Made by a program: the position numbers and the translations under genes. This document shows positions 1 to 64,000 of a DNA stretch of 64,000 nucleotides, in pieces. Source of the DNA: Aquibium microcysteis (GTDB taxonomy: Bacteria; Pseudomonadota; Alphaproteobacteria; Rhizobiales; Rhizobiaceae); NCBI RefSeq assembly GCF_014495845.1, contig NZ_CP061080.1:91001-155000 (forward strand), read 5' to 3'. The notes below the pieces were generated by a model. It searched no databases. It saw only the letters and a program-made list of their open reading frames with translations, and had not been told where the DNA came from. The stretch's first letter is position 1; the number at the start of each line of letters is the position of its first letter.

Positions 1-1539
1 ATCCCGGAGGATGATCCGCGCAACCCGGCGACCATCGCCGACAACGTCGGCGACAATGTCGGCGATTGCGCCGGCATGGCCGCCGACCTGTTCGAGACCT
101 ACGCCGTGACCGTGGTGGCCACCATGGTGCTCGGCGCGATCTTCTTCGGCGGTTCCGCCGTGCTCGGCAGCGTCATGATCTACCCGCTCGCGATCTGCGG
201 CGCCTGCATCCTGACCTCCATCATCGGCACCTTCTTCGTGAAGCTCGGTTCCAACGGCTCGATCATGGGCGCCCTCTACAAGGGTCTCATCGTCACCGGT
301 CTGCTGTCGATCGTCGGCCTCGGCGCGGCGACCTCGCTGACCATCGGCTGGGGCGACATCGGGGTGGGCGGCGGTGTCGCCATCACCGGCACCAACCTGT
401 TCATCTGCGGCCTCGTCGGCCTCGTGGTGACCGGGCTGATCGTCGTCATCACCGAGTACTACACGGGCACCAACAAGCGCCCCGTCAACTCCATCGCCCA
501 GGCGTCGGTGACCGGCCACGGCACCAACGTCATCCAGGGCCTGGCCGTCTCGCTCGAGTCGACCGCACTTCCGGCGATCGTCATCGTCGGCGGCATCATC
601 GTCACCTTCCAGCTCGCCGGCCTGTTCGGCACCGCGATCGCCGTGACCACCATGCTCGGCCTCGCCGGCATGATCGTGGCGCTCGACGCCTTCGGACCGG
701 TGACCGACAATGCCGGCGGCATCGCCGAGATGTCGGGCCTTCCCAAGGAAGTGCGCCAGTCGACCGACGCGCTCGACGCGGTCGGCAACACCACCAAGGC
801 CGTGACCAAGGGCTACGCCATCGGCTCGGCCGGCCTCGGCGCGCTCGTGCTGTTCGCGGCCTACTCCTACGACCTCGAGTACTTCATCGCCAACGCCGCC
901 ACCTACCCCTACTTCGCAGGCATGGAGAACGTGTCGTTCTCGCTCTCCAACCCCTACGTCGTGGCGGGCCTGATCTTCGGCGGCCTGATCCCCTACCTGT
1001 TCGGCGGCATCGCCATGACGGCCGTCGGCCGTGCGGCGGGCTCGATCGTCGAGGAGGTGCGGCGGCAGTTCAAGGCCGACGCCGGCATCATGGCCGGGAC
1101 GTCGAAGCCCGACTATGCCCGCGCGGTCGACATGCTGACCAAGGCGGCGATCAAGGAGATGATCATCCCCTCGCTGCTGCCGGTGCTGGCGCCGCTCGTC
1201 GTCTATTTCGGCGTGCTGCTGATCTCCGGCTCCAAGGCCTCGGCCTTCGCGGCGCTCGGCGCCTCGCTCCTCGGCGTCATCGTCAACGGCCTCTTCGTCG
1301 CCATTTCGATGACGTCCGGCGGCGGTGCCTGGGACAACGCCAAGAAGTCGTTCGAGGACGGGTTCGTCGACAAGGACGGCGTCAAGCACCTCAAGGGTTC
1401 CGATGCCCACAAGGCCTCGGTCACCGGCGACACCGTCGGCGATCCCTACAAGGACACTGCCGGCCCTGCCGTGAACCCGGCGATCAAGATCACCAACATC
1501 ATGGCGCTCCTGCTGCTGGCCGTGCTCGCCCACAGCTGA
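1..1539 (+). CDS. hppA: Membrane-bound proton-translocating pyrophosphatase (5' truncated by window edge)
   Basis: Inner-membrane H+-PPase that couples pyrophosphate hydrolysis to proton export. The reading frame is already open at base 1, so the N-terminal part lies outside the window; 512 codons remain. The first residues carry the family signature [19 protein letters not shown], whose Asp residues bind Mg-PPi, and many hydrophobic transmembrane segments follow. A second conserved block around bases 781-840 reads GNTTKA. In this family Lys at that position marks potassium-independent enzymes, and Ala marks potassium-dependent ones. The gene ends in AHS-stop and is followed 25 bases later by a strong terminator, so it is probably the last gene of its transcript. 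Family assignment is secure. Confidence 0.97.
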
Positions 1540-1564
1540 CCGGCAGGCCGGACGGACGACGAAA

Positions 1565-1600
1565 AGACCCGCGGGAGCGATCCCGCGGGTCTCTTTTTTT
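1565..1600 (+). terminator. Rho-independent terminator of hppA
   Basis: A perfect 12-bp stem (1565-1576 with 1581-1592) closes a GCGA tetraloop and is followed by a run of seven T from 1594. It lies between hppA and the convergent bamE gene and points in the hppA direction. Confidence 0.93.
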
Positions 1601-1650
1601 CCGCACCGATGGGATGTCCGAAAGCCCGGCCCGAAGGGGCCGGGTGCGCG

Positions 1651-2175
1651 TCACATGCCGCTGCCGCCGAGGATGCGGCCCGCCTGCTGGGCAGCCGCGG
1701 CGCCGCCGCCGGCCACGCCCGACAGCAGCTGGCCGATGAAGCCCTGGTCCTTGCCGCCGGTCGGTGTCGTGCGCGAGACGAAGTCGAACACCTTGCCGTC
1801 CTGCAGGCCGTAATTGGCGATGTTCTCGACACGGCCGTCCTTGCCGAAATAGACCGCCATGATGCGCTGGTCGACGAGCTTCGGATTCATGAAGGCTGCC
1901 TGCCGCACGCGGGTCTGCGAGATGTAGTAGAACACTTCGGTGTCGAAGGTGGCCGTCGTCGACGGCGTGCCGAGGGCGAGCAGCACCTGCTCCCGGCTGG
2001 AGCCGACGGGAACGAGTTCGAGCGCCTGTTCGTCGGCGACGTAGCCCTGGGTGATCGTCTCGCGCGGGTTCAGCGCATCGGTGCTGCAGGCCGGCAGCGC
2101 GAGCACGGCAACCGCGAGACCCGGCAGAAAGATCATCCGGGACTTGAAATCGTGAAAGGGCACCGACATCTCCAT
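1651..2175 (-). CDS. bamE: Outer membrane protein assembly factor BamE/SmpA-OmlA lipoprotein
   Basis: Predicted lipoprotein subunit of the beta-barrel assembly machinery at the inner face of the outer membrane. A short basic stretch and a hydrophobic segment lead to a lipobox LPAC, so Cys30 would be the lipidated residue if translation starts at the ATG at 2175. The BamE fold follows: a GYV segment, then LVPVGSSREQVLLALGTP and the F-x-x-x-VFYYIS strand typical of SmpA/OmlA. The tail is Gly/Ala-rich. The start is uncertain. An ATG six bases downstream (2169) is almost as good, and the longer open frame to 2241 adds a charged stretch unlike a signal peptide. It is convergent with hppA and divergent from the CBP3 gene. 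Confidence 0.85.
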   Translation of the reverse strand: MEMSVPFHDFKSRMIFLPGLAVAVLALPACSTDALNPRETITQGYVADEQALELVPVGSSREQVLLALGTPSTTATFDTEVFYYISQTRVRQAAFMNPKLVDQRIMAVYFGKDGRVENIANYGLQDGKVFDFVSRTTPTGGKDQGFIGQLLSGVAGGGAAAAQQAGRILGGSGM

Positions 2176-2280
2176 GCAAATGCGGCCATCATCCTTGCGC
2201 GGGGCCGCGAACTCGGTAAACCAGCTTCTTCGCCGATGCAACCGGAAGCCCGGAACCGGCGCTCGTGGAGACCCCCCGGC

Positions 2281-2820
2281 ATGCTTTCACGCCTCTTCGG
2301 CCATTGGCGGACATCGAACCGGAACGTCCTCGACAGCCTCTACGAACGAATAGTGGCGGCGGCGCGGCAACCGGCGTTCTATTCGCAGTGGAACGTGCCC
2401 GACTCGCCGCTCGGCCGGTTCGAAATGCTGTCGCTGCACATGTTCCTGTTCCTCCACCGCTGCCGTCGCGACGAACCCGCGCTGCGCGAGATCGCCCAGC
2501 AGCTCACCGACGAGTTCTTCACCGACGTCGACCACTCGCTTCGCGAACTGGGGATCGGCGACACGGGCGTGCCCAAGCGCATGAAGAAGCTCGCGCGGAT
2601 GTTCTACGGCCGGGCGCAGGCCTATGGCGAAGCGGTCGACGCCGGCGACCACGCGGCGCTGGCCAGGGCGCTCGCCCGCAACGTCATGCCCGAAGCTGCG
2701 GATTGGGCTGAGGCACCGCTTCTGGCGGCCTATGTCATGGAGGCCCATTCGGGGCTCTCTGCCCAGCCGTCGGAGGAAATCGCGGCAGGACGGCTGGCAT
2801 TCCCGGCGCGCGCGGATTAA
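2281..2820 (+). CDS. Ubiquinol-cytochrome c chaperone (CBP3/UQCC1 family)
   Basis: 179-residue protein of the CBP3 family, which helps fold or insert cytochrome b during assembly of the bc1 complex. The core is visible in the stretch from the YERIVAAARQPAFYSQW motif through FEMLSLHMFLFLHR to the TDEFFTDVDHSLRELGIGD segment and KRMKKLARMFYGRAQAY, all hallmark blocks of the domain. The ATG at 2281 begins MLSRLFG, the usual start in alphaproteobacteria. A longer open frame upstream overlaps bamE on the other strand and is not credible. Thirteen bases separate it from the DUF177 gene, and this pairing is usual in Hyphomicrobiales. Confidence 0.9.
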   Translation: MLSRLFGHWRTSNRNVLDSLYERIVAAARQPAFYSQWNVPDSPLGRFEMLSLHMFLFLHRCRRDEPALREIAQQLTDEFFTDVDHSLRELGIGDTGVPKRMKKLARMFYGRAQAYGEAVDAGDHAALARALARNVMPEAADWAEAPLLAAYVMEAHSGLSAQPSEEIAAGRLAFPARAD

Positions 2821-2833
2821 CGGCCGGACGATC

Positions 2834-3394
2834 ATGACCAGCCCAAGCTACACCCAGAGCCCGATCTCCTTCAAGGCGAACGTCCTGCGGCTACCGCGCA
2901 AGGGAATGCCCGTGCTGATCGATGCCGATGAGGGCCAGCGCGCGGCACTCGCCGCCGAGCACGACCTGCTGTCGGTGGATCGCCTGCATGCCGACCTGCT
3001 CGTTGTCCCCTGGAAGCGCGACGGCGTGCGGGTGACGGGTCACGTGGAGGCGGAGATCCTGCAGGCCTGCGTGGTGACGCTCGAGCCGGTTCCGGCGTCC
3101 ATCCACGAGGCCATCGACGCCATCTACATTCCCGAAGGCTCTTCGCTCGCCAGGCGCGTCGCCGACCCGTCGGGCGAACTCCTCATCGATCCGGACGGCC
3201 CGGATGCGCCGGAGCTCTTCGTCGGCGATACGATCGACGTCGGCGCGACGGCCGAGGAATTCTTCGCCCTGGCGATCGACCCCTATCCGCGCACCCCCAG
3301 CGCCGCGGCAGCCCTCGGAACTGCCAACCGCGACGAACCGGGGGAGAAGGTTTCTCCCTTCGCGAAGCTCCGGTCCCTCAAGCCGGAAGGCTGA
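2834..3394 (+). CDS. DUF177 (YceD-like) protein
   Basis: 186-residue member of the DUF177/YceD family, whose better-studied members are linked to 23S rRNA accumulation. The conserved core appears as [20 protein letters not shown], followed by an acidic stretch and [13 protein letters not shown] near the C-terminus. In many bacteria DUF177 precedes rpmF; here rpmF is absent and plsX follows after 104 bases, which is common in this order. The ATG at 2834 follows the CBP3 gene by 13 bases, suggesting cotranscription. The exact biochemical function is unknown. Confidence 0.85.
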
Positions 3395-3498
3395 ATGGGA
3401 TCGCAGGAACCGATTCCGGTTGTGCGCGCTTCGAAAAAGGATATTTTCGCCGGGCTTTGGCGAGGCGCCGCAGGCCGGCAACCAACGACGAGACGAGT

Positions 3499-4566
3499 GT
3501 GATCAGAATCTCCATCGATGCCATGGGCGGCGACCACGGTCCGGAGGTCGTTCTTCACGGCCTGGACAACGTCGCTCAGCGCCGGTCCGACGTCCGGTTT
3601 CTGATCTTCGGACGCGACGACGCCGTGTCGCCCGTGCTGCTCAAATATCCGCGCCTGGCCGCGATCTCGAGCTTCACGCATTGCGAGGTGTCGGTCCGCA
3701 TGGACGACAAGCCGAGCCAGGCGCTGCGCCACGGTCGCTGGAAGTCCTCGATGTGGAAAGCGATCGAGGCCGTGAAGGCGGGCGACGCCGACGTGTGCGT
3801 CTCGGCCGGCAACACCGGCGCGCTGATGGCCATGTCGAAATTCTGCCTGCGCACCATGGCCGCGATCGAGCGCCCCGCGATCGCCGCCATCTGGCCGACG
3901 GCCAGGAGCGAGAGCATCGTTCTCGACGTCGGCGCGACGATCGGCGCCGATGCGCACCAGCTGATCGACTTCGCCATCCTCGGCAGCGCCATGGCGCGCG
4001 CCCTGTTCCAGGTCGAACGGCCGACGGTCGGTCTGCTGAACGTCGGCGTCGAGGAGGTGAAGGGCCAGGAGGACGTGCGCGAGGCCGGTCGCCTGCTGCG
4101 CGAGGCCGAACTGGCCTCGATGCGCTACCACGGCTTCGTGGAGGGTGACGACATCGGCCGCGGCACGGTGGACGTGGTCGTCACGGAGGGTTTTGCCGGC
4201 AACATCGCCCTGAAGACCGCCGAGGGGACCGCCAAGCAAATCGGCGAATACCTGCGCTCGGCCATGTCCAGGACGCTGATGGCCAAGATCGGCTATCTCT
4301 TCGCCCGCAGCGCCTTCCAGCGCCTGCGCGAGAAGATGGACGTGCGCAAGATCAACGGCGGCGTGTTCCTCGGCCTCAACGGGATCGTCGTGAAGAGCCA
4401 TGGCGGGACCGACGACGAGGGCTTTGCAGCCGCCGTCGAACTCGGCTACGACATGGCCCGCAACAAACTGATCGACAAGATCCGCGCCGACATCGACGCC
4501 TTCCACGCCGCGATGCCCACAAGGCGCGCCGGTCAGCGACCCGATGGCGAGCCGACCGACTTATAG
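3499..4566 (+). CDS. plsX: Phosphate acyltransferase PlsX
   Basis: Converts acyl-ACP to acyl-phosphate, the donor for the first acylation of glycerol-3-phosphate in phospholipid synthesis. The GTG at 3499 is chosen because the family N-terminus ([12 protein letters not shown]) begins there; an upstream TTG would add a basic leader not seen in the family. Conserved blocks include [12 protein letters not shown] and [14 protein letters not shown]. Length (355 residues) is normal. It sits directly upstream of fabH, separated by nine bases, forming the standard plsX-fabH lipid-initiation pair. Confidence 0.96.
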
Positions 4567-4575
4567 GGGCAGGAA

Positions 4576-5547
4576 ATGATTCGTTCTGTAGTCCGCGGCG
4601 TCGGCTCCGCCTTGCCACGGCGCATCATGCGCAATGCCGATTTCGAAGGCATGGTGGAGACCTCCGACGCCTGGATCGTGCAGCGGACGGGAATCACGCA
4701 GCGCCACATCGCCTCCGACGACGAGACGACGGCCTCGCTGGGCGAGGCGGCCGCGCGTGCTGCCCTGGACGCAGCCGGGCTCACCGCGCAGGACGTCGAC
4801 CTGATCGTTCTCGCGACATCGACGCCCAACCACACTTTTCCGGCGACCGCGGTCGAGATCCAGGAACGCCTCGGCATGCGCCACGGCTTCGCCTTCGATC
4901 TCCAGGCGGTGTGCAGCGGCTTCGTCTATGCGGTGACCACGGCCGACCTCTATATCCGCGGCGGTCTCGCCAGGCGCGTCCTCGTGATCGGAGCGGAAAC
5001 CTTTTCACGGCTGCTCGACTGGACCGACCGGTCGACCTGCGTGCTGTTCGGCGACGGCGCCGGCGCGCTCGTCCTGGAAGCGGCCGAAGGGGAGGGCGGC
5101 CTGGCGGACCGCGGCGTCCTCGCCGCCAGCCTGCGCTCGGACGGCACCCACAAGCAGAAGCTCTACGTCGATGGCGGCGTCTCGACCACCCGGACGGTCG
5201 GGCACCTGCGCATGGAAGGCCGCGAGGTGTTCAAGCACGCCGTCGGAATGATCACCGACGTCATCGAGGCGACGTTCGAGGCGGGCGGGATCACAGCCGA
5301 CGATCTCGACTGGTTCGTCCCTCACCAGGCCAACAAGCGCATCATCGACGCCTCCGCCAAGAAGCTCGGGATCGCCGAGGAGAAGGTGGTGGTGACGGTC
5401 AACCTTCACGGCAATACGTCGGCAGCATCGGTTCCGCTCGCCCTTTCGGTGGCGGTTGCGGACGGCCGCATCAAACGCGGCGATCTCGTTCTGCTGGAAG
5501 CGATGGGCGGCGGATTCACCTGGGGAGCGGTCCTGATCCGCTGGTAG
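4576..5547 (+). CDS. fabH: 3-oxoacyl-ACP synthase III (beta-ketoacyl-ACP synthase III)
   Basis: Starts fatty-acid synthesis by condensing acetyl-CoA with malonyl-ACP. The Cys-His-Asn catalytic triad is visible: Cys113 in QAVCSGF, His250 in VPHQANKRI and Asn280 in LHGNTSAAS. Length of 323 residues and the C-terminal [13 protein letters not shown] match the family. A GGGGCAGGAA ribosome-binding stretch precedes the ATG. It is tightly coupled to plsX upstream and followed by ihfA after a short AT-richer promoter region. Confidence 0.97.
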
Positions 5548-5577
5548 ATCGCGACTGAACCCCAGACTAGGGTCTTC

Positions 5578-5606
5578 TTGACCTTCGGGGTTCGATTTCC
5601 TAACCT
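5578..5606 (+). promoter_or_regulatory. Candidate sigma-70 promoter for ihfA
   Basis: TTGACC (5578-5583), a 17-base spacer and TAACCT (5601-5606), in the AT-richer gap between fabH and ihfA. The -35 is good and the -10 fair. It gives ihfA and the MerR gene their own promoter in addition to any read-through from plsX-fabH. Confidence 0.5.
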
Positions 5607-5650
5607 ATGCACATAGAATAATTACAACTTTTTGATGAATGGACGGATCG

Positions 5651-5968
5651 ATGGGGGGAAAGACTCTGACGCGCGCCGATCTTGCCGAGTCCGTCTATCG
5701 GAAAGTCGGCCTGTCGCGCACCGAATCCGCTCAACTGGTCGAGATGGTGCTCGACGAAATCTGCACGGCGATCGTCGCCGGCGAGACGGTGAAACTCTCC
5801 TCCTTCGCGACGTTCCATGTTCGCGAGAAGAACGAGCGGATCGGTCGCAATCCCAAGACCGGCCAGGAAGTGCCCATCCTTCCGCGCAAGGTGATGACGT
5901 TCAAGGCATCCAACGTCCTGAAGAACCGCATCCTGGAAGCCCACCGGAAGGCGAAGGCCAAGGGCTGA
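5651..5968 (+). CDS. ihfA: Integration host factor alpha subunit
   Basis: DNA-bending nucleoid protein that pairs with IHF-beta. 105 residues beginning [20 protein letters not shown]; the DNA-wrapping arm contains [12 protein letters not shown] with the intercalating Pro. The start at 5651 is preferred because this is the N-terminus shared by rhizobial IHF-alpha; an in-frame ATG at 5639 would add four residues and has no ribosome-binding site. A MerR-type gene follows 113 bases downstream, the usual order in alphaproteobacteria. Confidence 0.95.
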
Positions 5969-6081
5969 TCGCCATCGGCGGGCGGCGCGGCTCTGCCGGC
6001 GCGGCCATTGGCTGCGCCCTTGAACGGCGGAGCGCAACCGGTTGAGATGGGGGGCGATGATTCGCCGAGAGAGCCCGAGAT

Positions 6082-6633
6082 ATGGAAAAGAGCCCGGATG
6101 CATTCCGCACCATCAGCGAGGTGGCTGAGGATCTCGATCTGCCGCAGCACGTGCTCCGCTTCTGGGAGACTCGCTTCACGCAGATCAAGCCCCTGAAGCG
6201 GGGAGGCGGGCGCCGCTACTATCGCCCGCAGGACGTCGACCTGATCAAGGGCATTAAGAGCATGCTCTACGACCAGGGCTACACGATCAAGGGCGTCCAG
6301 AAGCTTCTTCGCGACAACGGCAACCAGTTCGTCGCCGCGATCGGCGCGGGCGATCTCGCCGCAGCCGAGGTCATTGCCCAGCGCAAGCAGCAGGCCGCTC
6401 CGGCACCGGTGGCGGCGCCGGCCGCTCCGCAGGCGCGTGGCCAGGACGATGAAATGCTGGTCGGTGAACCGAAGGTTCGCCCCAACAGGCGCTTTTTCGG
6501 CCTCGGCAAGGCGGAGGATGACGGCGCCGTGCCGTCCGACGGGTCGAAGCTCACCCGCGACAACCGGGCTCTCCTGCAGGAGGCCCTGTTCGACCTGCTC
6601 GAGTGCAAGCGGCTGCTCGACCAGGTCCGATAG
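6082..6633 (+). CDS. MerR family transcriptional regulator (HTH, ihfA-linked type)
   Basis: 183-residue regulator. The N-terminal winged helix covers about residues 8-80: [20 protein letters not shown], then WETRF and [15 protein letters not shown]. The middle is Ala/Pro/Gln-rich and low in complexity (about residues 105-125), and the C-terminus is a short helix ending [12 protein letters not shown]. No metal-binding cysteines follow the MerR domain, so it does not look like a metal sensor. It lies downstream of ihfA in many alphaproteobacteria; its targets are unknown. Confidence 0.88.
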
Positions 6634-6664
6634 CCCGCGGGCAGGGCGGGCGCACGATCGGCGG

Positions 6665-7042
6665 TCAGTCGTCGTTCGCGGCCGTCAGATGTTCGGGGCG
6701 GATGCCTTCCTCTGCGCGGACGTGGTCGAGAACGCGCGCCATCACGAGGCGGCGCGATTTCACCAGCGGCGCCATGGCGGCGCGCACCCTTTCGAGCCGG
6801 GGGTTCTGTCCGTGCTGCTCCACCGCGAGGGGGCTGGCGTAGATCTCGCTCACCATCAAGCGGTTGGGGATCGGCTCGCCTTGGCGGTCGACCGGTTCCA
6901 GCACCTCGAAGCGAAGGCAGCCCTGCTCTTCGGCGAGCGTACGGCGCGCATGGTCGAGAACCAGCGCGCGGAAGGCGTCGATACGCCCCTCTTCGATTTC
7001 GTATTCGACGATGATGGCCTGCTCGTCCACGAACCCCTCCAT
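6665..7042 (-). CDS. Putative antibiotic-biosynthesis-monooxygenase (ABM/YgiN-like) domain protein
   Basis: Small single-domain protein of about 125 residues with the ABM ferredoxin-like fold pattern: a strand QAIIVEYEIEEG, a helix AFRALVLDHARRTLAEEQGCLRFEVLEP, then NRLMVSEIYASPLAVEQH. Proteins of this fold include quinol monooxygenases and small dimeric heme or polyketide-acting enzymes, so the substrate cannot be named. The ATG at 7042 is used; a GTG at 7081 would add 13 Arg-rich residues and is less likely. It is convergent with the MerR gene. Confidence 0.65.
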   Translation of the reverse strand: MEGFVDEQAIIVEYEIEEGRIDAFRALVLDHARRTLAEEQGCLRFEVLEPVDRQGEPIPNRLMVSEIYASPLAVEQHGQNPRLERVRAAMAPLVKSRRLVMARVLDHVRAEEGIRPEHLTAANDD

Positions 7043-7147
7043 GACGCGTCGGATCCGGGCCGATCGTAGCCTGCGGATCACGCGGACGCCAACGCGGGGA
7101 TGTGTCCGGGGTTCCCGTCCACGAACGTCCGGACGAGATCGCGAGGT

Positions 7148-9373
7148 CTACTTCTCCCGCGCGGTGTAGGTCCCGTCCCAGCCGGCAGGCGGCGGATCGG
7201 CCCGCAGCACGGCCAGACGACCGCGCATGATCTTGTAGAGCTTCGCGAGTTCGACCGGCGCGTCGGCATCGAAATCGTCGAGCGTCTGTTCGGCCGCGTC
7301 GAAATCGAGTGAACGATACTGCGCGAGGAAACGGTCGTGGCGCGCCTTCAGCGCACGGAACGCCTGGCTCTCCTTCACGTCGCGCTGGCCAAGCAGGGTG
7401 TAGACCGGCGTCGGCTCGGCACGGCCGACCAGTTTCACCCGGTCCACCTCCAGCATGGCGAAATCGTCCATGCCCTCGGCCGTGCTGCCCGAAATCAGGT
7501 TCGACAGTCCGTACTGCTTGGTCATGCCCTCGATGCGCGCGGCGACGTTCACCGGGTCGCCGATCGCCGAATAGTCGAAACGCTGGCGCGAGCCGAGATT
7601 GCCCACGCAGCAGATGCCCGTATTGAGGCCGACGCCGACGGCGATGTCCGTTCCGAATTGGCGGTTGAAGCCGACGAGCGCCGCCTGCATGGCGAGCACG
7701 CTTTCGCAGGCCCTGCGCCGGTGGTCGGCGACGTCGAGGGGCGCGTTCCAGAATGCCATGATGCCGTCGCCCATGTATTTGTCGATGGTCGCGCCGCGCT
7801 CCATCAGCACGTCCGTCATGGGAGTGAGGTAGTTGTTGAGGAACTCGGTGAGCTCGTTGGCGCCGAGCTTTTCGGAGAGCGTGGTGAAGCCGCGGATATC
7901 GGCAAACAGCAGCGTCAGTTCCTTGTTCTCGCCGCCGAGCACCAGGCTCTGCGGATTGTCCATCAGCTTCTCGACCATCGACGGCGCGAGATAGTGGCTG
8001 AAGGCCGAGCGGATGTAGCGGCGCTCGCTTTCGCTGACCAGCAGGCGCACGCCCGACGCGATGCCGTAGGCGAGCAGGCTGCTCTGCGCCGGCAGGATGG
8101 GCGAGAGCAGCATGTTGTACCAGGCGAAGGCGAGCCAGCCGGTGACCACCGCGATGGCGATGGCGGCCGCCGCCACCAGCGCATTGGCGAGCGCCGGCAG
8201 CGCCGGCAGGAAGGCCAGCACCAGGATCGTCAGCACCACGGCCAGAGCCACCTCGGCACCGACGGCCCAGTCGGGCCGGCTCAGAAAGGTGCCGCCGAGG
8301 ATCTGGTCGATGATCTCGGCATGGACCAGCACGCCCGGCACGCCCGAGGCGAGGGGGGTGGAGACGAGGTCGCGCAGGCCGATGGCCGACGTGCCGATCA
8401 GCACGATGTGGCCGGCGATCACGTCAGCGAGCGCCGGATCGACCGTGTCGCGCGCGAGTTCGGCCGCAGGCACGACGTTGGCCACCTTCTGTCCGGAGAA
8501 ATAGACCCACATGGTCGCGTCGGGGCTCGTCGGCACCTCGTAGTGGCCGTTCTTCACCGCCACCATGCCCGGCAACCCGGTGTCGTGCTCGCCATGTGCC
8601 CCGGTGCTGCGGATCACGAAGCTGGAGGCGCCCTGCGCGATCCGCAGCGATTCCATGGACAGGGCCGGATAGAGCTTCTCCCCGTAACGGGCGATCAGCG
8701 GGATCTGCCGCACGACGCCGTCGCGGGCAGGGGGGAAGTTGATCAGGCCGATGCCGGGGGCGGCCGCGTCGAGGACGGCGAGGTTGCGCACGCTGCCCTC
8801 GTAGCCGGGCAGGTACTCGAGCGGGCTGAGGCCGCCGAAGCCGAAGCCGGCCTTGGGATCGGGCGGCGGCGTGCGCGTGGTCTCGGCCAGCGCCAGTCCG
8901 GCGATGACGGGCGAGCGTGCGAGCACGTCGGCCAGATAGGCATCGTTGTCGAGCACCGCGCCCTGCGGCGGCTCGGTCACCTGGAACCCCTGCCGCCGCA
9001 GGTCCTGCAGCGCCAGCACGGGCGAGGTGCGGTCCGGCTCGGCCAGCAGCATGTCGAGCCCGATCGACGCCGCGCCCATGTCGGTCATGGTGGCGATGAT
9101 GCGGGCGAGCACCGTGCGCGGCCAGGGCCATTGCCCGAGTTCGCCGATGCTGGCGTCGTCGATGTCGATGACGGTGACCGGGCTGCCGGCCGGCTGCCGG
9201 GGCTTGATGGCCTGGTAGCCGTCGAAGACCATGGCGTTCAGCCGGTCGACCGGGCTGAACGGCGAAAAGGCGGCGAGGATGACGAAGGCCGCCGACAGCA
9301 CGCCCGCCGCCCAGATGGACGTCCGGCGATAGCGCCGCAGGGTCGCGCCGAGATTCCTGGCGAGGCTGGTCAC
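7148..9373 (-). CDS. CHASE2-sensor adenylate cyclase (class III)
   Basis: 741-residue inner-membrane signalling protein. One N-terminal transmembrane helix (about 20-38) is followed by a periplasmic CHASE2 domain (about 50-360, with VIDIDDASIGELGQWPWPR and GHIVLIGTSAIGLRD), then a cluster of membrane helices (about 370-440) and a cytoplasmic class III cyclase domain (about 485-665). The two metal-binding aspartates are Asp492 (FADIRGF) and Asp536 (KYMGDG). Lys532 and Asp606 are the adenine-selecting pair, and Asn609/Arg613 the transition-state residues, so it should make cAMP. It starts at a GTG and is the last gene of a probable operon behind the FecR-domain protein, 69 bases upstream. The CHASE2 ligand is unknown. 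Confidence 0.93.
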   Translation of the reverse strand: MTSLARNLGATLRRYRRTSIWAAGVLSAAFVILAAFSPFSPVDRLNAMVFDGYQAIKPRQPAGSPVTVIDIDDASIGELGQWPWPRTVLARIIATMTDMGAASIGLDMLLAEPDRTSPVLALQDLRRQGFQVTEPPQGAVLDNDAYLADVLARSPVIAGLALAETTRTPPPDPKAGFGFGGLSPLEYLPGYEGSVRNLAVLDAAAPGIGLINFPPARDGVVRQIPLIARYGEKLYPALSMESLRIAQGASSFVIRSTGAHGEHDTGLPGMVAVKNGHYEVPTSPDATMWVYFSGQKVANVVPAAELARDTVDPALADVIAGHIVLIGTSAIGLRDLVSTPLASGVPGVLVHAEIIDQILGGTFLSRPDWAVGAEVALAVVLTILVLAFLPALPALANALVAAAAIAIAVVTGWLAFAWYNMLLSPILPAQSSLLAYGIASGVRLLVSESERRYIRSAFSHYLAPSMVEKLMDNPQSLVLGGENKELTLLFADIRGFTTLSEKLGANELTEFLNNYLTPMTDVLMERGATIDKYMGDGIMAFWNAPLDVADHRRRACESVLAMQAALVGFNRQFGTDIAVGVGLNTGICCVGNLGSRQRFDYSAIGDPVNVAARIEGMTKQYGLSNLISGSTAEGMDDFAMLEVDRVKLVGRAEPTPVYTLLGQRDVKESQAFRALKARHDRFLAQYRSLDFDAAEQTLDDFDADAPVELAKLYKIMRGRLAVLRADPPPAGWDGTYTAREK

Positions 9374-9442
9374 GTCACGGTTCCGACGCCGCCTCGCGGT
9401 ACCGATCGCCCGAATCCATGCCCTGACGGTTCATGGCAGGCG

Positions 9443-12400
9443 TCAGTTTCCGATCCCGCTCTGTGCGCTCCCGGCGATCGTTCCTGTGGCCATGACGTTG
9501 TCGCTTCCGCTCACGCCCTGGAACCCGAAGTTCCCGATGACCCCGCCGGCCTTGATCGGACCATTATTCACGAAGGCGCCGTTGACGGCGCCGTTCATCC
9601 CGGAGCCGCTGAGATAGCCCGAAAACAGTGCCTGATTGCTGGTCGACGCGTCGCTCACCCCGGCGGAAAGGTTCAAGCCATCGAACGAGTTCAGGTTCAC
9701 GGTTCCGGTCCGGTCGTTGAAGTCGAAGGTCATGTTCATCGTGCCCGACGCGATGTATGTCGATGTCCCCTCCTGGTTCTGACGCGTGACGTTGCCGAGC
9801 GCCGTGCCGGAATAGGTGGCGACGATGTTCGTCGGCAGGTCGTCCGGATGGGTGATGTCGCCCGCGACCCAGCTTCCCATGTGGGCATAATCCGTCCGCG
9901 TCTCGGTTCCTTCGCCCGTATCGACCTCAGTCCTGACCCGCGTACCCCACCAGCCCCAGTCGAGGAACGAGCAGTCGCTGCAATGGGCATAGCCGTCGAT
10001 GGGATTCGCCCGGCCGGACACGATGTAGCTGCCAGGATTGTCGCCCGCCTTGTTGGGAAGATCCTGTTCGTCCTCCGTGACGAGACGGGTGTTCTCGTTG
10101 CTGCCGTCATGGACCGCACCGAAGCGGTCGTCGTCGACGAAGGCGCTTCCGACACCGCCGAAGCTGAGCGCGTAGTAGTCGACGACGCCGTTGGTGCTCG
10201 GCCAGTACTCGCCCGGCACCTGGAGGGTGTCGTAGAGGACCGCCGACGCGGAAACGGTGTTGTTCACCGCATCGGTCGACAGCGTGAGCGTCGGATTGAT
10301 GCCGCTCATGCCGATGTAGGGGTTTTCGGCGCCGCCGTCGCTCGATTCGAACAGGCCGGCCATGAAGCCCTGATGGGTGCGCGTCGTGCGGCTGAGTTCG
10401 CCCTGCGGGGTCGTGTCCGTCAGCGAGGCCACGTGATGGGTCGCGAAGGGGAAGCCGTCTGCCAGATAACCGTCCTGCTGGTTGCCCGTGTATCCGGCGT
10501 TGTTCAGCGTCGTATCGGCAAACCCATCCGCAGGCGTGATGCTGGCGCCCAGGACGAAATGCTCGGCATTGGCGCCGAAGAACGCATTGCCGGAGGGCCC
10601 CGCCGTGGCGACCACCGAGCCGCGCATGTTGGCCGGCCCTTCGCCGGCGTCGAAGCGGAACGAGCCGCGCCGGATGCCGGCAAGCGTGGCGTCGCCTTCG
10701 TCGTCGATGCCGACCGGGCTTGCGATGACGAAGGCCGCGCTCTTCTGGTTCGAGCCTTCCCCCTCGATATAGATCCAGGACTGGAACAGCTTCGCGTCGA
10801 GATTGGTCTCGCCCGTTCCGTAGTTCGCAGCCGTATCCGATTCCACGATGAAGAGGTTCGAGGAACTGAGGAACTGGTTGTCGACGGCGCCGAACAGATC
10901 GTCCACGAAGAAGGGCGCGTCGATTCCTTCGATGGGATCCTGCGTCAGCGTGTACTCGCGCACGTTCGTCCCGGTGTTGAGGCTGGAGATCACTTCGCTG
11001 GAGGTCGGCGTGCCGACGATCACCTGATAGGGATCGCGCGGATCGCCATCGAAGCCGAGGAAATAGGCCGCGAAGTCGCCGGCACCGGCATAGGCGACGC
11101 CCGAGACGGCCTGGCCGTCGGCGATCGTCCCGCCGATGATCGTGGTCGCGAGCCCCTCGTCGCCCACGGTTCCGGTGAGGTCGGGAAGCGAGGTGAGCGT
11201 GTCCTCGTTCATGAGGAGACCGCCGACCTTGTCGAAGACGATGTTGCGGTCGGACGCTTCCGTCGTGCCGACGAGACCGCGCTGGCCCGCATTCTCGAAG
11301 GAATCCTCCGACCCGAGGGGGACGAAGATGTCCGGCGCCGTCAGCACCCGCGCCGTCACGATCTCGACCCGCTCCGTCTGCTTGCCGACGATCGTGCCGA
11401 CGGCGTAGAAGTCTTCGTTGTTGATCGTGAAATCGCCGATCACGCCGGCGGCGATGGTTTCGCCGTCGTTGACGAAGGCGCCGCTGACGTAGAAATAGGT
11501 CTGGCTTTCCCCGTTGGTGGCGTAGAACTCGGCCTGCTGCGATTCGCCGATCCCGTAGGCGACGCCATCGAGAGAGACACCGGCGAAATTGTCGATCCAG
11601 AACTCGCCGGCGCGGTCGTTGAAGTTGTAGCTCATGCCGAACGTGCCGGACGCGATGTACTGCGCGGCACCGGCTTCGCCCTGATACGATGCGACCGTGC
11701 CCAGCATCGTGCCTTCGTAGGTCGCGCGCACATTGATCGGCATGTCGACCGCTGCGGTGATGTCGCCTGCGACCCAGGTCCCCATGTGGACGTAGTCGCG
11801 CCGGCCATAGGGGAGCGCTTCGCTCTCCTCCGGCTCCACGACGACGCGCGTGCCCCACCAGCCCCAGTCGATGAAGTCGCAGTCCGCGCAGTGCGAATAG
11901 CCTTCGATCGGGACGGCGCGGCCGGACACGAGATAGCTGCCCGCATTCGTCGTGTCGGTGTGGGCGACCTCCTCGCCTTCGATCTCGTTGTAATAGTCCG
12001 CGTCCGTCAGGATGCGGGTGTTCAGCGGGGAATTGTTCTGGACCGCGCCGTAGACGTCGTCATTGACGAAGGTGTTGCCGCCCGTGGCGCCCTCGCCGGT
12101 GGTAACCAGCGGACTGAAGCCGCCGATCGGGACGCCGTCCACCCCCTCTGGCGCGGCGCCGAAGGTGAGCAGATACTTGTCCACCTCCAGGTCGTTGCCC
12201 CGGACGTCGGTGACCACGCCGACCGCCGCCACCGAATTGTTTTCGGCGTTCAGCTGCATGAAGAAATTCGGACCAGCCTCGCCGGCGAGCGCGACCGGGT
12301 AGTTCGGATCGAAATTGGTTTCCATGGCGCCGGCCATGAATCCCGAGACCGTCCGCGTCGTGCGCGCGACGTTCTCCTGCGGCGTTTCCTCGACCAGCGC

Positions 12401-14110
12401 GGCCACGTGCTGCGTGACGAAGGTGCCGTCCTCGTCATAGGGATCGACGGAGGAATCGACGAAGGAATCGTTCGGGTCCAGCGTCGAGCCGATGACGAAA
12501 TGGTCGGCATTGTCGCCGAAGAAATGCGATCCGTCCGGACCGGCGAGCGTGGTCATGTAGCCGCGCATGTTGACGGCGCCGTCATAGGAGGACGAACGAT
12601 AGCTGCCGCGGCGCGACCCTTCGAGAGTATCGGTGCCCGCCTCGTCTTCGCTGGCCGCCGAAGCCGTGACGAAGGCCGCACTCTTCTGGTTCAGCCCGTC
12701 GCCCTCGATCGAGATCCAGCTCATGAAGGTCTCGAATTCGCCGGTGGTCGAACCGCCCGGCTCGACGATGTAGAAATCGGTCGAACTCGCGTTCGTGACG
12801 GGACCGTAGGAGGTCGGCGCGAAGAACGGCACGCCGCCCGTGCTCGGGTCCGAGGTCAGCGTGTAGCGGCGGATGTCGTTGAGCGAGACGTTCTCCGGCG
12901 CTTCCGTGAGCTCCGTTCCCGTGCCGTGGATCATGTAGAACGGGTAGGCCGTCTCCGTCCCGTATTCGAGCAGGTAGGCGGCGAAATCGCCGCGGCCGGC
13001 ATAGGCATAGCCGGTGAGGGAATCGGCGCCGAAGAGTCCGTCGTCGACCGTGAAGGTCTCGAGGCCCGCATCGCCCTGTGTCCCGGTGTAGTCGGGAAGG
13101 TCGATCGCGGCTTCGTCCGAAACCAGACGTCCGCCGGTTTTCGTGAAGGTCACCTCTTCCTGCGTGAAGATCTGAGGCACGCTGAGGCTTCTGAAGCTGA
13201 AGCCCGAAACGGCGCCGGGTCCGCCATAATAGACCGTGCCGGAGCTCGTGGCCGGTGTCGTGACCTCGCCGCGCGTGTCGACGTCGCCGACATTGGTCTC
13301 GATGTCGTCGACGTCCGTCGCCTTCACCGCAACCGAACGCGGCGTGGGCAGCGGCGCGTTGTTGGGGAGGTTCGAGTTGCTCTGCGGGAGCGGGCTGTTC
13401 TGCACCGTCCCGTCGTTCGGCTGCTCGTCGGAGCCGCCCGTCTGCCCGTCGCCGCCGGACAGGTCGGACTGGAACGTCGAGGCGTCGCTCTCCGTTCGGC
13501 GCCGCACGTTGGTGTCGAGCCCGCCGCCGCGGCCGCCCTGGACGACCAGCGTATAGCCCGGCTCGTAGATGCGCGAGCGCCGGCCGTCGCGGCCCCGGAA
13601 CTGCACCTCGTCGCCGAAGATCATGGAGAACAGGGCCTTGTCGGAGGATTCGACACGACCCTCGACCATGGCGCCGCGGATGCCGATGGTGCCCACCGGC
13701 GTGTTGATCGTGGCGCCGTCCGGCCGGCGGCTGGTCTGGCCGCCGATGAAGCGGAACGCGCCCTTGGCGACGGAAGCGACGACCTTGGCGTCGCCGGTCG
13801 CGGGGTTGTAGACGAACTCGTCGATGGTGAGCTGGCTGTTCGGCCCGACCGTGAAGGTGGTGCCGTCGAGCAGCAGGATCTGGACGAGCCCGCGTCCGTC
13901 GGTGGTGATCTCTTCGTTGAAGATGACGTTCTGACCAAGCGAGATGATGCGCGGCGCGGCCCCCGGCGGCCGACCCTTGGCGTCGGTGTTGACGGCGGCG
14001 GCAACGCCTACCTTGGCGAAGGCGGGCGCCTGTGCCGACACGAGAGCGACGGCGGCCACGCCGGCGGCGAGGCTGCGCATCGGGACCGATCGTGCGAAGG
14101 GGGCAGCCAT
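9443..14110 (-). CDS. Giant exported FecR-domain protein with two tandem repeats ending in TbpB-like barrels
   Basis: 1555 residues. A Sec signal peptide ends near Ala32 (QAPAFA); no lipobox Cys is present. A FecR domain follows (about 50-195: ISLGQNVIFNEEITT, TVGPNSQLTIDEFVY, TPVGTIGIRG), then an Asn/Ser/Gly-rich linker. Residues about 319-911 and 955-1555 are two divergent copies of one 600-residue unit, offset by 636 residues. Each unit holds an HCxDC motif (Cys741/744 and Cys1377/1380, the only cysteines in the protein) just before DWGWWGTRV, and ends in a Gly-rich beta pattern (YIASGT-FNDR-GAFVN-GGVIG) resembling the C-terminal barrel of TbpB-like proteins. Its ATG lies two bases after the stop of the Slam-like gene, with an AAGAGG ribosome-binding site, so the two are coupled. 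The TbpB-like assignment is by eye. Confidence 0.8.
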   Translation of the reverse strand: MAAPFARSVPMRSLAAGVAAVALVSAQAPAFAKVGVAAAVNTDAKGRPPGAAPRIISLGQNVIFNEEITTDGRGLVQILLLDGTTFTVGPNSQLTIDEFVYNPATGDAKVVASVAKGAFRFIGGQTSRRPDGATINTPVGTIGIRGAMVEGRVESSDKALFSMIFGDEVQFRGRDGRRSRIYEPGYTLVVQGGRGGGLDTNVRRRTESDASTFQSDLSGGDGQTGGSDEQPNDGTVQNSPLPQSNSNLPNNAPLPTPRSVAVKATDVDDIETNVGDVDTRGEVTTPATSSGTVYYGGPGAVSGFSFRSLSVPQIFTQEEVTFTKTGGRLVSDEAAIDLPDYTGTQGDAGLETFTVDDGLFGADSLTGYAYAGRGDFAAYLLEYGTETAYPFYMIHGTGTELTEAPENVSLNDIRRYTLTSDPSTGGVPFFAPTSYGPVTNASSTDFYIVEPGGSTTGEFETFMSWISIEGDGLNQKSAAFVTASAASEDEAGTDTLEGSRRGSYRSSSYDGAVNMRGYMTTLAGPDGSHFFGDNADHFVIGSTLDPNDSFVDSSVDPYDEDGTFVTQHVAALVEETPQENVARTTRTVSGFMAGAMETNFDPNYPVALAGEAGPNFFMQLNAENNSVAAVGVVTDVRGNDLEVDKYLLTFGAAPEGVDGVPIGGFSPLVTTGEGATGGNTFVNDDVYGAVQNNSPLNTRILTDADYYNEIEGEEVAHTDTTNAGSYLVSGRAVPIEGYSHCADCDFIDWGWWGTRVVVEPEESEALPYGRRDYVHMGTWVAGDITAAVDMPINVRATYEGTMLGTVASYQGEAGAAQYIASGTFGMSYNFNDRAGEFWIDNFAGVSLDGVAYGIGESQQAEFYATNGESQTYFYVSGAFVNDGETIAAGVIGDFTINNEDFYAVGTIVGKQTERVEIVTARVLTAPDIFVPLGSEDSFENAGQRGLVGTTEASDRNIVFDKVGGLLMNEDTLTSLPDLTGTVGDEGLATTIIGGTIADGQAVSGVAYAGAGDFAAYFLGFDGDPRDPYQVIVGTPTSSEVISSLNTGTNVREYTLTQDPIEGIDAPFFVDDLFGAVDNQFLSSSNLFIVESDTAANYGTGETNLDAKLFQSWIYIEGEGSNQKSAAFVIASPVGIDDEGDATLAGIRRGSFRFDAGEGPANMRGSVVATAGPSGNAFFGANAEHFVLGASITPADGFADTTLNNAGYTGNQQDGYLADGFPFATHHVASLTDTTPQGELSRTTRTHQGFMAGLFESSDGGAENPYIGMSGINPTLTLSTDAVNNTVSASAVLYDTLQVPGEYWPSTNGVVDYYALSFGGVGSAFVDDDRFGAVHDGSNENTRLVTEDEQDLPNKAGDNPGSYIVSGRANPIDGYAHCSDCSFLDWGWWGTRVRTEVDTGEGTETRTDYAHMGSWVAGDITHPDDLPTNIVATYSGTALGNVTRQNQEGTSTYIASGTMNMTFDFNDRTGTVNLNSFDGLNLSAGVSDASTSNQALFSGYLSGSGMNGAVNGAFVNNGPIKAGGVIGNFGFQGVSGSDNVMATGTIAGSAQSGIGN

Positions 14111-14112
14111 GG

Positions 14113-15486
14113 TCAGAACCTCTTCACGACGCTGAGCGAGACGGAGACGTTGTCGTAGTCGCGGATCGCATAGTTGGAACTGACGTTGCGGTACTCGCCG
14201 TCGGCCATCAGCGACCAGCTCCTGGACACCGGCACCAGCAGGCTGGCGCCCACATAGGCCTCGTGGTCCACCTCGGCCTGGGTCGGGTCGATGACCGGAT
14301 CGGCCTCGTCATACGCGCGGTACACGTAGCCGGCGGTCGGCGACAGCGTCCAGGGACCGTACTGGCCGCCCAGCGGCGAGGCGAAGGCATAGCTGAAGCC
14401 GCCCGAGATGCCGGCCTCGACATAGGCGAGATAGCTGCGCTCGGCTTCGGTCAGCTGCACGTAGCCGCCACCGGTCAGCATGAAGCTCGGCGTCACGATG
14501 TAGCTGTTGTTCGTGTAGAGGCGGTACTCGCTGCCGTCGCGGTTGTCGGCGGTCGGAGCCGCGCTGGATTCCTGGTAGTCCCGGTAGCGGTATTCGAAGG
14601 CGGTGAGCAGCGACGTTCGGGCCGAGGGGCGGATGACGAAGCGTGCGCCCGCACCGCCGGCCGCCGAATAGAAGTGGTCGTTGACGAAAGCGCCGGACGC
14701 GATGCCGTAGACGCCGAGCACCGCGTTGTCGATGCCGAAACGGCCCATGTCGAAGGCCGGGCCGAAGGTGACCTCCCCGAGCGCCGTGTCGAGCTCGTCG
14801 CGCTCGAACTGCTTTGAGGCATAGGTGATGAGGTCGACCTCGAGCGAATCGCCCTGGCTGGGCAGGTCGTAGCTGAAGTGAAACAGCCCGGCGCCGTAGA
14901 CGTTGCCGTCGGACGCGCCTGCCGATCCCGGATCGATCGTCAGGCCGCCGCTTGTCAGGACGGTGCCGATGCCCGGGGCACGGTTGGCGTTGGTCTGGTA
15001 GCGTACCCCGAGACGGACCTGACCCGAGAACCGCGTATCCATCTCCGCCGTCGCGATGCCCGCCAGGTATTCCTCCACCTTGGCCCGCACCTCGTCCGGC
15101 ACCTGCTGGCCGGAGATCGCGGACGTGAAGTAGGTCCGTGCCGTCTCGAAGGCGCCGAGCCGGTAGTACAGCACGCCGAGTTCGAGCTGCAGACGCGGCA
15201 GGCCGGGCGCGAAGATGAGCATGCGCTCCAGCGTAGCGATCGCCGCTTCGAGATCGCCCACTTGCGCGGAGAGGGCTGCGTACCGGAAGGCCGTGTCGAG
15301 ATCGTCGGGCTTTTCGAGCATGCGCTGGAACAGCGCCGTGCGCTGCGCCTGCAGGGTCGCGACGTCGGCGGTGACCTGTGGAGGGGCAACCGTCTTCGGC
15401 GCGACCTTGGGATCGGTCTGCGCGGAAGCGGCGGTCGAGCACAGAAATGCGCCCGCCGCCAAGAGAACTCGCATCCTCAGTTGCAC
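14113..15486 (-). CDS. TPR plus outer-membrane beta-barrel protein, Slam/DUF560-like
   Basis: 457 residues from a GTG at 15486, chosen because GGAGGG lies five bases upstream and the signal peptide (to about Ala22, STAASA) then starts cleanly. A longer frame to 15531 is open but adds a polar leader. TPR-like helices cover about 55-140 (AALSAQVGDLEAAIATLERM, LGVLYYRLGAFETARTYF). The rest (about 152-457) is a series of amphipathic strands and ends in Phe (VSVSLSVVKRF), the usual signature of an outer-membrane barrel. The junction carries VRYQTNANRAP, similar to the N-x-N-x-A-P segment at the start of DUF560 barrels. Slam proteins translocate TbpB-like cargo across the outer membrane; the next gene encodes such a candidate. 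The Slam label is an inference. Confidence 0.7.
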   Translation of the reverse strand: MQLRMRVLLAAGAFLCSTAASAQTDPKVAPKTVAPPQVTADVATLQAQRTALFQRMLEKPDDLDTAFRYAALSAQVGDLEAAIATLERMLIFAPGLPRLQLELGVLYYRLGAFETARTYFTSAISGQQVPDEVRAKVEEYLAGIATAEMDTRFSGQVRLGVRYQTNANRAPGIGTVLTSGGLTIDPGSAGASDGNVYGAGLFHFSYDLPSQGDSLEVDLITYASKQFERDELDTALGEVTFGPAFDMGRFGIDNAVLGVYGIASGAFVNDHFYSAAGGAGARFVIRPSARTSLLTAFEYRYRDYQESSAAPTADNRDGSEYRLYTNNSYIVTPSFMLTGGGYVQLTEAERSYLAYVEAGISGGFSYAFASPLGGQYGPWTLSPTAGYVYRAYDEADPVIDPTQAEVDHEAYVGASLLVPVSRSWSLMADGEYRNVSSNYAIRDYDNVSVSLSVVKRF

Positions 15487-15718
15487 AAAACCCTCCGGCC
15501 GCCGCGTCATTCCAGTCTGACGTTGGGTCAAACAAGAAGCCGTGTCAATGCATTGGAGATTGCGCGGGGTCGGCGCTAGTCCGCCATCGGCTCACTGTGT
15601 CGTTTCGGCGACAGGCCGCAGCACAGTTTGAAGGCAACGGCGGATCATTTGAATAAAGTTGGTGCAGCCGATGCGGTTACACTTGCGCAAGAAGGGTGGA
15701 TCCGGCCTGCAAGAGGCG

Positions 15719-16495
15719 TCAGCGCGGGTGATGAAAAAGGTTGAGATAAGTCGGATCGAAGTCGGCGAGCCTGACGAGACCGTCCCAGTCGCGAATCGTG
15801 ATGCGATTGCCTTTCCAGGTGGTGAGGCCGGTCGCACGAAGGTCCTGCAACGTCCGGTTCGTGTGCACGATCGAGAGCCCCACGAGGTCGGCGATCTCCG
15901 CCTGCGTCAGCGGGAAGTCGAAGGAGCCGTTCTCCACGAGCCCCACCACTTCCAGGCGCCGGTACACTTCGCAGACAAGGTAGGCGAGGTGGCGGATCGG
16001 CTCCATGCGGCCCATACAGGCAATCCAGTTGCGCTGAATGGCGGCGTCGATGGCGACCATCATGAAGAGCACGCGGCCCAGATGCGGCATCTCGGTCGCC
16101 AGCCGCTGGATGTCGCGGTGCGGCACCATCGCCACGGTCACCGGGGTCAGCGAGATGACGGCATGGTCCATGATCTTGAGAAAGAAGCCGTGCAGATCGA
16201 CGAAATCGCCCGGCACGTGCAGCGCCGTCAGTTGGCGGTTGCCGTTGGCGAGGTGCCGGCTGCGAGCGGCCAGCCCGTCGACCAGAAGGCAGCTCTCCGT
16301 CGGCCGGGCGGCTTCCGCGACGATCTCCTCGCCGTCGCCGAAACGCTTGAGTCGCCACGGCAGATCGCGCAGCGCCTGCCGCTCCTCGTCCGACAGCGCG
16401 TCGCGCCGCTCCAGCGACGCGATCAGCGGCTGGGGATCGAAGCGCTGGGTATCGCCGGACGGCCCGGACTGTGTTCCCGACGGCGGCGGATCCAT
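15719..16495 (-). CDS. Crp/Fnr-type transcriptional regulator
   Basis: 258 residues. An N-terminal cyclic-nucleotide-binding-like beta roll (about 25-145: CLLVDGLAARSR, LHVPGDFVDLHGF) is joined by a dimerisation helix to a winged HTH whose recognition region is LTQAEIADLVGLSIVHTNRTLQDL (about 196-220). The phosphate-binding Arg-Ser of true CRP is not visible in the GDFVDLHGFFLKIMD loop, so cAMP binding is doubtful. There are no N-terminal Fe-S cysteines as in Fnr. The ATG at 16495 lacks an obvious ribosome-binding site and the frame is open far upstream, so the start is approximate. It is 232 bases upstream of, and codirectional with, the Slam-like/FecR/cyclase operon. Confidence 0.85.
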   Translation of the reverse strand: MDPPPSGTQSGPSGDTQRFDPQPLIASLERRDALSDEERQALRDLPWRLKRFGDGEEIVAEAARPTESCLLVDGLAARSRHLANGNRQLTALHVPGDFVDLHGFFLKIMDHAVISLTPVTVAMVPHRDIQRLATEMPHLGRVLFMMVAIDAAIQRNWIACMGRMEPIRHLAYLVCEVYRRLEVVGLVENGSFDFPLTQAEIADLVGLSIVHTNRTLQDLRATGLTTWKGNRITIRDWDGLVRLADFDPTYLNLFHHPR

Positions 16496-16854
16496 TACGA
16501 GGATCCGCGACCCGGTGTCGCCTGCGCGGATCCTGGTCTTCCCATCTTCGTAACTCGCCAAAACGACGTCCCCGTGCTTGCAGGCCGGCCTGATCCGGAC
16601 GAAACGCAGGCAATGGCGCGGGGTTCCGCGGGGAAGAGGGCGGAATCCCGACATGCGGATGGCCGGCGTGGACGAGGGAACCCCGGGACGAGTCAGTGGT
16701 TCTTGCGAAGCCGCCGCACACTTGGCCCAACACCCGACTGCGGCGGTCGCGCCGTCGCGCAGGTCGCGGCGGCGCGATTTCCGCGGCGGCTGGAGCGCGC
16801 CGTGGTGCCGTGGTCTTGTGACGCGCAGCGGATGGTCCTGGTCCCGTTCCCGCG

Positions 16855-16897
16855 CATGTCTTTCACCCGAAACCGATGCCCGCTTCCGGCAGACATG
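16855..16897. repeat. Short imperfect palindromic intergenic repeat, copy 1
   Basis: Begins CATGTCTTTCACCCGAAACC and ends CCGGCAGACATG, so its ends form an inverted repeat. A second copy is at 18298-18339. It lies in the 419-base gap between aroQ and the Crp-type gene (16496-16914), in which I see no gene. Similar CATGTC...GACATG elements are scattered between genes in Mesorhizobium relatives. Confidence 0.6.
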
Positions 16898-16914
16898 TTC
16901 GTCCGGCGATGCGG

Positions 16915-17355
16915 TCACCCGCGCCGCAGCAGCGTCGCCATCCGGCGCGTCGCGAGCGCGTATCCCTCGACCCCGAAGCCCGCGATCACGCCGTCCGCCC
17001 GCAGCGAGACGTAGGAATGATGGCGGAAGCTCTCGCGCTTGTGCACGTTCGAGATGTGGACTTCGAGCACGGGTCCTTCGAACGCGTTCAGCGCGTCGAG
17101 GATCGCGATCGACGTGTGCGTGAAGGCGCCCGGATTGATGATGATGCCGGCCGCCGCCTCCCGCGCCTCGTGGATCCAGTCGATGATCTGGTGTTCGGCG
17201 TTGGATTGCATGAAGCGCAGGCCGAGGCCGGACGTCTCCGCGAGCGCCCGGCACGCGGCCTCGACGTCGGCGAGCGTCTCGCGGCCGTAGATCTCCGGCT
17301 GGCGTTTGCCGAGCAGGTTGAGGTTGGGTCCGTTGAGGATGAACACCGTCTGCAT
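16915..17355 (-). CDS. aroQ: Type II 3-dehydroquinate dehydratase
   Basis: Dehydrates 3-dehydroquinate to 3-dehydroshikimate in the shikimate pathway. All 146 residues match the type II family: [18 protein letters not shown] with catalytic Tyr23, [10 protein letters not shown] with Asn74 and His80, and VHISN with His100 followed by Arg111. Length is normal. In several rhizobia aroQ precedes accB-accC; here it is followed by the Crp-type gene instead, so the local order differs. Confidence 0.96.
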
Positions 17356-17618
17356 GGCAGCCTCCCGCGCGCCCGCCGATCCCCCGGGCGTCGCGATCGG
17401 CGACGACCGGCCGGCCTTTCGATGGCCGCGTTAGGTCCGATTTTCGCGGCGCCGTCAAGCAGCCCAAGGGCGCGTGGGATGTCTCTGCGACCGGGTGCGG
17501 GCCTCCCGCCGGAACGATCCGACGGCGTCGCGGTTCGGAGGGCGGAACGGGGACGGACCCGCCGCTCATGAGGGCAGGCGGATGCCCGGGTCCCGCAGCG
17601 ATGGAAGGGAACCCTCCG

Positions 17619-17981
17619 ATGATCGACACCAAGACACATGGATACATCGACTATGCCACCGGACTGCTTCTGCTCGTCGCGCCCTACCTGTTCGGTTTTG
17701 CCACCGGCGGCGTCGAGCAGTGGCTGCCGCAGCTGATCGGCGCGGTCGTCATCGTGATGAGCCTGCTCACGCGCTACGAACTCAGTGCGGCCAAGGTCAT
17801 CCCGCTGCGGGCGCATCTCGGCGTCGACATGGCGAGCGGGGCGCTGCTGGCCGTCTCGCCGTGGCTCTTCGGTTTCGCCGGCATCATCTGGTGGCCGCAC
17901 CTGATGGTCGGTCTGATGGAGATCGTCGTCGCCGCCGTGACCCGTCGCGACCCCGAGGCCGCCGCGCGCGGCCGGCCCTGA
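17619..17981 (+). CDS. SPW-repeat membrane protein
   Basis: 120-residue protein with four predicted membrane helices in two similar halves: VAPYLFGFATGG and VSPWLFGFAGII are the paired SPW-type motifs. The ATG at 17619 is preceded by GGAAGGGA at a proper distance, and upstream in-frame starts add only a non-conserved leader. The function of SPW-domain proteins is unknown. It stands alone between aroQ (divergent) and the tRNA gene. Confidence 0.85.
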   Translation: MIDTKTHGYIDYATGLLLLVAPYLFGFATGGVEQWLPQLIGAVVIVMSLLTRYELSAAKVIPLRAHLGVDMASGALLAVSPWLFGFAGIIWWPHLMVGLMEIVVAAVTRRDPEAAARGRP

Positions 17982-18021
17982 GACGATCGGTGCCGGACGG
18001 AGCAGAGAGGACCGACCCGCC

Positions 18022-18236
18022 GTGGCGAGTGGCAATCCGCGTCCGCGCCGGCGCACCGAGATCATCGCCCTTGCGGGCGTCCTGATGCTCGTGGCCTCGT
18101 CCTGGGGTGCTTCCTGATCCTTCCGTCCGCCGAGACGTCGCCGATCGCGCCGCCGACTGGCGAAGAGACCCACACCGACGCGCCGGGCGACATGGAGACG
18201 CCGGAGAGCGCCAGGCCCATTCCGCCGCGGGACTGA
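18022..18236 (+). pseudogene. Small membrane protein gene apparently broken by a frameshift
   Basis: From a GTG at 18022 (AGAGAGGA upstream) the frame encodes a basic N-terminus and a hydrophobic run RRRTEIIALAGVLMLV, then goes out of phase and stops at once near 18116. Another frame continues the hydrophobic run as LGCFLILPSAE and gives an acidic, Pro-rich tail to a stop at 18234-18236. Joined near 18090-18100, the two pieces make one plausible single-helix protein of about 70 residues. This could be a real mutation, a sequencing error or coincidence. The rest of the gap 17982-18515 holds only this and a repeat. Confidence 0.4.
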
Positions 18237-18297
18237 AACTGCAGCGTCCGTCGATCCCCCAGATCCGTTCGCCGCGCCTTGGCGCTTCGTCTTCGGA

Positions 18298-18339
18298 CAT
18301 GTCTTTCGCCCGAACCGATACCCGCCTTCGGGAGACATG
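18298..18339. repeat. Short imperfect palindromic intergenic repeat, copy 2
   Basis: Starts CATGTCTTTCGCCCGAACCG and ends GGGAGACATG. It aligns with the element at 16855-16897 over nearly its whole length with a few substitutions and one- or two-base gaps. Confidence 0.6.
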
Positions 18340-18501
18340 CTTTCGCCGATGCAGCCCGGGCCGATCGGCAAGCCGGCCGCCCTTAGGCTCCACCAGGCCA
18401 GCGCACGCCGGCGTGCCGCGGGCCTGACCATGGACGAGGTTCGCAGCGATCGGCCGCGGTGCCTTCGCGTCGGCCTCTCGGATCGGTGGTCCGGGAACGG
18501 C

Positions 18502-18604
<103 letters not shown>

Positions 18605-18769
18605 TGCTCGGCGCCTGTTCAACCGCCCGAAGCCGCCGGAGATCCCTGGGACCTGCCGTGAGCACGCGGCTCCGAACCGCGGGAAGCCCTATCGCCTGAT
18701 GCGGACCGGCGCAAGGGGAAAATCCGGTCTTTCCCGCTCGAAGGCGGGGCGGCCCCCGGTGCCTTTCCC

Positions 18770-19546
18770 TCAGACGACGATCGGGCTCGCCGCGCCGTCC
18801 ATGCCGATCGATACGCCGGTGACGTAGCTGGCGCGTGCGGAAGCGAGGAAGACGACCATGTCGGCGATCTCGCCCGGCGCCGCGAAGCGCCCGAGCGGAA
18901 TGCGCGCCAGACCGCGGGCGCGCGCCTCCTCGACGGTCGTCCCGGCGAGACGGGCATCCGCTTCCAGCCCCTGGGTCATGCGCTCCGTCTCGGTGATTCC
19001 GGGATTGACCGCCACCACCCGCACGCCGCGCGCTGCGTAGGCATTGGCGAGGCCCGCGGTCATCAGCATCAGCGCGGCATTGGCGGCGCCTCCGGGGATG
19101 TGCGTCGGCGACGCGACCTTGCCGCCATTGCCGACGACATTGACGACCACGCCGGCACCGCGTGCGGCCATCCGCTTGACCAGGGGATCGATCGCGTTGA
19201 CGTAGCTGAAGAACTTGGCGTCCATGGCGGCCCGGTAGGCTGCGGGGGACAGCTCGTCGGGCGGCGTCCGGCGCGCGGCACCGGCGCTGTTGACGAGGAT
19301 GTGGGCGGCTCCGAGTTCCTCTTCCAGCGCGTCGATGGCTCGCAGTGCAGCTTCGGCGTTGACGAGATCCGCCACGGCGGTCGCGATGCCCGGCAGCCGC
19401 ATCTTCGCCGCCGCAAGGCTGGCCTCGTTGCGCGCCACGATGCCGACGCGCGCCCCTTCGGCCAGGAACGCCTCCGCGCAGGCGAAGCCGATGCCGCGCG
19501 AGCCGCCGGTGACGATCGCCACCTTGTCTTTCAGTCCCAGATCCAT
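18770..19546 (-). CDS. SDR-family protein lacking the canonical catalytic Tyr-Lys
   Basis: 258 residues with a Rossmann fold: TGGSRGIG at 13-20 binds NAD(P), and NSAG at 86-89 is the central-strand motif. Where the family has Tyr-x-x-x-Lys before an A-A-L helix, this protein reads PGGAANAALM, placing Gly152 and Asn156 at those positions; the catalytic Ser region reads NVVGNGGK. C-terminal features (VNPGITETERM, FLASARASYVTG) are normal for an SDR. The ATG at 19546 follows AAGGGAGACTGAC. It may be a divergent SDR subgroup with another mechanism or a binding protein; the substrate is unknown. Confidence 0.85.
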   Translation of the reverse strand: MDLGLKDKVAIVTGGSRGIGFACAEAFLAEGARVGIVARNEASLAAAKMRLPGIATAVADLVNAEAALRAIDALEEELGAAHILVNSAGAARRTPPDELSPAAYRAAMDAKFFSYVNAIDPLVKRMAARGAGVVVNVVGNGGKVASPTHIPGGAANAALMLMTAGLANAYAARGVRVVAVNPGITETERMTQGLEADARLAGTTVEEARARGLARIPLGRFAAPGEIADMVVFLASARASYVTGVSIGMDGAASPIVV

Positions 19547-19628
19547 GTCAGTCTCCCTTGTCGCGACAGGAGTGCCCTTGCCGGACCGTCGGCGCAAGGG
19601 CCGGATCGCATCGAGGCCGGGAGCAGCG

Positions 19629-20909
19629 TCAGCGCGCTGCCGTCGTTGCGCATGTCGCGGGCCGATAGTGGCGCATCACCGTCCACTGGTGGCGCTGCTC
19701 CAGCGCGATCCCGCCCCAGACGAGGCCGAGCAGGAGATAGAAGTGGCGCCAGTGATCGGTGTCGATGACGGTACCGAGCAGCACGTGCCCGAGGAACACC
19801 ACCCAGGCGCACAGGAGGTAGGGCTGCCACGGCCGGTCGCGGAACAGGATGCGCAGGCCGGCCGCCAGCGTCCAGACGATCATGGTGAGCCAGCAGGCGA
19901 AGCCCAGCCAGCCATAGTCCATCAGGGCCTTCAGCCAGATGTTGTGCGTGTCCTCGCCGTAGAGCTTGCCGAAGACCAGCGGGCCGATCCCGAGCGGCTT
20001 CTCCATCGCGAGCACGAAGCCGATGGCATGGCGGGCAAAGCGCCCGAGGCGCGCGCCGTCATAGTCCTGGACGAGCTGGGCGCGGGTCGAGAAGATGTCG
20101 GCGATGGCGGGGATCTGCAGCGCCACAAGGAGTCCGACCGCCAGCAGGCCGAAGGCCACGCCGCCCATCAGGAGGAGGCGCAGCCTGAAGAAGGCGCTGC
20201 GGCTGCGGATGAACAGGAGCAGCGAGAGCAGCAGCGCCGAGAAGGCGAACAGGCCCCAGGCGCCGCGCGAGAAGGACAGGAACACGCCGAACGTGATGAT
20301 GCCGAGCGGCAGGGCGAGCAGCGGCATCCTGGCCACGGGTCCGGTGAGCATCCGGTAGAGCAGGTAGATGCCGGGCAGCGTGATGAACGGGCCGAAGACG
20401 TTGGGGTCCTGGAAGGCGCCGGCCGCGCGCTCGAACTTGGTGAACATCTCCGCGCCGGGAAAGGCGTGGAAATAGCCGAGGATGCCGAGGACGGAGGTGA
20501 AGAGCGCCGCCGCCACCCAGGCGTGGAAGATCAGGCGGAAGAGCTGCGGCCGGCCGTCGAGCACGGCCGCGTAGAAGATCGCGGTGAAGGCGAGGAACAG
20601 CGAGACCGCGATGTAGAGCGGCGCGTCGCCCAGCACCGCCATCTGGGTCGCCGCGATCATCCCGCCGATGTTGAAGACGACCAGCAGGACGGCGAGCGGG
20701 GTGACGGCGCGCGAGATGCGCAGTCCGAACAGCGCCCAGACGGCGATCAGCGCCACCATGTAGAGCTCGTAAGGCGCCGGCTCGCGGATGACGAAGCCCG
20801 ACAGGAAGACGCCGAGCGTCACCGCGCCGGTCGGCAGCAGGCCGGCCAGCCAGGCGTTGACCTCCGCGCGCGGGACCGCGCGATGCGAAAGGGCGGCGCT
20901 CGCGCTCAA
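19629..20909 (-). CDS. O-antigen ligase / Wzy-type polysaccharide polymerase
   Basis: 426-residue inner-membrane protein with about ten hydrophobic segments and the O-antigen ligase-family pattern: AFQDPNVFGPFI, then LSFSRGAWGLF, and a large loop ending HNIWLKALMDYGWLGF. It probably polymerises exopolysaccharide repeat units at the periplasmic face. Translation appears to start at a TTG (20909) that overlaps the TGA of the upstream priming transferase; no ATG is suitably placed. It is the last gene of the minus-strand export operon. Confidence 0.87.
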   Translation of the reverse strand: MSASAALSHRAVPRAEVNAWLAGLLPTGAVTLGVFLSGFVIREPAPYELYMVALIAVWALFGLRISRAVTPLAVLLVVFNIGGMIAATQMAVLGDAPLYIAVSLFLAFTAIFYAAVLDGRPQLFRLIFHAWVAAALFTSVLGILGYFHAFPGAEMFTKFERAAGAFQDPNVFGPFITLPGIYLLYRMLTGPVARMPLLALPLGIITFGVFLSFSRGAWGLFAFSALLLSLLLFIRSRSAFFRLRLLLMGGVAFGLLAVGLLVALQIPAIADIFSTRAQLVQDYDGARLGRFARHAIGFVLAMEKPLGIGPLVFGKLYGEDTHNIWLKALMDYGWLGFACWLTMIVWTLAAGLRILFRDRPWQPYLLCAWVVFLGHVLLGTVIDTDHWRHFYLLLGLVWGGIALEQRHQWTVMRHYRPATCATTAAR

Positions 20910-22441
20910 TAGGCGTTTTCCGTGTTGAGCAGCCGGATCGGCGTCAGGAAGAGGATCTTGAGGTCGAACCAGAGCGACCAGTTCTCGATGTAGTGCAGAT
21001 CGAACTCGGTGCGCTTGCGGATCTTCTCGTCCGTGTCCATCTCGCCGCGCCAGCCGTTGATCTGCGCCCAGCCGGTGACGCCCGGCTTGACCTTGTGGCG
21101 GGCGAAGTAGCCGTCGACCACCTCCGTGTAGAGCAGGTTGTGCGACTGCGCGGCGATGGCGTGCGGCCGCGGCCCGACGAGCGACAGGCTGCCGAGCAGC
21201 GCGTTGAAGAACTGCGGCAACTCGTCGATCGACGTCTTGCGGATGAAGCGACCGACGCGCGTGACCCGCGGATCGCCCTTGGTGACGGCGCGCTTCGCCG
21301 TCGGGTCCGACTGGTCGGCATACATCGAGCGGAACTTGAAGACCTCGATGACGTCGTTGTTGAAGCCGTGCCGCTTCTGCTTGAAGAGGACCGGCCCCTT
21401 CGAATCGAGCTTGATGGCGATCGCCGTCGCGATCATGACCGGCGAGAAGACCAGGATGCCGAGCAGCGAGAAGACGATGTCGAAGGCGCGCTTGGCGACG
21501 GAGTCCCAGTCGTTGATCGGCTTGTCGAAGATGTCGAGCAGCGGTACCGACCCGACGAAGGAGTAGGCGCGCGGCCGGAAGCGCAGCTCGCTCGAATGCG
21601 CCGACAGGCGGATGTCGACCGGCAGCACCCAGAGCTTCTTGAGCAGCGACAAGACGCGCGACTCGGCGGTGAGCGGCAGCGAGACGATCAGCATGTCGAT
21701 GCGCGCGATGCGGGCGAACTCGATCAGTTCCGAGACGTTGCCGAGCTTGGGGTAGCCGGCCACGATCGGCGGCGATCGGGTGTCGCTGCGGTCGTCGAAG
21801 ATGCCGCAGATGCGGATGTCGTTGTCGGCCTGCTGTTCGAGCGAGCGGATCAGCGTCTCCGCCCCGCTGCCGCCGCCGACGATCACCGCGCGGCGTTCCA
21901 TCGTGCCGTTGCGCGCCCAGCGGCGGATCAGGCGCGACATCACGAGCCGCAGGACGAAGAGCGTTGCGAGACCGGAAAGGTACCAGGTGCCGAACCAGAG
22001 GCGTGAGAAGTCCTGCGAGGTCTTCATGAGGAAGGCACCGAGCGCCATCAGGGCAAAGACCCCTGACCAGACGAGGACGATCCTGCGGGCATGCGCGAAA
22101 GGACGGCGCAGCGCTGCCATCTGGTATGCGTCGGCGATCTCCAGCAGGACGACCGCGAGCAGCGCGCCGCCGAAGCTCGTCCAGACGTAGCTCCAGTCCA
22201 TGCCGATCCGGTCGTAGTGCATGTAGTGCGCGGCGGCGCCGCAGAGTGCGAGCAGCAGGAATTCCAGGATGCGCAGCTTGCCGCTCACCATCACCGGCGA
22301 CATGGTGTCCGATCGATATTGCGCGGCCACCCGTTTCGCGAAAGGTCCGAGCTCCGTCGGCCCTCCCCGCGGCGCGTGGGGGTCGTCGAAGCGTCGAACG
22401 GCATCCGGCGTGAAGCGCGATGACGGGTCGATCTGGTTCAT
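20906..22441 (-). CDS. Undecaprenyl-phosphate glycosyl-1-phosphate transferase (polyprenyl glycosylphosphotransferase)
   Basis: 511 residues. Four or five membrane helices (about 50-170), a nucleotide-binding-like domain (VIVGGGSGAETLIRSLEQQ), a further helix and the C-terminal bacterial sugar-transferase domain: KRAFDIVFSLLGILVFSP, then FKFRSMYAD, TSIDELPQFFNAL and SLVGPRPHA. It loads the first sugar phosphate onto undecaprenyl phosphate and so starts each repeat unit; the sugar (often glucose or galactose) cannot be read from sequence. Its stop overlaps the start of the polymerase gene, indicating coupling. Confidence 0.93.
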   Translation of the reverse strand: MNQIDPSSRFTPDAVRRFDDPHAPRGGPTELGPFAKRVAAQYRSDTMSPVMVSGKLRILEFLLLALCGAAAHYMHYDRIGMDWSYVWTSFGGALLAVVLLEIADAYQMAALRRPFAHARRIVLVWSGVFALMALGAFLMKTSQDFSRLWFGTWYLSGLATLFVLRLVMSRLIRRWARNGTMERRAVIVGGGSGAETLIRSLEQQADNDIRICGIFDDRSDTRSPPIVAGYPKLGNVSELIEFARIARIDMLIVSLPLTAESRVLSLLKKLWVLPVDIRLSAHSSELRFRPRAYSFVGSVPLLDIFDKPINDWDSVAKRAFDIVFSLLGILVFSPVMIATAIAIKLDSKGPVLFKQKRHGFNNDVIEVFKFRSMYADQSDPTAKRAVTKGDPRVTRVGRFIRKTSIDELPQFFNALLGSLSLVGPRPHAIAAQSHNLLYTEVVDGYFARHKVKPGVTGWAQINGWRGEMDTDEKIRKRTEFDLHYIENWSLWFDLKILFLTPIRLLNTENAY

Positions 22442-22564
22442 GTCGCTGAGCCTGTTGTGGCTCGAACGCTAGCGCGGATCGGCTAACATTCCCTTGCGAT
22501 CGCGCCGCGTATTGGACGGATCCGGCGGCCGGGCGTGGCGTTCGACGCGCGTCTCCGCACGGCC

Positions 22565-23692
22565 TCAGGGCAGGACGCTGCGGTAGACGGCCTCGATCTC
22601 CTGCGCCATGCGGGCGACCGAGAAGCGCTCGGCGATGTCGGCGGGCCGCGGCATGGTGGCGGCCCAGGCATCCGGATCGCCGACCGCCAGGGCCATCTTG
22701 CCGGCGATGGCGACCGGATCCGGCGTCACCAGCGCCGTCGGCGCACCGGCGAAGATCTCGGGGATGCCGCCGACCGCGCTGGCGATCATCGGCCGGCCGG
22801 CCGCCAGCGCCTCGAGCACGATGTAGGGCAGAGCTTCCGCGCGCGACGGCACGACGACGGTCCGGGCGAGCGCGAAGGCCTGTCTGGCGGGCATGGGATC
22901 GAGGAAGGTGACGCGGGACGACATGCCGCGCTCCGCCACGGTGGCGACGTAGCGGTCGCGGTCGTCACCCGAGCCGACCATGACGGCCGTCAGCGGCCGG
23001 CCAAGCGCATTCTCGGCCAGCCCGAGTGCATCGATGAAGATGTCGGGTCCCTTCAGGTCGCGCATCATGCCGATGTAGAGGAAGTCGCTGGCGTCGGCGG
23101 CAGGCAGGACGGGCTCGAATTCTGCCGGCGTCACGCCGTTGTAGATCACGCGATGGCCGACTTTCGGCTCCCCCACCTTGCGGCGATAGGTGTCCTGTTC
23201 GTATTCGGACACGAAGAGTATCTGCTCCGAAACCCGCTCCAGCAGGCCCTCGAGCATGAACGTGGCGCGGCCCGTCATGCTCGAGGGACTGTAGTGCAGG
23301 CTGCCCCCGTGGGGCGAGTAGAGGCGGGCGACGCGAGACCTGGATACCCGCAACAGTGAGCCGAACACGCGCGAATAGACGCCACCCTTGGCGCTATGGC
23401 CGTGCAGGATGTCCGGCTGCAATTCCCTGATCAGTCCGAACGTCCGCCAGGCCGCGGCGATGTCGCCGAGCCCGACGTGACGCTGCATGGGCGTGCGCCG
23501 CACGCCCAGTTCGAGTTTCGGTTCCATGGCGCGGAACAGCCGCGCCTCGTAGTCTCCTCCCGTGGAGGAATCGCAGACGATCCCGACCTTGTGTCCCGCC
23601 GCCGCCTGCGCGTCCGCGAGGTCGCGCACGTGGCGGAATATCCCGCCGACCGGCGACCGGAAGCAGTGGACGATGCGCAGGCCCTGGCTCAC
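22565..23692 (-). CDS. Glycosyltransferase family 4 protein
   Basis: 375-residue GT-B glycosyltransferase. The N-terminal acceptor domain opens with IVHCFRSPVGGIFRHVRDL. The C-terminal donor domain shows YIGMMRDLKGPDIFIDAL, VVVPSRAEALPYIVLEALAAG and a GGIPEIF loop, the usual E-x7-E region of GT4. It probably adds a sugar to the lipid-linked repeat unit. The start is a GTG 21 bases after the stop of the export lipoprotein gene. It is the only ordinary glycosyltransferase in the locus. Confidence 0.92.
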   Translation of the reverse strand: MSQGLRIVHCFRSPVGGIFRHVRDLADAQAAAGHKVGIVCDSSTGGDYEARLFRAMEPKLELGVRRTPMQRHVGLGDIAAAWRTFGLIRELQPDILHGHSAKGGVYSRVFGSLLRVSRSRVARLYSPHGGSLHYSPSSMTGRATFMLEGLLERVSEQILFVSEYEQDTYRRKVGEPKVGHRVIYNGVTPAEFEPVLPAADASDFLYIGMMRDLKGPDIFIDALGLAENALGRPLTAVMVGSGDDRDRYVATVAERGMSSRVTFLDPMPARQAFALARTVVVPSRAEALPYIVLEALAAGRPMIASAVGGIPEIFAGAPTALVTPDPVAIAGKMALAVGDPDAWAATMPRPADIAERFSVARMAQEIEAVYRSVLP

Positions 23693-23713
23693 CGGAGGCG
23701 TGACCCATCCTGA

Positions 23714-24277
23714 TCAGAACAGGCGTTCACGGACATAGACCGTATCGCCGGGAAGGATGGGATCGGACGTCAGCACGCGGCCGGTCATGACCTTGCCGTT
23801 GATGTCGCGGGTGATGTCGACGTTGGCCTGGTAGGCGCGGGGCGAATAGCCGCCCGCCGCCGCGACCGCCTTGTGCACCGTCATCCCGGGCACGTAGGAA
23901 TACTGTCCGGCCGCACCGACCTCGCCCATGACGAAGATCGGGCGGTAGCGGTCGATCTCGACCGAGACGTCCGGGTCGCGCAGGTAGCCCCCGCGCAATT
24001 TCTGCGCGAGATCGGCCTCGATCTGCTGCGCCGTGCGCCCCCGTGCGCCGACCGCGCCGACGAGCGGGAAGGCGATGTAGCCGGCCTGGTCGACGCTGTA
24101 GACGTTGGACAGCCCGTCCTGCTCGAAGACGGTGATGCGGATGCGGTCGCCGGCGTCGAGCACGTAGGGCTTGTTGATGGCCGCGTGGAAGGCGGGCGCG
24201 ACCGGGCGATAGCCGGCGCAGCCGGCCAGGAGAAGCACGGCGAAGGCGGCGGTCGAAACGGCGAACGGGCTTTTCAT
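23714..24277 (-). CDS. Polysaccharide export outer-membrane lipoprotein (Wza/OPX-like)
   Basis: 187 residues from the ATG at 24277 (a GTG nine bases upstream is also possible). A signal peptide ends in a lipobox LLAGC, so the protein should be lipidated. The polysaccharide export domain follows (YVLDAGDRIRITVFEQDGLS, VDQAGYIAFPLVG) and then an SLBB-like segment (FVMGEVGAAGQYSYVPGMTV). It is short for Wza and lacks a clear C-terminal membrane helix, as in ExoF/OPX proteins of simple two-part systems. It is divergent from the co-polymerase gene, with a shared 247-base regulatory gap. Confidence 0.9.
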   Translation of the reverse strand: MKSPFAVSTAAFAVLLLAGCAGYRPVAPAFHAAINKPYVLDAGDRIRITVFEQDGLSNVYSVDQAGYIAFPLVGAVGARGRTAQQIEADLAQKLRGGYLRDPDVSVEIDRYRPIFVMGEVGAAGQYSYVPGMTVHKAVAAAGGYSPRAYQANVDITRDINGKVMTGRVLTSDPILPGDTVYVRERLF

Positions 24278-24524
24278 CGGAGACACGCACCCTTTGGCGG
24301 ACCGCCGGTAACCCGACGATCGAAGACCGGACCGTTATCCACTCGTTAGGGTTAATGCCCGGTAAAGGCAGGGAGAGAACGACCTCGACTTTTTCGGATT
24401 CCGGTCCTTCAGGCCTGATTAACCTCTTGTGAAGACGTCTGAATTTTCGGTTATTCCGATCTTAACCGGCCAGTTACCATAGGTGTTTACCATCTGGGGC
24501 CACAAGTGAGTGGAGTGACCACAG
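24278..24524. promoter_or_regulatory. Divergent regulatory region of the exopolysaccharide locus
   Basis: Gap between the divergent export-lipoprotein and co-polymerase genes. It is clearly more AT-rich than its surroundings from about 24400 to 24500 (runs such as GAATTTTCGGTTATT and TTAACC) and must carry the promoters of both arms. I cannot assign a specific operator. Confidence 0.5.
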
Positions 24525-26642
24525 ATGGCCGTCGCCGACGCCTCCCGAGCGGATCTCGACATCGACATAGGCGCGCTGGTTTCGAGCCTCGCACGCGACT
24601 GGAAGCGGATCGCGCTGGTCGCGGTCTGCGTGACGGCCGCCGCCTTCGCCTTCGCCAGTCTCGCCACGCGGCATTACCAGGCCGAGACGCGCATCCTGAT
24701 CGAGACGCGCGAGTCCGTGTTCACGCGTCCGGCCGCCGGCAATGACGATACCACCATTCTCGACGACCAGGGCGTGGCCAGCCAGGTGGAAGTCATCGGC
24801 TCGGCCGACCTCCTGAAGCAGGTTGCGCGCGATCTCGATCTGGCTGCGATCGCGGAATTCGAGGCGTCCGGGCAGGTGTCCTTCGCCGGGCGGTTGCTGA
24901 TCCTGCTCAGCCTGAAGTCCGACCCCGTGGAACTGCCGGCGGAAGACCGTGTGCTCAAGGCCTTCCGCGAGAAGCTGACCGTCTATCGCGTCGAGAACTC
25001 GCGCGTCATCGTCGTGCAGTTCTCGTCGGAGGATCCCGCGCTCGCCGCCCGTGTCCCCAACGCGATCGCGGATGCCTATATCGCGCTCCAGCGCAACGCC
25101 AAGCAGCAGTCCAACGCCGACGCGACCGACTGGCTGGAACCCGAGATCGCCGACCTCAGCGCCAAGGTGAAGGCGGCCGAGAGCAGGGTGGCGGACTTCC
25201 GCTCGACCACCGACCTGATGGTCGGCAACAACAACGCCGCGCTCGCCACGCAGCAGCTCTCCGAACTGTCGAGCGAATTGTCGCGGGTCAAGGCAAGCCG
25301 TGCCGCCTCCGAAGCGACCGCTTCGGCTGTCCGCCGGTCCCTTGCGGCAGGAGCCTCGATCGACGCGCTGCCGGGCGTCCTCGCCTCGCCGCTGATCCAG
25401 CGCCTGCGCGAGACCCAGGTGCAGCTCCGGGCAGACATCGCCGACCTGTCGGCGACGCTGCTCGACAATCATCCGCGCATCCGGGCGCTGCGGTCGCAGC
25501 TCGCCGACCTCGACAGCCAGATTCGCAACGAAGCCCGCAAGGTGCTGGAAGGTCTCGACACCGAAGCCGACGCGGCGCGGCTGCGCGAGGAGGAACTCAC
25601 CGCCGAGCTCAACCGCTTCAAGGCGGAATCGGCCCGCGTCGGCGAGCAGGAGGTCGAGCTTCGCGCTCTCGAGCGGGAAGCCGCCGCGCAGCGCGATCTG
25701 CTCGAGACCTATCTGACCCGCTATCGCGAGGCGGCCTCCCGCAAGGATCGCAACTACCTGCCGGCCGACGCGCGCATCTTCTCCCGCGCGAGCGCGCCTT
25801 CCGAACCCTATTTTCCGAAGGTCGTGCCGATCACCGCCGCCGCCTTCGTGGCCGCCCTGCTGGTGATGGCCCTTGTGACGCTGCTGCGCGAACTGTTCAG
25901 CGGCCGCGCGCTGCGGCCGGCGGCGGCCGCCGAGCCCGTGCGCGACGTGCCGATGCCGGTCTATGTCGACGGCACTGGACGGACGACCGACGCGGCTGCG
26001 CCGGCGGGAGCCGGCACGGAGGCGGCTCCGGCGTTCACGAAGGGACAGGTCACGGTCGAGGTTGCGGCCGAGCGGCTGATCTCGCGCGGCGCCTCGCGGG
26101 CCGTGTTCGTCTCGCCGGAAGGCGACGAGGGGGCCGCGACCGCCGTCATGGTGGCGCGCGAGGTGGCCGACGCCGGGTTGCGGACGCTCCTTCTCGACCT
26201 CACCACCACCGGCGCGGCCTCGCGGCCGATGCTGGAAGGAACCAGCCACAAGGGCATCACCGACCTGCTCTGCTCGGAAGCGCAGTTCACCGACATCATC
26301 CACCCCGACCTCTATTCGGACTGCCACGTCATACCGGTGGGCACCGCCGACCCCGCCCGTGCGATGCGGGCGGCGGATCGCCTGCCGATCATCATGGATT
26401 CGCTGACGACCGCCTACGACCTGGTGATCGTCGAGTGCGGCCCGGCCGAGCCGGCAAGCCTCAAGCGTCTCGTCTCCGGCGCGACGGAGGTCGTCATCAG
26501 CGTGATCGAGGAGGGGGACGCGGCCATCTCGAAGACCGAGCAGAACCTGAAGTCGGTCGGCTACGAGAAGGCCTTCCTGGCGACGCCGCTCGGTTACGTG
26601 CCGCCGCGCGCGCCGACGCCCGACGAACGCTCCGCCGCCTGA
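24525..26642 (+). CDS. Wzz/Wzc-like polysaccharide co-polymerase with a degenerate kinase domain
   Basis: 705 residues. A Wzz domain with membrane helices at about 28-47 and 434-453 flanks a long periplasmic coiled-coil region (about 190-400), consistent with control of chain length. The cytoplasmic part (about 515-690) has the fold of a BY-kinase/MinD ATPase, but the P-loop reads SPEGDEGAATA (530-540): Lys and Ser of the usual GKST are Ala. The A' motif reads LLLDLTTTG instead of D-x-D, and there is no C-terminal Tyr cluster. It probably no longer binds ATP or phosphorylates itself. It lies divergently from the export operon. Confidence 0.9.
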   Translation: MAVADASRADLDIDIGALVSSLARDWKRIALVAVCVTAAAFAFASLATRHYQAETRILIETRESVFTRPAAGNDDTTILDDQGVASQVEVIGSADLLKQVARDLDLAAIAEFEASGQVSFAGRLLILLSLKSDPVELPAEDRVLKAFREKLTVYRVENSRVIVVQFSSEDPALAARVPNAIADAYIALQRNAKQQSNADATDWLEPEIADLSAKVKAAESRVADFRSTTDLMVGNNNAALATQQLSELSSELSRVKASRAASEATASAVRRSLAAGASIDALPGVLASPLIQRLRETQVQLRADIADLSATLLDNHPRIRALRSQLADLDSQIRNEARKVLEGLDTEADAARLREEELTAELNRFKAESARVGEQEVELRALEREAAAQRDLLETYLTRYREAASRKDRNYLPADARIFSRASAPSEPYFPKVVPITAAAFVAALLVMALVTLLRELFSGRALRPAAAAEPVRDVPMPVYVDGTGRTTDAAAPAGAGTEAAPAFTKGQVTVEVAAERLISRGASRAVFVSPEGDEGAATAVMVAREVADAGLRTLLLDLTTTGAASRPMLEGTSHKGITDLLCSEAQFTDIIHPDLYSDCHVIPVGTADPARAMRAADRLPIIMDSLTTAYDLVIVECGPAEPASLKRLVSGATEVVISVIEEGDAAISKTEQNLKSVGYEKAFLATPLGYVPPRAPTPDERSAA

Positions 26643-26740
26643 GGACGAAACGGAGCCCTGGCACAAGCCTCCGCAGGTGACGAGACCGGTGCCACCCGCT
26701 AGAAGCGACGCCGTGTATACATGGCAGGAGGGGTGGCTCG

Positions 26741-28774
26741 ATGACGATTGCCGATGGTGAGTTCCTCTGGGAGGGCAGCGACGCGTTCAAGGAGGCCTCG
26801 AACACGGCGGCGTTCATGCGCTGGCTGCAGGCCGAGCGCGGCCGCGTGCTTCCCGATCACGAGGCGCTGCGGGCATGGTCCGTCGACGACATCGAAGGGT
26901 TCTGGGCCGCGGTCTGGGACTATTTCGCGATCATCTCCGACGACGGCTACGACAGCGTCCTGGAGAGCCGTGTCATGCCCGGCGCGCGCTGGTTCAGCGG
27001 CAGCCGCGTCAATTATGCCGAGCACGTCCTCCGCCGCGAGGACGACCATCCCGACAGGACCGTTCTGCATCACGTCTCGGAACTGCGCGCGCTGGCCGAC
27101 ATGAGCTGGGGCGAGCTGGGCGCGCGGGTGCGCGTGCTGGCGACCTGGCTGCGGGCACGCGGCATCGGCCCCGGCGACCGCGTCGTCTCCTACATGCCGA
27201 ACGTCCCCGAGACGATCATCGCAATGCTGGCGGTCACGGCCATCGGCGCGGTCTGGTCGTCCGCCGCGCCCGAATTCGGCGTCAAGACGGTGGTCGACCG
27301 CTTCGCGCAGATCGAGCCGAAGCTGATGTTCGCCGCCGACGGCTACCGCTTCGCCGGCCGCGACTTCTCCCGCATCGCCGAGATCGAACAGATCGTGGGC
27401 GCGCTGCCCGGGCTGGAGACGGTGGTCTGGCTCGACTATGCCGGCAGCGGCGCGCGGCCCGCCCTCGACGGCATCGCCATCGTCGCCTGGGAGGACGCGC
27501 TGTCGGGACCACCGGTGCCGCGCGAGGGCTTCCGCTACGAGCGGGTGGCGCCCGATCATCCCCTCTGGGTGCTGTTCTCGTCGGGCACCACCGGCCTGCC
27601 GAAGGCGATCGTCCACGGCCATGCCGGCGTCATCGTGGAGCACTACAAGACGGCGGCGTTCCACCTCAACCTGAAGCCCCACTCCTGCATGTTCTTCTAT
27701 TCCACCACCGGCTGGGTGATGTGGAACTCGCTGCTCTGGGGGCCGCTGATGGGTGGCCGGGTCCTGCTCTATGACGGCGCGCCGTCGCATCCCGGGCCGG
27801 ACCTCCTGTGGCGCCTGGCGGCCGACGTGGGCGCGACATCGTTCGGCGCGAGCCCCACCTATGTCGACACGATGCGGCGCCAGGGCGTGGTGCCGAAGGC
27901 GATCTGCGACGTCTCGACCTTCGAGAACGTGTTCCTCGCCGGTTCCCCGTCGACGCCCGAGACCTTCGCCTGGCTGCGCGAGGCGGTGAAGGAGGACCTC
28001 TGGATCACGTCGCAGTCCGGCGGCACGGAATTCTGCTCGGGCATCGTCGGTGGCACGCCGCTGCTGCCCGTGCATGCGGGCGAGATCCAGACGCGGTGCC
28101 TCGGCGTCGACGTGCGCGTCTTCGACGAAGCCGGGCGCGAACTGGTTGGCGAGGTGGGAGAGATGGCGATCGTCAAGCCGATGCCCTCGATGCCGATCTT
28201 CTTCTGGGGCGACGACGACCTGACGCGCTACAGGGAAGCCTATTTCGACGCCTGGCCGGGCGTCTGGCGGCATGGCGACTTCATGGAGATCAACGCGCGC
28301 GGCGGCTGCTTCGTGCATGGGCGGTCCGACTCGACGCTCAACCGCTTCGGCGTGCGCATCGGCTCGGCGGAGATCTACCGCACCATCGATCATATCGAGG
28401 CGCTGGCCGACAGCCTGATCGTCTGCATCGAGGAACCCGGCGGCGGCTTCTACATGCCTCTGTTCGTCGAGCTCGGGGACGGGGCGGCGCTGGACGAGGA
28501 TCTGCTGCAGCAGATCCGCACACGGCTGCGCACCGAGCGCAGCCCGCGCCACGTGCCCGACGAGGTGCTGGCCGTGCCGGCCATCCCCTACACGCTGTCG
28601 GGCAAGAAGATGGAGGTGCCGGTACGCAAGCTCCTGATGGGCTGGCCGGCCGACAAGGCCTTCAGTGCCGATGCGATGCGCAATCCGCGCAGCATGGACT
28701 GGTTCGTCGACTTCGCCAAACGGCGGAGCGCGAAGGGCGAGGGGCTCTACCGCAGCCTCTCCGATCGCGGCTGA
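26741..28774 (+). CDS. Acetoacetyl-CoA synthetase (acetoacetate-CoA ligase)
   Basis: 677-residue ANL-superfamily enzyme that activates acetoacetate with ATP and CoA, for use of ketone bodies or poly-3-hydroxybutyrate. Visible motifs: FSSGTTGLPKAIVH (phosphate loop), SQSGGTEFCSG, GRSDSTLNRFGVRIG and TLSGKKMEVPVRK with the catalytic Lys. The N-terminal FWAAVWDYF and GARWFSG blocks set acetoacetyl-CoA synthetase apart from acetyl-CoA synthetase. AGGAGG precedes the ATG at 26741. It is convergent with the amidohydrolase gene. Confidence 0.94.
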   Translation: MTIADGEFLWEGSDAFKEASNTAAFMRWLQAERGRVLPDHEALRAWSVDDIEGFWAAVWDYFAIISDDGYDSVLESRVMPGARWFSGSRVNYAEHVLRREDDHPDRTVLHHVSELRALADMSWGELGARVRVLATWLRARGIGPGDRVVSYMPNVPETIIAMLAVTAIGAVWSSAAPEFGVKTVVDRFAQIEPKLMFAADGYRFAGRDFSRIAEIEQIVGALPGLETVVWLDYAGSGARPALDGIAIVAWEDALSGPPVPREGFRYERVAPDHPLWVLFSSGTTGLPKAIVHGHAGVIVEHYKTAAFHLNLKPHSCMFFYSTTGWVMWNSLLWGPLMGGRVLLYDGAPSHPGPDLLWRLAADVGATSFGASPTYVDTMRRQGVVPKAICDVSTFENVFLAGSPSTPETFAWLREAVKEDLWITSQSGGTEFCSGIVGGTPLLPVHAGEIQTRCLGVDVRVFDEAGRELVGEVGEMAIVKPMPSMPIFFWGDDDLTRYREAYFDAWPGVWRHGDFMEINARGGCFVHGRSDSTLNRFGVRIGSAEIYRTIDHIEALADSLIVCIEEPGGGFYMPLFVELGDGAALDEDLLQQIRTRLRTERSPRHVPDEVLAVPAIPYTLSGKKMEVPVRKLLMGWPADKAFSADAMRNPRSMDWFVDFAKRRSAKGEGLYRSLSDRG

Positions 28775-28784
28775 CGAAGGGGAA

Positions 28785-28800
28785 GCGGGCTTTCGCCCGC
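28785..28800. terminator. Hairpin between convergent genes
   Basis: GCGGGC, a TTTC loop and GCCCGC lie between the stops of the acetoacetyl-CoA synthetase gene and the convergent amidohydrolase gene. There is no T-run, so this is only a possible bidirectional terminator. Confidence 0.35.
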
Positions 28801-28804
28801 GCCC

Positions 28805-29683
28805 TCAGGCAAGCTTCAGGAGCTTCGCCGCGTTCTGCTTCAGGACGAGCGGCTTGACCTCGTCCTTGATGCCGATGGTCTCGAAGTCGGAGAGCCAGCG
28901 GTCCGGGGTGATCGCCGGCCAGTCCGAGCCGAAGAGCATCTTGTGCTTCAGGATCGAGTTGACGTAGCGCACGAGGATCGGCGGGAAATATTTCGGCGAC
29001 CAGCCCGACAGGTCGATGTAGACGTTGGGCTTGTGCGTCGCCACGGAAAGCGCCTCTTCCTGCCAGGGGAAGGAGGGGTGCGCCAGGATGATCGGCATGT
29101 CGGGGAAATCCACCGCCACGTCGTCCAGATACATCGGGTTGGAGTATTTCAGCCGCATGCCCATGCCGCCGCGCATGCCCGAGCCGACGCCGGTCTGGCC
29201 GGTGTGGAACAGCGTGATGGCGCCTTCCTCGGCGATCGCCTCGTAGAGCACGTAGGCCGAGCGGTCGTTGGGATAGAAGCCCTGCATGGTGGGGTGGAAC
29301 TTGAAGCCCTTGATGCCGAACTCGCGCACCAGCCGCTTCGCCTCGCGCGCGCCGGCCTTGCCCTTGGCCGGGTCGATCGAGGCGAAGGGGATCATGATGT
29401 CGCTGTTGGCCGCCGCGACCTCGGCCACTTCCTCGTTCTTGTAGCGGCGGAAGCCGGTCTCGCGCTCGGCGTCGACCGGGAAGATCACGCAGCCGATCCT
29501 GCGCTCGCGGTAGTAGTCGGCGGTCTCCTGCACGGTAGGCAGCATGCCCTTCGCGCCTGCAGGGTTGCGGAAATAGGCGGCCATGCCGGCCTGGAACTCG
29601 TCATAGCCGTCGTCGCGGGGGCCGCAGCAGGGCTCCTCGGCGTGGGTGTGGATGTCGATCGCCAGCAATTCGTCGAGTTTCAT
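28805..29683 (-). CDS. Amidohydrolase (ACMSD/resorcylate decarboxylase-like amidohydrolase_2)
   Basis: 292 residues of the amidohydrolase_2 TIM-barrel family. Metal-site motifs are visible: DIHTHAEEP near the N-terminus, KGFKFHP, ILAHPSFPW and FGSDWPAITP. The family contains decarboxylases and hydrolases of aromatic or lactone substrates; which one applies here is not evident. The ATG at 29683 has AGGGAAC upstream; a longer frame to 29716 lacks support. No pathway partners adjoin it. Confidence 0.85.
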   Translation of the reverse strand: MKLDELLAIDIHTHAEEPCCGPRDDGYDEFQAGMAAYFRNPAGAKGMLPTVQETADYYRERRIGCVIFPVDAERETGFRRYKNEEVAEVAAANSDIMIPFASIDPAKGKAGAREAKRLVREFGIKGFKFHPTMQGFYPNDRSAYVLYEAIAEEGAITLFHTGQTGVGSGMRGGMGMRLKYSNPMYLDDVAVDFPDMPIILAHPSFPWQEEALSVATHKPNVYIDLSGWSPKYFPPILVRYVNSILKHKMLFGSDWPAITPDRWLSDFETIGIKDEVKPLVLKQNAAKLLKLA

Positions 29684-29791
29684 GCGTTCCCTGCCTTCTG
29701 CATTCGGCGCGCACATTCTCCAAACGCGGTGCGGTTGTAAACCGAAAAAGCCGGCTGAGCGCGTCTGGTCGGACGGTCCCGGATCGAGGGC

Positions 29792-31024
29792 TCAGTCCTC
29801 GTCCCCGACCGCTTGCGGGGAGGGGGCGCGGCCGCGCCGGCGCAGGGTCTTCAGGGCGTTCCGCAGCTGCGGGTTCGCTTTGACGAAGCGGCGCGCCCCG
29901 ACGAGGCCGCGCTGCAGGCCGGCCGAGAGCCGTCCTTTCGCGGTCAGCGGAACGACCACGTCGAACGGACGGGTCTCCATGTCGCACCATTGGCGCTTGT
30001 AGCCCTCGTCCCCGACGCTGAAGTCGAAGGTCGACAGGCCTTGCTCGCAGGCCTCCCGGATGTTCTCGAAGAACAGGAAGTCACCCGGGCTCGCACCGGC
30101 AAGCTCGTCTTCCGCGAAGGCGACGAAGTCGCAGACGATGGTGCCCGCCGCGAGGCTGCTTCCGGTCACGGCACGGACGACGCCGGCGACCTCGAGCGCC
30201 TGCAGCAGGAAACCGGGCGCCGGGGATGCGGCGGCGCGGCCGAAGAGATCGCGGAAGAAGGCCCGGACCCCGGCGTCGTCGAAGGGGTCGTCGATACCCA
30301 GGGCGTCGAAGCGCGCGGCCTTCATGCGGAAGAACGCGTCGAGCAGCCGGTCCGCGTCCTCGGCTCCGCGCGCCGTAAACCGTCGGTAGCCGCCCGCGGC
30401 CTCGAACTTGCGGATCTGCGAGCGGTGCTTCTTGCGCTTTCGCTTGCCGCTCGCCCGCGCAAGCACGCCCTCGAAGCCTGGCGTCAGGTCGATCGCCAGC
30501 GCCGGGTCGGGGCTCTGCCACGAGCGGACGGGCGACAGCGGGTTGGCGACGCCCCCGAACCGCTCAGCCAGCCGCTCGATCATCAGAAGGTCGACGTCGG
30601 GGCGGAGCGCGCGAACGGCCGCGGCGAGGGCGGTCACGTCCGCATGCTCCAGTTCGCCGGTCCATCCGCTGGTGAGCGCCGGAAAGCTGCCATTGGCGTG
30701 CGACCCGCCGACGATCCTGGCCGTGCGGATCCTGCCGCCCTGGACGACCTCCAGGCAGAGCGCCATCCGCGTGCGGCCGCTCGAGGACAAGGTCAGGCAC
30801 AGGATGTCGGGATTGCAGTGCCTCGCCCAGGCATCGATCCAGTCCGGGCTTTGCGGCGGGGCATGCAGCGCGTCGCGGCAATGCGCGCGGTAGAAGGCGA
30901 GGGCGTCCAGCCCGTGAAGGCAGGAGACCGCGCGCGCCAGGCCCGACGGCACGCCGACCGCGCGAGGGCTGGCTGCTTCCGCCGGCCGGCCCTGCGGAGG
31001 GTTGTGGACGACCGTATCAACCAT
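29792..31024 (-). CDS. CelD/BcsL-type GNAT acyltransferase
   Basis: About 410 residues with the double-GNAT (FemAB-like) layout of the CelD/BcsL family, which is found in polysaccharide loci and thought to acylate glycans or their precursors. Features: a basic loop SGKRKRKKHRSQIRKFEAAGG, then LDAFFRMKAARF and a C-terminal half GDFLFFENIREACEQGLSTFDFSVGDEGYKRQW of the usual type (here given as separate blocks). The ATG at 31024 is preceded by AAAGGT; an in-frame start at 31057 is possible. It is divergent from a polysaccharide deacetylase gene, which fits a role in modifying the exopolysaccharide. Confidence 0.83.
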   Translation of the reverse strand: MVDTVVHNPPQGRPAEAASPRAVGVPSGLARAVSCLHGLDALAFYRAHCRDALHAPPQSPDWIDAWARHCNPDILCLTLSSSGRTRMALCLEVVQGGRIRTARIVGGSHANGSFPALTSGWTGELEHADVTALAAAVRALRPDVDLLMIERLAERFGGVANPLSPVRSWQSPDPALAIDLTPGFEGVLARASGKRKRKKHRSQIRKFEAAGGYRRFTARGAEDADRLLDAFFRMKAARFDALGIDDPFDDAGVRAFFRDLFGRAAASPAPGFLLQALEVAGVVRAVTGSSLAAGTIVCDFVAFAEDELAGASPGDFLFFENIREACEQGLSTFDFSVGDEGYKRQWCDMETRPFDVVVPLTAKGRLSAGLQRGLVGARRFVKANPQLRNALKTLRRRGRAPSPQAVGDED

Positions 31025-31107
31025 ACCTTTAACCTTCGAGGGTACTGCTACCGTCACAGCGGCGTCACGCCTGCCGATGGTGCAGCCTATCGGGAAATGG
31101 TGAAAGA

Positions 31108-32166
31108 ATGATCGACAGGGGCGAACTGCTCAGGAAGCTGGTGCTGCACGGCGCCCGGCTGAGCCTGCTCGCCCCGCTCGCCGGCCGCCTGCTGGGTGGA
31201 ATCGGCGCGATCCTGATGCTGCACCGGATCAACGACCATCCGCCGCGCGGCATCGGCGTCAACCGGCACCTGACGGTGACGCCGTCCTTCCTGGACGCCG
31301 TCCTGACCGAGGTGAGGCGGATGGGTTTCGTCTTCGTCTGCATGGACGAGGCCGTCGACCGGCTGAAGAGCCGTTCCTCCCGCGAACGCTTCGTCGCCAT
31401 CACCGCCGACGACGGCTACCGAGACAATCTGACCGATGCCCTGCCCGTGCTGGAGCGCCACGGCGCGCCGATCACCGTCCATGTCGCGCCGGCGCTCACG
31501 GAAGGCAAGGTGCTGCTCTGGTGGGATCTGCTGGAGGAGATCATCGCGACACGGTCCCTCGTCTACCTGTCGATGCCGGAGGGACCCGCCGTCTTCGAGT
31601 GCGGGACGCCGGCCGAAAAGTTCCGCGCCAACAGGGAGATCCACAACTACCTGACCGAAAGGGTGGCCGAGGAGGATCAGGTGGAGGTCATCCGCGGGCT
31701 CGCCCGCTCCTGCGGCATCGATCCTCTCGGCGCCGGACATGCGGCGCTCATGGACTGGAACGAACTGCGCCGCTTCGCGGCCCATCCGCTGGTCACCATC
31801 GGGGCGCACAGCGTCCATCACTACAATCTGCGCCGGCTGACGCCGGAGAAGGCGATGCGGGAGCTCGTCGATGCCCGCAGCATCATCGAAATGGAGCTGG
31901 GGCTGACCCCGCGCCACATGGCCTATCCCTACGGCTACGAATCGGCGGTGGGGCGGCGGGAGGTCGACCTCGCCCGCGCGGCCGGCTACGTCTCGGCGGT
32001 GACCACGCGCCACGGGCTGCTCCAGGTCGAGCACGCCTCGCACCTGCAGGCGCTGCCGCGGATCTCCATCAACGGCCGCTACCAGCTCGTCGCCCATATC
32101 GGCACGATGCTCTCGGGCATCACCATCCCGATCGCCAACCGAGGCCAACGCGTCGTCACGGTCTGA
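31108..32166 (+). CDS. Polysaccharide deacetylase family protein
   Basis: 352 residues of the NodB/CE4 family. Motif 1 reads TADDGY (Asp-Asp of the usual TFDDG), motif 2 is AHSVHH with the metal-binding His pair and motif 3 is AYPYGY. A hydrophobic N-terminal segment without a clear cleavage site suggests a membrane anchor or a cytosolic location. The usual Phe of motif 1 is Ala. It lies 83 bases from the divergent CelD-type gene; together they could remove and add acyl groups on the polysaccharide made by the locus around 19-27 kb. Confidence 0.87.
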   Translation: MIDRGELLRKLVLHGARLSLLAPLAGRLLGGIGAILMLHRINDHPPRGIGVNRHLTVTPSFLDAVLTEVRRMGFVFVCMDEAVDRLKSRSSRERFVAITADDGYRDNLTDALPVLERHGAPITVHVAPALTEGKVLLWWDLLEEIIATRSLVYLSMPEGPAVFECGTPAEKFRANREIHNYLTERVAEEDQVEVIRGLARSCGIDPLGAGHAALMDWNELRRFAAHPLVTIGAHSVHHYNLRRLTPEKAMRELVDARSIIEMELGLTPRHMAYPYGYESAVGRREVDLARAAGYVSAVTTRHGLLQVEHASHLQALPRISINGRYQLVAHIGTMLSGITIPIANRGQRVVTV

Positions 32167-32177
32167 CCGGCGACACC

Positions 32178-32390
32178 TCAGCCCTGCGCCCTGGGGCCCG
32201 CCATCCACTTGATGAGCGCCATGGCCGGAAGCACCCACAGCAGGCCCGTGAAGAAGAAGTAGGCGAGGTGGACGACCCAGGAGGACTCGGCCAGCTGCGC
32301 CACGGCCACGATGGTGGCGACGATGGCGTAGACCACCACGAGCGCGACGAGCAGGACGGTTCCGATCAGCTTCTTCAGGCGCAGGGGCAT
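32178..32390 (-). CDS. DUF2842 small membrane protein
   Basis: 70 residues with a basic start ([10 protein letters not shown]) and two membrane helices, ending in [10 protein letters not shown] as in DUF2842 proteins of alphaproteobacteria. AAGGAAGAAG precedes the ATG at 32390; the longer open frame upstream is not credible. Function is unknown. It is convergent with the deacetylase gene and divergent from heme A synthase. Confidence 0.8.
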
Positions 32391-32553
32391 CGACGCTTCT
32401 TCCTTTTGGCCCTGCATGTACGCACACGGGCGGCAAAGGCAATGCCTGATCGTCCGGGTGGGCGCGGCGCGACCGCGTGCCGCGCGCCCGAGCCTTGCAA
32501 GCGCACCCCCGATCGGCCACGAGAAACCGCTGCATGAACCACCGGACGGACCC

Positions 32554-33645
32554 ATGACCGCGATCGCCGAATCCACGCTGCACGACGCCATCGAACGGCA
32601 GGCGCGCAACCGCGCCCTCGTCCGCGGCTGGCTCTACGTCGTCCTTCTGGTGCTGTTTGCGCTGGTGGTGGTGGGGGGCGCGACGCGGCTGACGGAATCC
32701 GGCCTGTCGATCACCGAATGGAAGCCCGTGCTCGGCGTGCTGCCGCCGCTGACCGAAGCCGCCTGGCAGGCCGAACTGGAGAAATATCGCCAGATCCCGG
32801 AATACCAGCTCATCAACAAGGGCATGAGCCTCGACGACTTCAAGACCATCTACTGGTGGGAATGGAGCCATCGGCTGCTGGCTCGCGGCGTCGGCGTCGT
32901 CTTCGCCCTGCCGCTCGCCTTCTTCTGGCTCACCGGCCGGCTGGAAGGCCACCTGAAGCCGAAGCTCGTCGGCCTGCTCGCGCTCGGCGGCCTGCAGGGT
33001 GCGGTGGGCTGGTGGATGGTCGCCTCGGGCCTCGTCGACCGCACCGACGTCAGCCAGTACCGCCTCGCCACACACCTGACGATCGCCTGCATCATCTTCG
33101 CGGCCACGATGGTGGTGGCGCGGGGTCTGGCGCCGCACACGGCTGCGCCCTCCAAGCAGGGGACGCGCAGCTTCGCGCTGGTGCTGATGCTCCTCGTGCT
33201 GGTGCAGGTCTATCTCGGCGGCCTCGTCGCGGGCCTCGATGCCGGGCTTGCCTACAACACCTGGCCCCTCATGGATGGCGCGATCGTTCCGGGCGATCTT
33301 CTGATCCAGCAGCCCTGGTGGATCAACTTCTTCGAGAACGCCAAGACCGTGCAGTTCGTGCACCGGACGGGCGGCTACCTGCTCTTCGCCGCCGCGCTGT
33401 GGCACATGATCCAGGCGCGCCGCGAAGAGCCCGGCACCACCCATGCCCGTCGCGCGCTGGTGCTCTTCCATCTGGTGCTCGTGCAGGCGGCGATCGGCAT
33501 CACCACGCTGCTGTTCCAGGTCCAGATCGGCTGGGCGCTGCTGCACCAGGCCTTCGCGCTGGTGGTGCTGGGCTTTGCCGCGGCGCACTGGCGCGGCACG
33601 CGCGGCAGCTATCCGGAGGAGACCGGGGTCGTCGTCAGGAGCTGA
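32554..33645 (+). CDS. ctaA: Heme A synthase (COX15/CtaA)
   Basis: 363-residue inner-membrane enzyme that oxidises the C8 methyl of heme O to the formyl of heme A for cytochrome aa3. Eight membrane helices; the heme-ligand histidines lie in WEWSHR, LATHLT, FVHRTG and LLHQAF. The N-terminal [18 protein letters not shown] block is the COX15 signature. The ATG at 32554 is used; the nearby ATG at 32534 is out of frame. It is convergent with the YunG-like gene, four bases from its end. Confidence 0.95.
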
Positions 33646-33648
33646 GGG

Positions 33649-33981
33649 TCAGAGCCTCGACCGCAGGGCGTGGTACTGGGCGGGGCTGGTATCGGCCATC
33701 GCCTCCGCACGCGAGGCCGGACGGTCTTCGTAGACGATCGGCGCGTCGAACTGGCCGGCCGTCAGGTCGACGCGGTGCCCGCCGACCCGGTTGTAGAAAT
33801 GCATCCCCTCCGCCGTCGGCGTCGTCAGGATGTCTCCGCCGAACAGATCGTTCACGACCAGCGCGGTCACCCCACACTGGCCTAGGGCCGGGACAGCCTT
33901 CGTCCAGCGGGTCGAGCTGTCGATCGACCAGGCCGTCTCCAGCGCTTCCCGCAGCGCTGCCGGATCGCGGTAGGTCCGCAC
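33649..33981 (-). CDS. YunG-like protein
   Basis: 110 residues resembling the Bacillus YunG family: QCGVTALVVNDLFGGDIL with a possible Cys nucleophile, then GMHFYNRVGGHRVDLT, QFDAPIVYED and an Arg/Asp-rich end. The Cys, His and Asp/Asn arrangement suggests a papain-like fold, but this is unproven. It starts at a GTG that directly abuts the TGA of argC, so it is probably translated with argC. Confidence 0.7.
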   Translation of the reverse strand: MRTYRDPAALREALETAWSIDSSTRWTKAVPALGQCGVTALVVNDLFGGDILTTPTAEGMHFYNRVGGHRVDLTAGQFDAPIVYEDRPASRAEAMADTSPAQYHALRSRL

Positions 33982-34920
33982 TCAGGCGGCGCGGCCGAGC
34001 ATCAGGTCCATGTTCTGGACCGCCGCCCCCGAGGCGCCCTTGCCCAGATTGTCGAGCACGGCGACGAGGTTCGCCTGCCCCTTGCCCTCGGTGCCGAAGA
34101 CGTAGAGCCGCATCCCGTCGGTGTCGTTGAGCGCCGTCGGGTCGATGCGCGACATCGAGGCGCTGTCGGCCAGCGGTACCACCTCGACGACCGACTGCCC
34201 GGCGTAATGGGCCGTCAGCACGGCGTGCAGGTCGTGCAGCGACGGCGTGCCGTTCAGGTCGGAGAGGTGCAGCGGCAGCTGGACGATCATGCCTTGTGCG
34301 AAGCGTCCGACGCTGGGCGAGAAGATCGGCCGGCGCGCGAGCAGGCCGTGCGCCTGCATCTCCGGCAGGTGCTTGTGCGCGAGCGTCAGCCCGTAGAGGA
34401 AGTGCGGCGAAGCGATGTGGTCGGGATTGGCCGCATCCTCCATCTGCGCGATCATCTGCTTGCCGCCGCCGGTGTAACCGGAGACCGCATTGATGCTGAC
34501 GGGATAATCGGCTGGCAGGAGTCCGGCCTCGACCAGCGGCCGGATCAGGCCGATGGCGCCGGTGGGGTAGCAGCCGGGATTGGCGACGAACCGCGCGCCG
34601 GCGATCTTCTCGCGCTGTCCGCCCGTCATCTCGGCAAAGCCGTAGGCCCAGCCGGGATGGACGCGGTGCGCCGTCGACGTGTCGATGATGCGGGTCGCGT
34701 TCGTGCCTTCCAGCAGCGCGACCGCTTCCTTGGAGGCCTCGTCCGGCAGGCACAGGATGGCGATGTCGGCGGCCTTCAGCATGTCCTCGCGCAGCGACCG
34801 GTTGCGCCGCTCCGCTTCGGGAATGGAGAGGATGTCGAGATCGTCGCGCCGGCCGAGCCGGGTGCGGATCTGCAGGCCGGTGGTGCCGTGCTCGCCGTCG
34901 ATGAAGATTTTCGGTTTCAT
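33982..34920 (-). CDS. argC: N-acetyl-gamma-glutamyl-phosphate reductase (short form)
   Basis: Third step of arginine synthesis. 312 residues, the short type-2 form common in alphaproteobacteria. The NADP loop is [11 protein letters not shown], the catalytic Cys117 is in [10 protein letters not shown] and [10 protein letters not shown] follows. The ATG at 34920 matches the family start; 26 further codons are open upstream. Order after rplM-rpsI is (FkbM)-speB-argC, close to the usual rhizobial rplM-rpsI-argC-speB neighbourhood but with speB and argC exchanged. Confidence 0.96.
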
Positions 34921-35066
34921 GCCTGTCTCGCCTGAAAAGATGGAGCAATCAATGCGTTGGAGTCGTGAGCGGACTCTGCCCGGCAAGGCGTTGATCAAGG
35001 CTGCGAGGTCCCTGATTCAGGACGCGAATGTCTCCGGGCGTGCCGCCTGGGCGGGTCGTCGTCGGG

Positions 35067-36020
35067 TCATCGCAGCCGCGCCTTCTTCTCCGCGAGCAGG
35101 CCCAGATACAACTGGGCCACCGTTGCGCCCGCGATCGCCGTGATGTCGGCATGGTCGTAGGGCGGCGAGACTTCTACGATATCCGCCCCCACTATGTCGA
35201 GTTGGCCGAGCTGGCGCAGCACCGAAAAGATCCTGGCCGAAGAGGGACCGCCGGCGACCGGCGTTCCGGTGCCCGGCGCGAAGGCGGGGTCGAGGCAATC
35301 GATGTCGAAGGTGACGTAGGTCGGCGCGCCTGCCGTGCGCTCGACGATCGCGGCGGCGATCTCGGCCGCCTTCATCTCCTCGAGCTCGTAGCCGTAGAGG
35401 ATCTTGATGCCGCAATCCTCCGGCGCATGGGTGCGGATGCCGACCTGAATCGACTTCGCCGGGTCGATGACGCCGTCGCGCACGGCGCGGGCGACGAAGG
35501 AGCCGTGGTCGATGCGCCGGCCGTCGTCGAACCAGGTGTCCTGATGGGCGTCGAACTGCACCAGCGCCAGCGGACCGTATTTGGCGGCATGGGCCTTGAG
35601 CAGCGGCCAGGTGACGAAATGGTCGCCGCCCAGCGAGACCAGGAAGGCGCCGCCCTTGATCAGCTTCGCCGCCTCGCGCTCGATGCGTCCGGGCGTCTTC
35701 TGGTGGTCACCGGTGTCGAGCAGGCAGTCGCCATAATCGACCACGGCGAGCTCGCCGGTGATGTCGCGGTGGAACGGATATTGCGGGTCGTTGTCGAAGA
35801 TCGTGGCCGCGCGCCGGATCGCCTGCGGGCCGAACCGCGCGCCGGGCCGGTTGGTCACCGCCGCGTCGAAGGGAATGCCCCAGACCACGGCGTCCGCGCC
35901 CTTGACGTTTTTCGTGTAGCGGCGGCGCATGAAGGACAGCGCGCCCGCATAGGTCGGGTCGCCGGCGCTGCCGGTGATGCTTCGGGCGGTGAAGGCGTAG
36001 TCGATGGTGGATGCGGGCAT
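35067..36020 (-). CDS. speB: Agmatinase / ureohydrolase
   Basis: 317-residue Mn-dependent ureohydrolase. Metal motifs are complete: GGDHF, DAHQDT and TFDIDCLDPAFAPGTGTP. Agmatinase is the best guess by length and motif spelling; guanidinobutyrase and related guanidino hydrolases share them. It lies between the FkbM gene and argC on the same strand, placing it with arginine/polyamine metabolism. Confidence 0.9.
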   Translation of the reverse strand: MPASTIDYAFTARSITGSAGDPTYAGALSFMRRRYTKNVKGADAVVWGIPFDAAVTNRPGARFGPQAIRRAATIFDNDPQYPFHRDITGELAVVDYGDCLLDTGDHQKTPGRIEREAAKLIKGGAFLVSLGGDHFVTWPLLKAHAAKYGPLALVQFDAHQDTWFDDGRRIDHGSFVARAVRDGVIDPAKSIQVGIRTHAPEDCGIKILYGYELEEMKAAEIAAAIVERTAGAPTYVTFDIDCLDPAFAPGTGTPVAGGPSSARIFSVLRQLGQLDIVGADIVEVSPPYDHADITAIAGATVAQLYLGLLAEKKARLR

Positions 36021-36162
36021 GTCGGGTCTCCGGCTGACGCGACGTACCTATCGCAAGCGCGGAAGGGGCTCAAGGCACGGCCTGGCGGTGGGAGGGACAG
36101 GCGAGGCGCTGGTCGAAACGGCCGGTACGCAAACGGACGTCTGCGGCCGAATCCGGACGAAC

Positions 36163-36945
36163 TCAGCGATAGCCGATGACGATGTCAGGCCGGTCGGCGG
36201 TGTTCCTGCGGTCCAGCGGGCTCGGATAGTCGCACCAGGGTTCGCCGGAGGCGGGCTGCGCGCTGAAGCTCAGTTCGAGCGCGACCGGGATCCCGCCCGC
36301 CGCCACCGGCGCGCAGTTGTTCGCATGCACGTGAACGAGGCGCAGCCGGAACCGCTCCATGAAGCCGACGATCCGGTCGAGATGCAGGTCGACGTCGTGG
36401 AACTCGATGACGACGCCGGTCAGGAGATGCTGGTGCTCGACCAGGGCGTCCAGACAGCGGTACTCGCTGCCTTCGATGTCCATCTTGACGAAGACCTTCC
36501 TCGCCGCGACGCCGCGGACGACGTCATCGAGGGAAAGATAGGGCTGGCCGCCGACGAACTTGCGGACATGGACCCGATCGGACACGAAGAAGCGCTTGAA
36601 ATCCAGGTAGTTGCGCAGATGTCCCACGGCCTCGTCGATCCGGCGCCGCTTCAGGGCCTGCCAGGCCGCGCGATAGAACAGCTTGCGGTTCACGGATCCG
36701 TCATAGGCGTGGATGGGGACCGGCGAGAGCGCGTGGAAGCCGCGCTCGAACGACCAGTTGTCCCCGAGCCCGAAGGACAGGAGGAACTCCGACCGCCGGA
36801 CGTCACCTTGCGAAACCACGTAGCCGCCATCCGCTTCGGAGCCGATCCGTACGAGGTCGGGGCACCGTCGGTGCCGAAAGGCGGCCGGAAGGCTGGCGCG
36901 AACCCGGTCGCTGTCGTCGAAGGCCTGAGCGAGCGGCCGCTCCAT
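36163..36945 (-). CDS. FkbM-family methyltransferase
   Basis: 260-residue protein with a FkbM SAM-dependent methyltransferase core: LSFGLGDNWSFERGF in place of a standard SAM loop, then FVKMDIEGSEYRCLDAL, VIEFHDVD and the HANNC segment. Such proteins usually methylate O-atoms of secreted glycans or secondary metabolites; the acceptor is unknown. It is inserted between rpsI and speB, where no partner genes suggest a role. Confidence 0.8.
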   Translation of the reverse strand: MERPLAQAFDDSDRVRASLPAAFRHRRCPDLVRIGSEADGGYVVSQGDVRRSEFLLSFGLGDNWSFERGFHALSPVPIHAYDGSVNRKLFYRAAWQALKRRRIDEAVGHLRNYLDFKRFFVSDRVHVRKFVGGQPYLSLDDVVRGVAARKVFVKMDIEGSEYRCLDALVEHQHLLTGVVIEFHDVDLHLDRIVGFMERFRLRLVHVHANNCAPVAAGGIPVALELSFSAQPASGEPWCDYPSPLDRRNTADRPDIVIGYR

Positions 36946-37130
36946 CGGTCTGCCTCCCCCCGGCTTCCGAACGTCGCCTCCTTGTAGGCCCTAAACCGAA
37001 ACCCGAAAAGCCTGGACGATCGTCCGCGCCTCCGACCGGGACCGCCGCATCCGCCCGGTTCGGCACCATTGAAACGATCCCGGGCAGCATTGCGTGGCGC
37101 GACGCACGGACGTCGTGGATCCGAACCACG

Positions 37131-37162
37131 GAAAAAGAAAGAGCCCGCGCAGGGCGGGCTCT
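37131..37162 (-). terminator. Rho-independent terminator of rplM-rpsI
   Basis: AGAGCCCGC and GCGGGCTCT pair around a five-base loop, followed on the minus strand by the T-rich run opposite GAAAAAGAAA (37131-37140). It lies 31 bases after the rpsI stop. Confidence 0.9.
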
Positions 37163-37192
37163 CTCCTTGCATTCGTCGGAAGACGCTGGGGA

Positions 37193-37675
37193 TCAGCGCT
37201 TCGAGAACTGGAACGAACGACGGGCCTTGGCCTTGCCGTACTTCTTGCGCTCGACGGTGCGCGAGTCGCGGGTCAGGAAGCCGCCCTTCTTGAGCACGCC
37301 GCGCAGCGCCGGCTCGTAGTAGGTCAGCGCCTTGGAGATGCCGTGACGCACCGCGCCGGCCTGGCCCGACAGACCGCCGCCTATGACCGTTGCGACGATG
37401 TCGTACTGGCCTTCGCGGTTGGCCGCGACGATCGGCTGGCGCAGGATCATCTGGAGCACCGGCCGGGCGAAATAGGCCTTGTACTCCTTGTCGTTGACGA
37501 TGACCTTGCCGGTGCCCGGGCGGACCCAGACGCGGGCGATGGCGTCCTTGCGCTTGCCGGTCGCATAGGCGCGGCCCTGGGCGTCCAGCTTCTGGACGTG
37601 CACCGGGGCGGCCGGCTGAGCGGCGGAGACGCCGGTCGCGGTGCCGAGTTCGGCGAGGGAATTCAGATCAGCCAT
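37193..37675 (-). CDS. rpsI: 30S ribosomal protein S9 (uS9)
   Basis: 160 residues with an alphaproteobacterial Ala/Pro-rich N-terminal extension, then the conserved core ([36 protein letters not shown]) and the essential C-terminal basic tail ending FQFSKR, which reaches the P site. Its ATG overlaps the last eight bases of rplM, ensuring coupled synthesis. Confidence 0.98.
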
Positions 37676-38141
37676 TGACCGGGGTCCTTACGTTCTTCTT
37701 GCTCATCGCGGCGACGTCGAGCGTCTCGGGCGTCTGAGCCTCGTGCGGATGGGCCGCGCCCGCATAGACGCGCAGGTTCTTCATCTGGCGACGGCCGAGC
37801 GGGCCGCGCGGGATCATGCGCTCGACGGCCTTCTCGAGCACGCGCTCGGGGAAACGGCCTTCCAGCAGGTCGCGCGCCGTGCGCTCCTTGACGCCGCCGG
37901 GGTGGCCGGTGTGCCAGTAATACACCTTGTCGGTGAACTTCTTGCCGGTCAGCACGACCTTGTCGGCATTGATGATGATGACGTTGTCGCCATCGTCGAC
38001 GTGGGGCGTGAAGGTGGGCTTGTGCTTGCCGCGCAGGCGGTTGGCGACGATGGAGGCGAGGCGGCCGACGACGAGACCTTCGGCGTCGATCAGCACCCAC
38101 TTCTTCGTCACCTCCGCAGGCTTCTGCGAAAAGGTTTTCAT
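37668..38141 (-). CDS. rplM: 50S ribosomal protein L13 (uL13)
   Basis: 157 residues: [46 protein letters not shown] and [20 protein letters not shown] are typical of L13. The ATG at 38141 has AGGAAAG upstream. A sigma-70-type promoter lies about 130 bases upstream. Overlaps rpsI by eight bases. Confidence 0.98.
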
Positions 38142-38267
38142 GGTGGTACTTTCCTGTCGAACCTTCCATCCCGAGCGGGCGGAAAGGCGTTTCTTGTTGC
38201 TTGCGTTGGGCGGCTGATCTGCCGGCCAACAGGAAGGCGGCGATACGAGATTGCCGCTTCGCCGCGC

Positions 38268-38296
38268 TCCATAAAGCAGGCTGTCGGCGTCGTCAA
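38268..38296 (-). promoter_or_regulatory. Sigma-70 promoter of rplM-rpsI
   Basis: On the minus strand: TTGACG (38296-38291), a 17-base spacer and TATGGA (38273-38268). Both boxes and the spacing fit the alphaproteobacterial housekeeping consensus. The predicted leader is about 120 bases. Confidence 0.7.
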
Positions 38297-38517
38297 GCGG
38301 CCCTGCGCCGACATGGCGCAAAAAGACAAATGAAAACAGTTGCTTGCCGGAGTGGTATTATTTTACCGCATCGATGATGCCCGGTCTGTTGCATCTCCGT
38401 GTGGGCGCCGTGCTTGATGCGGCGCAACGGCGCCGAGGACCATCTGTCCGGAAAGGGGAAATCACCGGTCGCCGAGGAATGGCAATGGCGAACGCAAGGA
38501 AAGGATATGCTGCTGAA

Positions 38518-38610
38518 TGTGACATATTTCACTTTAAAAAAATCCTCGGTGCGAGAGTTAAATATTTCACATTACCATAAAAAATAATTACATGAATGGA
38601 AAATGAATGC
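38518..38610. promoter_or_regulatory. AT-rich upstream region of the small secreted protein gene
   Basis: In a window of roughly two-thirds GC this stretch is largely A and T. It contains two direct copies of ATATTTCAC (38524-38532 and 38562-38570) and an A/T run TACCATAAAAAATAATTACA. It lies 100-190 bases upstream of the secreted-protein start and probably holds its promoter. The rest of the gap 38297-38706 shows no gene. Confidence 0.5.
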
Positions 38611-38706
38611 ATTCTTCAGTCAGGATACAGGAACGGGTCGTTAGAACGGTCGCCATGGGGCAAGCAAACGACTGAAACAGAAACCTGAACCTGAAAGGAA
38701 ACCATC

Positions 38707-39048
38707 ATGACCATCCGCAACACCCTCGTCGCCGCCGCCGCCACCGCTCTCGTGCTGGCCGCAGGCTCCGCCAGCTTCGCCGGCAAGTTCGCCGCCATGC
38801 CCGCCTCGGGCGGCGGGGCGCAGATCAGCTGCTCGATCCCGAACAACGTCGTCTGCACCATCACCAGCGCCAAGGGCCTGAAGTCGGTGAAGATCCTGTC
38901 CAACACCCCGCAGGGCACCGTCGCCGTGGTCGACAAGACCTACCGTAGCTGCCCCAAGCAGGTGCAGGTGTCCTGGGACTCGGCCTACCAGTCGAGCGGC
39001 AACCAGATCGTCGAGTGCTCCTCGATGGGCTTCAAGGCCGCGAACTGA
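38707..39048 (+). CDS. Small secreted cysteine-containing protein of unknown function
   Basis: 113 residues with a clear Sec signal peptide (AAATALVLAAGSASFA, cleavage about Ala25). The mature part of about 88 residues has four cysteines (SCSIPNNVVC, SCPKQ and EC), suggesting two periplasmic disulfides, and is rich in Ser, Val and Lys. GAAAGGAAACC precedes the ATG. I do not recognise a family. It is monocistronic, with its own AT-rich upstream region and a terminator-like hairpin, and codon use is as GC-rich as its neighbours. Confidence 0.8.
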   Translation: MTIRNTLVAAAATALVLAAGSASFAGKFAAMPASGGGAQISCSIPNNVVCTITSAKGLKSVKILSNTPQGTVAVVDKTYRSCPKQVQVSWDSAYQSSGNQIVECSSMGFKAAN

Positions 39049-39067
39049 CGCGTCGAACCGGTACCGA

Positions 39068-39103
39068 CCGGAGGGCTCCGCGCCATGCGCGGGGCCCTTC
39101 CGG
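39068..39103 (+). terminator. Hairpin after the secreted-protein gene
   Basis: CCGGAGGGCTCCGCGC pairs imperfectly with GCGCGGGGCCCTTCCGG around a CAT loop, 20 bases past the stop. The following bases (CGTTCGGTTC) are only weakly T-rich. Confidence 0.5.
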
Positions 39104-39176
39104 CGTTCGGTTCATTGTCCCCTTGCCGATGCTGCATCCCCGCCCGACATAGTCGGGAGACAGGGGAGAGAGCCAG

Positions 39177-39629
39177 ATGGACGACAGCGAGGCGGTGACC
39201 GGCGGCTGTTTCTGCGGCCGCGTGCGCTACGAGGCGAAGGCCTATCCGCAGCGGGCATCCTACTGCCATTGCAGCTTCTGCCGCCGCACGTCCGGCGCGC
39301 CGGCCGAGGTCGCAGTCGAACTGGAGCCCGGGACGCTGCGCTGGACCGCGGCCGAGCCCCGGTACTTCCGAACCTCGCCTTTCGGCGAACGCGGCTTCTG
39401 CGGCGACTGCGGCTCGCGGCTGATCTGGCGTCTGGCCGACGGCAGCGGCGAGGATTATGCCAACGTGTCGGTGGGCAGTCTCGACCGGCCCGAACGGGTG
39501 AAGCCCGCCTTCCACCAGTGCGTCGAGAGCAGCCTGCCGTGGTACCGCATCGACGACGACCTGCCGCGCCTGAAGACCGAGGATCTTCCGCAGATCGTGG
39601 CCCTGCGCCGGGCCGCCGGGCTCGAATGA
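39177..39629 (+). CDS. GFA-family protein (glutathione-dependent formaldehyde-activating enzyme fold, DUF636)
   Basis: 150-residue zinc protein of the GFA/CENP-V fold. Zinc-binding cysteines are visible: GGCFCGRVRY (Cys11, Cys13), the YCHCSFCRR cluster and FCGDCGSRL. The family name is historical; most members have no shown formaldehyde activity. AGGGGAGAGAGCC precedes the ATG. It stands between the secreted-protein gene and a convergent thioesterase gene. Confidence 0.9.
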   Translation: MDDSEAVTGGCFCGRVRYEAKAYPQRASYCHCSFCRRTSGAPAEVAVELEPGTLRWTAAEPRYFRTSPFGERGFCGDCGSRLIWRLADGSGEDYANVSVGSLDRPERVKPAFHQCVESSLPWYRIDDDLPRLKTEDLPQIVALRRAAGLE

Positions 39630-39654
39630 TCCGCCCGCGCGGCCGGCCCGCGAC

Positions 39655-40116
39655 CTACGGCTGCTTCTTCGGCGGGATGGAGTAGGTGCCGGTCGCGTGG
39701 GCGACCGTCAGGCGGTCCGGTCCGGCGACGATGTCGATGGCGAAGACCATCAGGCTGCGCCCAAGCTTGATGATGCGGCAATGGCCGTCGATCGGGCCGG
39801 GCTCGGCCTTGCGCACGAAGTTGATGTTGAGGTTGGTCGTCACCGACAGCGCGTCCGGGCCGGCATGGGTCAGCACGAGGACATAGCCGCCGATGTCGGC
39901 CAGCGTGAACAGGCACGGGCCCGAGACGGTACCGCCGGGTCGGACATGCCGCTCGCTGGCGTTGAGCCTGACCGTGCAGCCGCCCGGGAACACGTCGGTG
40001 GCGACGTAGTCGGCATAGTCGCCGTTGAGCTGCGGATAGACCGACACCATCAGCCGGTTGACCTCCTCGGCCGTCATCAGCGGCGTCGGACTTCTTTTCC
40101 CCGTTCCTGCGTCCAT
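39655..40116 (-). CDS. PaaI-type hotdog-fold thioesterase
   Basis: About 153 residues with the hotdog pattern: RLNASERHVRPGGTVSGPCLFTLADIGGYVLVLTH (the loop and helix blocks), then LNINFVRKAEPGPIDGHCRIIKLGR and a C-terminal HATGTYSIP strand. It should hydrolyse acyl- or aryl-CoA. GAGGA precedes the ATG at 40116; an alternative ATG at 40128 overlaps the TGA of the crotonase upstream. Either way it is coupled to that gene, suggesting a shared acyl-CoA substrate. Confidence 0.85.
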   Translation of the reverse strand: MDAGTGKRSPTPLMTAEEVNRLMVSVYPQLNGDYADYVATDVFPGGCTVRLNASERHVRPGGTVSGPCLFTLADIGGYVLVLTHAGPDALSVTTNLNINFVRKAEPGPIDGHCRIIKLGRSLMVFAIDIVAGPDRLTVAHATGTYSIPPKKQP

Positions 40117-40124
40117 CGCCGTCC

Positions 40125-40991
40125 TCATCCCTTCGGCGCGTTGATCGGCCGGTTCTGCGTCCAGTCGAAGGTGCCGAGGTCGCGCTCGCGCACCGCCTGC
40201 TTCCAGCCCATCGCCTCGGCGCGGTGCTTGAAGTTCAGCCCCTCCGGCGAATGCCGGGTGATGCCGTCGAACAGGGTCGCGAACATCTGCGTCTGTTTCA
40301 AGCCCATCGCCTCGATCGCCTGGTTGACGACCAGCTTCTGCATCATCAGCTGGTTGACCGGCACGCCCGCCATGCGTTCTGCCAGCCGCTCCACCTCGGC
40401 GTCGAGATCCGCCGCCGGGACGGATTTCAGCACGAGGCCCATGGCCTCTGCCTCCTTGCCCTTCACCGTGTCGCCGGTGAACAGCATGCGCTTGGCCCGT
40501 TCCGGACCCAGCCTGTAGACCCACATGGCGGTGGTGGGGCAACCCCAGACGCGGATCGGCATGTAGCCGATCTCGGCCTCGTCGGCCATCACGATCATGT
40601 CGGAGCACAGGGCGATGTCGGAGCCGCCGGCCACCGCGAAACCGTGCACCTTGGCGATCACCGGCCGATGGCTGCGCCACAGCGACATGAAGAGATCCGT
40701 GTTGCGCATCATGAAGGCGTAATCCTTCATCGGGTCCCACGGCATGTCCTGCGTCATCGCATTGCCGGCGCCGCTGTCCTGCTCGGCGTAATAGGCGAGG
40801 TCGTAGCCGGCGCAGAAGGCGCGGCCAGCGCCCGACAGGATGATGACATGCACGCCGGAATCGGCGTTCGCCTGCGCCACGCAGTCGGCAAGCTCCACCG
40901 GCAGGTCGTCGTCGATGGCGTTGAGCACGTCGGGCCGGTTGAGGGTGACGCGGGCGATCCGCCCGTCTTTTTCGTACAGGACCCGCGGCAC
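40125..40991 (-). CDS. Enoyl-CoA hydratase/isomerase (crotonase) family protein
   Basis: 288-residue crotonase. The two oxyanion-hole segments are GRAFCAGYDLAYY and HGFAVAGGSDIAL; the first catalytic Glu of classical hydratases falls on Asp in the second segment, while a Glu is kept in DEAEIGYMP. It could be a hydratase with altered chemistry or a related CoA enzyme. It is cotranscribed with the thioesterase gene and divergent from a second crotonase, with a 121-base shared upstream region. Confidence 0.88.
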   Translation of the reverse strand: MPRVLYEKDGRIARVTLNRPDVLNAIDDDLPVELADCVAQANADSGVHVIILSGAGRAFCAGYDLAYYAEQDSGAGNAMTQDMPWDPMKDYAFMMRNTDLFMSLWRSHRPVIAKVHGFAVAGGSDIALCSDMIVMADEAEIGYMPIRVWGCPTTAMWVYRLGPERAKRMLFTGDTVKGKEAEAMGLVLKSVPAADLDAEVERLAERMAGVPVNQLMMQKLVVNQAIEAMGLKQTQMFATLFDGITRHSPEGLNFKHRAEAMGWKQAVRERDLGTFDWTQNRPINAPKG

Positions 40992-41112
40992 GATCTCCTC
41001 CCGTGTTCCGTTTCCGTAAACGTCAATCAGTCTGTCCCATTTCCGGGCTTTCCTTCAACCGGCTCCGTGATAGTTCTCTTGGTCCAGTGAAAGACGCGTC
41101 GAGGAGAAGACC

Positions 41113-41934
41113 ATGGCCGAGGTGGTGGCACTGAAACGTCCCGAAGCGGAAGGGCCGGTCCATGCCGGCCTGTCGGGCGGGATCCTGACGCTGACGCTCG
41201 CCAACCCGCCGGCCAATGCCCTGTCGATCGCCACGATGGAGGCGCTGCAAGCGCAGCTCGACCGGGCGCGCGACGACGCGGCGGTGCGCGTCGTGGTGCT
41301 GGCCGCCGCCGGCAAGGTGTTCTGCGCCGGGCACGACCTCAAGGAACTGACCGCGCACCGGGCCGACGCCGACCGCGGCCGCGCCTTCTACGAGAAGACG
41401 ATGCGGCTCTGCGCGGGCGTCATGCAGTCGATCGTGCGGCTGCCGAAGCCGGTCATCGCCGAGGTGGCGGGAACGGCCACCGCCGCCGGCTGCCAGCTGG
41501 TCGCAAGCTGCGACCTCGCGGTTGCCACCACCGAGGCGATGTTCGCAACGCCGGGCGTCAACATCGGCCTGTTCTGCTCGACCCCGATGGTGGCGCTGTC
41601 GCGCAACGTCTCGCGCAAGCATGCGATGGAGATGCTGCTGACCGGCGAGATGATCGACGCGACGACGGCCCGCGAGTTCGGCCTCGTCAACCGCGTCGTG
41701 CCGCCGGAATACCTGAATCAGATCGTGCGCAAATATGCCGAAACCATTGTTTCCAAATCACCCCTGACGCTGAAGATCGGCAAGGAGGCTTTTTACGCGC
41801 AGGCCGAGATGGGCCTGTCGGATGCCTATGACTATGCCGTTCGGGTGATGGTGGAGAACATGATGGCACGTGATGCCGAGGAAGGCATCAGGGCCTTCGT
41901 CGAGAAGCGCAGGCCGGAATGGACGGGGGAGTGA
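41113..41934 (+). CDS. Enoyl-CoA hydratase-like protein (ECHDC3-type crotonase)
   Basis: 273 residues. Crotonase oxyanion segments KVFCAGHDLKEL and AGTATAAGCQLVASCDLAVA, then GLFCSTPMVALSRNVSRKHAMEMLLTGE, match the ECHDC3-like branch. The C-terminal helices are normal. True hydratase activity of this branch is not well established. It is coupled to the following VOC gene by a TGATG stop-start overlap. Confidence 0.88.
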   Translation: MAEVVALKRPEAEGPVHAGLSGGILTLTLANPPANALSIATMEALQAQLDRARDDAAVRVVVLAAAGKVFCAGHDLKELTAHRADADRGRAFYEKTMRLCAGVMQSIVRLPKPVIAEVAGTATAAGCQLVASCDLAVATTEAMFATPGVNIGLFCSTPMVALSRNVSRKHAMEMLLTGEMIDATTAREFGLVNRVVPPEYLNQIVRKYAETIVSKSPLTLKIGKEAFYAQAEMGLSDAYDYAVRVMVENMMARDAEEGIRAFVEKRRPEWTGE

Positions 41935-42359
41935 TGGTGCCGCGCGTCTCGATCGTCACGCTCGGCGTCGACGATCTCGACCGCGCGGTCCGCTTCTACG
42001 AGGCGATGGGGCTGACGCGCCACGCAGGCATCACGGACGGCGTGGCCTTCTTCCAGATGGGCGGCATCATCCTGTCGCTCTTCCCGCGCAGCGAACTGGC
42101 GAAGGATGCAGGCATCCATCCCGATGGCTCCGGCTTCTCGGGTGTCGCGCTCGCCTACAACACCCGCTCGCAAGCGGAGGTCGACGCCGTGCTGGAGCAG
42201 GCCGTCGCGGCGGGCGGGACGATCGTCCGGCCGGCGGGCCGCGCCTTCTGGGGCGGCCGGACGGGCTACTTCGCCGACACGGAGGGACATCTCTGGGAGG
42301 TCGCCCACAACCCGGCCTTCCCGATTGCCGCGGACGGGACGATCACGCTTCCCGCCTGA
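41934..42359 (+). CDS. VOC-family (glyoxalase/bleomycin-resistance fold) protein
   Basis: 141 residues with the paired beta-alpha-beta-beta-beta modules of the VOC superfamily: VTLGVDDLDRAVRFYEAMGL at the start, GGIILSLFPR, and GYFADTEGHLWEVAHNP with a probable metal Glu at the end. The ATG at 41934 overlaps the crotonase stop by one base and has GGGGGAG upstream. Substrate unknown; coupling suggests a link with the acyl-CoA enzyme. Confidence 0.87.
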   Translation: MVPRVSIVTLGVDDLDRAVRFYEAMGLTRHAGITDGVAFFQMGGIILSLFPRSELAKDAGIHPDGSGFSGVALAYNTRSQAEVDAVLEQAVAAGGTIVRPAGRAFWGGRTGYFADTEGHLWEVAHNPAFPIAADGTITLPA

Positions 42360-42461
42360 CCCGCCGCCCCCGAAACGCCCCGGATCCGCCTGCTTGCCGC
42401 CCTGCCGGCGCCAGGCTCGCGGACCAGGGTGGCGGCGGGCAATGACGGGTGGGCCGCGACG

Positions 42462-43280
42462 ATGGCGAGACGGGCGATGCTGGCCCTTGCGGGTTGGCTG
42501 GCGGGGGCGGGAGCCGCACCGGCGCAGACGCCGCACCATACCGAGGTCGCGCCGCCCCTCTATCCCGAAATCATACTAGAGACGGACGACAGCTTTTCCA
42601 CCGACTCCGAGCTGAGCGCCTTCCGCCGCGCTCTGGCCGATGCCGCCGGCCACCGATGGGACAAGCCGCTCGATCCCGAGACCGTCGTTCCCTTCCTCGC
42701 CGCCGACGTCGAGTTCCTGGTCGGACAGAAGGGGAGGAGCTATCGCGAGGCGTTCGTGTCGCTCGGCCTCCATCCCGCCCGCAAGGTGCTGGAGATGGCG
42801 GGACGCCTGTCGCGCGCCGGCGACAGTGCCGACCCGGGCGTTCACAGCCGCCACGGTCTGCAGGTGCTGGAGGAACTCGTCACGGAGCCGACGGTCGGCC
42901 GCACCCCCTGGCTCGACGGCCGCATCTGCACCGCGAGCTATGGCCGCATCGCGTGGCCCGACTGGATCGCGCTCGACGGCAAGCTGCGCTTCCTCGATCG
43001 GGAGCACTGGCGCATCGCCGGCGTCGTCGAGCCCACCGACGACAAGGGGCTGCCGACGGGCGACTGGCCGAAGCGCTACCAGATGGTTCCCGTATCGCCC
43101 GAGCAGAAGCGCTCCGCCGGTTCTCTCGGCATCATCGCCCCGCAGGGCGGCGTGGTGTTCTTCCGCGTCTTCCCGGGCAGCGACGCGAACCACTTCGCCC
43201 CCTATCTCAACTCCCACCTCTGCTTCGAGAAGCGCGACGGCGCATGGACGGTGTCTGCCATCGCCCTCAGGCTTGATTGA
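42462..43280 (+). CDS. Exported protein of unknown function
   Basis: About 272 residues from the ATG at 42462 (a GTG at 42429 is also in frame). A signal peptide (LALAGWLAGAGAAPAQ) is followed by a roughly 245-residue mature part with no recognised catalytic motif. The centre holds RTPWLDGRICTASYGRIAWPDW, and a later segment GIIAPQGGVVFFRVFPG could be an SH3-like barrel. Two cysteines are present in the mature part. It stands alone between the VOC gene and the CoA-binding protein gene. Confidence 0.7.
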   Translation: MARRAMLALAGWLAGAGAAPAQTPHHTEVAPPLYPEIILETDDSFSTDSELSAFRRALADAAGHRWDKPLDPETVVPFLAADVEFLVGQKGRSYREAFVSLGLHPARKVLEMAGRLSRAGDSADPGVHSRHGLQVLEELVTEPTVGRTPWLDGRICTASYGRIAWPDWIALDGKLRFLDREHWRIAGVVEPTDDKGLPTGDWPKRYQMVPVSPEQKRSAGSLGIIAPQGGVVFFRVFPGSDANHFAPYLNSHLCFEKRDGAWTVSAIALRLD

Positions 43281-43307
43281 GCATCGCGATTCCGGCACAG
43301 GAAGCGC

Positions 43308-43829
43308 ATGAACCACGATGCCTATGACGACGCCTACATTTCCGGGATCCTGCACGAGACGCGCACCATCGCGGTGGTGGGGGCTTCGGCGAACGACGTG
43401 CGGCCTTCGTTCTTCGTGACGAAGTATCTGATCGACAAGGGCTATACCGTCTATCCGATCAATCCGGGCCAGGCCGGCAAGGAGATCCTCGGCCGGCCCG
43501 TCTTCGCCAGGCTGGCCGACGTTCCGGAGCCGATCGACATGGTCGACGTCTTCCGCGCCTCGGACGCGGCGCCCGGAATCGTCGACGGGGCACTGGCGCT
43601 CGACCCGCTGCCCAAGGTGATCTGGCTGCAGCTCGGCGTGCGCAATGACGCGGCGGCGGCGAAGGCGGAAGAAGCGGGCGTCAAGGTCGTCATGAATCGC
43701 TGTCCGAAGATCGAGTACGGCCGCATGTCGGGCGAGATCGGCTGGAACGGCGTCAACAGCCGCATGATCTCGTCGAAGAAGCCGGTCATGCGCGCCGGAT
43801 TCCAGAGCTTCGGCATCCGCAAGCGCTGA
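43308..43829 (+). CDS. CoA-binding domain protein (YccU-like)
   Basis: 173 residues forming a single CoA-binding Rossmann domain: TIAVVGASANDVRPSFFVTKYL, GYTVYPINPGQAG, the IDMVDVFRAS strand and WLQLGVRNDAAA. This is the stand-alone version of the N-terminal domain of succinyl-CoA synthetase alpha. AGGAAGC precedes the ATG. Physiological role is not known. It lies upstream of metY with a terminator-like hairpin between. Confidence 0.9.
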   Translation: MNHDAYDDAYISGILHETRTIAVVGASANDVRPSFFVTKYLIDKGYTVYPINPGQAGKEILGRPVFARLADVPEPIDMVDVFRASDAAPGIVDGALALDPLPKVIWLQLGVRNDAAAAKAEEAGVKVVMNRCPKIEYGRMSGEIGWNGVNSRMISSKKPVMRAGFQSFGIRKR

Positions 43830-43863
43830 CGCCGCGGGCGAATTGGCCCGGCGTCGTTCTCTT
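43828..43863 (+). terminator. Probable terminator before metY
   Basis: ACGCC and GGCGT enclose an inner GGGC/GCCC pair around GAATTG, starting at the stop codon of the CoA-binding protein gene. The tail CGTTCTCTTT is moderately T-rich. Confidence 0.5.
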
Positions 43864-43986
43864 TGCGCAATGGTTTTCCGCCGCTCCTTCGCACTTCGCA
43901 CGATTCCCCTTTGATTTCGCGGACGCGCTTTGCCAAAACCGCCGCAACGACAATCCGCTGCCTTTCGCAGCCAGGGAGGACATGAC

Positions 43987-45270
43987 ATGAACCAGCGCAC
44001 GCCCGGTTTCGACACGCTCGCCATCCACGCGGGCGCCCAGCCCGACCCTGCCACCGGCGCACGCGCCACGCCGATCTACCAGACGACGTCCTTCGTCTTC
44101 GACGACGCCGACCATGCCGCCTCGCTGTTCGGGCTGAAGGCCTTCGGCAACATCTACACCCGCATCATGAACCCGACGCAGGCCGTGCTCGAGGAGCGCG
44201 TCGCCGCGCTCGAGGGCGGCACCGCGGCGCTCGCCACCGCGTCCGGCCATGCGGCGCAGCTTCTCGTGTTCCACACGATCATGCAGCCCGGCGCCAACTT
44301 CGTGGCCGCCAACAAGCTCTATGGCGGTTCGATCAACCAGTTCGGCCATGCCTTCAAGAACTTCGACTGGCGCGTGCGCTGGGCCGACGCCGGCGACCCG
44401 GCCTCGTTCGAGGCGCAGATCGACGGCGACACCCGCGCCATCTTCGTCGAGAGCCTCGCCAACCCCGGCGGCACCTTCGTCGACATCGAGAAGATCGGCG
44501 ACGTCGCGCGCAAGCACGGCCTGCCGCTGATCGTCGACAACACCATGGCCTCGCCCTACCTGCTGCGTCCGATCGAGCACGGTGCCGACGTCGTCATCCA
44601 TTCGCTGACCAAGTTCCTCGGCGGCCACGGCAATTCCATGGGCGGCGCCATCGTCGACGGCGGTACCTTCGACTGGTCGAAGAGCGGCAACTATCCGATG
44701 CTGTCGCAGCCGCGGCCCGAATATGCCGGCCTCGTCCTGCACGAGACCTTCGGCAACTTCGCCTTCGCCATCGCCTGCCGCGTGCTCGGCCTGCGCGATT
44801 TCGGCCCGTCGATCTCGCCCTTCAACGCCTTCATGATCCTGCAGGGCATCGAAACCCTGTCGCTGAGGATGCAGCGCCATTGCGAGAACGCCCTGAAAGT
44901 GGCGACCTGGCTGAAGCAGCATCCGAAGGTCGCCTGGGTCTCCTATCCCGGCCTGCCCGACGATCCGAACCACGCGATGATGAAGAAATATTCGCCCAAC
45001 GGCGCGGGCGCCGTCTTCACCTTCGGCCTGAAGGGCGGCTACGAGGCGGGCGTCAAGGTGGTCGAGGGCGTCGAGCTGTTCTCGCATCTGGCCAACATCG
45101 GCGACGTCCGCTCGCTGATCATCCACCCGGCCTCCACCACCCACCGCCAGCTGACCGACGAGCAGAAGGTCGCGGCCGGCGCCGGCCCCGACACCATCCG
45201 CCTGTCGGTCGGCATCGAAAGCGCCGAGGACATCGTGGCCGACCTGGAACAGGCGCTGGCGAAGGCCTGA
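43987..45270 (+). CDS. metY: O-acetylhomoserine aminocarboxypropyltransferase (sulfhydrylase)
   Basis: 427-residue PLP enzyme of the Cys/Met gamma family that makes homocysteine directly from O-acetylhomoserine and sulfide. The PLP lysine is Lys209 in [42 protein letters not shown] and the C-terminal [10 protein letters not shown] are typical. GGGAGGA precedes the ATG. The 157-base leader was examined for a SAM riboswitch and none was recognised. The cupin gene follows after four bases. The close relative metZ (O-succinylhomoserine) is the main alternative. Confidence 0.92.
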
Positions 45271-45274
45271 GCCG

Positions 45275-45619
45275 GTGGCGCTCTTCGTCGCCGTCGACGT
45301 CGCGGGCGTGGAGCCGGAGGAGGGCGCTCCGGCGCCCGACCGGCTGCTCGCCGGCGACCCGTGCTTCACCACCTGGAACGTCGAGGAAGCGGACGGCGGC
45401 CTCTACGCCGGCATCTGGCAGTCGACGCCCGGCAAGTGGCGCATCGTCTACGACGAATGGGAATTCTGCCACATCCTCTCCGGCGTCTCGGTGATCGCCG
45501 AGGACGGCGGCGCGGCTCGCACGGTCAGGGCCGGCGACAGCTTCGTGCTCAGGCCCGGGTTCAGGGGGACCTGGGAAGTCGTTGAAACGACCCGCAAGGA
45601 ATATGTGATCAGGGTGTAG
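45275..45619 (+). CDS. Cupin-domain protein (cupin_3/DUF861)
   Basis: 114-residue single cupin. The pattern DEWEFCHILSGVSVIAEDGG then AGDSFVLRPGFRGTWEV matches cupin_3 proteins such as the ureidoglycolate-hydrolase-related group. It starts at a GTG four bases after metY and is probably cotranscribed. Metal ligands are few (one His and Glu in the first motif), so activity is uncertain. Confidence 0.82.
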   Translation: MALFVAVDVAGVEPEEGAPAPDRLLAGDPCFTTWNVEEADGGLYAGIWQSTPGKWRIVYDEWEFCHILSGVSVIAEDGGAARTVRAGDSFVLRPGFRGTWEVVETTRKEYVIRV

Positions 45620-45643
45620 CATCGGGTCGATGAGGAGGGGGCA

Positions 45644-45880
45644 GTGCCGACCGTTCTGCGCGATGGCGGCTACAGGTTCTTCTTCTTCAGCCGCAAAGAT
45701 GACGAGCCGCCGCATATCCATGTCGAGCATGGCGACAAGCTCGCGAAACTCTGGCTCGACCCGGTCGAGCTCGCCTCCGCAAGACGCTTTCGAACGCACG
45801 AACTTGGAGCATTGCGCCTGCTGGTGATGGAGTATCGCGAACGCTTCCCGGAGGCTTGGGATGAACATTTTGGCGACTGA
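45644..45880 (+). CDS. DUF4160 protein (toxin-antitoxin-like pair, first gene)
   Basis: 78 residues: MPTVLRDGGYRFFFFSRKDD and EPPHIHVEHGDKLAKLWLDP are the DUF4160 signature, ending with MEYRERFPEAWDEHFG. It starts at a GTG behind a very strong AGGAGGGGG site. The 3' end overlaps the DUF2442 gene by 20 bases. DUF4160/DUF2442 pairs are widespread and behave like toxin-antitoxin or related stress modules in genome surveys; biochemistry is little known. Confidence 0.88.
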   Translation: MPTVLRDGGYRFFFFSRKDDEPPHIHVEHGDKLAKLWLDPVELASARRFRTHELGALRLLVMEYRERFPEAWDEHFGD

Positions 45881-46133
45881 AGACACCGCGAAGGTCGTGG
45901 ATGTCAGCGTGTCGGACACGACCCTGAAAGTCAGCCTCGACGACGGCCGCGAAATGACTGTTCCGCTCGAATGGTTTCCCCGCCTGCGCGATGCCTCAGC
46001 CGCGCAACGCGCCAACTGGCGCCTGATCGGAACGGGCGAGGGCATGCACTGGCCGGACGTCGACGAGGACATCTCCGTGGCCGGGCTGCTGCGCGGCCGC
46101 ATGACCGGGCGGTCGAAGAAGCGGGCGGCCTGA
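45861..46133 (+). CDS. DUF2442 protein (partner of DUF4160)
   Basis: 90 residues with the DUF2442 core: KVSLDDGREMTVPLEWFPRL, ASAAQRANWRLIGTGEGMHWP and DVDEDISVAGLL, then a basic tail GRSKKRAA that may bind nucleic acid. It overlaps the upstream DUF4160 gene by 20 bases and has GGAGG upstream within that gene, so the two are translated together. Confidence 0.88.
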   Translation: MNILATEDTAKVVDVSVSDTTLKVSLDDGREMTVPLEWFPRLRDASAAQRANWRLIGTGEGMHWPDVDEDISVAGLLRGRMTGRSKKRAA

Positions 46134-46163
46134 GCGTCTTCGCGCTGGCCATTCGTGGCGCGT

Positions 46164-46198
46164 CGCCCCGCCTCACCATTCCACCACCAGACGTTCCA
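46164..46198. repeat. 35-bp direct repeat, copy A (3'-end fragment of the P450 gene)
   Basis: The 35 bases are identical to 47201-47235, which encode the last residues and stop of the P450 gene on the minus strand. Read the same way, this copy encodes LERLVVEW-stop without a gene in front of it. The two copies flank the DUF1778/GNAT pair. Confidence 0.85.
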
Positions 46199-46299
46199 AG
46201 CGCGAAAGCGCGTGTTGTTGCGGTGGCCGGCAGTTCGGCGTTCAACAGGCATGGCCGCGGCCTGAAAAGCTTAGACCGAGCGAACGCCGGCCGACCGTA

Positions 46300-46328
46300 T
46301 TGACAATGTGGATACGCGACTGCATATC
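46300..46328 (+). promoter_or_regulatory. Candidate promoter and operator of the DUF1778/GNAT module
   Basis: TTGACA (46300-46305), a 17-base spacer and CATATC (46323-46328). An inverted repeat GGATA (46310-46314) / TATCC (46325-46329) lies across spacer and -10, a likely operator for a ribbon-helix-helix antitoxin. The expected transcription start falls near 46335, the ATG of the antitoxin. Confidence 0.5.
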
Positions 46329-46334
46329 CCTGTC

Positions 46335-46664
46335 ATGACGCGCGTGCCTTCTCCCCGAAGCCCTGTTTTGGACGACGTCGCGGTCGCCGAGCGATCGACC
46401 GAGACGAAGGGGAGCATCAATCTGCGGATCGAGGCGAACACCCGCCAGCTCATCGACGATGCGGCGGCTGTGCTGGGCAAGACCCGCACCGAGTTCATGG
46501 TCGAAACCGCCCGCCGGGAGGCGATCGACGTGCTGCTCGACCAGCGGCTGTTCGTGCTGGACCCCGAGCGCTACGGCGCCTTCATGCACGCCCTCGACAA
46601 CCCGCCCGCACCCGGGCCGAAGCTGCGGTCGCTGCTGCGCCGCGTGCCGGCATGGCAGAAATAG
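46335..46664 (+). CDS. DUF1778 (TacA-like) antitoxin
   Basis: 109 residues. The ribbon-helix-helix DNA-binding segment is GSINLRIEANTRQLIDDAAA, followed by LGKTRTEFMVETARREAIDVL and a C-terminal toxin-neutralising arm FVLDPERYGAFMHALDNPP, as in TacA/AtaR antitoxins. The ATG at 46335 is preferred; a GTG at 46308 lies inside the candidate promoter. It overlaps the GNAT toxin gene by 13 bases, the usual coupling of this module. Confidence 0.9.
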   Translation: MTRVPSPRSPVLDDVAVAERSTETKGSINLRIEANTRQLIDDAAAVLGKTRTEFMVETARREAIDVLLDQRLFVLDPERYGAFMHALDNPPAPGPKLRSLLRRVPAWQK

Positions 46665-47188
46665 GCGAGGCATCGCGGGGCGGCGAGAACGGTCTTTCGG
46701 CTCCCGTCCCTCTCACGGCGGACCATGATCCGTCCGAATTCGACTGCGGCGAGCCGGCGCTGAACGACTGGCTGCGTCACCGGGCGCTGAAGAACGAAAG
46801 CCGCTTCTCGCGCACCTACGTGGTGTGCGAGGGCAATCGCGTCGTGGGCTATTTCTGCATTTTGGCCGGAGCGGTGGAGCGCGGTGCGGCACCCAGCAGG
46901 GTTCGACGCAATGCGCCCGATACGATCCCGGTTTCGGTGATCGGGCGTCTGGCGGTCGACAAGGCGCATGCCGGGAAAGGCCTCGGCACCGATATCCTGT
47001 CGGATGCGCTGCGGCGGATCGCCCTGGCCTCCCGGAGCATCGGCATCGGCGCCGTGCTCGTCCATGCGAAGGACGATGCCGCCAGGCGCTTCTATCGTCG
47101 CTGCGCCGAATTCATCGAGTACCCCGACGACAGCCGGACGCTGTTCCTGCCGATCGAGACCGTCGTCGCTGCGTTGAGCCCGGACTGA
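46652..47188 (+). CDS. GNAT-family toxin (TacT/AtaT-like)
   Basis: 178-residue GNAT acetyltransferase of the type that acetylates the amino group of charged tRNAs and blocks translation. Visible are FDCGEPALNDWLRHRALKNE, SRTYVVCEGNRVVGYFCI and the acetyl-CoA loop VIGRLAVDKAHAGKGLGTDIL, then HAKDDAARRFYRRCAEF with the catalytic Tyr region. It is paired with the DUF1778 antitoxin upstream. The tRNA target cannot be inferred. Its end lies 13 bases from copy B of the 35-bp repeat. Confidence 0.9.
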   Translation: MAEIGEASRGGENGLSAPVPLTADHDPSEFDCGEPALNDWLRHRALKNESRFSRTYVVCEGNRVVGYFCILAGAVERGAAPSRVRRNAPDTIPVSVIGRLAVDKAHAGKGLGTDILSDALRRIALASRSIGIGAVLVHAKDDAARRFYRRCAEFIEYPDDSRTLFLPIETVVAALSPD

Positions 47189-47200
47189 GCGGACGCCAAA

Positions 47201-47235
47201 CGCCCCGCCTCACCATTCCACCACCAGACGTTCCA
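47201..47235. repeat. 35-bp direct repeat, copy B (within the 3' end of the P450 gene)
   Basis: Identical to 46164-46198 and includes the P450 stop codon. Beyond the 35 bases the two loci still resemble each other weakly (GAAA and GTTGCGGT/GTCGCGGT), so the duplication may once have been longer. Confidence 0.85.
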
Positions 47236-48445
47236 GCCCGTGAAAATGGTAGACGTCGCGGTAGGCGGGTGTTTCGGCGAGGCGCAGGCCGGGCAGGCGG
47301 GCGAACAGCACCTTCAGCGCCACCTGCAGTTCCAGCCGCGCCAGCGGTGCGCCGATGCAGAAATGGATGCCGGCGCCGAAGGTGACGTTCTTCTGGTCGC
47401 TGCGCCCCGGGTCGAAGCGGCGCGGTTCGACGAAGGCGTCGGGGTCGGTGTTGGCGGCGCCGAGCAGCAGCGCCACCTGCTCGCCGGGCTGCAGCACGAT
47501 GCCCGGCTCGATCTCGACCGTCTCGTAGGCGAAGCGGGTGAACATGTGCAGCGGCGCGTCGAAGCGCAGGCACTCCTCGACCGTCGCCTCCGTGGCCGCC
47601 GGATCGCCGAAGAAGCGGCGCGGGTCGCCGCCCTCTCCGAGGATCGTCCTCACCGCATTGCCCGTCTGGTGGACGGTGGCCTCGTGGCCGGCGTTGAGCA
47701 GCAGGATGACCGACGTGATCAGTTCGTCCTCGGACAGCCGCTCGCCGCCGTCGCTGGCCGAGATCAGCAGGCTGAGCAGGTCGTCGCCGGGCGCGGCGCG
47801 GCGGCGGCCGACATAGTCCCGGAGATAGTCCGCGAACGCCCGCGCCGCCGCATTGGCGTCCTCCTGGACCGTGCGGGACGGGCGGTGCGTATACATCCGC
47901 ACCATCCGGTTCGACCAGTCGACCAGTTGCGGCCCCATGGCGACGGGCACGCCCAGCATCTCGGCGATGACCGTCACCGGGATCGGCGTCGCGAAGGCCG
48001 GCAGCAGATCGATCCGGCGCTCCGCCGCGAAGCCATCGACGAGCCCGTGCGCCAGCGCCTCCACCCGCGGCCGCAGCCGCTCGATCTGGCGCGAGACGAA
48101 GGCGCGGTTGACGAGGCCGCGCAGCCGCGTGTGGACGGGCGGCTCGCGTTCGAGCAGGGAGTGGCGCTCGATGCCGTCGAAATCGGCCAGATGCTCGCGA
48201 CCGGGGGCGTCCAGCATCGGCGGCCCCCAGCGGTTCTCGCGGCCGAAGCGGCGGTCGCGCAGGAACCGGTTCACCGCCTCGTAGCCGGAGAGGCACCACA
48301 GGCCGTAGTCTTCCCAGAAGAAGGTCGGGCAGACGGCCTGGACGGCGGCATAGGCCGGGTAGGGGTCCTGGACGAAGAGGGGATCGCGCGGCGACAGCCG
48401 CAGCCGCTTCAGATCCGGGTCGAGCGAGAATGACGGGGAAACCAT
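47210..48445 (-). CDS. Cytochrome P450
   Basis: 411-residue soluble bacterial P450. The I-helix oxygen-binding motif is AGHEAT (252-257), the E-x-x-R pair is Glu291-Arg294 and the heme loop is FGAGIHFCIGAPLARLE with thiolate Cys363. The I-helix has Ala where many have Thr at the last-but-one position, but Thr257 is present. No ferredoxin or reductase gene is adjacent, so it must use partners from elsewhere; the substrate is unknown. Related P450s appear in lipid and terpenoid hydroxylation. Confidence 0.96.
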   Translation of the reverse strand: MVSPSFSLDPDLKRLRLSPRDPLFVQDPYPAYAAVQAVCPTFFWEDYGLWCLSGYEAVNRFLRDRRFGRENRWGPPMLDAPGREHLADFDGIERHSLLEREPPVHTRLRGLVNRAFVSRQIERLRPRVEALAHGLVDGFAAERRIDLLPAFATPIPVTVIAEMLGVPVAMGPQLVDWSNRMVRMYTHRPSRTVQEDANAAARAFADYLRDYVGRRRAAPGDDLLSLLISASDGGERLSEDELITSVILLLNAGHEATVHQTGNAVRTILGEGGDPRRFFGDPAATEATVEECLRFDAPLHMFTRFAYETVEIEPGIVLQPGEQVALLLGAANTDPDAFVEPRRFDPGRSDQKNVTFGAGIHFCIGAPLARLELQVALKVLFARLPGLRLAETPAYRDVYHFHGLERLVVEW

Positions 48446-48564
48446 CGTCGTGCCTCCGATGCCTCAGAGCGCGTGAATCGATCGAGGATGCGAAAGAATG
48501 ACCACTGAAATCCTGGGGATTTTCGGCTCAAGCGGCGCGGAAACGGGCATTCTCTCACATCCTC

Positions 48565-49374
48565 TCAGTCGATCGATCGGAAAAGCCGCGGCCAGTCGGC
48601 GATGAATGCGTCCCGGGTGCGCAGGCCGGGCGAGCCCCTCCTTGCGGTCTCGTCCTGGTCCAGGCGCGCGAAGACGACGCGGCGGCCGTCGCGTTCGGCC
48701 CAGCCCACGTACCAGCCCCAGCCGCGCGACCGGTCGAAGGAGCCGTCGGCGCGGCGGGGATAGGCCCCGCCGGTCTTGCCGTGCAACATCCATCCGTCCG
48801 GCAGCGCACGCTGCTCCACGATCGACGCCGCCTTGTCCATCGCTTCCGCCGACACCGGCAGCGTCCGGCTGACGAGGCGCGACAGGAAGGCGACCTGTTC
48901 GTTCGGCGAGATCTCCAGCGACGAGGCGATCCAGCTGCGCTCGAGACCGTTGTCCTGCCCCCGATCGCCCGAGAAGTCGGCATTGCCGTAGGAGAGGGCG
49001 CGCCCGTAACGAACGAGTTCATCGGCGCCCATGCGGAGCGCGATCTGCTGCGAGTACCAGACCACCGAGTGCTTCATCCACGCGGCCGGGTCGGTCGTCT
49101 GCCGCCATGCCGCACCGCCCCAGTCGACATAGCCCGCCCTGTAGGGCCAGGCCGGCGAGCGCGCGTCCGTCAGAATGCCGGCATCGTAGGCCATGACCGC
49201 CAGAGCGACCTTGAACGTCGAGGCGGGGGTCGCACGCCTGTCGCAGTCCCCTTCGGCAAACAGGGCGGCTCCGGTGTCCGGCCGCGCGAGCACCGTGCAT
49301 ATTGTCCTCGCCGCCGAAGGCTGCGAAAGAAGCGTCATCGCGAGCGTGAAGGCTGCGGTGGCGGCAAGCCTCAT
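48565..49374 (-). CDS. Class D beta-lactamase (OXA-like)
   Basis: 269-residue exported serine beta-lactamase. A signal peptide (AAFTLAMTLLSQPSAA) is followed by the class D motifs: STFK (Ser52-Lys55), S-V-V (103-105), YGN (129-131) and KTG (200-202), plus the GWYVGW strand near the C-terminus. GAGGAGAGG precedes the ATG at 49374. There is no integron, insertion sequence or resistance island around it, so it looks like a resident chromosomal enzyme. The alternative is a penicillin-binding paralogue of the same fold. Confidence 0.92.
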   Translation of the reverse strand: MRLAATAAFTLAMTLLSQPSAARTICTVLARPDTGAALFAEGDCDRRATPASTFKVALAVMAYDAGILTDARSPAWPYRAGYVDWGGAAWRQTTDPAAWMKHSVVWYSQQIALRMGADELVRYGRALSYGNADFSGDRGQDNGLERSWIASSLEISPNEQVAFLSRLVSRTLPVSAEAMDKAASIVEQRALPDGWMLHGKTGGAYPRRADGSFDRSRGWGWYVGWAERDGRRVVFARLDQDETARRGSPGLRTRDAFIADWPRLFRSID

Positions 49375-49492
49375 GCCGATCCTCTCCTCGTTCCCTGCCG
49401 GCCCGGTGGACCACAAGACGGGTCGGAATGGAAGACGCGGCGGGATCGTTACGGCTTCGATCGCGGACCCGGCCCGGATTGGAGAACGGACA

Positions 49493-50596
49493 ATGGACGT
49501 CATCGTCGTCGGCGCGGGCATCTCGGGCCTCTGCACGGCCTGGTCGCTGGTCAGGCGCGGCCATGCCGTGACGCTGGTCGAACAAGGCAGGATCCCCAAT
49601 CCGCTCGCGGCCTCCGGCGACCATCACCGCATCATCCGCCGCGCCTACCCCTCGGCCACCGGCTATGGCCGCGCGATCACGGAAGCCTACGCGGCCTGGG
49701 ACGAGCTCTGGGCAGACCTCGGCGAGAGCCATCTCGATCCGCGCGGCTTCCTCTGCGTCTCGCGCGAGCCGGGCGACGAGGCCGAGGACTATCTCGAAGG
49801 CCTGAAGGCGGGCGGGTTTCCGTTCGAACTGCTGTCTCCCGACGATGCTGCCGCGCGCTGGCCGTTCCTCGACGCGGCGTCCATGCGCTATGCCTACGTC
49901 TCGCCCGAAGGCGGCGCCCTGCACTGCCGGCGCATCGCCGAGGGGCTCGCTGCGTGGCTGAGGGCCAATGGCGCGACCTTGCTCGAGGAGAGCCGCGTGG
50001 CCGCGGTGGAGGCGGACGCCGGCGCCGTGACGCTGGCCGACGGACGAAGGCTTTCGGCAGACCGCGTCGTCGTCGCCGCCGGCGCCTGGGTCACGAAACT
50101 CTTCCCGGACCTCGCTTCCGACCTCGCCACCTATCGCACCGCCGTGGTCTATCTCGATCCGCCGGCCGACCTGAAGGCGGCATGGGAGGCGGCGCCGGTG
50201 ATCCTCGACGTCGGCGGGAAGACCGACGGCTACATCATCCCGCCGTCCGGGCAGGGCGGGCTGAAGTTCGGCTCCGGCCTGCACAAGTTCGCCTCCGCCG
50301 ACGCGGACGCGCACCGCGAGCCTGCGGCGGGGGAGGGCGAGGCGATCCGCGACCTGTTCGCGCCGCCGATGGTGCGGATCGGGGAGTACCGCGTCGCGGC
50401 CGTCGTCACCTGCGCCTACACCTTCACGGCCGACGAACGGTTCTTCGCCACCGAGCGGGGCCGCTGCCTCGTCGTCTCGGCCTGCTCCGGACACGGCTAC
50501 AAGTTCGGCGCCGCCGTCGGTCGCCGCGTGGCGGCGCATGTCGAGACGCCCGACCTTCCCGGCCTCGTTTCGTGGCTGCGGGCGGAGGCGGCGTAA
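49493..50596 (+). CDS. FAD-dependent amine oxidase (sarcosine/N-methyltryptophan oxidase-like)
   Basis: 367-residue DAO-fold flavoprotein. The N-terminal dinucleotide loop is [21 protein letters not shown], followed by [15 protein letters not shown] as in the monomeric sarcosine oxidase group, and the C-terminal segment [13 protein letters not shown] contacts the flavin. It probably oxidises a secondary amine or N-methyl amino acid; the substrate is not determinable. The ATG at 49493 has GGAG upstream. Divergent from the beta-lactamase gene and upstream of clpP. Confidence 0.9.
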
Positions 50597-50635
50597 ACCA
50601 TTTCGCCGGTTTCGGCCGACCGAGGGTGTCGAACC

Positions 50636-50665
50636 CTTGCGCTGCCCCGATTCCCCACCTTATCT
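50636..50665 (+). promoter_or_regulatory. Candidate heat-shock (RpoH) promoter of clpP
   Basis: CTTG at 50636 and CTTATCT at 50659-50665, 19 bases apart, resemble the alphaproteobacterial RpoH consensus (CTTG, about 17-18 bases, CYTATNT). The spacer is slightly long. It lies about 70 bases upstream of clpP, a usual RpoH target. Confidence 0.45.
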
Positions 50666-50735
50666 AGCTCCGACCTGTCCCTTGCCGATTCTGCGGTTTC
50701 ATGCGCCCGAATCGATCCCACGAAGGAAACGACCC

Positions 50736-51368
50736 ATGCGAAATCCCGTCGAAACCGCGATGAACCTCGTGCCCATGGTCGTCGAGCAGACGAACCGCGG
50801 CGAGCGCGCCTACGACATCTTCTCGCGCCTGCTCAAGGAGCGCATCATCTTCATCACGGGCCCGATCGAGGACGGCATGGCGACGCTGGTCTGCGCCCAG
50901 CTTCTCTTCCTCGAGGCCGAGAACCCGAAGAAGGAGATCTCGCTCTACATCAACTCGCCCGGCGGCGTGGTGACGAGCGGCATGGCGATCTACGACACCA
51001 TGCAGTTCATCAAGCCGGCGGTCGCGACCCTGTGCATCGGCCAGGCCGCCTCGATGGGCTCTCTGCTCCTGTGCTCGGGCCACAAGGACATGCGCTTCGC
51101 GACGCCGAACGCCCGCATCATGGTGCACCAGCCCTCGGGCGGCTTCTCCGGCCAGGCGTCCGACATCGAGCGCCACGCGCTGGACATCATCAAGCTGAAG
51201 CGCCGCCTCAACGAGGTCTATGTCGAGCACACCGGCCAGGACTACGAGACGATCGAGCGCACCCTTGACCGCGACCATTTCATGACGTCGGACGAGGCGC
51301 GCGCCTTCGGCCTGATCGACAAGGTCATCTCGACCCGTGAGGCCCTCGAGGGTCCTTCCGCGGCGTGA
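50736..51368 (+). CDS. clpP: ATP-dependent Clp protease proteolytic subunit
   Basis: 210-residue serine peptidase that forms the two-ring chamber used by ClpX and ClpA. The nucleophile is Ser106 in [11 protein letters not shown] and the base His131 in MVHQPSGG; the IYINSPGG-type segment reads [20 protein letters not shown]. The N-terminal pore loop [19 protein letters not shown] is typical. AAGGAA precedes the ATG at 50736. clpX follows 303 bases downstream, and lon and hupB after that. Confidence 0.98.
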
Positions 51369-51671
51369 CGCCGTCTTTCCACAGCCCTTTTGGGTCGGTG
51401 CCGCAATTTTGAAGCATTCTGCGGCATTTCTGTCACAAAGGGGTGTTCCCACGGGAAAGCCGGCATCCTACGTTAAGCCTCTGTTGAGTTTCGGGGGACT
51501 AGCGTCGACCGACACGGGCGAATCATTGCGGCACCCCGCGTTTTGTGTTTCGCTCGCGGGCGTCCGGCCCCTTCATCGGGAGCAGGGCGCGGCGCATCGA
51601 CCTGCGGGAACCGACGCGGCACTCCGGACGGTCCGGCGACCGGACGGCAGGGACTGAAAGGACTGAAGGGC

Positions 51672-52949
<1,278 letters not shown>

Positions 52950-52972
52950 CCCCTTCCATGGCTCCGGGATCG

Positions 52973-53006
52973 GAAAAAGGCGCCGTCTCACCGGCGCCTT
53001 TTTCCG
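52973..53006 (+). terminator. Rho-independent terminator of clpX
   Basis: GGAAAAAGGCGCCG (52973-52986) is perfectly complementary to CGGCGCCTTTTTCC (52993-53006) around a six-base loop. The A/T-containing stem ends allow termination in either direction. Confidence 0.9.
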
Positions 53007-53229
53007 TTGGGGCCTGCCGCGGCGGCATGGACCCGCGGTCCCGTGCGGTGTCGACGGGGGCAGCCCTTGATCTTTCGGTTCGGGAGTTCCAACTAACGAT
53101 TCATCAGGCGGCAGGCCGCTCCGTGCTACTTTCCTCCCACACCCTCGCGGGCATAGGCGGATCGGCCCGCAGCCGTTAATATGAGATTCGCGGTTGGCTC
53201 ATGGCGGCCGCGAAGTGAAAGGCAAATCG

Positions 53230-55650
<2,421 letters not shown>

Positions 55651-55675
55651 GGCGCTCCTCGAACCGAAAAACGCG

Positions 55676-55747
55676 AAAGGCCGGACGAAAGTCCGGCCTT
55701 TCTGCGTTCCGGACCCCAAAAAACCGCGGAATTGCGCGGTTCCGGGG
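55676..55747 (+). terminator. Double-hairpin terminator between lon and hupB
   Basis: First hairpin: AAAGGCCGGAC / GTCCGGCCTTT closing a GAAA tetraloop (55676-55701). Second: AACCGCG / CGCGGTT (55722-55741) inside CCCC...GGGG (55714-55747), followed by CTTTTC. The tandem arrangement should isolate hupB from lon read-through. Confidence 0.8.
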
Positions 55748-55843
55748 CTTTTCAGACTTGGTTGCTGCACATGTTCTCAATAAAGTCGCCGCGCGGCCGT
55801 CGAGTCGCAGACAATGCGGTCAAGATAATAAAATGAGGTTTTC

Positions 55844-56119
55844 ATGAACAAGAACGAACTCGTATCGGCCGTGGCGGAGGCAGCCAAGCTGTCGAAGTCG
55901 GACGCGCAGTCGGCGGTGGAGGCCGTGTTTTCGGTCATCACCAACGAGCTCAAGAGCGGCGGCGACGTTCGCCTGGTGGGCTTCGGCAATTTCGAAGTGG
56001 CCAAGCGTGAGGCCTCGACGGGCCGCAATCCTCAGACGGGCGAGCCGGTCCAGATTCCCGCCCGCAACGTGCCGAAGTTCTCGGCCGGCAAGGGCCTCAA
56101 GGACGCCGTCAACGCCTGA
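55844..56119 (+). CDS. hupB: DNA-binding protein HU
   Basis: 91-residue nucleoid protein: MNKNELVSAVAEAAKLSKSD, VGFGNFEVAKREASTGRNP and the arm QTGEPVQIPARNVPKFSAGK are canonical. It acts as a dimer to bend and compact DNA. ATGAGG precedes the ATG. A terminator follows. In many Rhizobiales a tRNA-Val and nuo genes come next; here a phosphoribosyltransferase lies there instead. Confidence 0.98.
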   Translation: MNKNELVSAVAEAAKLSKSDAQSAVEAVFSVITNELKSGGDVRLVGFGNFEVAKREASTGRNPQTGEPVQIPARNVPKFSAGKGLKDAVNA

Positions 56120-56142
56120 TCTGCCCCAGACGTCTGCGAAAG

Positions 56143-56170
56143 GCCGGGCGCGTCCCGGCTTTTCTCTTTT
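56143..56170 (+). terminator. Rho-independent terminator of hupB
   Basis: GCCGGG (56143-56148) pairs with CCCGGC (56154-56159) around CGCGT, followed by TTTTCTCTTTT, 24 bases after the hupB stop. Confidence 0.8.
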
Positions 56171-56209
56171 CGGGACGGGGACAGATATCCAACCGGCCGG
56201 AGAAGGACC

Positions 56210-56908
56210 TCAGCAGAGCGGCGACCAGCCGCCGTCCTCCCGCCGCTGCAGAAGCGGGCTGCGCATTGCGCCATGCACCTTGCCCGGAAGCGACGGGTCG
56301 ATCGCATCGAGAGAGGCCCACCAGCGCTGCGTCTGCAGCATGGCGAAGACGAGCGCGACGGGTTCGATGTCGGCCTTCGACAGAAGCGAAAGCACCGCCC
56401 GCATCGACGCGCCGGAACTGATCACGTCGTCGACCACCGCCACGCGCCTGTCGCGCAGTAGCGGCAGCATCCGCGGGTCGAGGTAGAGGCGCTTCACCTG
56501 TTCCGGGCTCGTGATCGACGACATCGGCGCCGACAGGCCCTCGTCGTACCAGAACTTGCGCGAGGTCCCGAGAGCGACCATGCGGGAATGCCCGAGCCTT
56601 CGCGCCACCGCATTGGCGAGCGGCAGCCCGAGCGTCGGCACGCCGATCACCATTTCGGCGCCGAGCGGCTGCAGCGCCTGCGTCATCGCATCGGCCAGCG
56701 CATCCTCCACGGCGAAGCTCGCCTGGTTGACGATGAGGGATGCGACGGCCCGCGAACCGTCGCCTGGCAGGACGCGGATCGGAAGCGCGATCTGACGGCC
56801 GTCCGGCAATTCGGCCGGGAAGAGGTCGCGGTAGCCGCCGGCAGGGTCCTGCGCGAAGGTCGCGGGCGGGTGGACGACCTGCCAGAACTCATGGGGCGCG
56901 AGTGACAC
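56210..56908 (-). CDS. Phosphoribosyltransferase-family protein
   Basis: 232 residues from a GTG at 56908 (GAAAGG upstream). The type I phosphoribosyltransferase loop is VAVVDDVISSGASMRAVL, and a second loop MVIGVPTLGLPLANAVARRLG precedes it. The N-terminal FWQVVHPPATFAQDPAGGYRDLFPA is not part of classical purine enzymes, so the acceptor base is unclear; adenine/xanthine-type salvage or a regulatory role are possible. It is divergent from an M20 amidohydrolase gene and convergent with hupB. Confidence 0.85.
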   Translation of the reverse strand: MSLAPHEFWQVVHPPATFAQDPAGGYRDLFPAELPDGRQIALPIRVLPGDGSRAVASLIVNQASFAVEDALADAMTQALQPLGAEMVIGVPTLGLPLANAVARRLGHSRMVALGTSRKFWYDEGLSAPMSSITSPEQVKRLYLDPRMLPLLRDRRVAVVDDVISSGASMRAVLSLLSKADIEPVALVFAMLQTQRWWASLDAIDPSLPGKVHGAMRSPLLQRREDGGWSPLC

Positions 56909-56986
56909 GACCAGCCTTTCTGCTAGAAAACAGCGTTGGACGACAGGTGGATGAAGCCGGCGCAGCCCGGCAGGCGGAGTGTAGTG

Positions 56987-58165
56987 ATGGCGCGTGCGGA
57001 TGACCACATCGACGATATCGATTTGCTCGCCGGACTGCGCCGTGACCTGCATGCCCATCCCGAACTCGGCTTCGAGGAGGAGCGGACCAGCCGCATCGTC
57101 CGCGAACGTCTCGAGGAAGCGGGCATCGCGGTGACGGCGGGCCTCGGCGGCACCGGCCTCGTCGGGACGCTGCAGGCCGGCAACGGCCACCGGCGGATTG
57201 CGCTGCGCGCCGACATGGATGCGCTCGCCATGCGCGAGACGGCGGCCGACCGGCCGCATCGCTCGACCGTCGACGGCCGTATGCATGCCTGCGGCCATGA
57301 CGGACATACGGTGATGCTGCTCGGCGCCGCCCGCGCGCTCGCCCGGTCGCGCAGCTTCTCGGGCACGGTCCACTTCGTCTTCCAGCCGGCCGAGGAAGGC
57401 CGCGGCGGCGCGCAGGCGATGGTGGCGGACGGCTTCTTCGAGCGCTTTCCCGTCGATGCCGTCTACGGGCTGCACAACATGCCGGGACTCGCCGTCGACG
57501 AGATCGCCGTCGTCGAGGGGCCGCAGCTCGCGTCCTCCGACCGCTGGCGCGTGACGTTCCGCGGCGAGGGGACCCATGGCGCCAAACCGCATCTCGGCCG
57601 CGATGCCGTCACCGCGGCGGGCCAGTTCCTCACCGCCCTGCACACGATCGTCGCGCGCCGGGTCGATCCGCTGCAGCCTGCCGTCGTCAGCGCCTGCGCG
57701 CTGCAGGCGGGTGACTTCGCCGCGCTGAACGTCATCCCCGACGAAGTTGCGATCGGCGGCACCGCCCGCGCCTATTCGGCGCAGGTGAGGGAGCAGGTGG
57801 AGGCCGAGATCGGCAGGCTGGCCGAGGGAACGGCCGCCATGTACGGCATCGCTTGCGACTACCGCTACCTGCGCCAGATCCCGCCGGTGATCAACGATCC
57901 GGACGCCACCCGCCGCGCGCTCGGCGCGGCACGGTCCGCCGCCGCCACCGTGCGCACCAGCTTCCCGCCTTCGACGGCAGGCGACGACTTCGCCGTGTTT
58001 TCCGGCCACGTGCCAGGCTGCTACGTCTGGCTCGGCAACGGCCCGGCCGAGGATGGCGCGCTGCATCACAACAGCCGCTACGATTTCAACGACGCCGCGA
58101 TCCCGACGGGGGTCCGGTTCTGGACCGCGCTCGTCGAGCAGGAACTCGCAGCCGACGCGCCGTGA
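56987..58165 (+). CDS. M20-family amidohydrolase (IAA-amino-acid/hippurate hydrolase-like)
   Basis: 392 residues. Metal ligands and the catalytic Glu are visible: RRDLHAHPELGFEE, RADMDALAM, MHACGHDGHTVML and FVFQPAEEGRGGAQ, as in HipO/IAA-amino-acid hydrolases. It cleaves N-acyl or N-aryl amino acids; the acyl group is not known. The ATG at 56987 is used. Its stop is three bases from the stop of the convergent nucleoside hydrolase gene. Confidence 0.9.
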   Translation: MARADDHIDDIDLLAGLRRDLHAHPELGFEEERTSRIVRERLEEAGIAVTAGLGGTGLVGTLQAGNGHRRIALRADMDALAMRETAADRPHRSTVDGRMHACGHDGHTVMLLGAARALARSRSFSGTVHFVFQPAEEGRGGAQAMVADGFFERFPVDAVYGLHNMPGLAVDEIAVVEGPQLASSDRWRVTFRGEGTHGAKPHLGRDAVTAAGQFLTALHTIVARRVDPLQPAVVSACALQAGDFAALNVIPDEVAIGGTARAYSAQVREQVEAEIGRLAEGTAAMYGIACDYRYLRQIPPVINDPDATRRALGAARSAAATVRTSFPPSTAGDDFAVFSGHVPGCYVWLGNGPAEDGALHHNSRYDFNDAAIPTGVRFWTALVEQELAADAP

Positions 58166-58168
58166 GGA

Positions 58169-59086
58169 TCAGCGCCGCGTGAGCCGCTCGGTCAGAAGCG
58201 ACAGAGCGGCGCCGCCCTCCACCGTGAGCGCGACCGAGACGGGCGGACGCCCGTCGTCGGCCGGCGCGAGGCTTCCGGCATCGCGGGACTGTCCGCAGTC
58301 CACCGTCAGCGCCATCGCCTCGCAGCCGAAGAGCTGCGGCGCCATCGCGAAGAGCATCACGCAGGGGTCGTGCAGCGGCCGGCTCTCGCCGCCCGCCGTC
58401 GTCTGGAAATAGGCGGCGATCAGATCGGCGGATGCGCGCGACGCTGCCGTCCCTGCCGCGCGCAGATGCTCGACGGTGGCCCGGTCGGCCCGCACCCTGC
58501 GCGTCACGTCGAGGGGGATCAGGGTCAGCGGCAGTCCGGCGCCGAGCACCGCTTCGGCGGCTTCCGGGTCGGCCGCCAGGTTGAATTCGGAGCGCGGACC
58601 GATGTTGCCGGGCTCGCGGATGGCGCCGCCCATGGCGATGATCCGGCCGATCCGCCGCGCCGCTTCCGGATTGCCGGCCAGAAGCGCGGCGATGTTGGTC
58701 AGCGGCCCGAGCGCCAGGAGGTCGACGCTGCCGGCCGGCTGCGCCATCAGCGTGTCGGCAAGCCAGATTGCGGCGTGCCCGGACCGCGGCGGGGCCGACG
58801 GTTCCGGGAAGCCGACGCCGCCCAGCCCGTCATTGCCGTGGATTTCGGCGACGTCGAAGCCCTTGCGCGCCAGCGGTCCGGCAGCTCCGGCGATCACCGG
58901 CACGGCGCCGCGCCCGGCGAGCGCCAGGATCCGTCCGGCGTTGCGGGTGGTGGTGGCGATGCCGATGTTGCCGGCCACCGTCGTGATGCCGAGGACGTCG
59001 AACTCCGGCGATGCCAGCGCCGCCAGAATTGCGACAGCGTCGTCGATCCCCGGGTCGGTGTCGATGATGACGGCGCGAGAACTCAC
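58169..59086 (-). CDS. Nucleoside hydrolase (IUNH family)
   Basis: 305 residues. The calcium-binding signature is VIIDTDPGIDDAVAIL, followed by HGNDGLGG, LALGPLTNIA and EFNLAADPEAA. It hydrolyses the N-glycosidic bond of ribonucleosides; base preference is not readable. It starts at a GTG whose last bases overlap the TGA of the upstream M20 dipeptidase gene (GTGA), so the two are coupled. Confidence 0.92.
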   Translation of the reverse strand: MSSRAVIIDTDPGIDDAVAILAALASPEFDVLGITTVAGNIGIATTTRNAGRILALAGRGAVPVIAGAAGPLARKGFDVAEIHGNDGLGGVGFPEPSAPPRSGHAAIWLADTLMAQPAGSVDLLALGPLTNIAALLAGNPEAARRIGRIIAMGGAIREPGNIGPRSEFNLAADPEAAEAVLGAGLPLTLIPLDVTRRVRADRATVEHLRAAGTAASRASADLIAAYFQTTAGGESRPLHDPCVMLFAMAPQLFGCEAMALTVDCGQSRDAGSLAPADDGRPPVSVALTVEGGAALSLLTERLTRR

Positions 59087-60486
59087 GTCGCTTCCGCCAG
59101 GGCCGCGAGGATACGCACCCAGGAGCGGATCCCCTTGTGGAAGCTCGACAGGTCGTATTTCTCGTTCGGGCTGTGGATCCGGTTGTCGAACTTGGCGAAG
59201 CCGACGAAGATGGAATCCATGCCGAGCCGGTCCTTGAAGACCGTGGCGATCGGGATCGACCCGCCGGTGCCCGCCACCGCCGCCTCGCAGTCCCATTCCT
59301 CCGACAGCGCCTGCAGCGAGCGCTGCAGATAGGCGCTGTCGATCGGCATGACGGTCGCGGCACTCGCCCCGTACCGCTTGAACGTCACGCTGCAGTCGGC
59401 CGGCAGCCGGGCCTCGACGTGGCGGCGGAAGGCGGCCGAAATGGCCTCCGGGTCCTGTCCGGCGACGAGCCGGAAGGAGATCTTGGCGCTGGCCTCGGCC
59501 GGGATGACCGTCTTGAAGCCCTCGCCGGTGTAGCCGCCCCACATGCCGTTGATCTCGCAGGACGGCCGCGCCCAGACCTGTTCCAGCACCGAGCGACCCG
59601 CTTCGCCGGCCGGTATGTCGAGCCCGACATTCTTCAGGAACGCCGCCTCGTCGAAGGGCAGGCGCCGCCAGCGTTCGGCGATTTCGGCCGGAAGCTCGGT
59701 GACGCCGTCGTAGAAGCCTTCGATCGCCACCCCGCCATCCGGCGTCCGCAGGCTGGCGACGATGTCGGAGAGAAGCTGCAGCGGGTTGCGCGCGGCATTG
59801 CCGAACATGCCCGAATGCAGGTCGCGGTTGGCGCAGCGGATCGTCAGTTCCTCCTGCACGATGCCGCGCAGCATGGTGGTGATGGCAGGCGTGGTGTCGT
59901 CCCACATGTCGGTGTCGCAGACGAGCATCACGTCGGCCTTCAGCTCGTCCGCCGCCCGATCGAGGAAGCCGGGCAGGCTGGCGCTGCCCGATTCCTCCTC
60001 GCCCTCGAACATTACCGAGACGCGGATCGGCAGCGACCCGGTGACCGCCTTCCAGGCGCGGCAGGCTTCGACGAAGGTCATCAGCTGGCCCTTGTCGTCG
60101 GAGGCGCCGCGGGCGACGATCCAGGTGTCCCCGTTCGGCTGCGGCACCAGCGTCGGCTCGAAGGGCGGCGAGTTCCACAGCGCCACCGGATCGACCGGCT
60201 GCACGTCGTAATGGCCGTAGAACAGCACGTGGGGGCCTGCGCCGCTCCGGTGGTGGCCCACCACCATCGGATGACCGGGCGTGTCGCGGACCGAGGCGTC
60301 GAAGCCGAGGCTTCCCAGATCGGCGGCCAGCCACTCCGCGGTGCGCCGGCAGTCGGCCGCATAGGCCGGATCGGTCGAGATCGACGGGATGCGGATCAGG
60401 TCGCAGAGCCGCGCGACGCTGCCCTCGATATGCGCGTCGACGTCGGCGAGCACGGCGTCCAGGCGGGACGGGTCGGTCTTTGGCAT
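59083..60486 (-). CDS. M20-family dipeptidase
   Basis: 467-residue metallopeptidase. Ligand motifs are FYGHYDVQPVDP, ARGASDDKGQ, MFEGEEESGS and CDTDMWDDTTPAI, and a long lid domain follows, as in the DapE/CNDP dipeptidase branch. The final His lies in NRIHSPNEKYDLSSF. AAGGAGG precedes the ATG at 60486. The gene is coupled to the nucleoside hydrolase gene downstream and 91 bases from the amidohydrolase gene upstream, all on the minus strand. Confidence 0.92.
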   Translation of the reverse strand: MPKTDPSRLDAVLADVDAHIEGSVARLCDLIRIPSISTDPAYAADCRRTAEWLAADLGSLGFDASVRDTPGHPMVVGHHRSGAGPHVLFYGHYDVQPVDPVALWNSPPFEPTLVPQPNGDTWIVARGASDDKGQLMTFVEACRAWKAVTGSLPIRVSVMFEGEEESGSASLPGFLDRAADELKADVMLVCDTDMWDDTTPAITTMLRGIVQEELTIRCANRDLHSGMFGNAARNPLQLLSDIVASLRTPDGGVAIEGFYDGVTELPAEIAERWRRLPFDEAAFLKNVGLDIPAGEAGRSVLEQVWARPSCEINGMWGGYTGEGFKTVIPAEASAKISFRLVAGQDPEAISAAFRRHVEARLPADCSVTFKRYGASAATVMPIDSAYLQRSLQALSEEWDCEAAVAGTGGSIPIATVFKDRLGMDSIFVGFAKFDNRIHSPNEKYDLSSFHKGIRSWVRILAALAEAT

Positions 60487-60577
60487 GGTGCGCCTCCTTT
60501 TTTCGATGTCGTTCGGGATGGCCGGTCGCCGCTGCCCGGTCAAGATGTCGAACCCGGTCCCTGGATGGGCCAGGAGG

Positions 60578-61900
60578 TCAGCCGGCGGCGTCGATGCGAA
60601 CCATCTCCGCCTTGAAATGCGAGGCGACCTGCAGCGCGTCGCGCAGCACCTTGCGGCGCTCGAGCGTCGCGACGTCCCGATCCCGCATCACCCAGCGTCC
60701 CGCCACCATGACGTCGGACACGTCGGCGGGCATGCCCGCGAAGACCAGCGTGGCGTAGATGTCGTAGATCGGCTGCAGGCGCGGGGCCGACAGGTCGATG
60801 CGAACGAGATCGGCCTGCTTGCCGGGCTCCAGCGAGCCGATGCGCGCGTCGAGCCCCAGCACCTTCGCGCCCTCGATCGTCGCCATGCGGATCACCTCGA
60901 GCGCCGGCATCGGCTTGCGCGAGTGGCCGGCGAGCTTCTGGAACATCGACACGGGGCCGAACTGCGAGAACAGGTCGAGCGTGTTGCCGCTCATCGGCCC
61001 GTCGGTCGCCACACCGACCGGGATGCCGGCCGCGCGCATGGCCTCCACCGGTGCGATGCCGCGGCCGGCCTTGGCGTTGGAGCGGGCATTGTGCGCCACG
61101 CATACGCGGGCATGCGCCATCTTCTCGATGTCGGAAGCATTCACGTGCAGGCAGTGGGCGCAGATCAGGCCCGGGCGCAGCAGCCCCGCTTTCTCCACAA
61201 CCTCGACCGGGCGCAGGCCGTGATGCTTCGTGCACCAGTCCATCTCCGAATCCATCTCGGCGAGATGGATCTGCACCGGCACGCCGGGATGATCGTCGGC
61301 CCAGCGCGACACCCGGTTCATCACGGCGATGTCGGTCGAATAGGGCGCGTGCGGGGCGATCGAGGCGATCACGCGGTCGTGGCCCGAGAACTCGGCGACC
61401 AGTTCTTCGGTGAGGGCGAAGCCGCCGTCGATGTCGGCGTGGTCCGGCGGGTCGAAATCGGCGATGGTCTGGCCGACCACGCCGCGGATGCCGGCCTTGT
61501 CGACGACGCGTCCGACTTCGGTCTCGAAATAGTACATGTCGGCGACCGTGGTGACGCCGGCCTGGATCAGTTCGAGCGCGGCCAGCGCCGTGCCGGCGCG
61601 CACCATCTCGCGGGTGACGAACTTGCGCTCCAGCGGCAGGACGTAGCGGTAGAGCCGGTCGTCGACGTCCTCGCCGAGGCCGCGAAACAGCGTCATCGCC
61701 ATGTGGCAGTGCGGATTGACCATGCCCGGCATGACGACGTCGCCGCCGCAGTCGATGATCGCGGCGCCGTCGACGACCGGCGCGGGGCCGCTGCCGGTGG
61801 CGGTGATGGTGGTGCCGTCGACCCGCACCCAGCCGTTTTCGATCACCGGCATGTCGGGCGTGCAGGGGAGGAGGGTGGCGTTGGCGAGGATGAGGGTCAC
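60578..61900 (-). CDS. Amidohydrolase, ATZ/TRZ (SsnA/MtaD-like deaminase) family
   Basis: 440 residues of the amidohydrolase_1 superfamily: PGMVNPHCHMAMTLFRGLGED (first metal motif), SIAPHAPYSTD, QIHLAEMDSE, AHCLHVNASDI and GVATDGPMSGNTLD. This spacing is that of 5-methylthioadenosine/S-adenosylhomocysteine deaminase-like and SsnA-like enzymes; guanine- or hydroxy-atrazine-type substrates are alternatives. It begins at a GTG. Its neighbours (nucleoside hydrolase, phosphoribosyltransferase, ABC importer) fit nucleobase or nucleoside use. Confidence 0.88.
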   Translation of the reverse strand: MTLILANATLLPCTPDMPVIENGWVRVDGTTITATGSGPAPVVDGAAIIDCGGDVVMPGMVNPHCHMAMTLFRGLGEDVDDRLYRYVLPLERKFVTREMVRAGTALAALELIQAGVTTVADMYYFETEVGRVVDKAGIRGVVGQTIADFDPPDHADIDGGFALTEELVAEFSGHDRVIASIAPHAPYSTDIAVMNRVSRWADDHPGVPVQIHLAEMDSEMDWCTKHHGLRPVEVVEKAGLLRPGLICAHCLHVNASDIEKMAHARVCVAHNARSNAKAGRGIAPVEAMRAAGIPVGVATDGPMSGNTLDLFSQFGPVSMFQKLAGHSRKPMPALEVIRMATIEGAKVLGLDARIGSLEPGKQADLVRIDLSAPRLQPIYDIYATLVFAGMPADVSDVMVAGRWVMRDRDVATLERRKVLRDALQVASHFKAEMVRIDAAG

Positions 61901-61938
61901 AGGTGGGCTCCGGTGAAGGCGTCAGTTGGTGCTCTACG

Positions 61939-62098
61939 GCGCCCCCCTCTGCCCTGCCGGGCATCTCCCCCACGAGGGGGGAGATCGGCAGCCTGAACGT
62001 CGGCGCTCCTTCTACGCCGATGGAAATTGGTGAGGTCGGACGCGAAAGCCGATCTCCCCCTTCGTGGGGGAGATGTCCGGCAGGACAGAGGGGTGCGC
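61939..62098. repeat. Large palindromic intergenic element (RIME-like)
   Basis: Left arm 61939-61989 and right arm 62048-62098 are near-perfect inverted copies of about 50 bases. Each arm also carries its own hairpin (ATCTCCCCC...GGGGGAGAT). The 58-base centre is not repeated. The sequence style (CCCCCCTCTG, CTGCCGG, CATCTCCCCCAC) matches repeats scattered between genes in Mesorhizobium and relatives. It fills the gap between the amidohydrolase and the ABC ATPase genes and may stop transcription. Confidence 0.85.
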
Positions 62099-62134
62099 GA
62101 AGGAACGATTGCTTCCAGTACGATCCTCACCGCC

Positions 62135-63196
62135 CTACGCCTCCCGCAGCACGCAGCACTGGTCGGGCACCGGCACCAGCCGCGCCGTGCTGCCCGGTTC
62201 CAGCGGGGTCGACAGCGCGCCGTTGGCGACGAGATGCCCCGCCGCCGTCTCGCACTGGTACTGGTAGGCGCGGCCGAGATAGGTCCTGAGCCCCAGCGTC
62301 GCCGGAATGCCTTCGCTGCCCGGGCCGGACGTCACGGCCAGCCCGTCCGGGCGGGTGGCCAGGGTGAAGGCGTCGGGAATGGCGCCGAACCGCTCCTGCG
62401 ACAGGCTGAGCCGCGCGCCGCCGGCCGCCTCCGCCGTGACGCTGTCGCCGTCGCGGGCGACCGCGCGCATGGGAATGAGGTTCTCGAAGCCGACGAAGCG
62501 GGCCACGAAGGCATTGGCCGGGCGCTGGTAGAGCACCTCCGGCGTATCGAACTGCATGATGCGTCCGGCATTCATGATCGCCACCCGGTCGGAGATCGAG
62601 AAGGCCTCCTCCTGGTCGTGCGTGACGTAGACCGAGGTCGTGCCGTTGGCGCGCTGCAGCTGGCGGATCTCGACGCGCATGTCGACGCGCAGCTTGGCGT
62701 CGAGGTTCGACAGCGGCTCGTCGAACATCAGGAGCGGCGGCTCGATGACCAGCGCGCGGGCGAGTGCCACGCGCTGCTTCTGCCCGCCCGACAGTGCGCC
62801 GGGCAGCCGGTCGGCGAGCGGCGACAGGCCGACGCGGTCGAGCATCGCCTTCGCGCGCCTCTCGCGGTCGGCGGAAGCGACCCCGCGCTGCTTGAGGCCG
62901 AAGGCGACGTTGTCGAGCACGGAGAGATGCGGAAACAGCGCGTAGTTCTGAAAGACCAGACCGATGTCGCGCCTGTGGGCGGGCAGCCGCGTCAGGTCGC
63001 GCCCGCCGAGCCGGATCGTGCCCTTCGTCGGCTCGAGGAAACCCGCGATGAGGCGCAGCGTCGTCGTCTTGCCGCAGCCCGACGCGCCGAGCAGCGAGAC
63101 GAGCTCGCCCGCGCCGACCGAGAGCGAGAGGTCCTCCAGCACCTTCGTCGAGCCGTAGTGCGCGGTGAGGTCGGAGATGTCGAGAGCCTGGGTCAT
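62135..63196 (-). CDS. ABC transporter ATP-binding protein (PotA-type)
   Basis: 353 residues. Walker A GASGCGKTT, Q-loop VFQNYALFPH, signature LSGGQKQRVALARAL, Walker B LLMFDEPLSNLD and switch His VTHDQEE are all present, followed by a C-terminal TOBE-type domain (about 245-350). Such ATPases drive import of polyamines, iron or related solutes with two PotB/PotC-type permeases. The ATG at 63196 lies 23 bases after the permease gene. Confidence 0.93.
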   Translation of the reverse strand: MTQALDISDLTAHYGSTKVLEDLSLSVGAGELVSLLGASGCGKTTTLRLIAGFLEPTKGTIRLGGRDLTRLPAHRRDIGLVFQNYALFPHLSVLDNVAFGLKQRGVASADRERRAKAMLDRVGLSPLADRLPGALSGGQKQRVALARALVIEPPLLMFDEPLSNLDAKLRVDMRVEIRQLQRANGTTSVYVTHDQEEAFSISDRVAIMNAGRIMQFDTPEVLYQRPANAFVARFVGFENLIPMRAVARDGDSVTAEAAGGARLSLSQERFGAIPDAFTLATRPDGLAVTSGPGSEGIPATLGLRTYLGRAYQYQCETAAGHLVANGALSTPLEPGSTARLVPVPDQCCVLREA

Positions 63197-63219
63197 GCGA
63201 TGATCATTCGTCTGGCCGG

Positions 63220-64000
63220 TCACTTGGCGAGGAAGGTGAGGCCGAGCGTGCGCTCCACGATCGCCATGACGGCGACGGTGAGGAACATCAGGAGCACCGA
63301 CACCGACGCGATGGTGGGGTCGAAGAACTGCTCGACATGGGCGAGGATCTGGATCGGCAGGGTCGAGATGCCCGGGCCGGTGAGGAACAGCGACGTCGAG
63401 ACGTCGTTGATCGAGGTGATGAAGGCCAGGATGAAGGCCGCGATCACGCCGGCCCGGACGTTGGGCAGCACGATGGTGAAGAAGGTCCTCGCGGGCGGGC
63501 TGCCGAGGCTGATCGCCGCCTCCTCGATGGAGAAGTCGAAGGAGGCGAGGCTGGCCGAGATCACCCGCACGCAATAGGGCAGCACGAGCAGGGTGTGGCC
63601 GATCAGCAGCGACACGAAGATCGGGACCGAGGCGCCGACGGCGACCGATTTCAGGAGCGAGAAGCCGAGCACGATCTCCGGCACCAGGATCGGCAGCACG
63701 AAGACCGTCGACAGCCAGGACGGCAGCTGGATGCGGTAGCGGTTCAGCGCATAGGCCGCCGGAATGCCGATCAGCAGCGCGAGCCCCGTCGACAGGAAGG
63801 CCAGCTGCAGGCTGGTGACGATGGTGCGCCGGAAGGCGGTGATCTCAAAGATGTTCTCGAACCAGCGCAGCGACAGGCCCTGCGGCGGGAAGGTCAGGTA
63901 GGTCGTGTCGCTGAGCGAGGCGCCGATCACGATGATGAGCGGTCCGACCAGGAAGACGTAGACCAGCGCCGCAATGGCGATGAGGGCAGGGGAGAGGCGC
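63220..64000 (-). CDS. ABC transporter permease (PotC-type), 5' end beyond window
   Basis: The frame is open to the window edge, so the N-terminal start is missing; about 259 codons are present. Six hydrophobic segments and the permease EAA loop (EEAAISLGSPPARTFFTIVLP, shown as its two halves EEAAISLG and TIVLP) identify a binding-protein-dependent permease of the PotC group. It is cotranscribed with the ATPase downstream; the other permease and the binding protein should lie upstream outside the window. Confidence 0.92.
   Translation of the reverse strand, partial: RLSPALIAIAALVYVFLVGPLIIVIGASLSDTTYLTFPPQGLSLRWFENIFEITAFRRTIVTSLQLAFLSTGLALLIGIPAAYALNRYRIQLPSWLSTVFVLPILVPEIVLGFSLLKSVAVGASVPIFVSLLIGHTLLVLPYCVRVISASLASFDFSIEEAAISLGSPPARTFFTIVLPNVRAGVIAAFILAFITSINDVSTSLFLTGPGISTLPIQILAHVEQFFDPTIASVSVLLMFLTVAVMAIVERTLGLTFLAK

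Follow-up and report, generated by a model that had tools for sequence, protein, structure and literature searches.

Three genes lie in the order 1, 2, 3 on the minus strand of the window, the whole 64-kb stretch of DNA that was analysed (Table 1). Genes 1 and 2 are separated by 2 bases and genes 2 and 3 by 69 bases, and the order, the shared strand and the 2-base gap of the first pair given in the original prediction were all confirmed. Gene 1 starts with a GTG codon, and an in-frame ATG is located at 15474. A plus-strand open reading frame of 2273 aa overlies the same DNA as the three genes, and was treated as a shadow ORF. A gene encoding a CRP/FNR-type regulator is located directly upstream (15719 to about 16430, minus strand) and was considered as a fourth part of the module. 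It was not kept, because such a gene close to gene 1 was confined to the window's genome and two Aquibium loci, plus one weak match at locus L061.

Table 1. Genes and predicted features at the locus
Feature	Position	Strand	Remarks
Gene 1, TPR and 14-stranded outer-membrane barrel, Slam/SlipAM-related	14113-15486	-	457 aa
Gene 1, TPR/helical domain	15046..15363	-	residues ~42-147; TPR_9 above Pfam cut-off
Gene 1, barrel	14116..15036	-	residues 151-457; 14 predicted strands
Gene 2, exported protein with FecR and two lobed units in tandem	9443-14110	-	1555 aa
Gene 2, signal peptide	14015..14110	-	residues ~1-32; no cysteine; by eye
Gene 2, FecR/PupR-like domain	13439..13924	-	residues 63-224
Gene 2, unit 1	11363..13165	-	residues ~316-916; residues 583-916 match TbpB C-lobe
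Gene 2, unit 2	9470..11254	-	residues ~953-1547; repeats unit 1 in tandem, 40% identity
Gene 3, CHASE2 class III adenylate cyclase	7148-9373	-	741 aa
Gene 3, CHASE2 domain	8222..9283	-	residues 31-384; E 6e-53, 180.4 bits
Gene 3, cyclase catalytic domain	7415..7924	-	residues 484-653; E 9e-18, 64.9 bits

The gene 1 barrel and the Slam family

The AlphaFold2 model of gene 1 (pLDDT 90.2) shows a TPR domain followed by a 14-stranded barrel, and 14 is also the number of strands in the Slam barrel. The TPRs exceed the Pfam cut-off in a profile search, and a motif of the NAN-x-P type (here NANRAP) is located at the junction. The earlier description of gene 1 as a TPR protein with a C-terminal barrel and a DUF560-like junction therefore stands. 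The motif is present in 60 of 68 aligned relatives, and similar motifs (e.g. NINNAP and NVNAGP) are found in 9 of 30 PF04575 proteins.

The C-terminal match of gene 1 to SlipAM (DUF560, PF04575) is weak (E 0.0044), and at 17.0 bits it does not reach the curated cut-off of 22 bits. The same model is matched by 17 of the 68 relatives at E <= 0.01, the best at 7.8e-8. When the gene 1 family was aligned by hhalign to SlipAM, represented by 30 PF04575 proteins, the probability was 100 and the E-value 6.1e-44 over 383 columns covering both TPR and barrel, compared to a probability of 32 (E 4.8e-4) and 89.5 (E 2e-6) for the control families BcsC_C and BBP2_2. The search for DUF560/Slam thus gave profile-profile homology, but not a match above the Pfam cut-off. 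Judged from these profiles, gene 1 is clearly homologous to the Slam/type XI secretion (T11SS) translocons. In a gene 1 tree the window's group comprises 124 rows with a support of 94 and contains none of the PF04575 rows, of which 3 of 30 (L150, L151 and L158) had been entered in the wrong reading frame.

The barrel fold is also found in porins, and remote similarity extends to BBP2_2. In a Foldseek search with the gene 1 model the first rows were BcsC, CymA and porins. The fold search leaves the identity of gene 1 undecided, because no solved Slam was among the matches listed. An identity as porin or polysaccharide exporter was rejected on the hhalign E-values.

FecR and tandem lobes in gene 2

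Gene 2 had been proposed to be an exported FecR protein, which agrees with a signal peptide and a FecR match (PF04773) of 32.3 bits, above the cut-off of 24. The signal peptide lacks a cysteine, and gene 2 therefore has no lipobox. Splitting the protein and comparing the halves revealed a tandem duplication of residues ~316-909 and ~953-1547 (40% identical), while self-BLAST of the intact sequence gave the diagonal only. The "TbpB-like ends" of the original prediction are consequently not ends alone, as each of the two barrels closes one tandem copy of about 600 aa. Two stretches match the "Slam-dependent surface lipoprotein" model weakly (E 9.5e-8 and 32.5 bits, where the cut-off is 80), the strongest of them in the barrel of unit 2. 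The predicted structure of unit 1 ends in a TbpB/HpuA/fHbp-like lobe, with the C-terminal handle and 8-stranded barrel of TbpB/fHbp-type T11SS cargo. The lobe profile also matches solved fHbp, so that structure and profile both support the predicted TbpB-type barrels.

A lipidated N-terminus, as in T11SS cargo of the TbpB/fHbp type, is missing from gene 2. This is no bar to its being such cargo, because non-lipidated T11SS cargo exists. Among lobed proteins bearing FecR at most 3 of 109 have a lipobox, scored with a pattern allowing proline (LPAC, LPGC), compared to 12 of 13 lobed proteins without FecR. Of these 13 FecR-less proteins, 9 adjoin classic Slam genes. FecR may thus replace the lipid anchor in lobed cargo, which would amount to a simple sorting rule for T11SS cargo. 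A cargo fused to FecR and linked to a periplasm-sensing cyclase had been put forward as a different architecture; FecR is indeed present, but an exchange for the lipid anchor seems to describe it better than an odd fusion. FecR and lipid may coexist in places, since the FecR domains of all six relatives scanned score weakly with the Leptospira Lsa33 or LipL45 families, the latter carrying lipoprotein in its name.

It is very unlikely, in our view, that the lobes remain periplasmic and bind a ligand entering via the gene 1 barrel. The missing lipobox of gene 2 and the porin-like barrel of gene 1 would fit such an arrangement. So would P0199, a metagenome ORF in which lobes are joined directly to a CHASE2-cyclase, and which, if real, would clash with a surface location of the lobes. 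P0199 misses the final lobe strand and the beginning of CHASE2, and P0069, a fusion of barrel and FecR, appears by eye to shift frame where gene 1 ends. Each is represented by one contig, and neither was accepted as proof of interaction. Against periplasmic lobes stand the lipoboxes and Slam neighbours of the FecR-less relatives. Surface lipoproteins moved by Slam include fHbp. TbpB and HpuA are likewise of this kind (PMC9090332).

Positions 50-96 of FecR match the surface-anchoring (retention) domain of an adhesin (5ix9), resembling retention of the LapA/MpIBP type. The likeness covers only part of the FecR domain and every match is below cut-off: the retention module NF033682 was found in two of six FecR relatives scanned (L246, 24.7 bits; L020, 23.0 bits; cut-off 50), and gene 2 had no match at E <= 1. 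LapA is secreted via a TolC-like pore, with LapG and LapD. Unlike in FecR/PupR cell-surface signalling, FecR is here exported, as the N-terminal part of a longer protein, located behind a signal peptide and not behind a cytoplasmic anti-sigma segment, and no sigma factor was found among ten neighbours scanned around the locus.

The CHASE2 cyclase and its association with the gene pair

Gene 3 was confirmed as a CHASE2 adenylate cyclase by matches to both domains. D492, K532, D536, N609 and R613 are invariant in 50 of 50 aligned sequences and position 602 is S or T in all 50; we take these to be the catalytic positions, and on this alignment the catalytic residues are intact.

A FecR gene is located directly downstream of the gene 1 relative at all 79 named loci, and the cyclase is found at 50 of them. 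The gene 1 family is common in the host's class (67 of 387 sampled genomes, one of the 67 being a classic Slam), with a patchy distribution, being present in 3 of the 5 genomes sampled from the genus and in 11 of 61 relatives. CHASE2 is encoded in 65 of the 67 genomes with gene 1 compared to 129 of the 320 without, and within 10 kb of gene 1 in at least 31 of 66, in varying orders and orientations. The genes are thus strongly associated, and neither outcome named beforehand as refuting the prediction, rare co-occurrence or absence of DUF560 and TbpB matches by profile or structure, was obtained. The gene set is widespread in soil and marine bacteria and apparently undescribed.

This association argues against the view that a T11SS of the ordinary kind exports a surface protein and that the cyclase is a co-regulated neighbour without direct link, which we consider unlikely. 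In its favour, CHASE2 is lacking at 20 of the 79 loci despite room for it, the other neighbours there being varied and unrelated among the proteins scanned, and genome G001 (L011) has no CHASE2 anywhere. However, 19 of the 20 genomes carry CHASE2 elsewhere (a weak match in G015). Of these copies 17 reach E <= 1e-110 with a model based on gene 3, but so do three of six copies from genomes without gene 1 (L330, L334 and L347). The E-value is therefore suggestive only, and was rejected as a criterion that cleanly separates gene-3-type cyclases from others. Genomes G094 and G340 likewise encode a similar CHASE2 protein and have no gene 1 match.

The barrel may also occur without lobes. Across the class, the FecR gene directly behind gene 1 had no match to the lobe model in 26 of 48 cases, and neither neighbour was present at 20 of 73 gene 1 places. 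Five loci (L024, L031, L246, L250 and L253) encode FecR-only proteins of 281-309 aa, so the barrel can be kept when lobes are absent, and FecR proteins of family f56 (~410-435 aa) have a different tail without lobe-barrel match by hhalign. It is thus conceivable, though rather doubtful, that the barrel is an outer-membrane sensor with FecR as periplasmic relay to CHASE2, the lobes being optional and export secondary. This would be consistent with the 26 of 73 places with gene 1 and a lobeless FecR, 13 of them with CHASE2 within 6 kb, and with three plasmids (L205, L206 and L207) carrying a FecR and CHASE2 pair without gene 1/SlipAM match in the stretch examined. It would also resemble Sinorhizobium meliloti, where the outer-membrane barrel NsrA is required for signalling by the CHASE2 cyclases CyaK and CyaD1/D2 (PMC7529298). 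However, the NsrA barrel is of another build (residues 600-1200) (PMC7529298) whereas gene 1 is Slam-like, and lobed FecR proteins follow gene 1 genome-wide, including cases where they are unlinked.

A putative export module coupled to cAMP signalling

We judge it an even call whether these genes form a Slam-like (type XI) export module in which a surface receptor is coupled to cAMP signalling. Computation gave a fold or family for each of the three proteins, conservation of the gene pair, an association with CHASE2 across genomes and the exchange between FecR and lipobox. Gene 1 in the outer membrane would deliver the C-terminal part of gene 2, with its TbpB/fHbp-like lobes, to the surface, while the unlipidated protein would be tethered to the envelope by its N-terminal FecR domain, folded in the periplasm. 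The state of the lobes could then be presented by FecR to gene 3, whose CHASE2 domain, likewise in the periplasm, would set cAMP production. We infer the translocation, the retention by FecR and its contact with CHASE2, and likewise, in line with the original prediction, export of gene 2 by gene 1 and a reporting role for the cyclase. Counting against this reading are the sub-threshold PF04575 score of gene 1, its porin-like fold and its remote similarity to BBP2_2, its patchy distribution, the lobeless FecR proteins, the gene 1 places with neither neighbour, the loci lacking CHASE2 and genome G001 without any, the CHASE2 proteins of G094 and G340, the weak Lsa33/LipL45 matches and, if real, the P0199 fusion. 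A more tentative possibility is that gene 2 is a trans-envelope receptor arising from stalled type XI export, threaded through or docked on the translocon, with ligand binding read by the cyclase. This same possibility would have the TbpB-like lobes exposed externally and FecR as a plug on the periplasmic side. The plug would have arisen as an exchangeable stand-in for the lipid anchor, making a signalling receptor out of a secreted surface protein.

The locus resembles Slam systems (SlipAM, PF04575, DUF560) in its TPR and 14-stranded barrel, adjoining TbpB/fHbp-like lobes and profile-profile homology. It differs in that gene 1 is below the family cut-off, the cargo is unlipidated with FecR, and a CHASE2 cyclase is attached. 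A word search found no mention of FecR, CHASE2 or cyclase in the main texts of PMC12282271 and PMC8406197. The module would tie type XI secretion to second-messenger signalling, and a literature search covering few subscription journals gave no report of such a link. The signal sensed by CHASE2 was called not known in 2016 (PMC5192318); the module suggests FecR as a candidate CHASE2 partner and the TbpB-like lobes as a candidate surface sensor.

The pairing of FecR and CHASE2 has partly been published already (PMC9239204, PMC5192318). Compared by description only, the CHASE2 cyclase cluster of Campylobacterota differs in including a phosphodiesterase, and its available description identifies no Slam or TbpB-type domains (PMC9239204). 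The BiofilmReg operon of Burkholderia contaminans similarly has a FecR protein beside a CHASE2 sensor, but these are a LysM-FecR protein and a CHASE2 histidine kinase, and the available text describes neither a barrel nor lobes as components (PMC5192318). For the NsrA system of S. meliloti, word counts for FecR were zero in PMC7529298 and PMC13001267, but a discussion of genes related to Clr includes SMc02177, a FecR gene (PMC5498481).

Layout of the three genes

The original prediction placed the three genes on one strand, and all of them indeed lie on the minus strand (Table). Gene 1 encodes, from the N to the C terminus, a signal peptide, TPRs and a barrel. Gene 2 encodes a signal peptide without a cysteine, FecR, a linker of low confidence and a unit of ~600 residues in two copies, which are 40% identical to each other and each end in a TbpB/HpuA/fHbp-like lobe barrel. 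Gene 3 is a CHASE2 cyclase. Signal peptides were called with a simple pattern and by eye, those of genes 1 and 2 being by eye. The closest named relatives belong to Aquibium, with gene 1 at 86 and 81%. The genome of the window carries one CHASE2 gene and one gene 1.

Among 103 gene 2 matches examined for length, its own entry included, the prominent lengths were ~930 aa, ~1555 aa and, in the single entry P0132, 2178 aa, which by eye and from length correspond to one, two and three units. Residues 741-753 of gene 2 hold a Cys-x-x-Cys followed by a WGWW motif, with a matching place in unit 2; C741, C744, W749, G750 and W752 are invariant in 64 aligned proteins.

The CRP/FNR-type regulator directly upstream of gene 1 is kept only in the Aquibium relatives. 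It could be a target of cAMP, and lies outside the conserved gene set.

Features of the three-gene locus and its surroundings
Feature	Position	Strand	Description
Gene 1	14113-15486	-	457 aa
Gene 2	9443-14110	-	1555 aa
Gene 3	7148-9373	-	741 aa
CRP/FNR-type regulator	15719-16430, within ORF 15719-17647	-	cNMP-binding and Crp helix-turn-helix domains
Polysaccharide genes	19629-23692	-	O-antigen ligase type Wzy_C, sugar transferase with CoA_binding_3, glycosyltransferase

Relation of gene 1 to Slam

Comparison of profiles shows that gene 1 is related to Slam. The DUF560 likeness originally predicted falls below the cut-off in a Pfam SlipAM search (E 0.0044), but is clear between profiles: the gene 1 family matched 30 PF04575 proteins, taken from 42 matches among 299 genomes of the phylum, with probability 100 and E 6.1e-44 over 383 columns, and its barrel alone matched the PF04575 alignment at 1e-29. 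SlipAM matches at E ≤ 0.01 were found in 17/68 gene 1 relatives (best 7.8e-8). As controls, the gene 1 family gave probability 32 and E 4.8e-4 against BcsC_C (12 proteins), and 89.5 and 2e-6 against BBP2_2 (20 proteins). Some remote likeness is general among barrels, since classic SlipAM, too, reaches 95 and 97 with the two control families. The AlphaFold2 model of gene 1 (pLDDT 90.2) has TPR helices and 14 strands. A fold search with it brought up 14-stranded porins first, which shows the size of the barrel only.

Co-occurrence of barrel, FecR, lobe and cyclase

The three genes had been expected to co-occur, and at 79 loci found by scanning named genomes for gene 1 relatives this held fully for FecR, encoded directly downstream on the same strand in 79/79. 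The lobe barrel was seen in 71. Of the eight others, four end at a contig end (L010, L013, L033, L057), three have short FecR-only genes (L024, L031, L055), and the FecR gene of L068 is long, yet without a lobe match at the threshold used. CHASE2 was present at 50/79 loci, 44 times downstream and 6 times upstream; 20 loci lacked it although there was room for it, and at 9 a contig end prevented a decision. Nineteen of the 20 genomes lacking a local CHASE2 encode one elsewhere, in genome G015 only weakly, and none was found anywhere in G001 (locus L011). With a gene-3-based model 17/19 of these fetched copies reached E ≤ 1e-110, as did 3/6 CHASE2 copies from genomes without gene 1; a FecR gene lay within the fetched stretch in 3/19. 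At L313 (G002), three tandem FecR genes separate a CHASE2 cyclase from a partial gene 1 match.

Gene 1 is patchy near the window (3/5 genomes of the genus, 11/61 relatives). Among 387 genomes of the class, 67 have a gene 1 match and 194 have CHASE2, which is present in 65/67 gene-1 genomes vs 129/320 others (Fisher 7e-20); all counts are uncorrected for kinship, and the named and unnamed samples partly overlap, L064 and L223 appearing to be one locus. In the two exceptions, the match is a classic Slam locus (G111) or adjoins a cyclase whose match to CHASE2 is weak and partial (G397, L258). Gene 1 and CHASE2 are ≤10 kb apart in at least 31/66 genomes.

Over the 73 of 77 listed gene 1 places covered by a neighbour tally, FecR with lobe adjoined gene 1 in 22, FecR without a lobe match in 26 and a lobe without FecR in 1; FecR lay within 15 kb in 4, and 20 had neither. 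The tight three-part form is thus typical of the closer relatives, and the wider family is looser. Beside four gene 1 relatives (L264, L269, L270, L273), FecR proteins carry a different tail of ~200 aa, beta-like by eye and with no match to the TbpB barrel; L273 has two in a row.

Searching with the lobe barrel alone gave matches in 49/387 genomes, 39 of them with gene 1; in four of the 39 (G093, G111, G126, G185) the lobed proteins inspected were without FecR. All five gene-1 genomes of family f83 have one gene 1 place without adjoining FecR or lobe, with between one and six lobed proteins encoded elsewhere, 11 in all. FecR is present in 10/11, the eleventh being cut. Genome G316 (L288-L293 and L210) combines one lone Slam-like barrel with six scattered lobed proteins, six of six with FecR. 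This is what one T11SS translocon with several scattered cargos could look like.

FecR as a possible alternative to a lipid anchor, and a proposed mechanism

Of 109 lobe-barrel ORFs with FecR (108 distinct), 2 were classed as lipoproteins by a home-made pattern. With a less strict pattern, 11 had a lipobox-like string within the 80 residues preceding FecR, workably placed by eye only in L066 and possibly L040 and L046, giving at most 3/109. Lobed ORFs without FecR numbered 19; 7 with cut or broken N-termini were dropped, and the remaining 12 were joined by L310, whose lobe match is weak and below threshold in a larger search. Among these 13, a lipobox was recognised in 12, by script in 7 and by eye in 5; pattern and eye found none in L300. 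Nine adjoin a translocon gene (L280 twice, L300, L303 twice, L305, L306, L309, L310), of the classic kind: in the six of them that were scored, the PF04575-based model outdid the gene 1 model, and that of L280 scores 119 bits for PF04575. By bits, the gene 1 model exceeded the SlipAM model in 93/93 translocons beside FecR with lobe, 33/33 beside FecR without lobe and 0/6 beside lobes without FecR; this is a consistency check, as both models were built from these groups. For any home-made model, the E-values depend on which sequences went into it. Because of the lipobox counts and translocon kinds, FecR and lipid appear to stand in for each other at one end of the same cargo. Against such an exchange count the weak scores of six of six FecR domains (L004, L020, L074, L217, L222, L246) with Leptospira Lsa33 or LipL45, since LipL45 carries the name of a lipoprotein. 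The FecR-type domains found in surface proteins of spirochaetes may therefore be related to these six. Positions 50-96 of FecR match 5ix9, a domain for anchoring at the cell surface, and 2/6 FecR relatives gave weak matches to the LapA retention model. By inference, FecR would serve as a stop or plug in the periplasm. Our search, with most subscription journals outside it, found no literature linking FecR to DUF560 or a surface lipoprotein assembly modifier, its domain to TbpB, or a retention module to FecR.

In the mechanism we propose, Sec would export genes 1 and 2, and gene 1 would be taken up by the outer membrane and engaged by the last lobe of gene 2. The lobes would fold outside, the chain would be held by FecR folded in the periplasm, and CHASE2 would read FecR. 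This last step is supported by FecR-CHASE2 pairing in other settings, as described in PMC9239204 and PMC5192318. The two are also paired, with a barrel, on Paracoccus aminophilus plasmid pAMI5 (L204); three further plasmids with the pair (L205-L207) have no gene 1 or SlipAM match nearby. The FecR-only branch poses the greatest problem for this scheme: in it, barrel and FecR persist without a lobe match and half of the cases have a nearby CHASE2. There the barrel may sense directly, by analogy with NsrA, for which this is proposed in PMC7529298 and PMC13001267.

In the metagenome ORF P0199, a gene 2 lobe runs unbroken into a CHASE2 cyclase, possibly through a deletion or an assembly fault. The small plasmid pINp10 of the gammaproteobacterium Methyloprofundus (L208) carries a CRP regulator, a FecR protein and a CHASE2 cyclase together, and, two genes further on, a protein with a weak SlipAM-model match (E 4e-8); the plasmid may hold a remote variant of the gene set.
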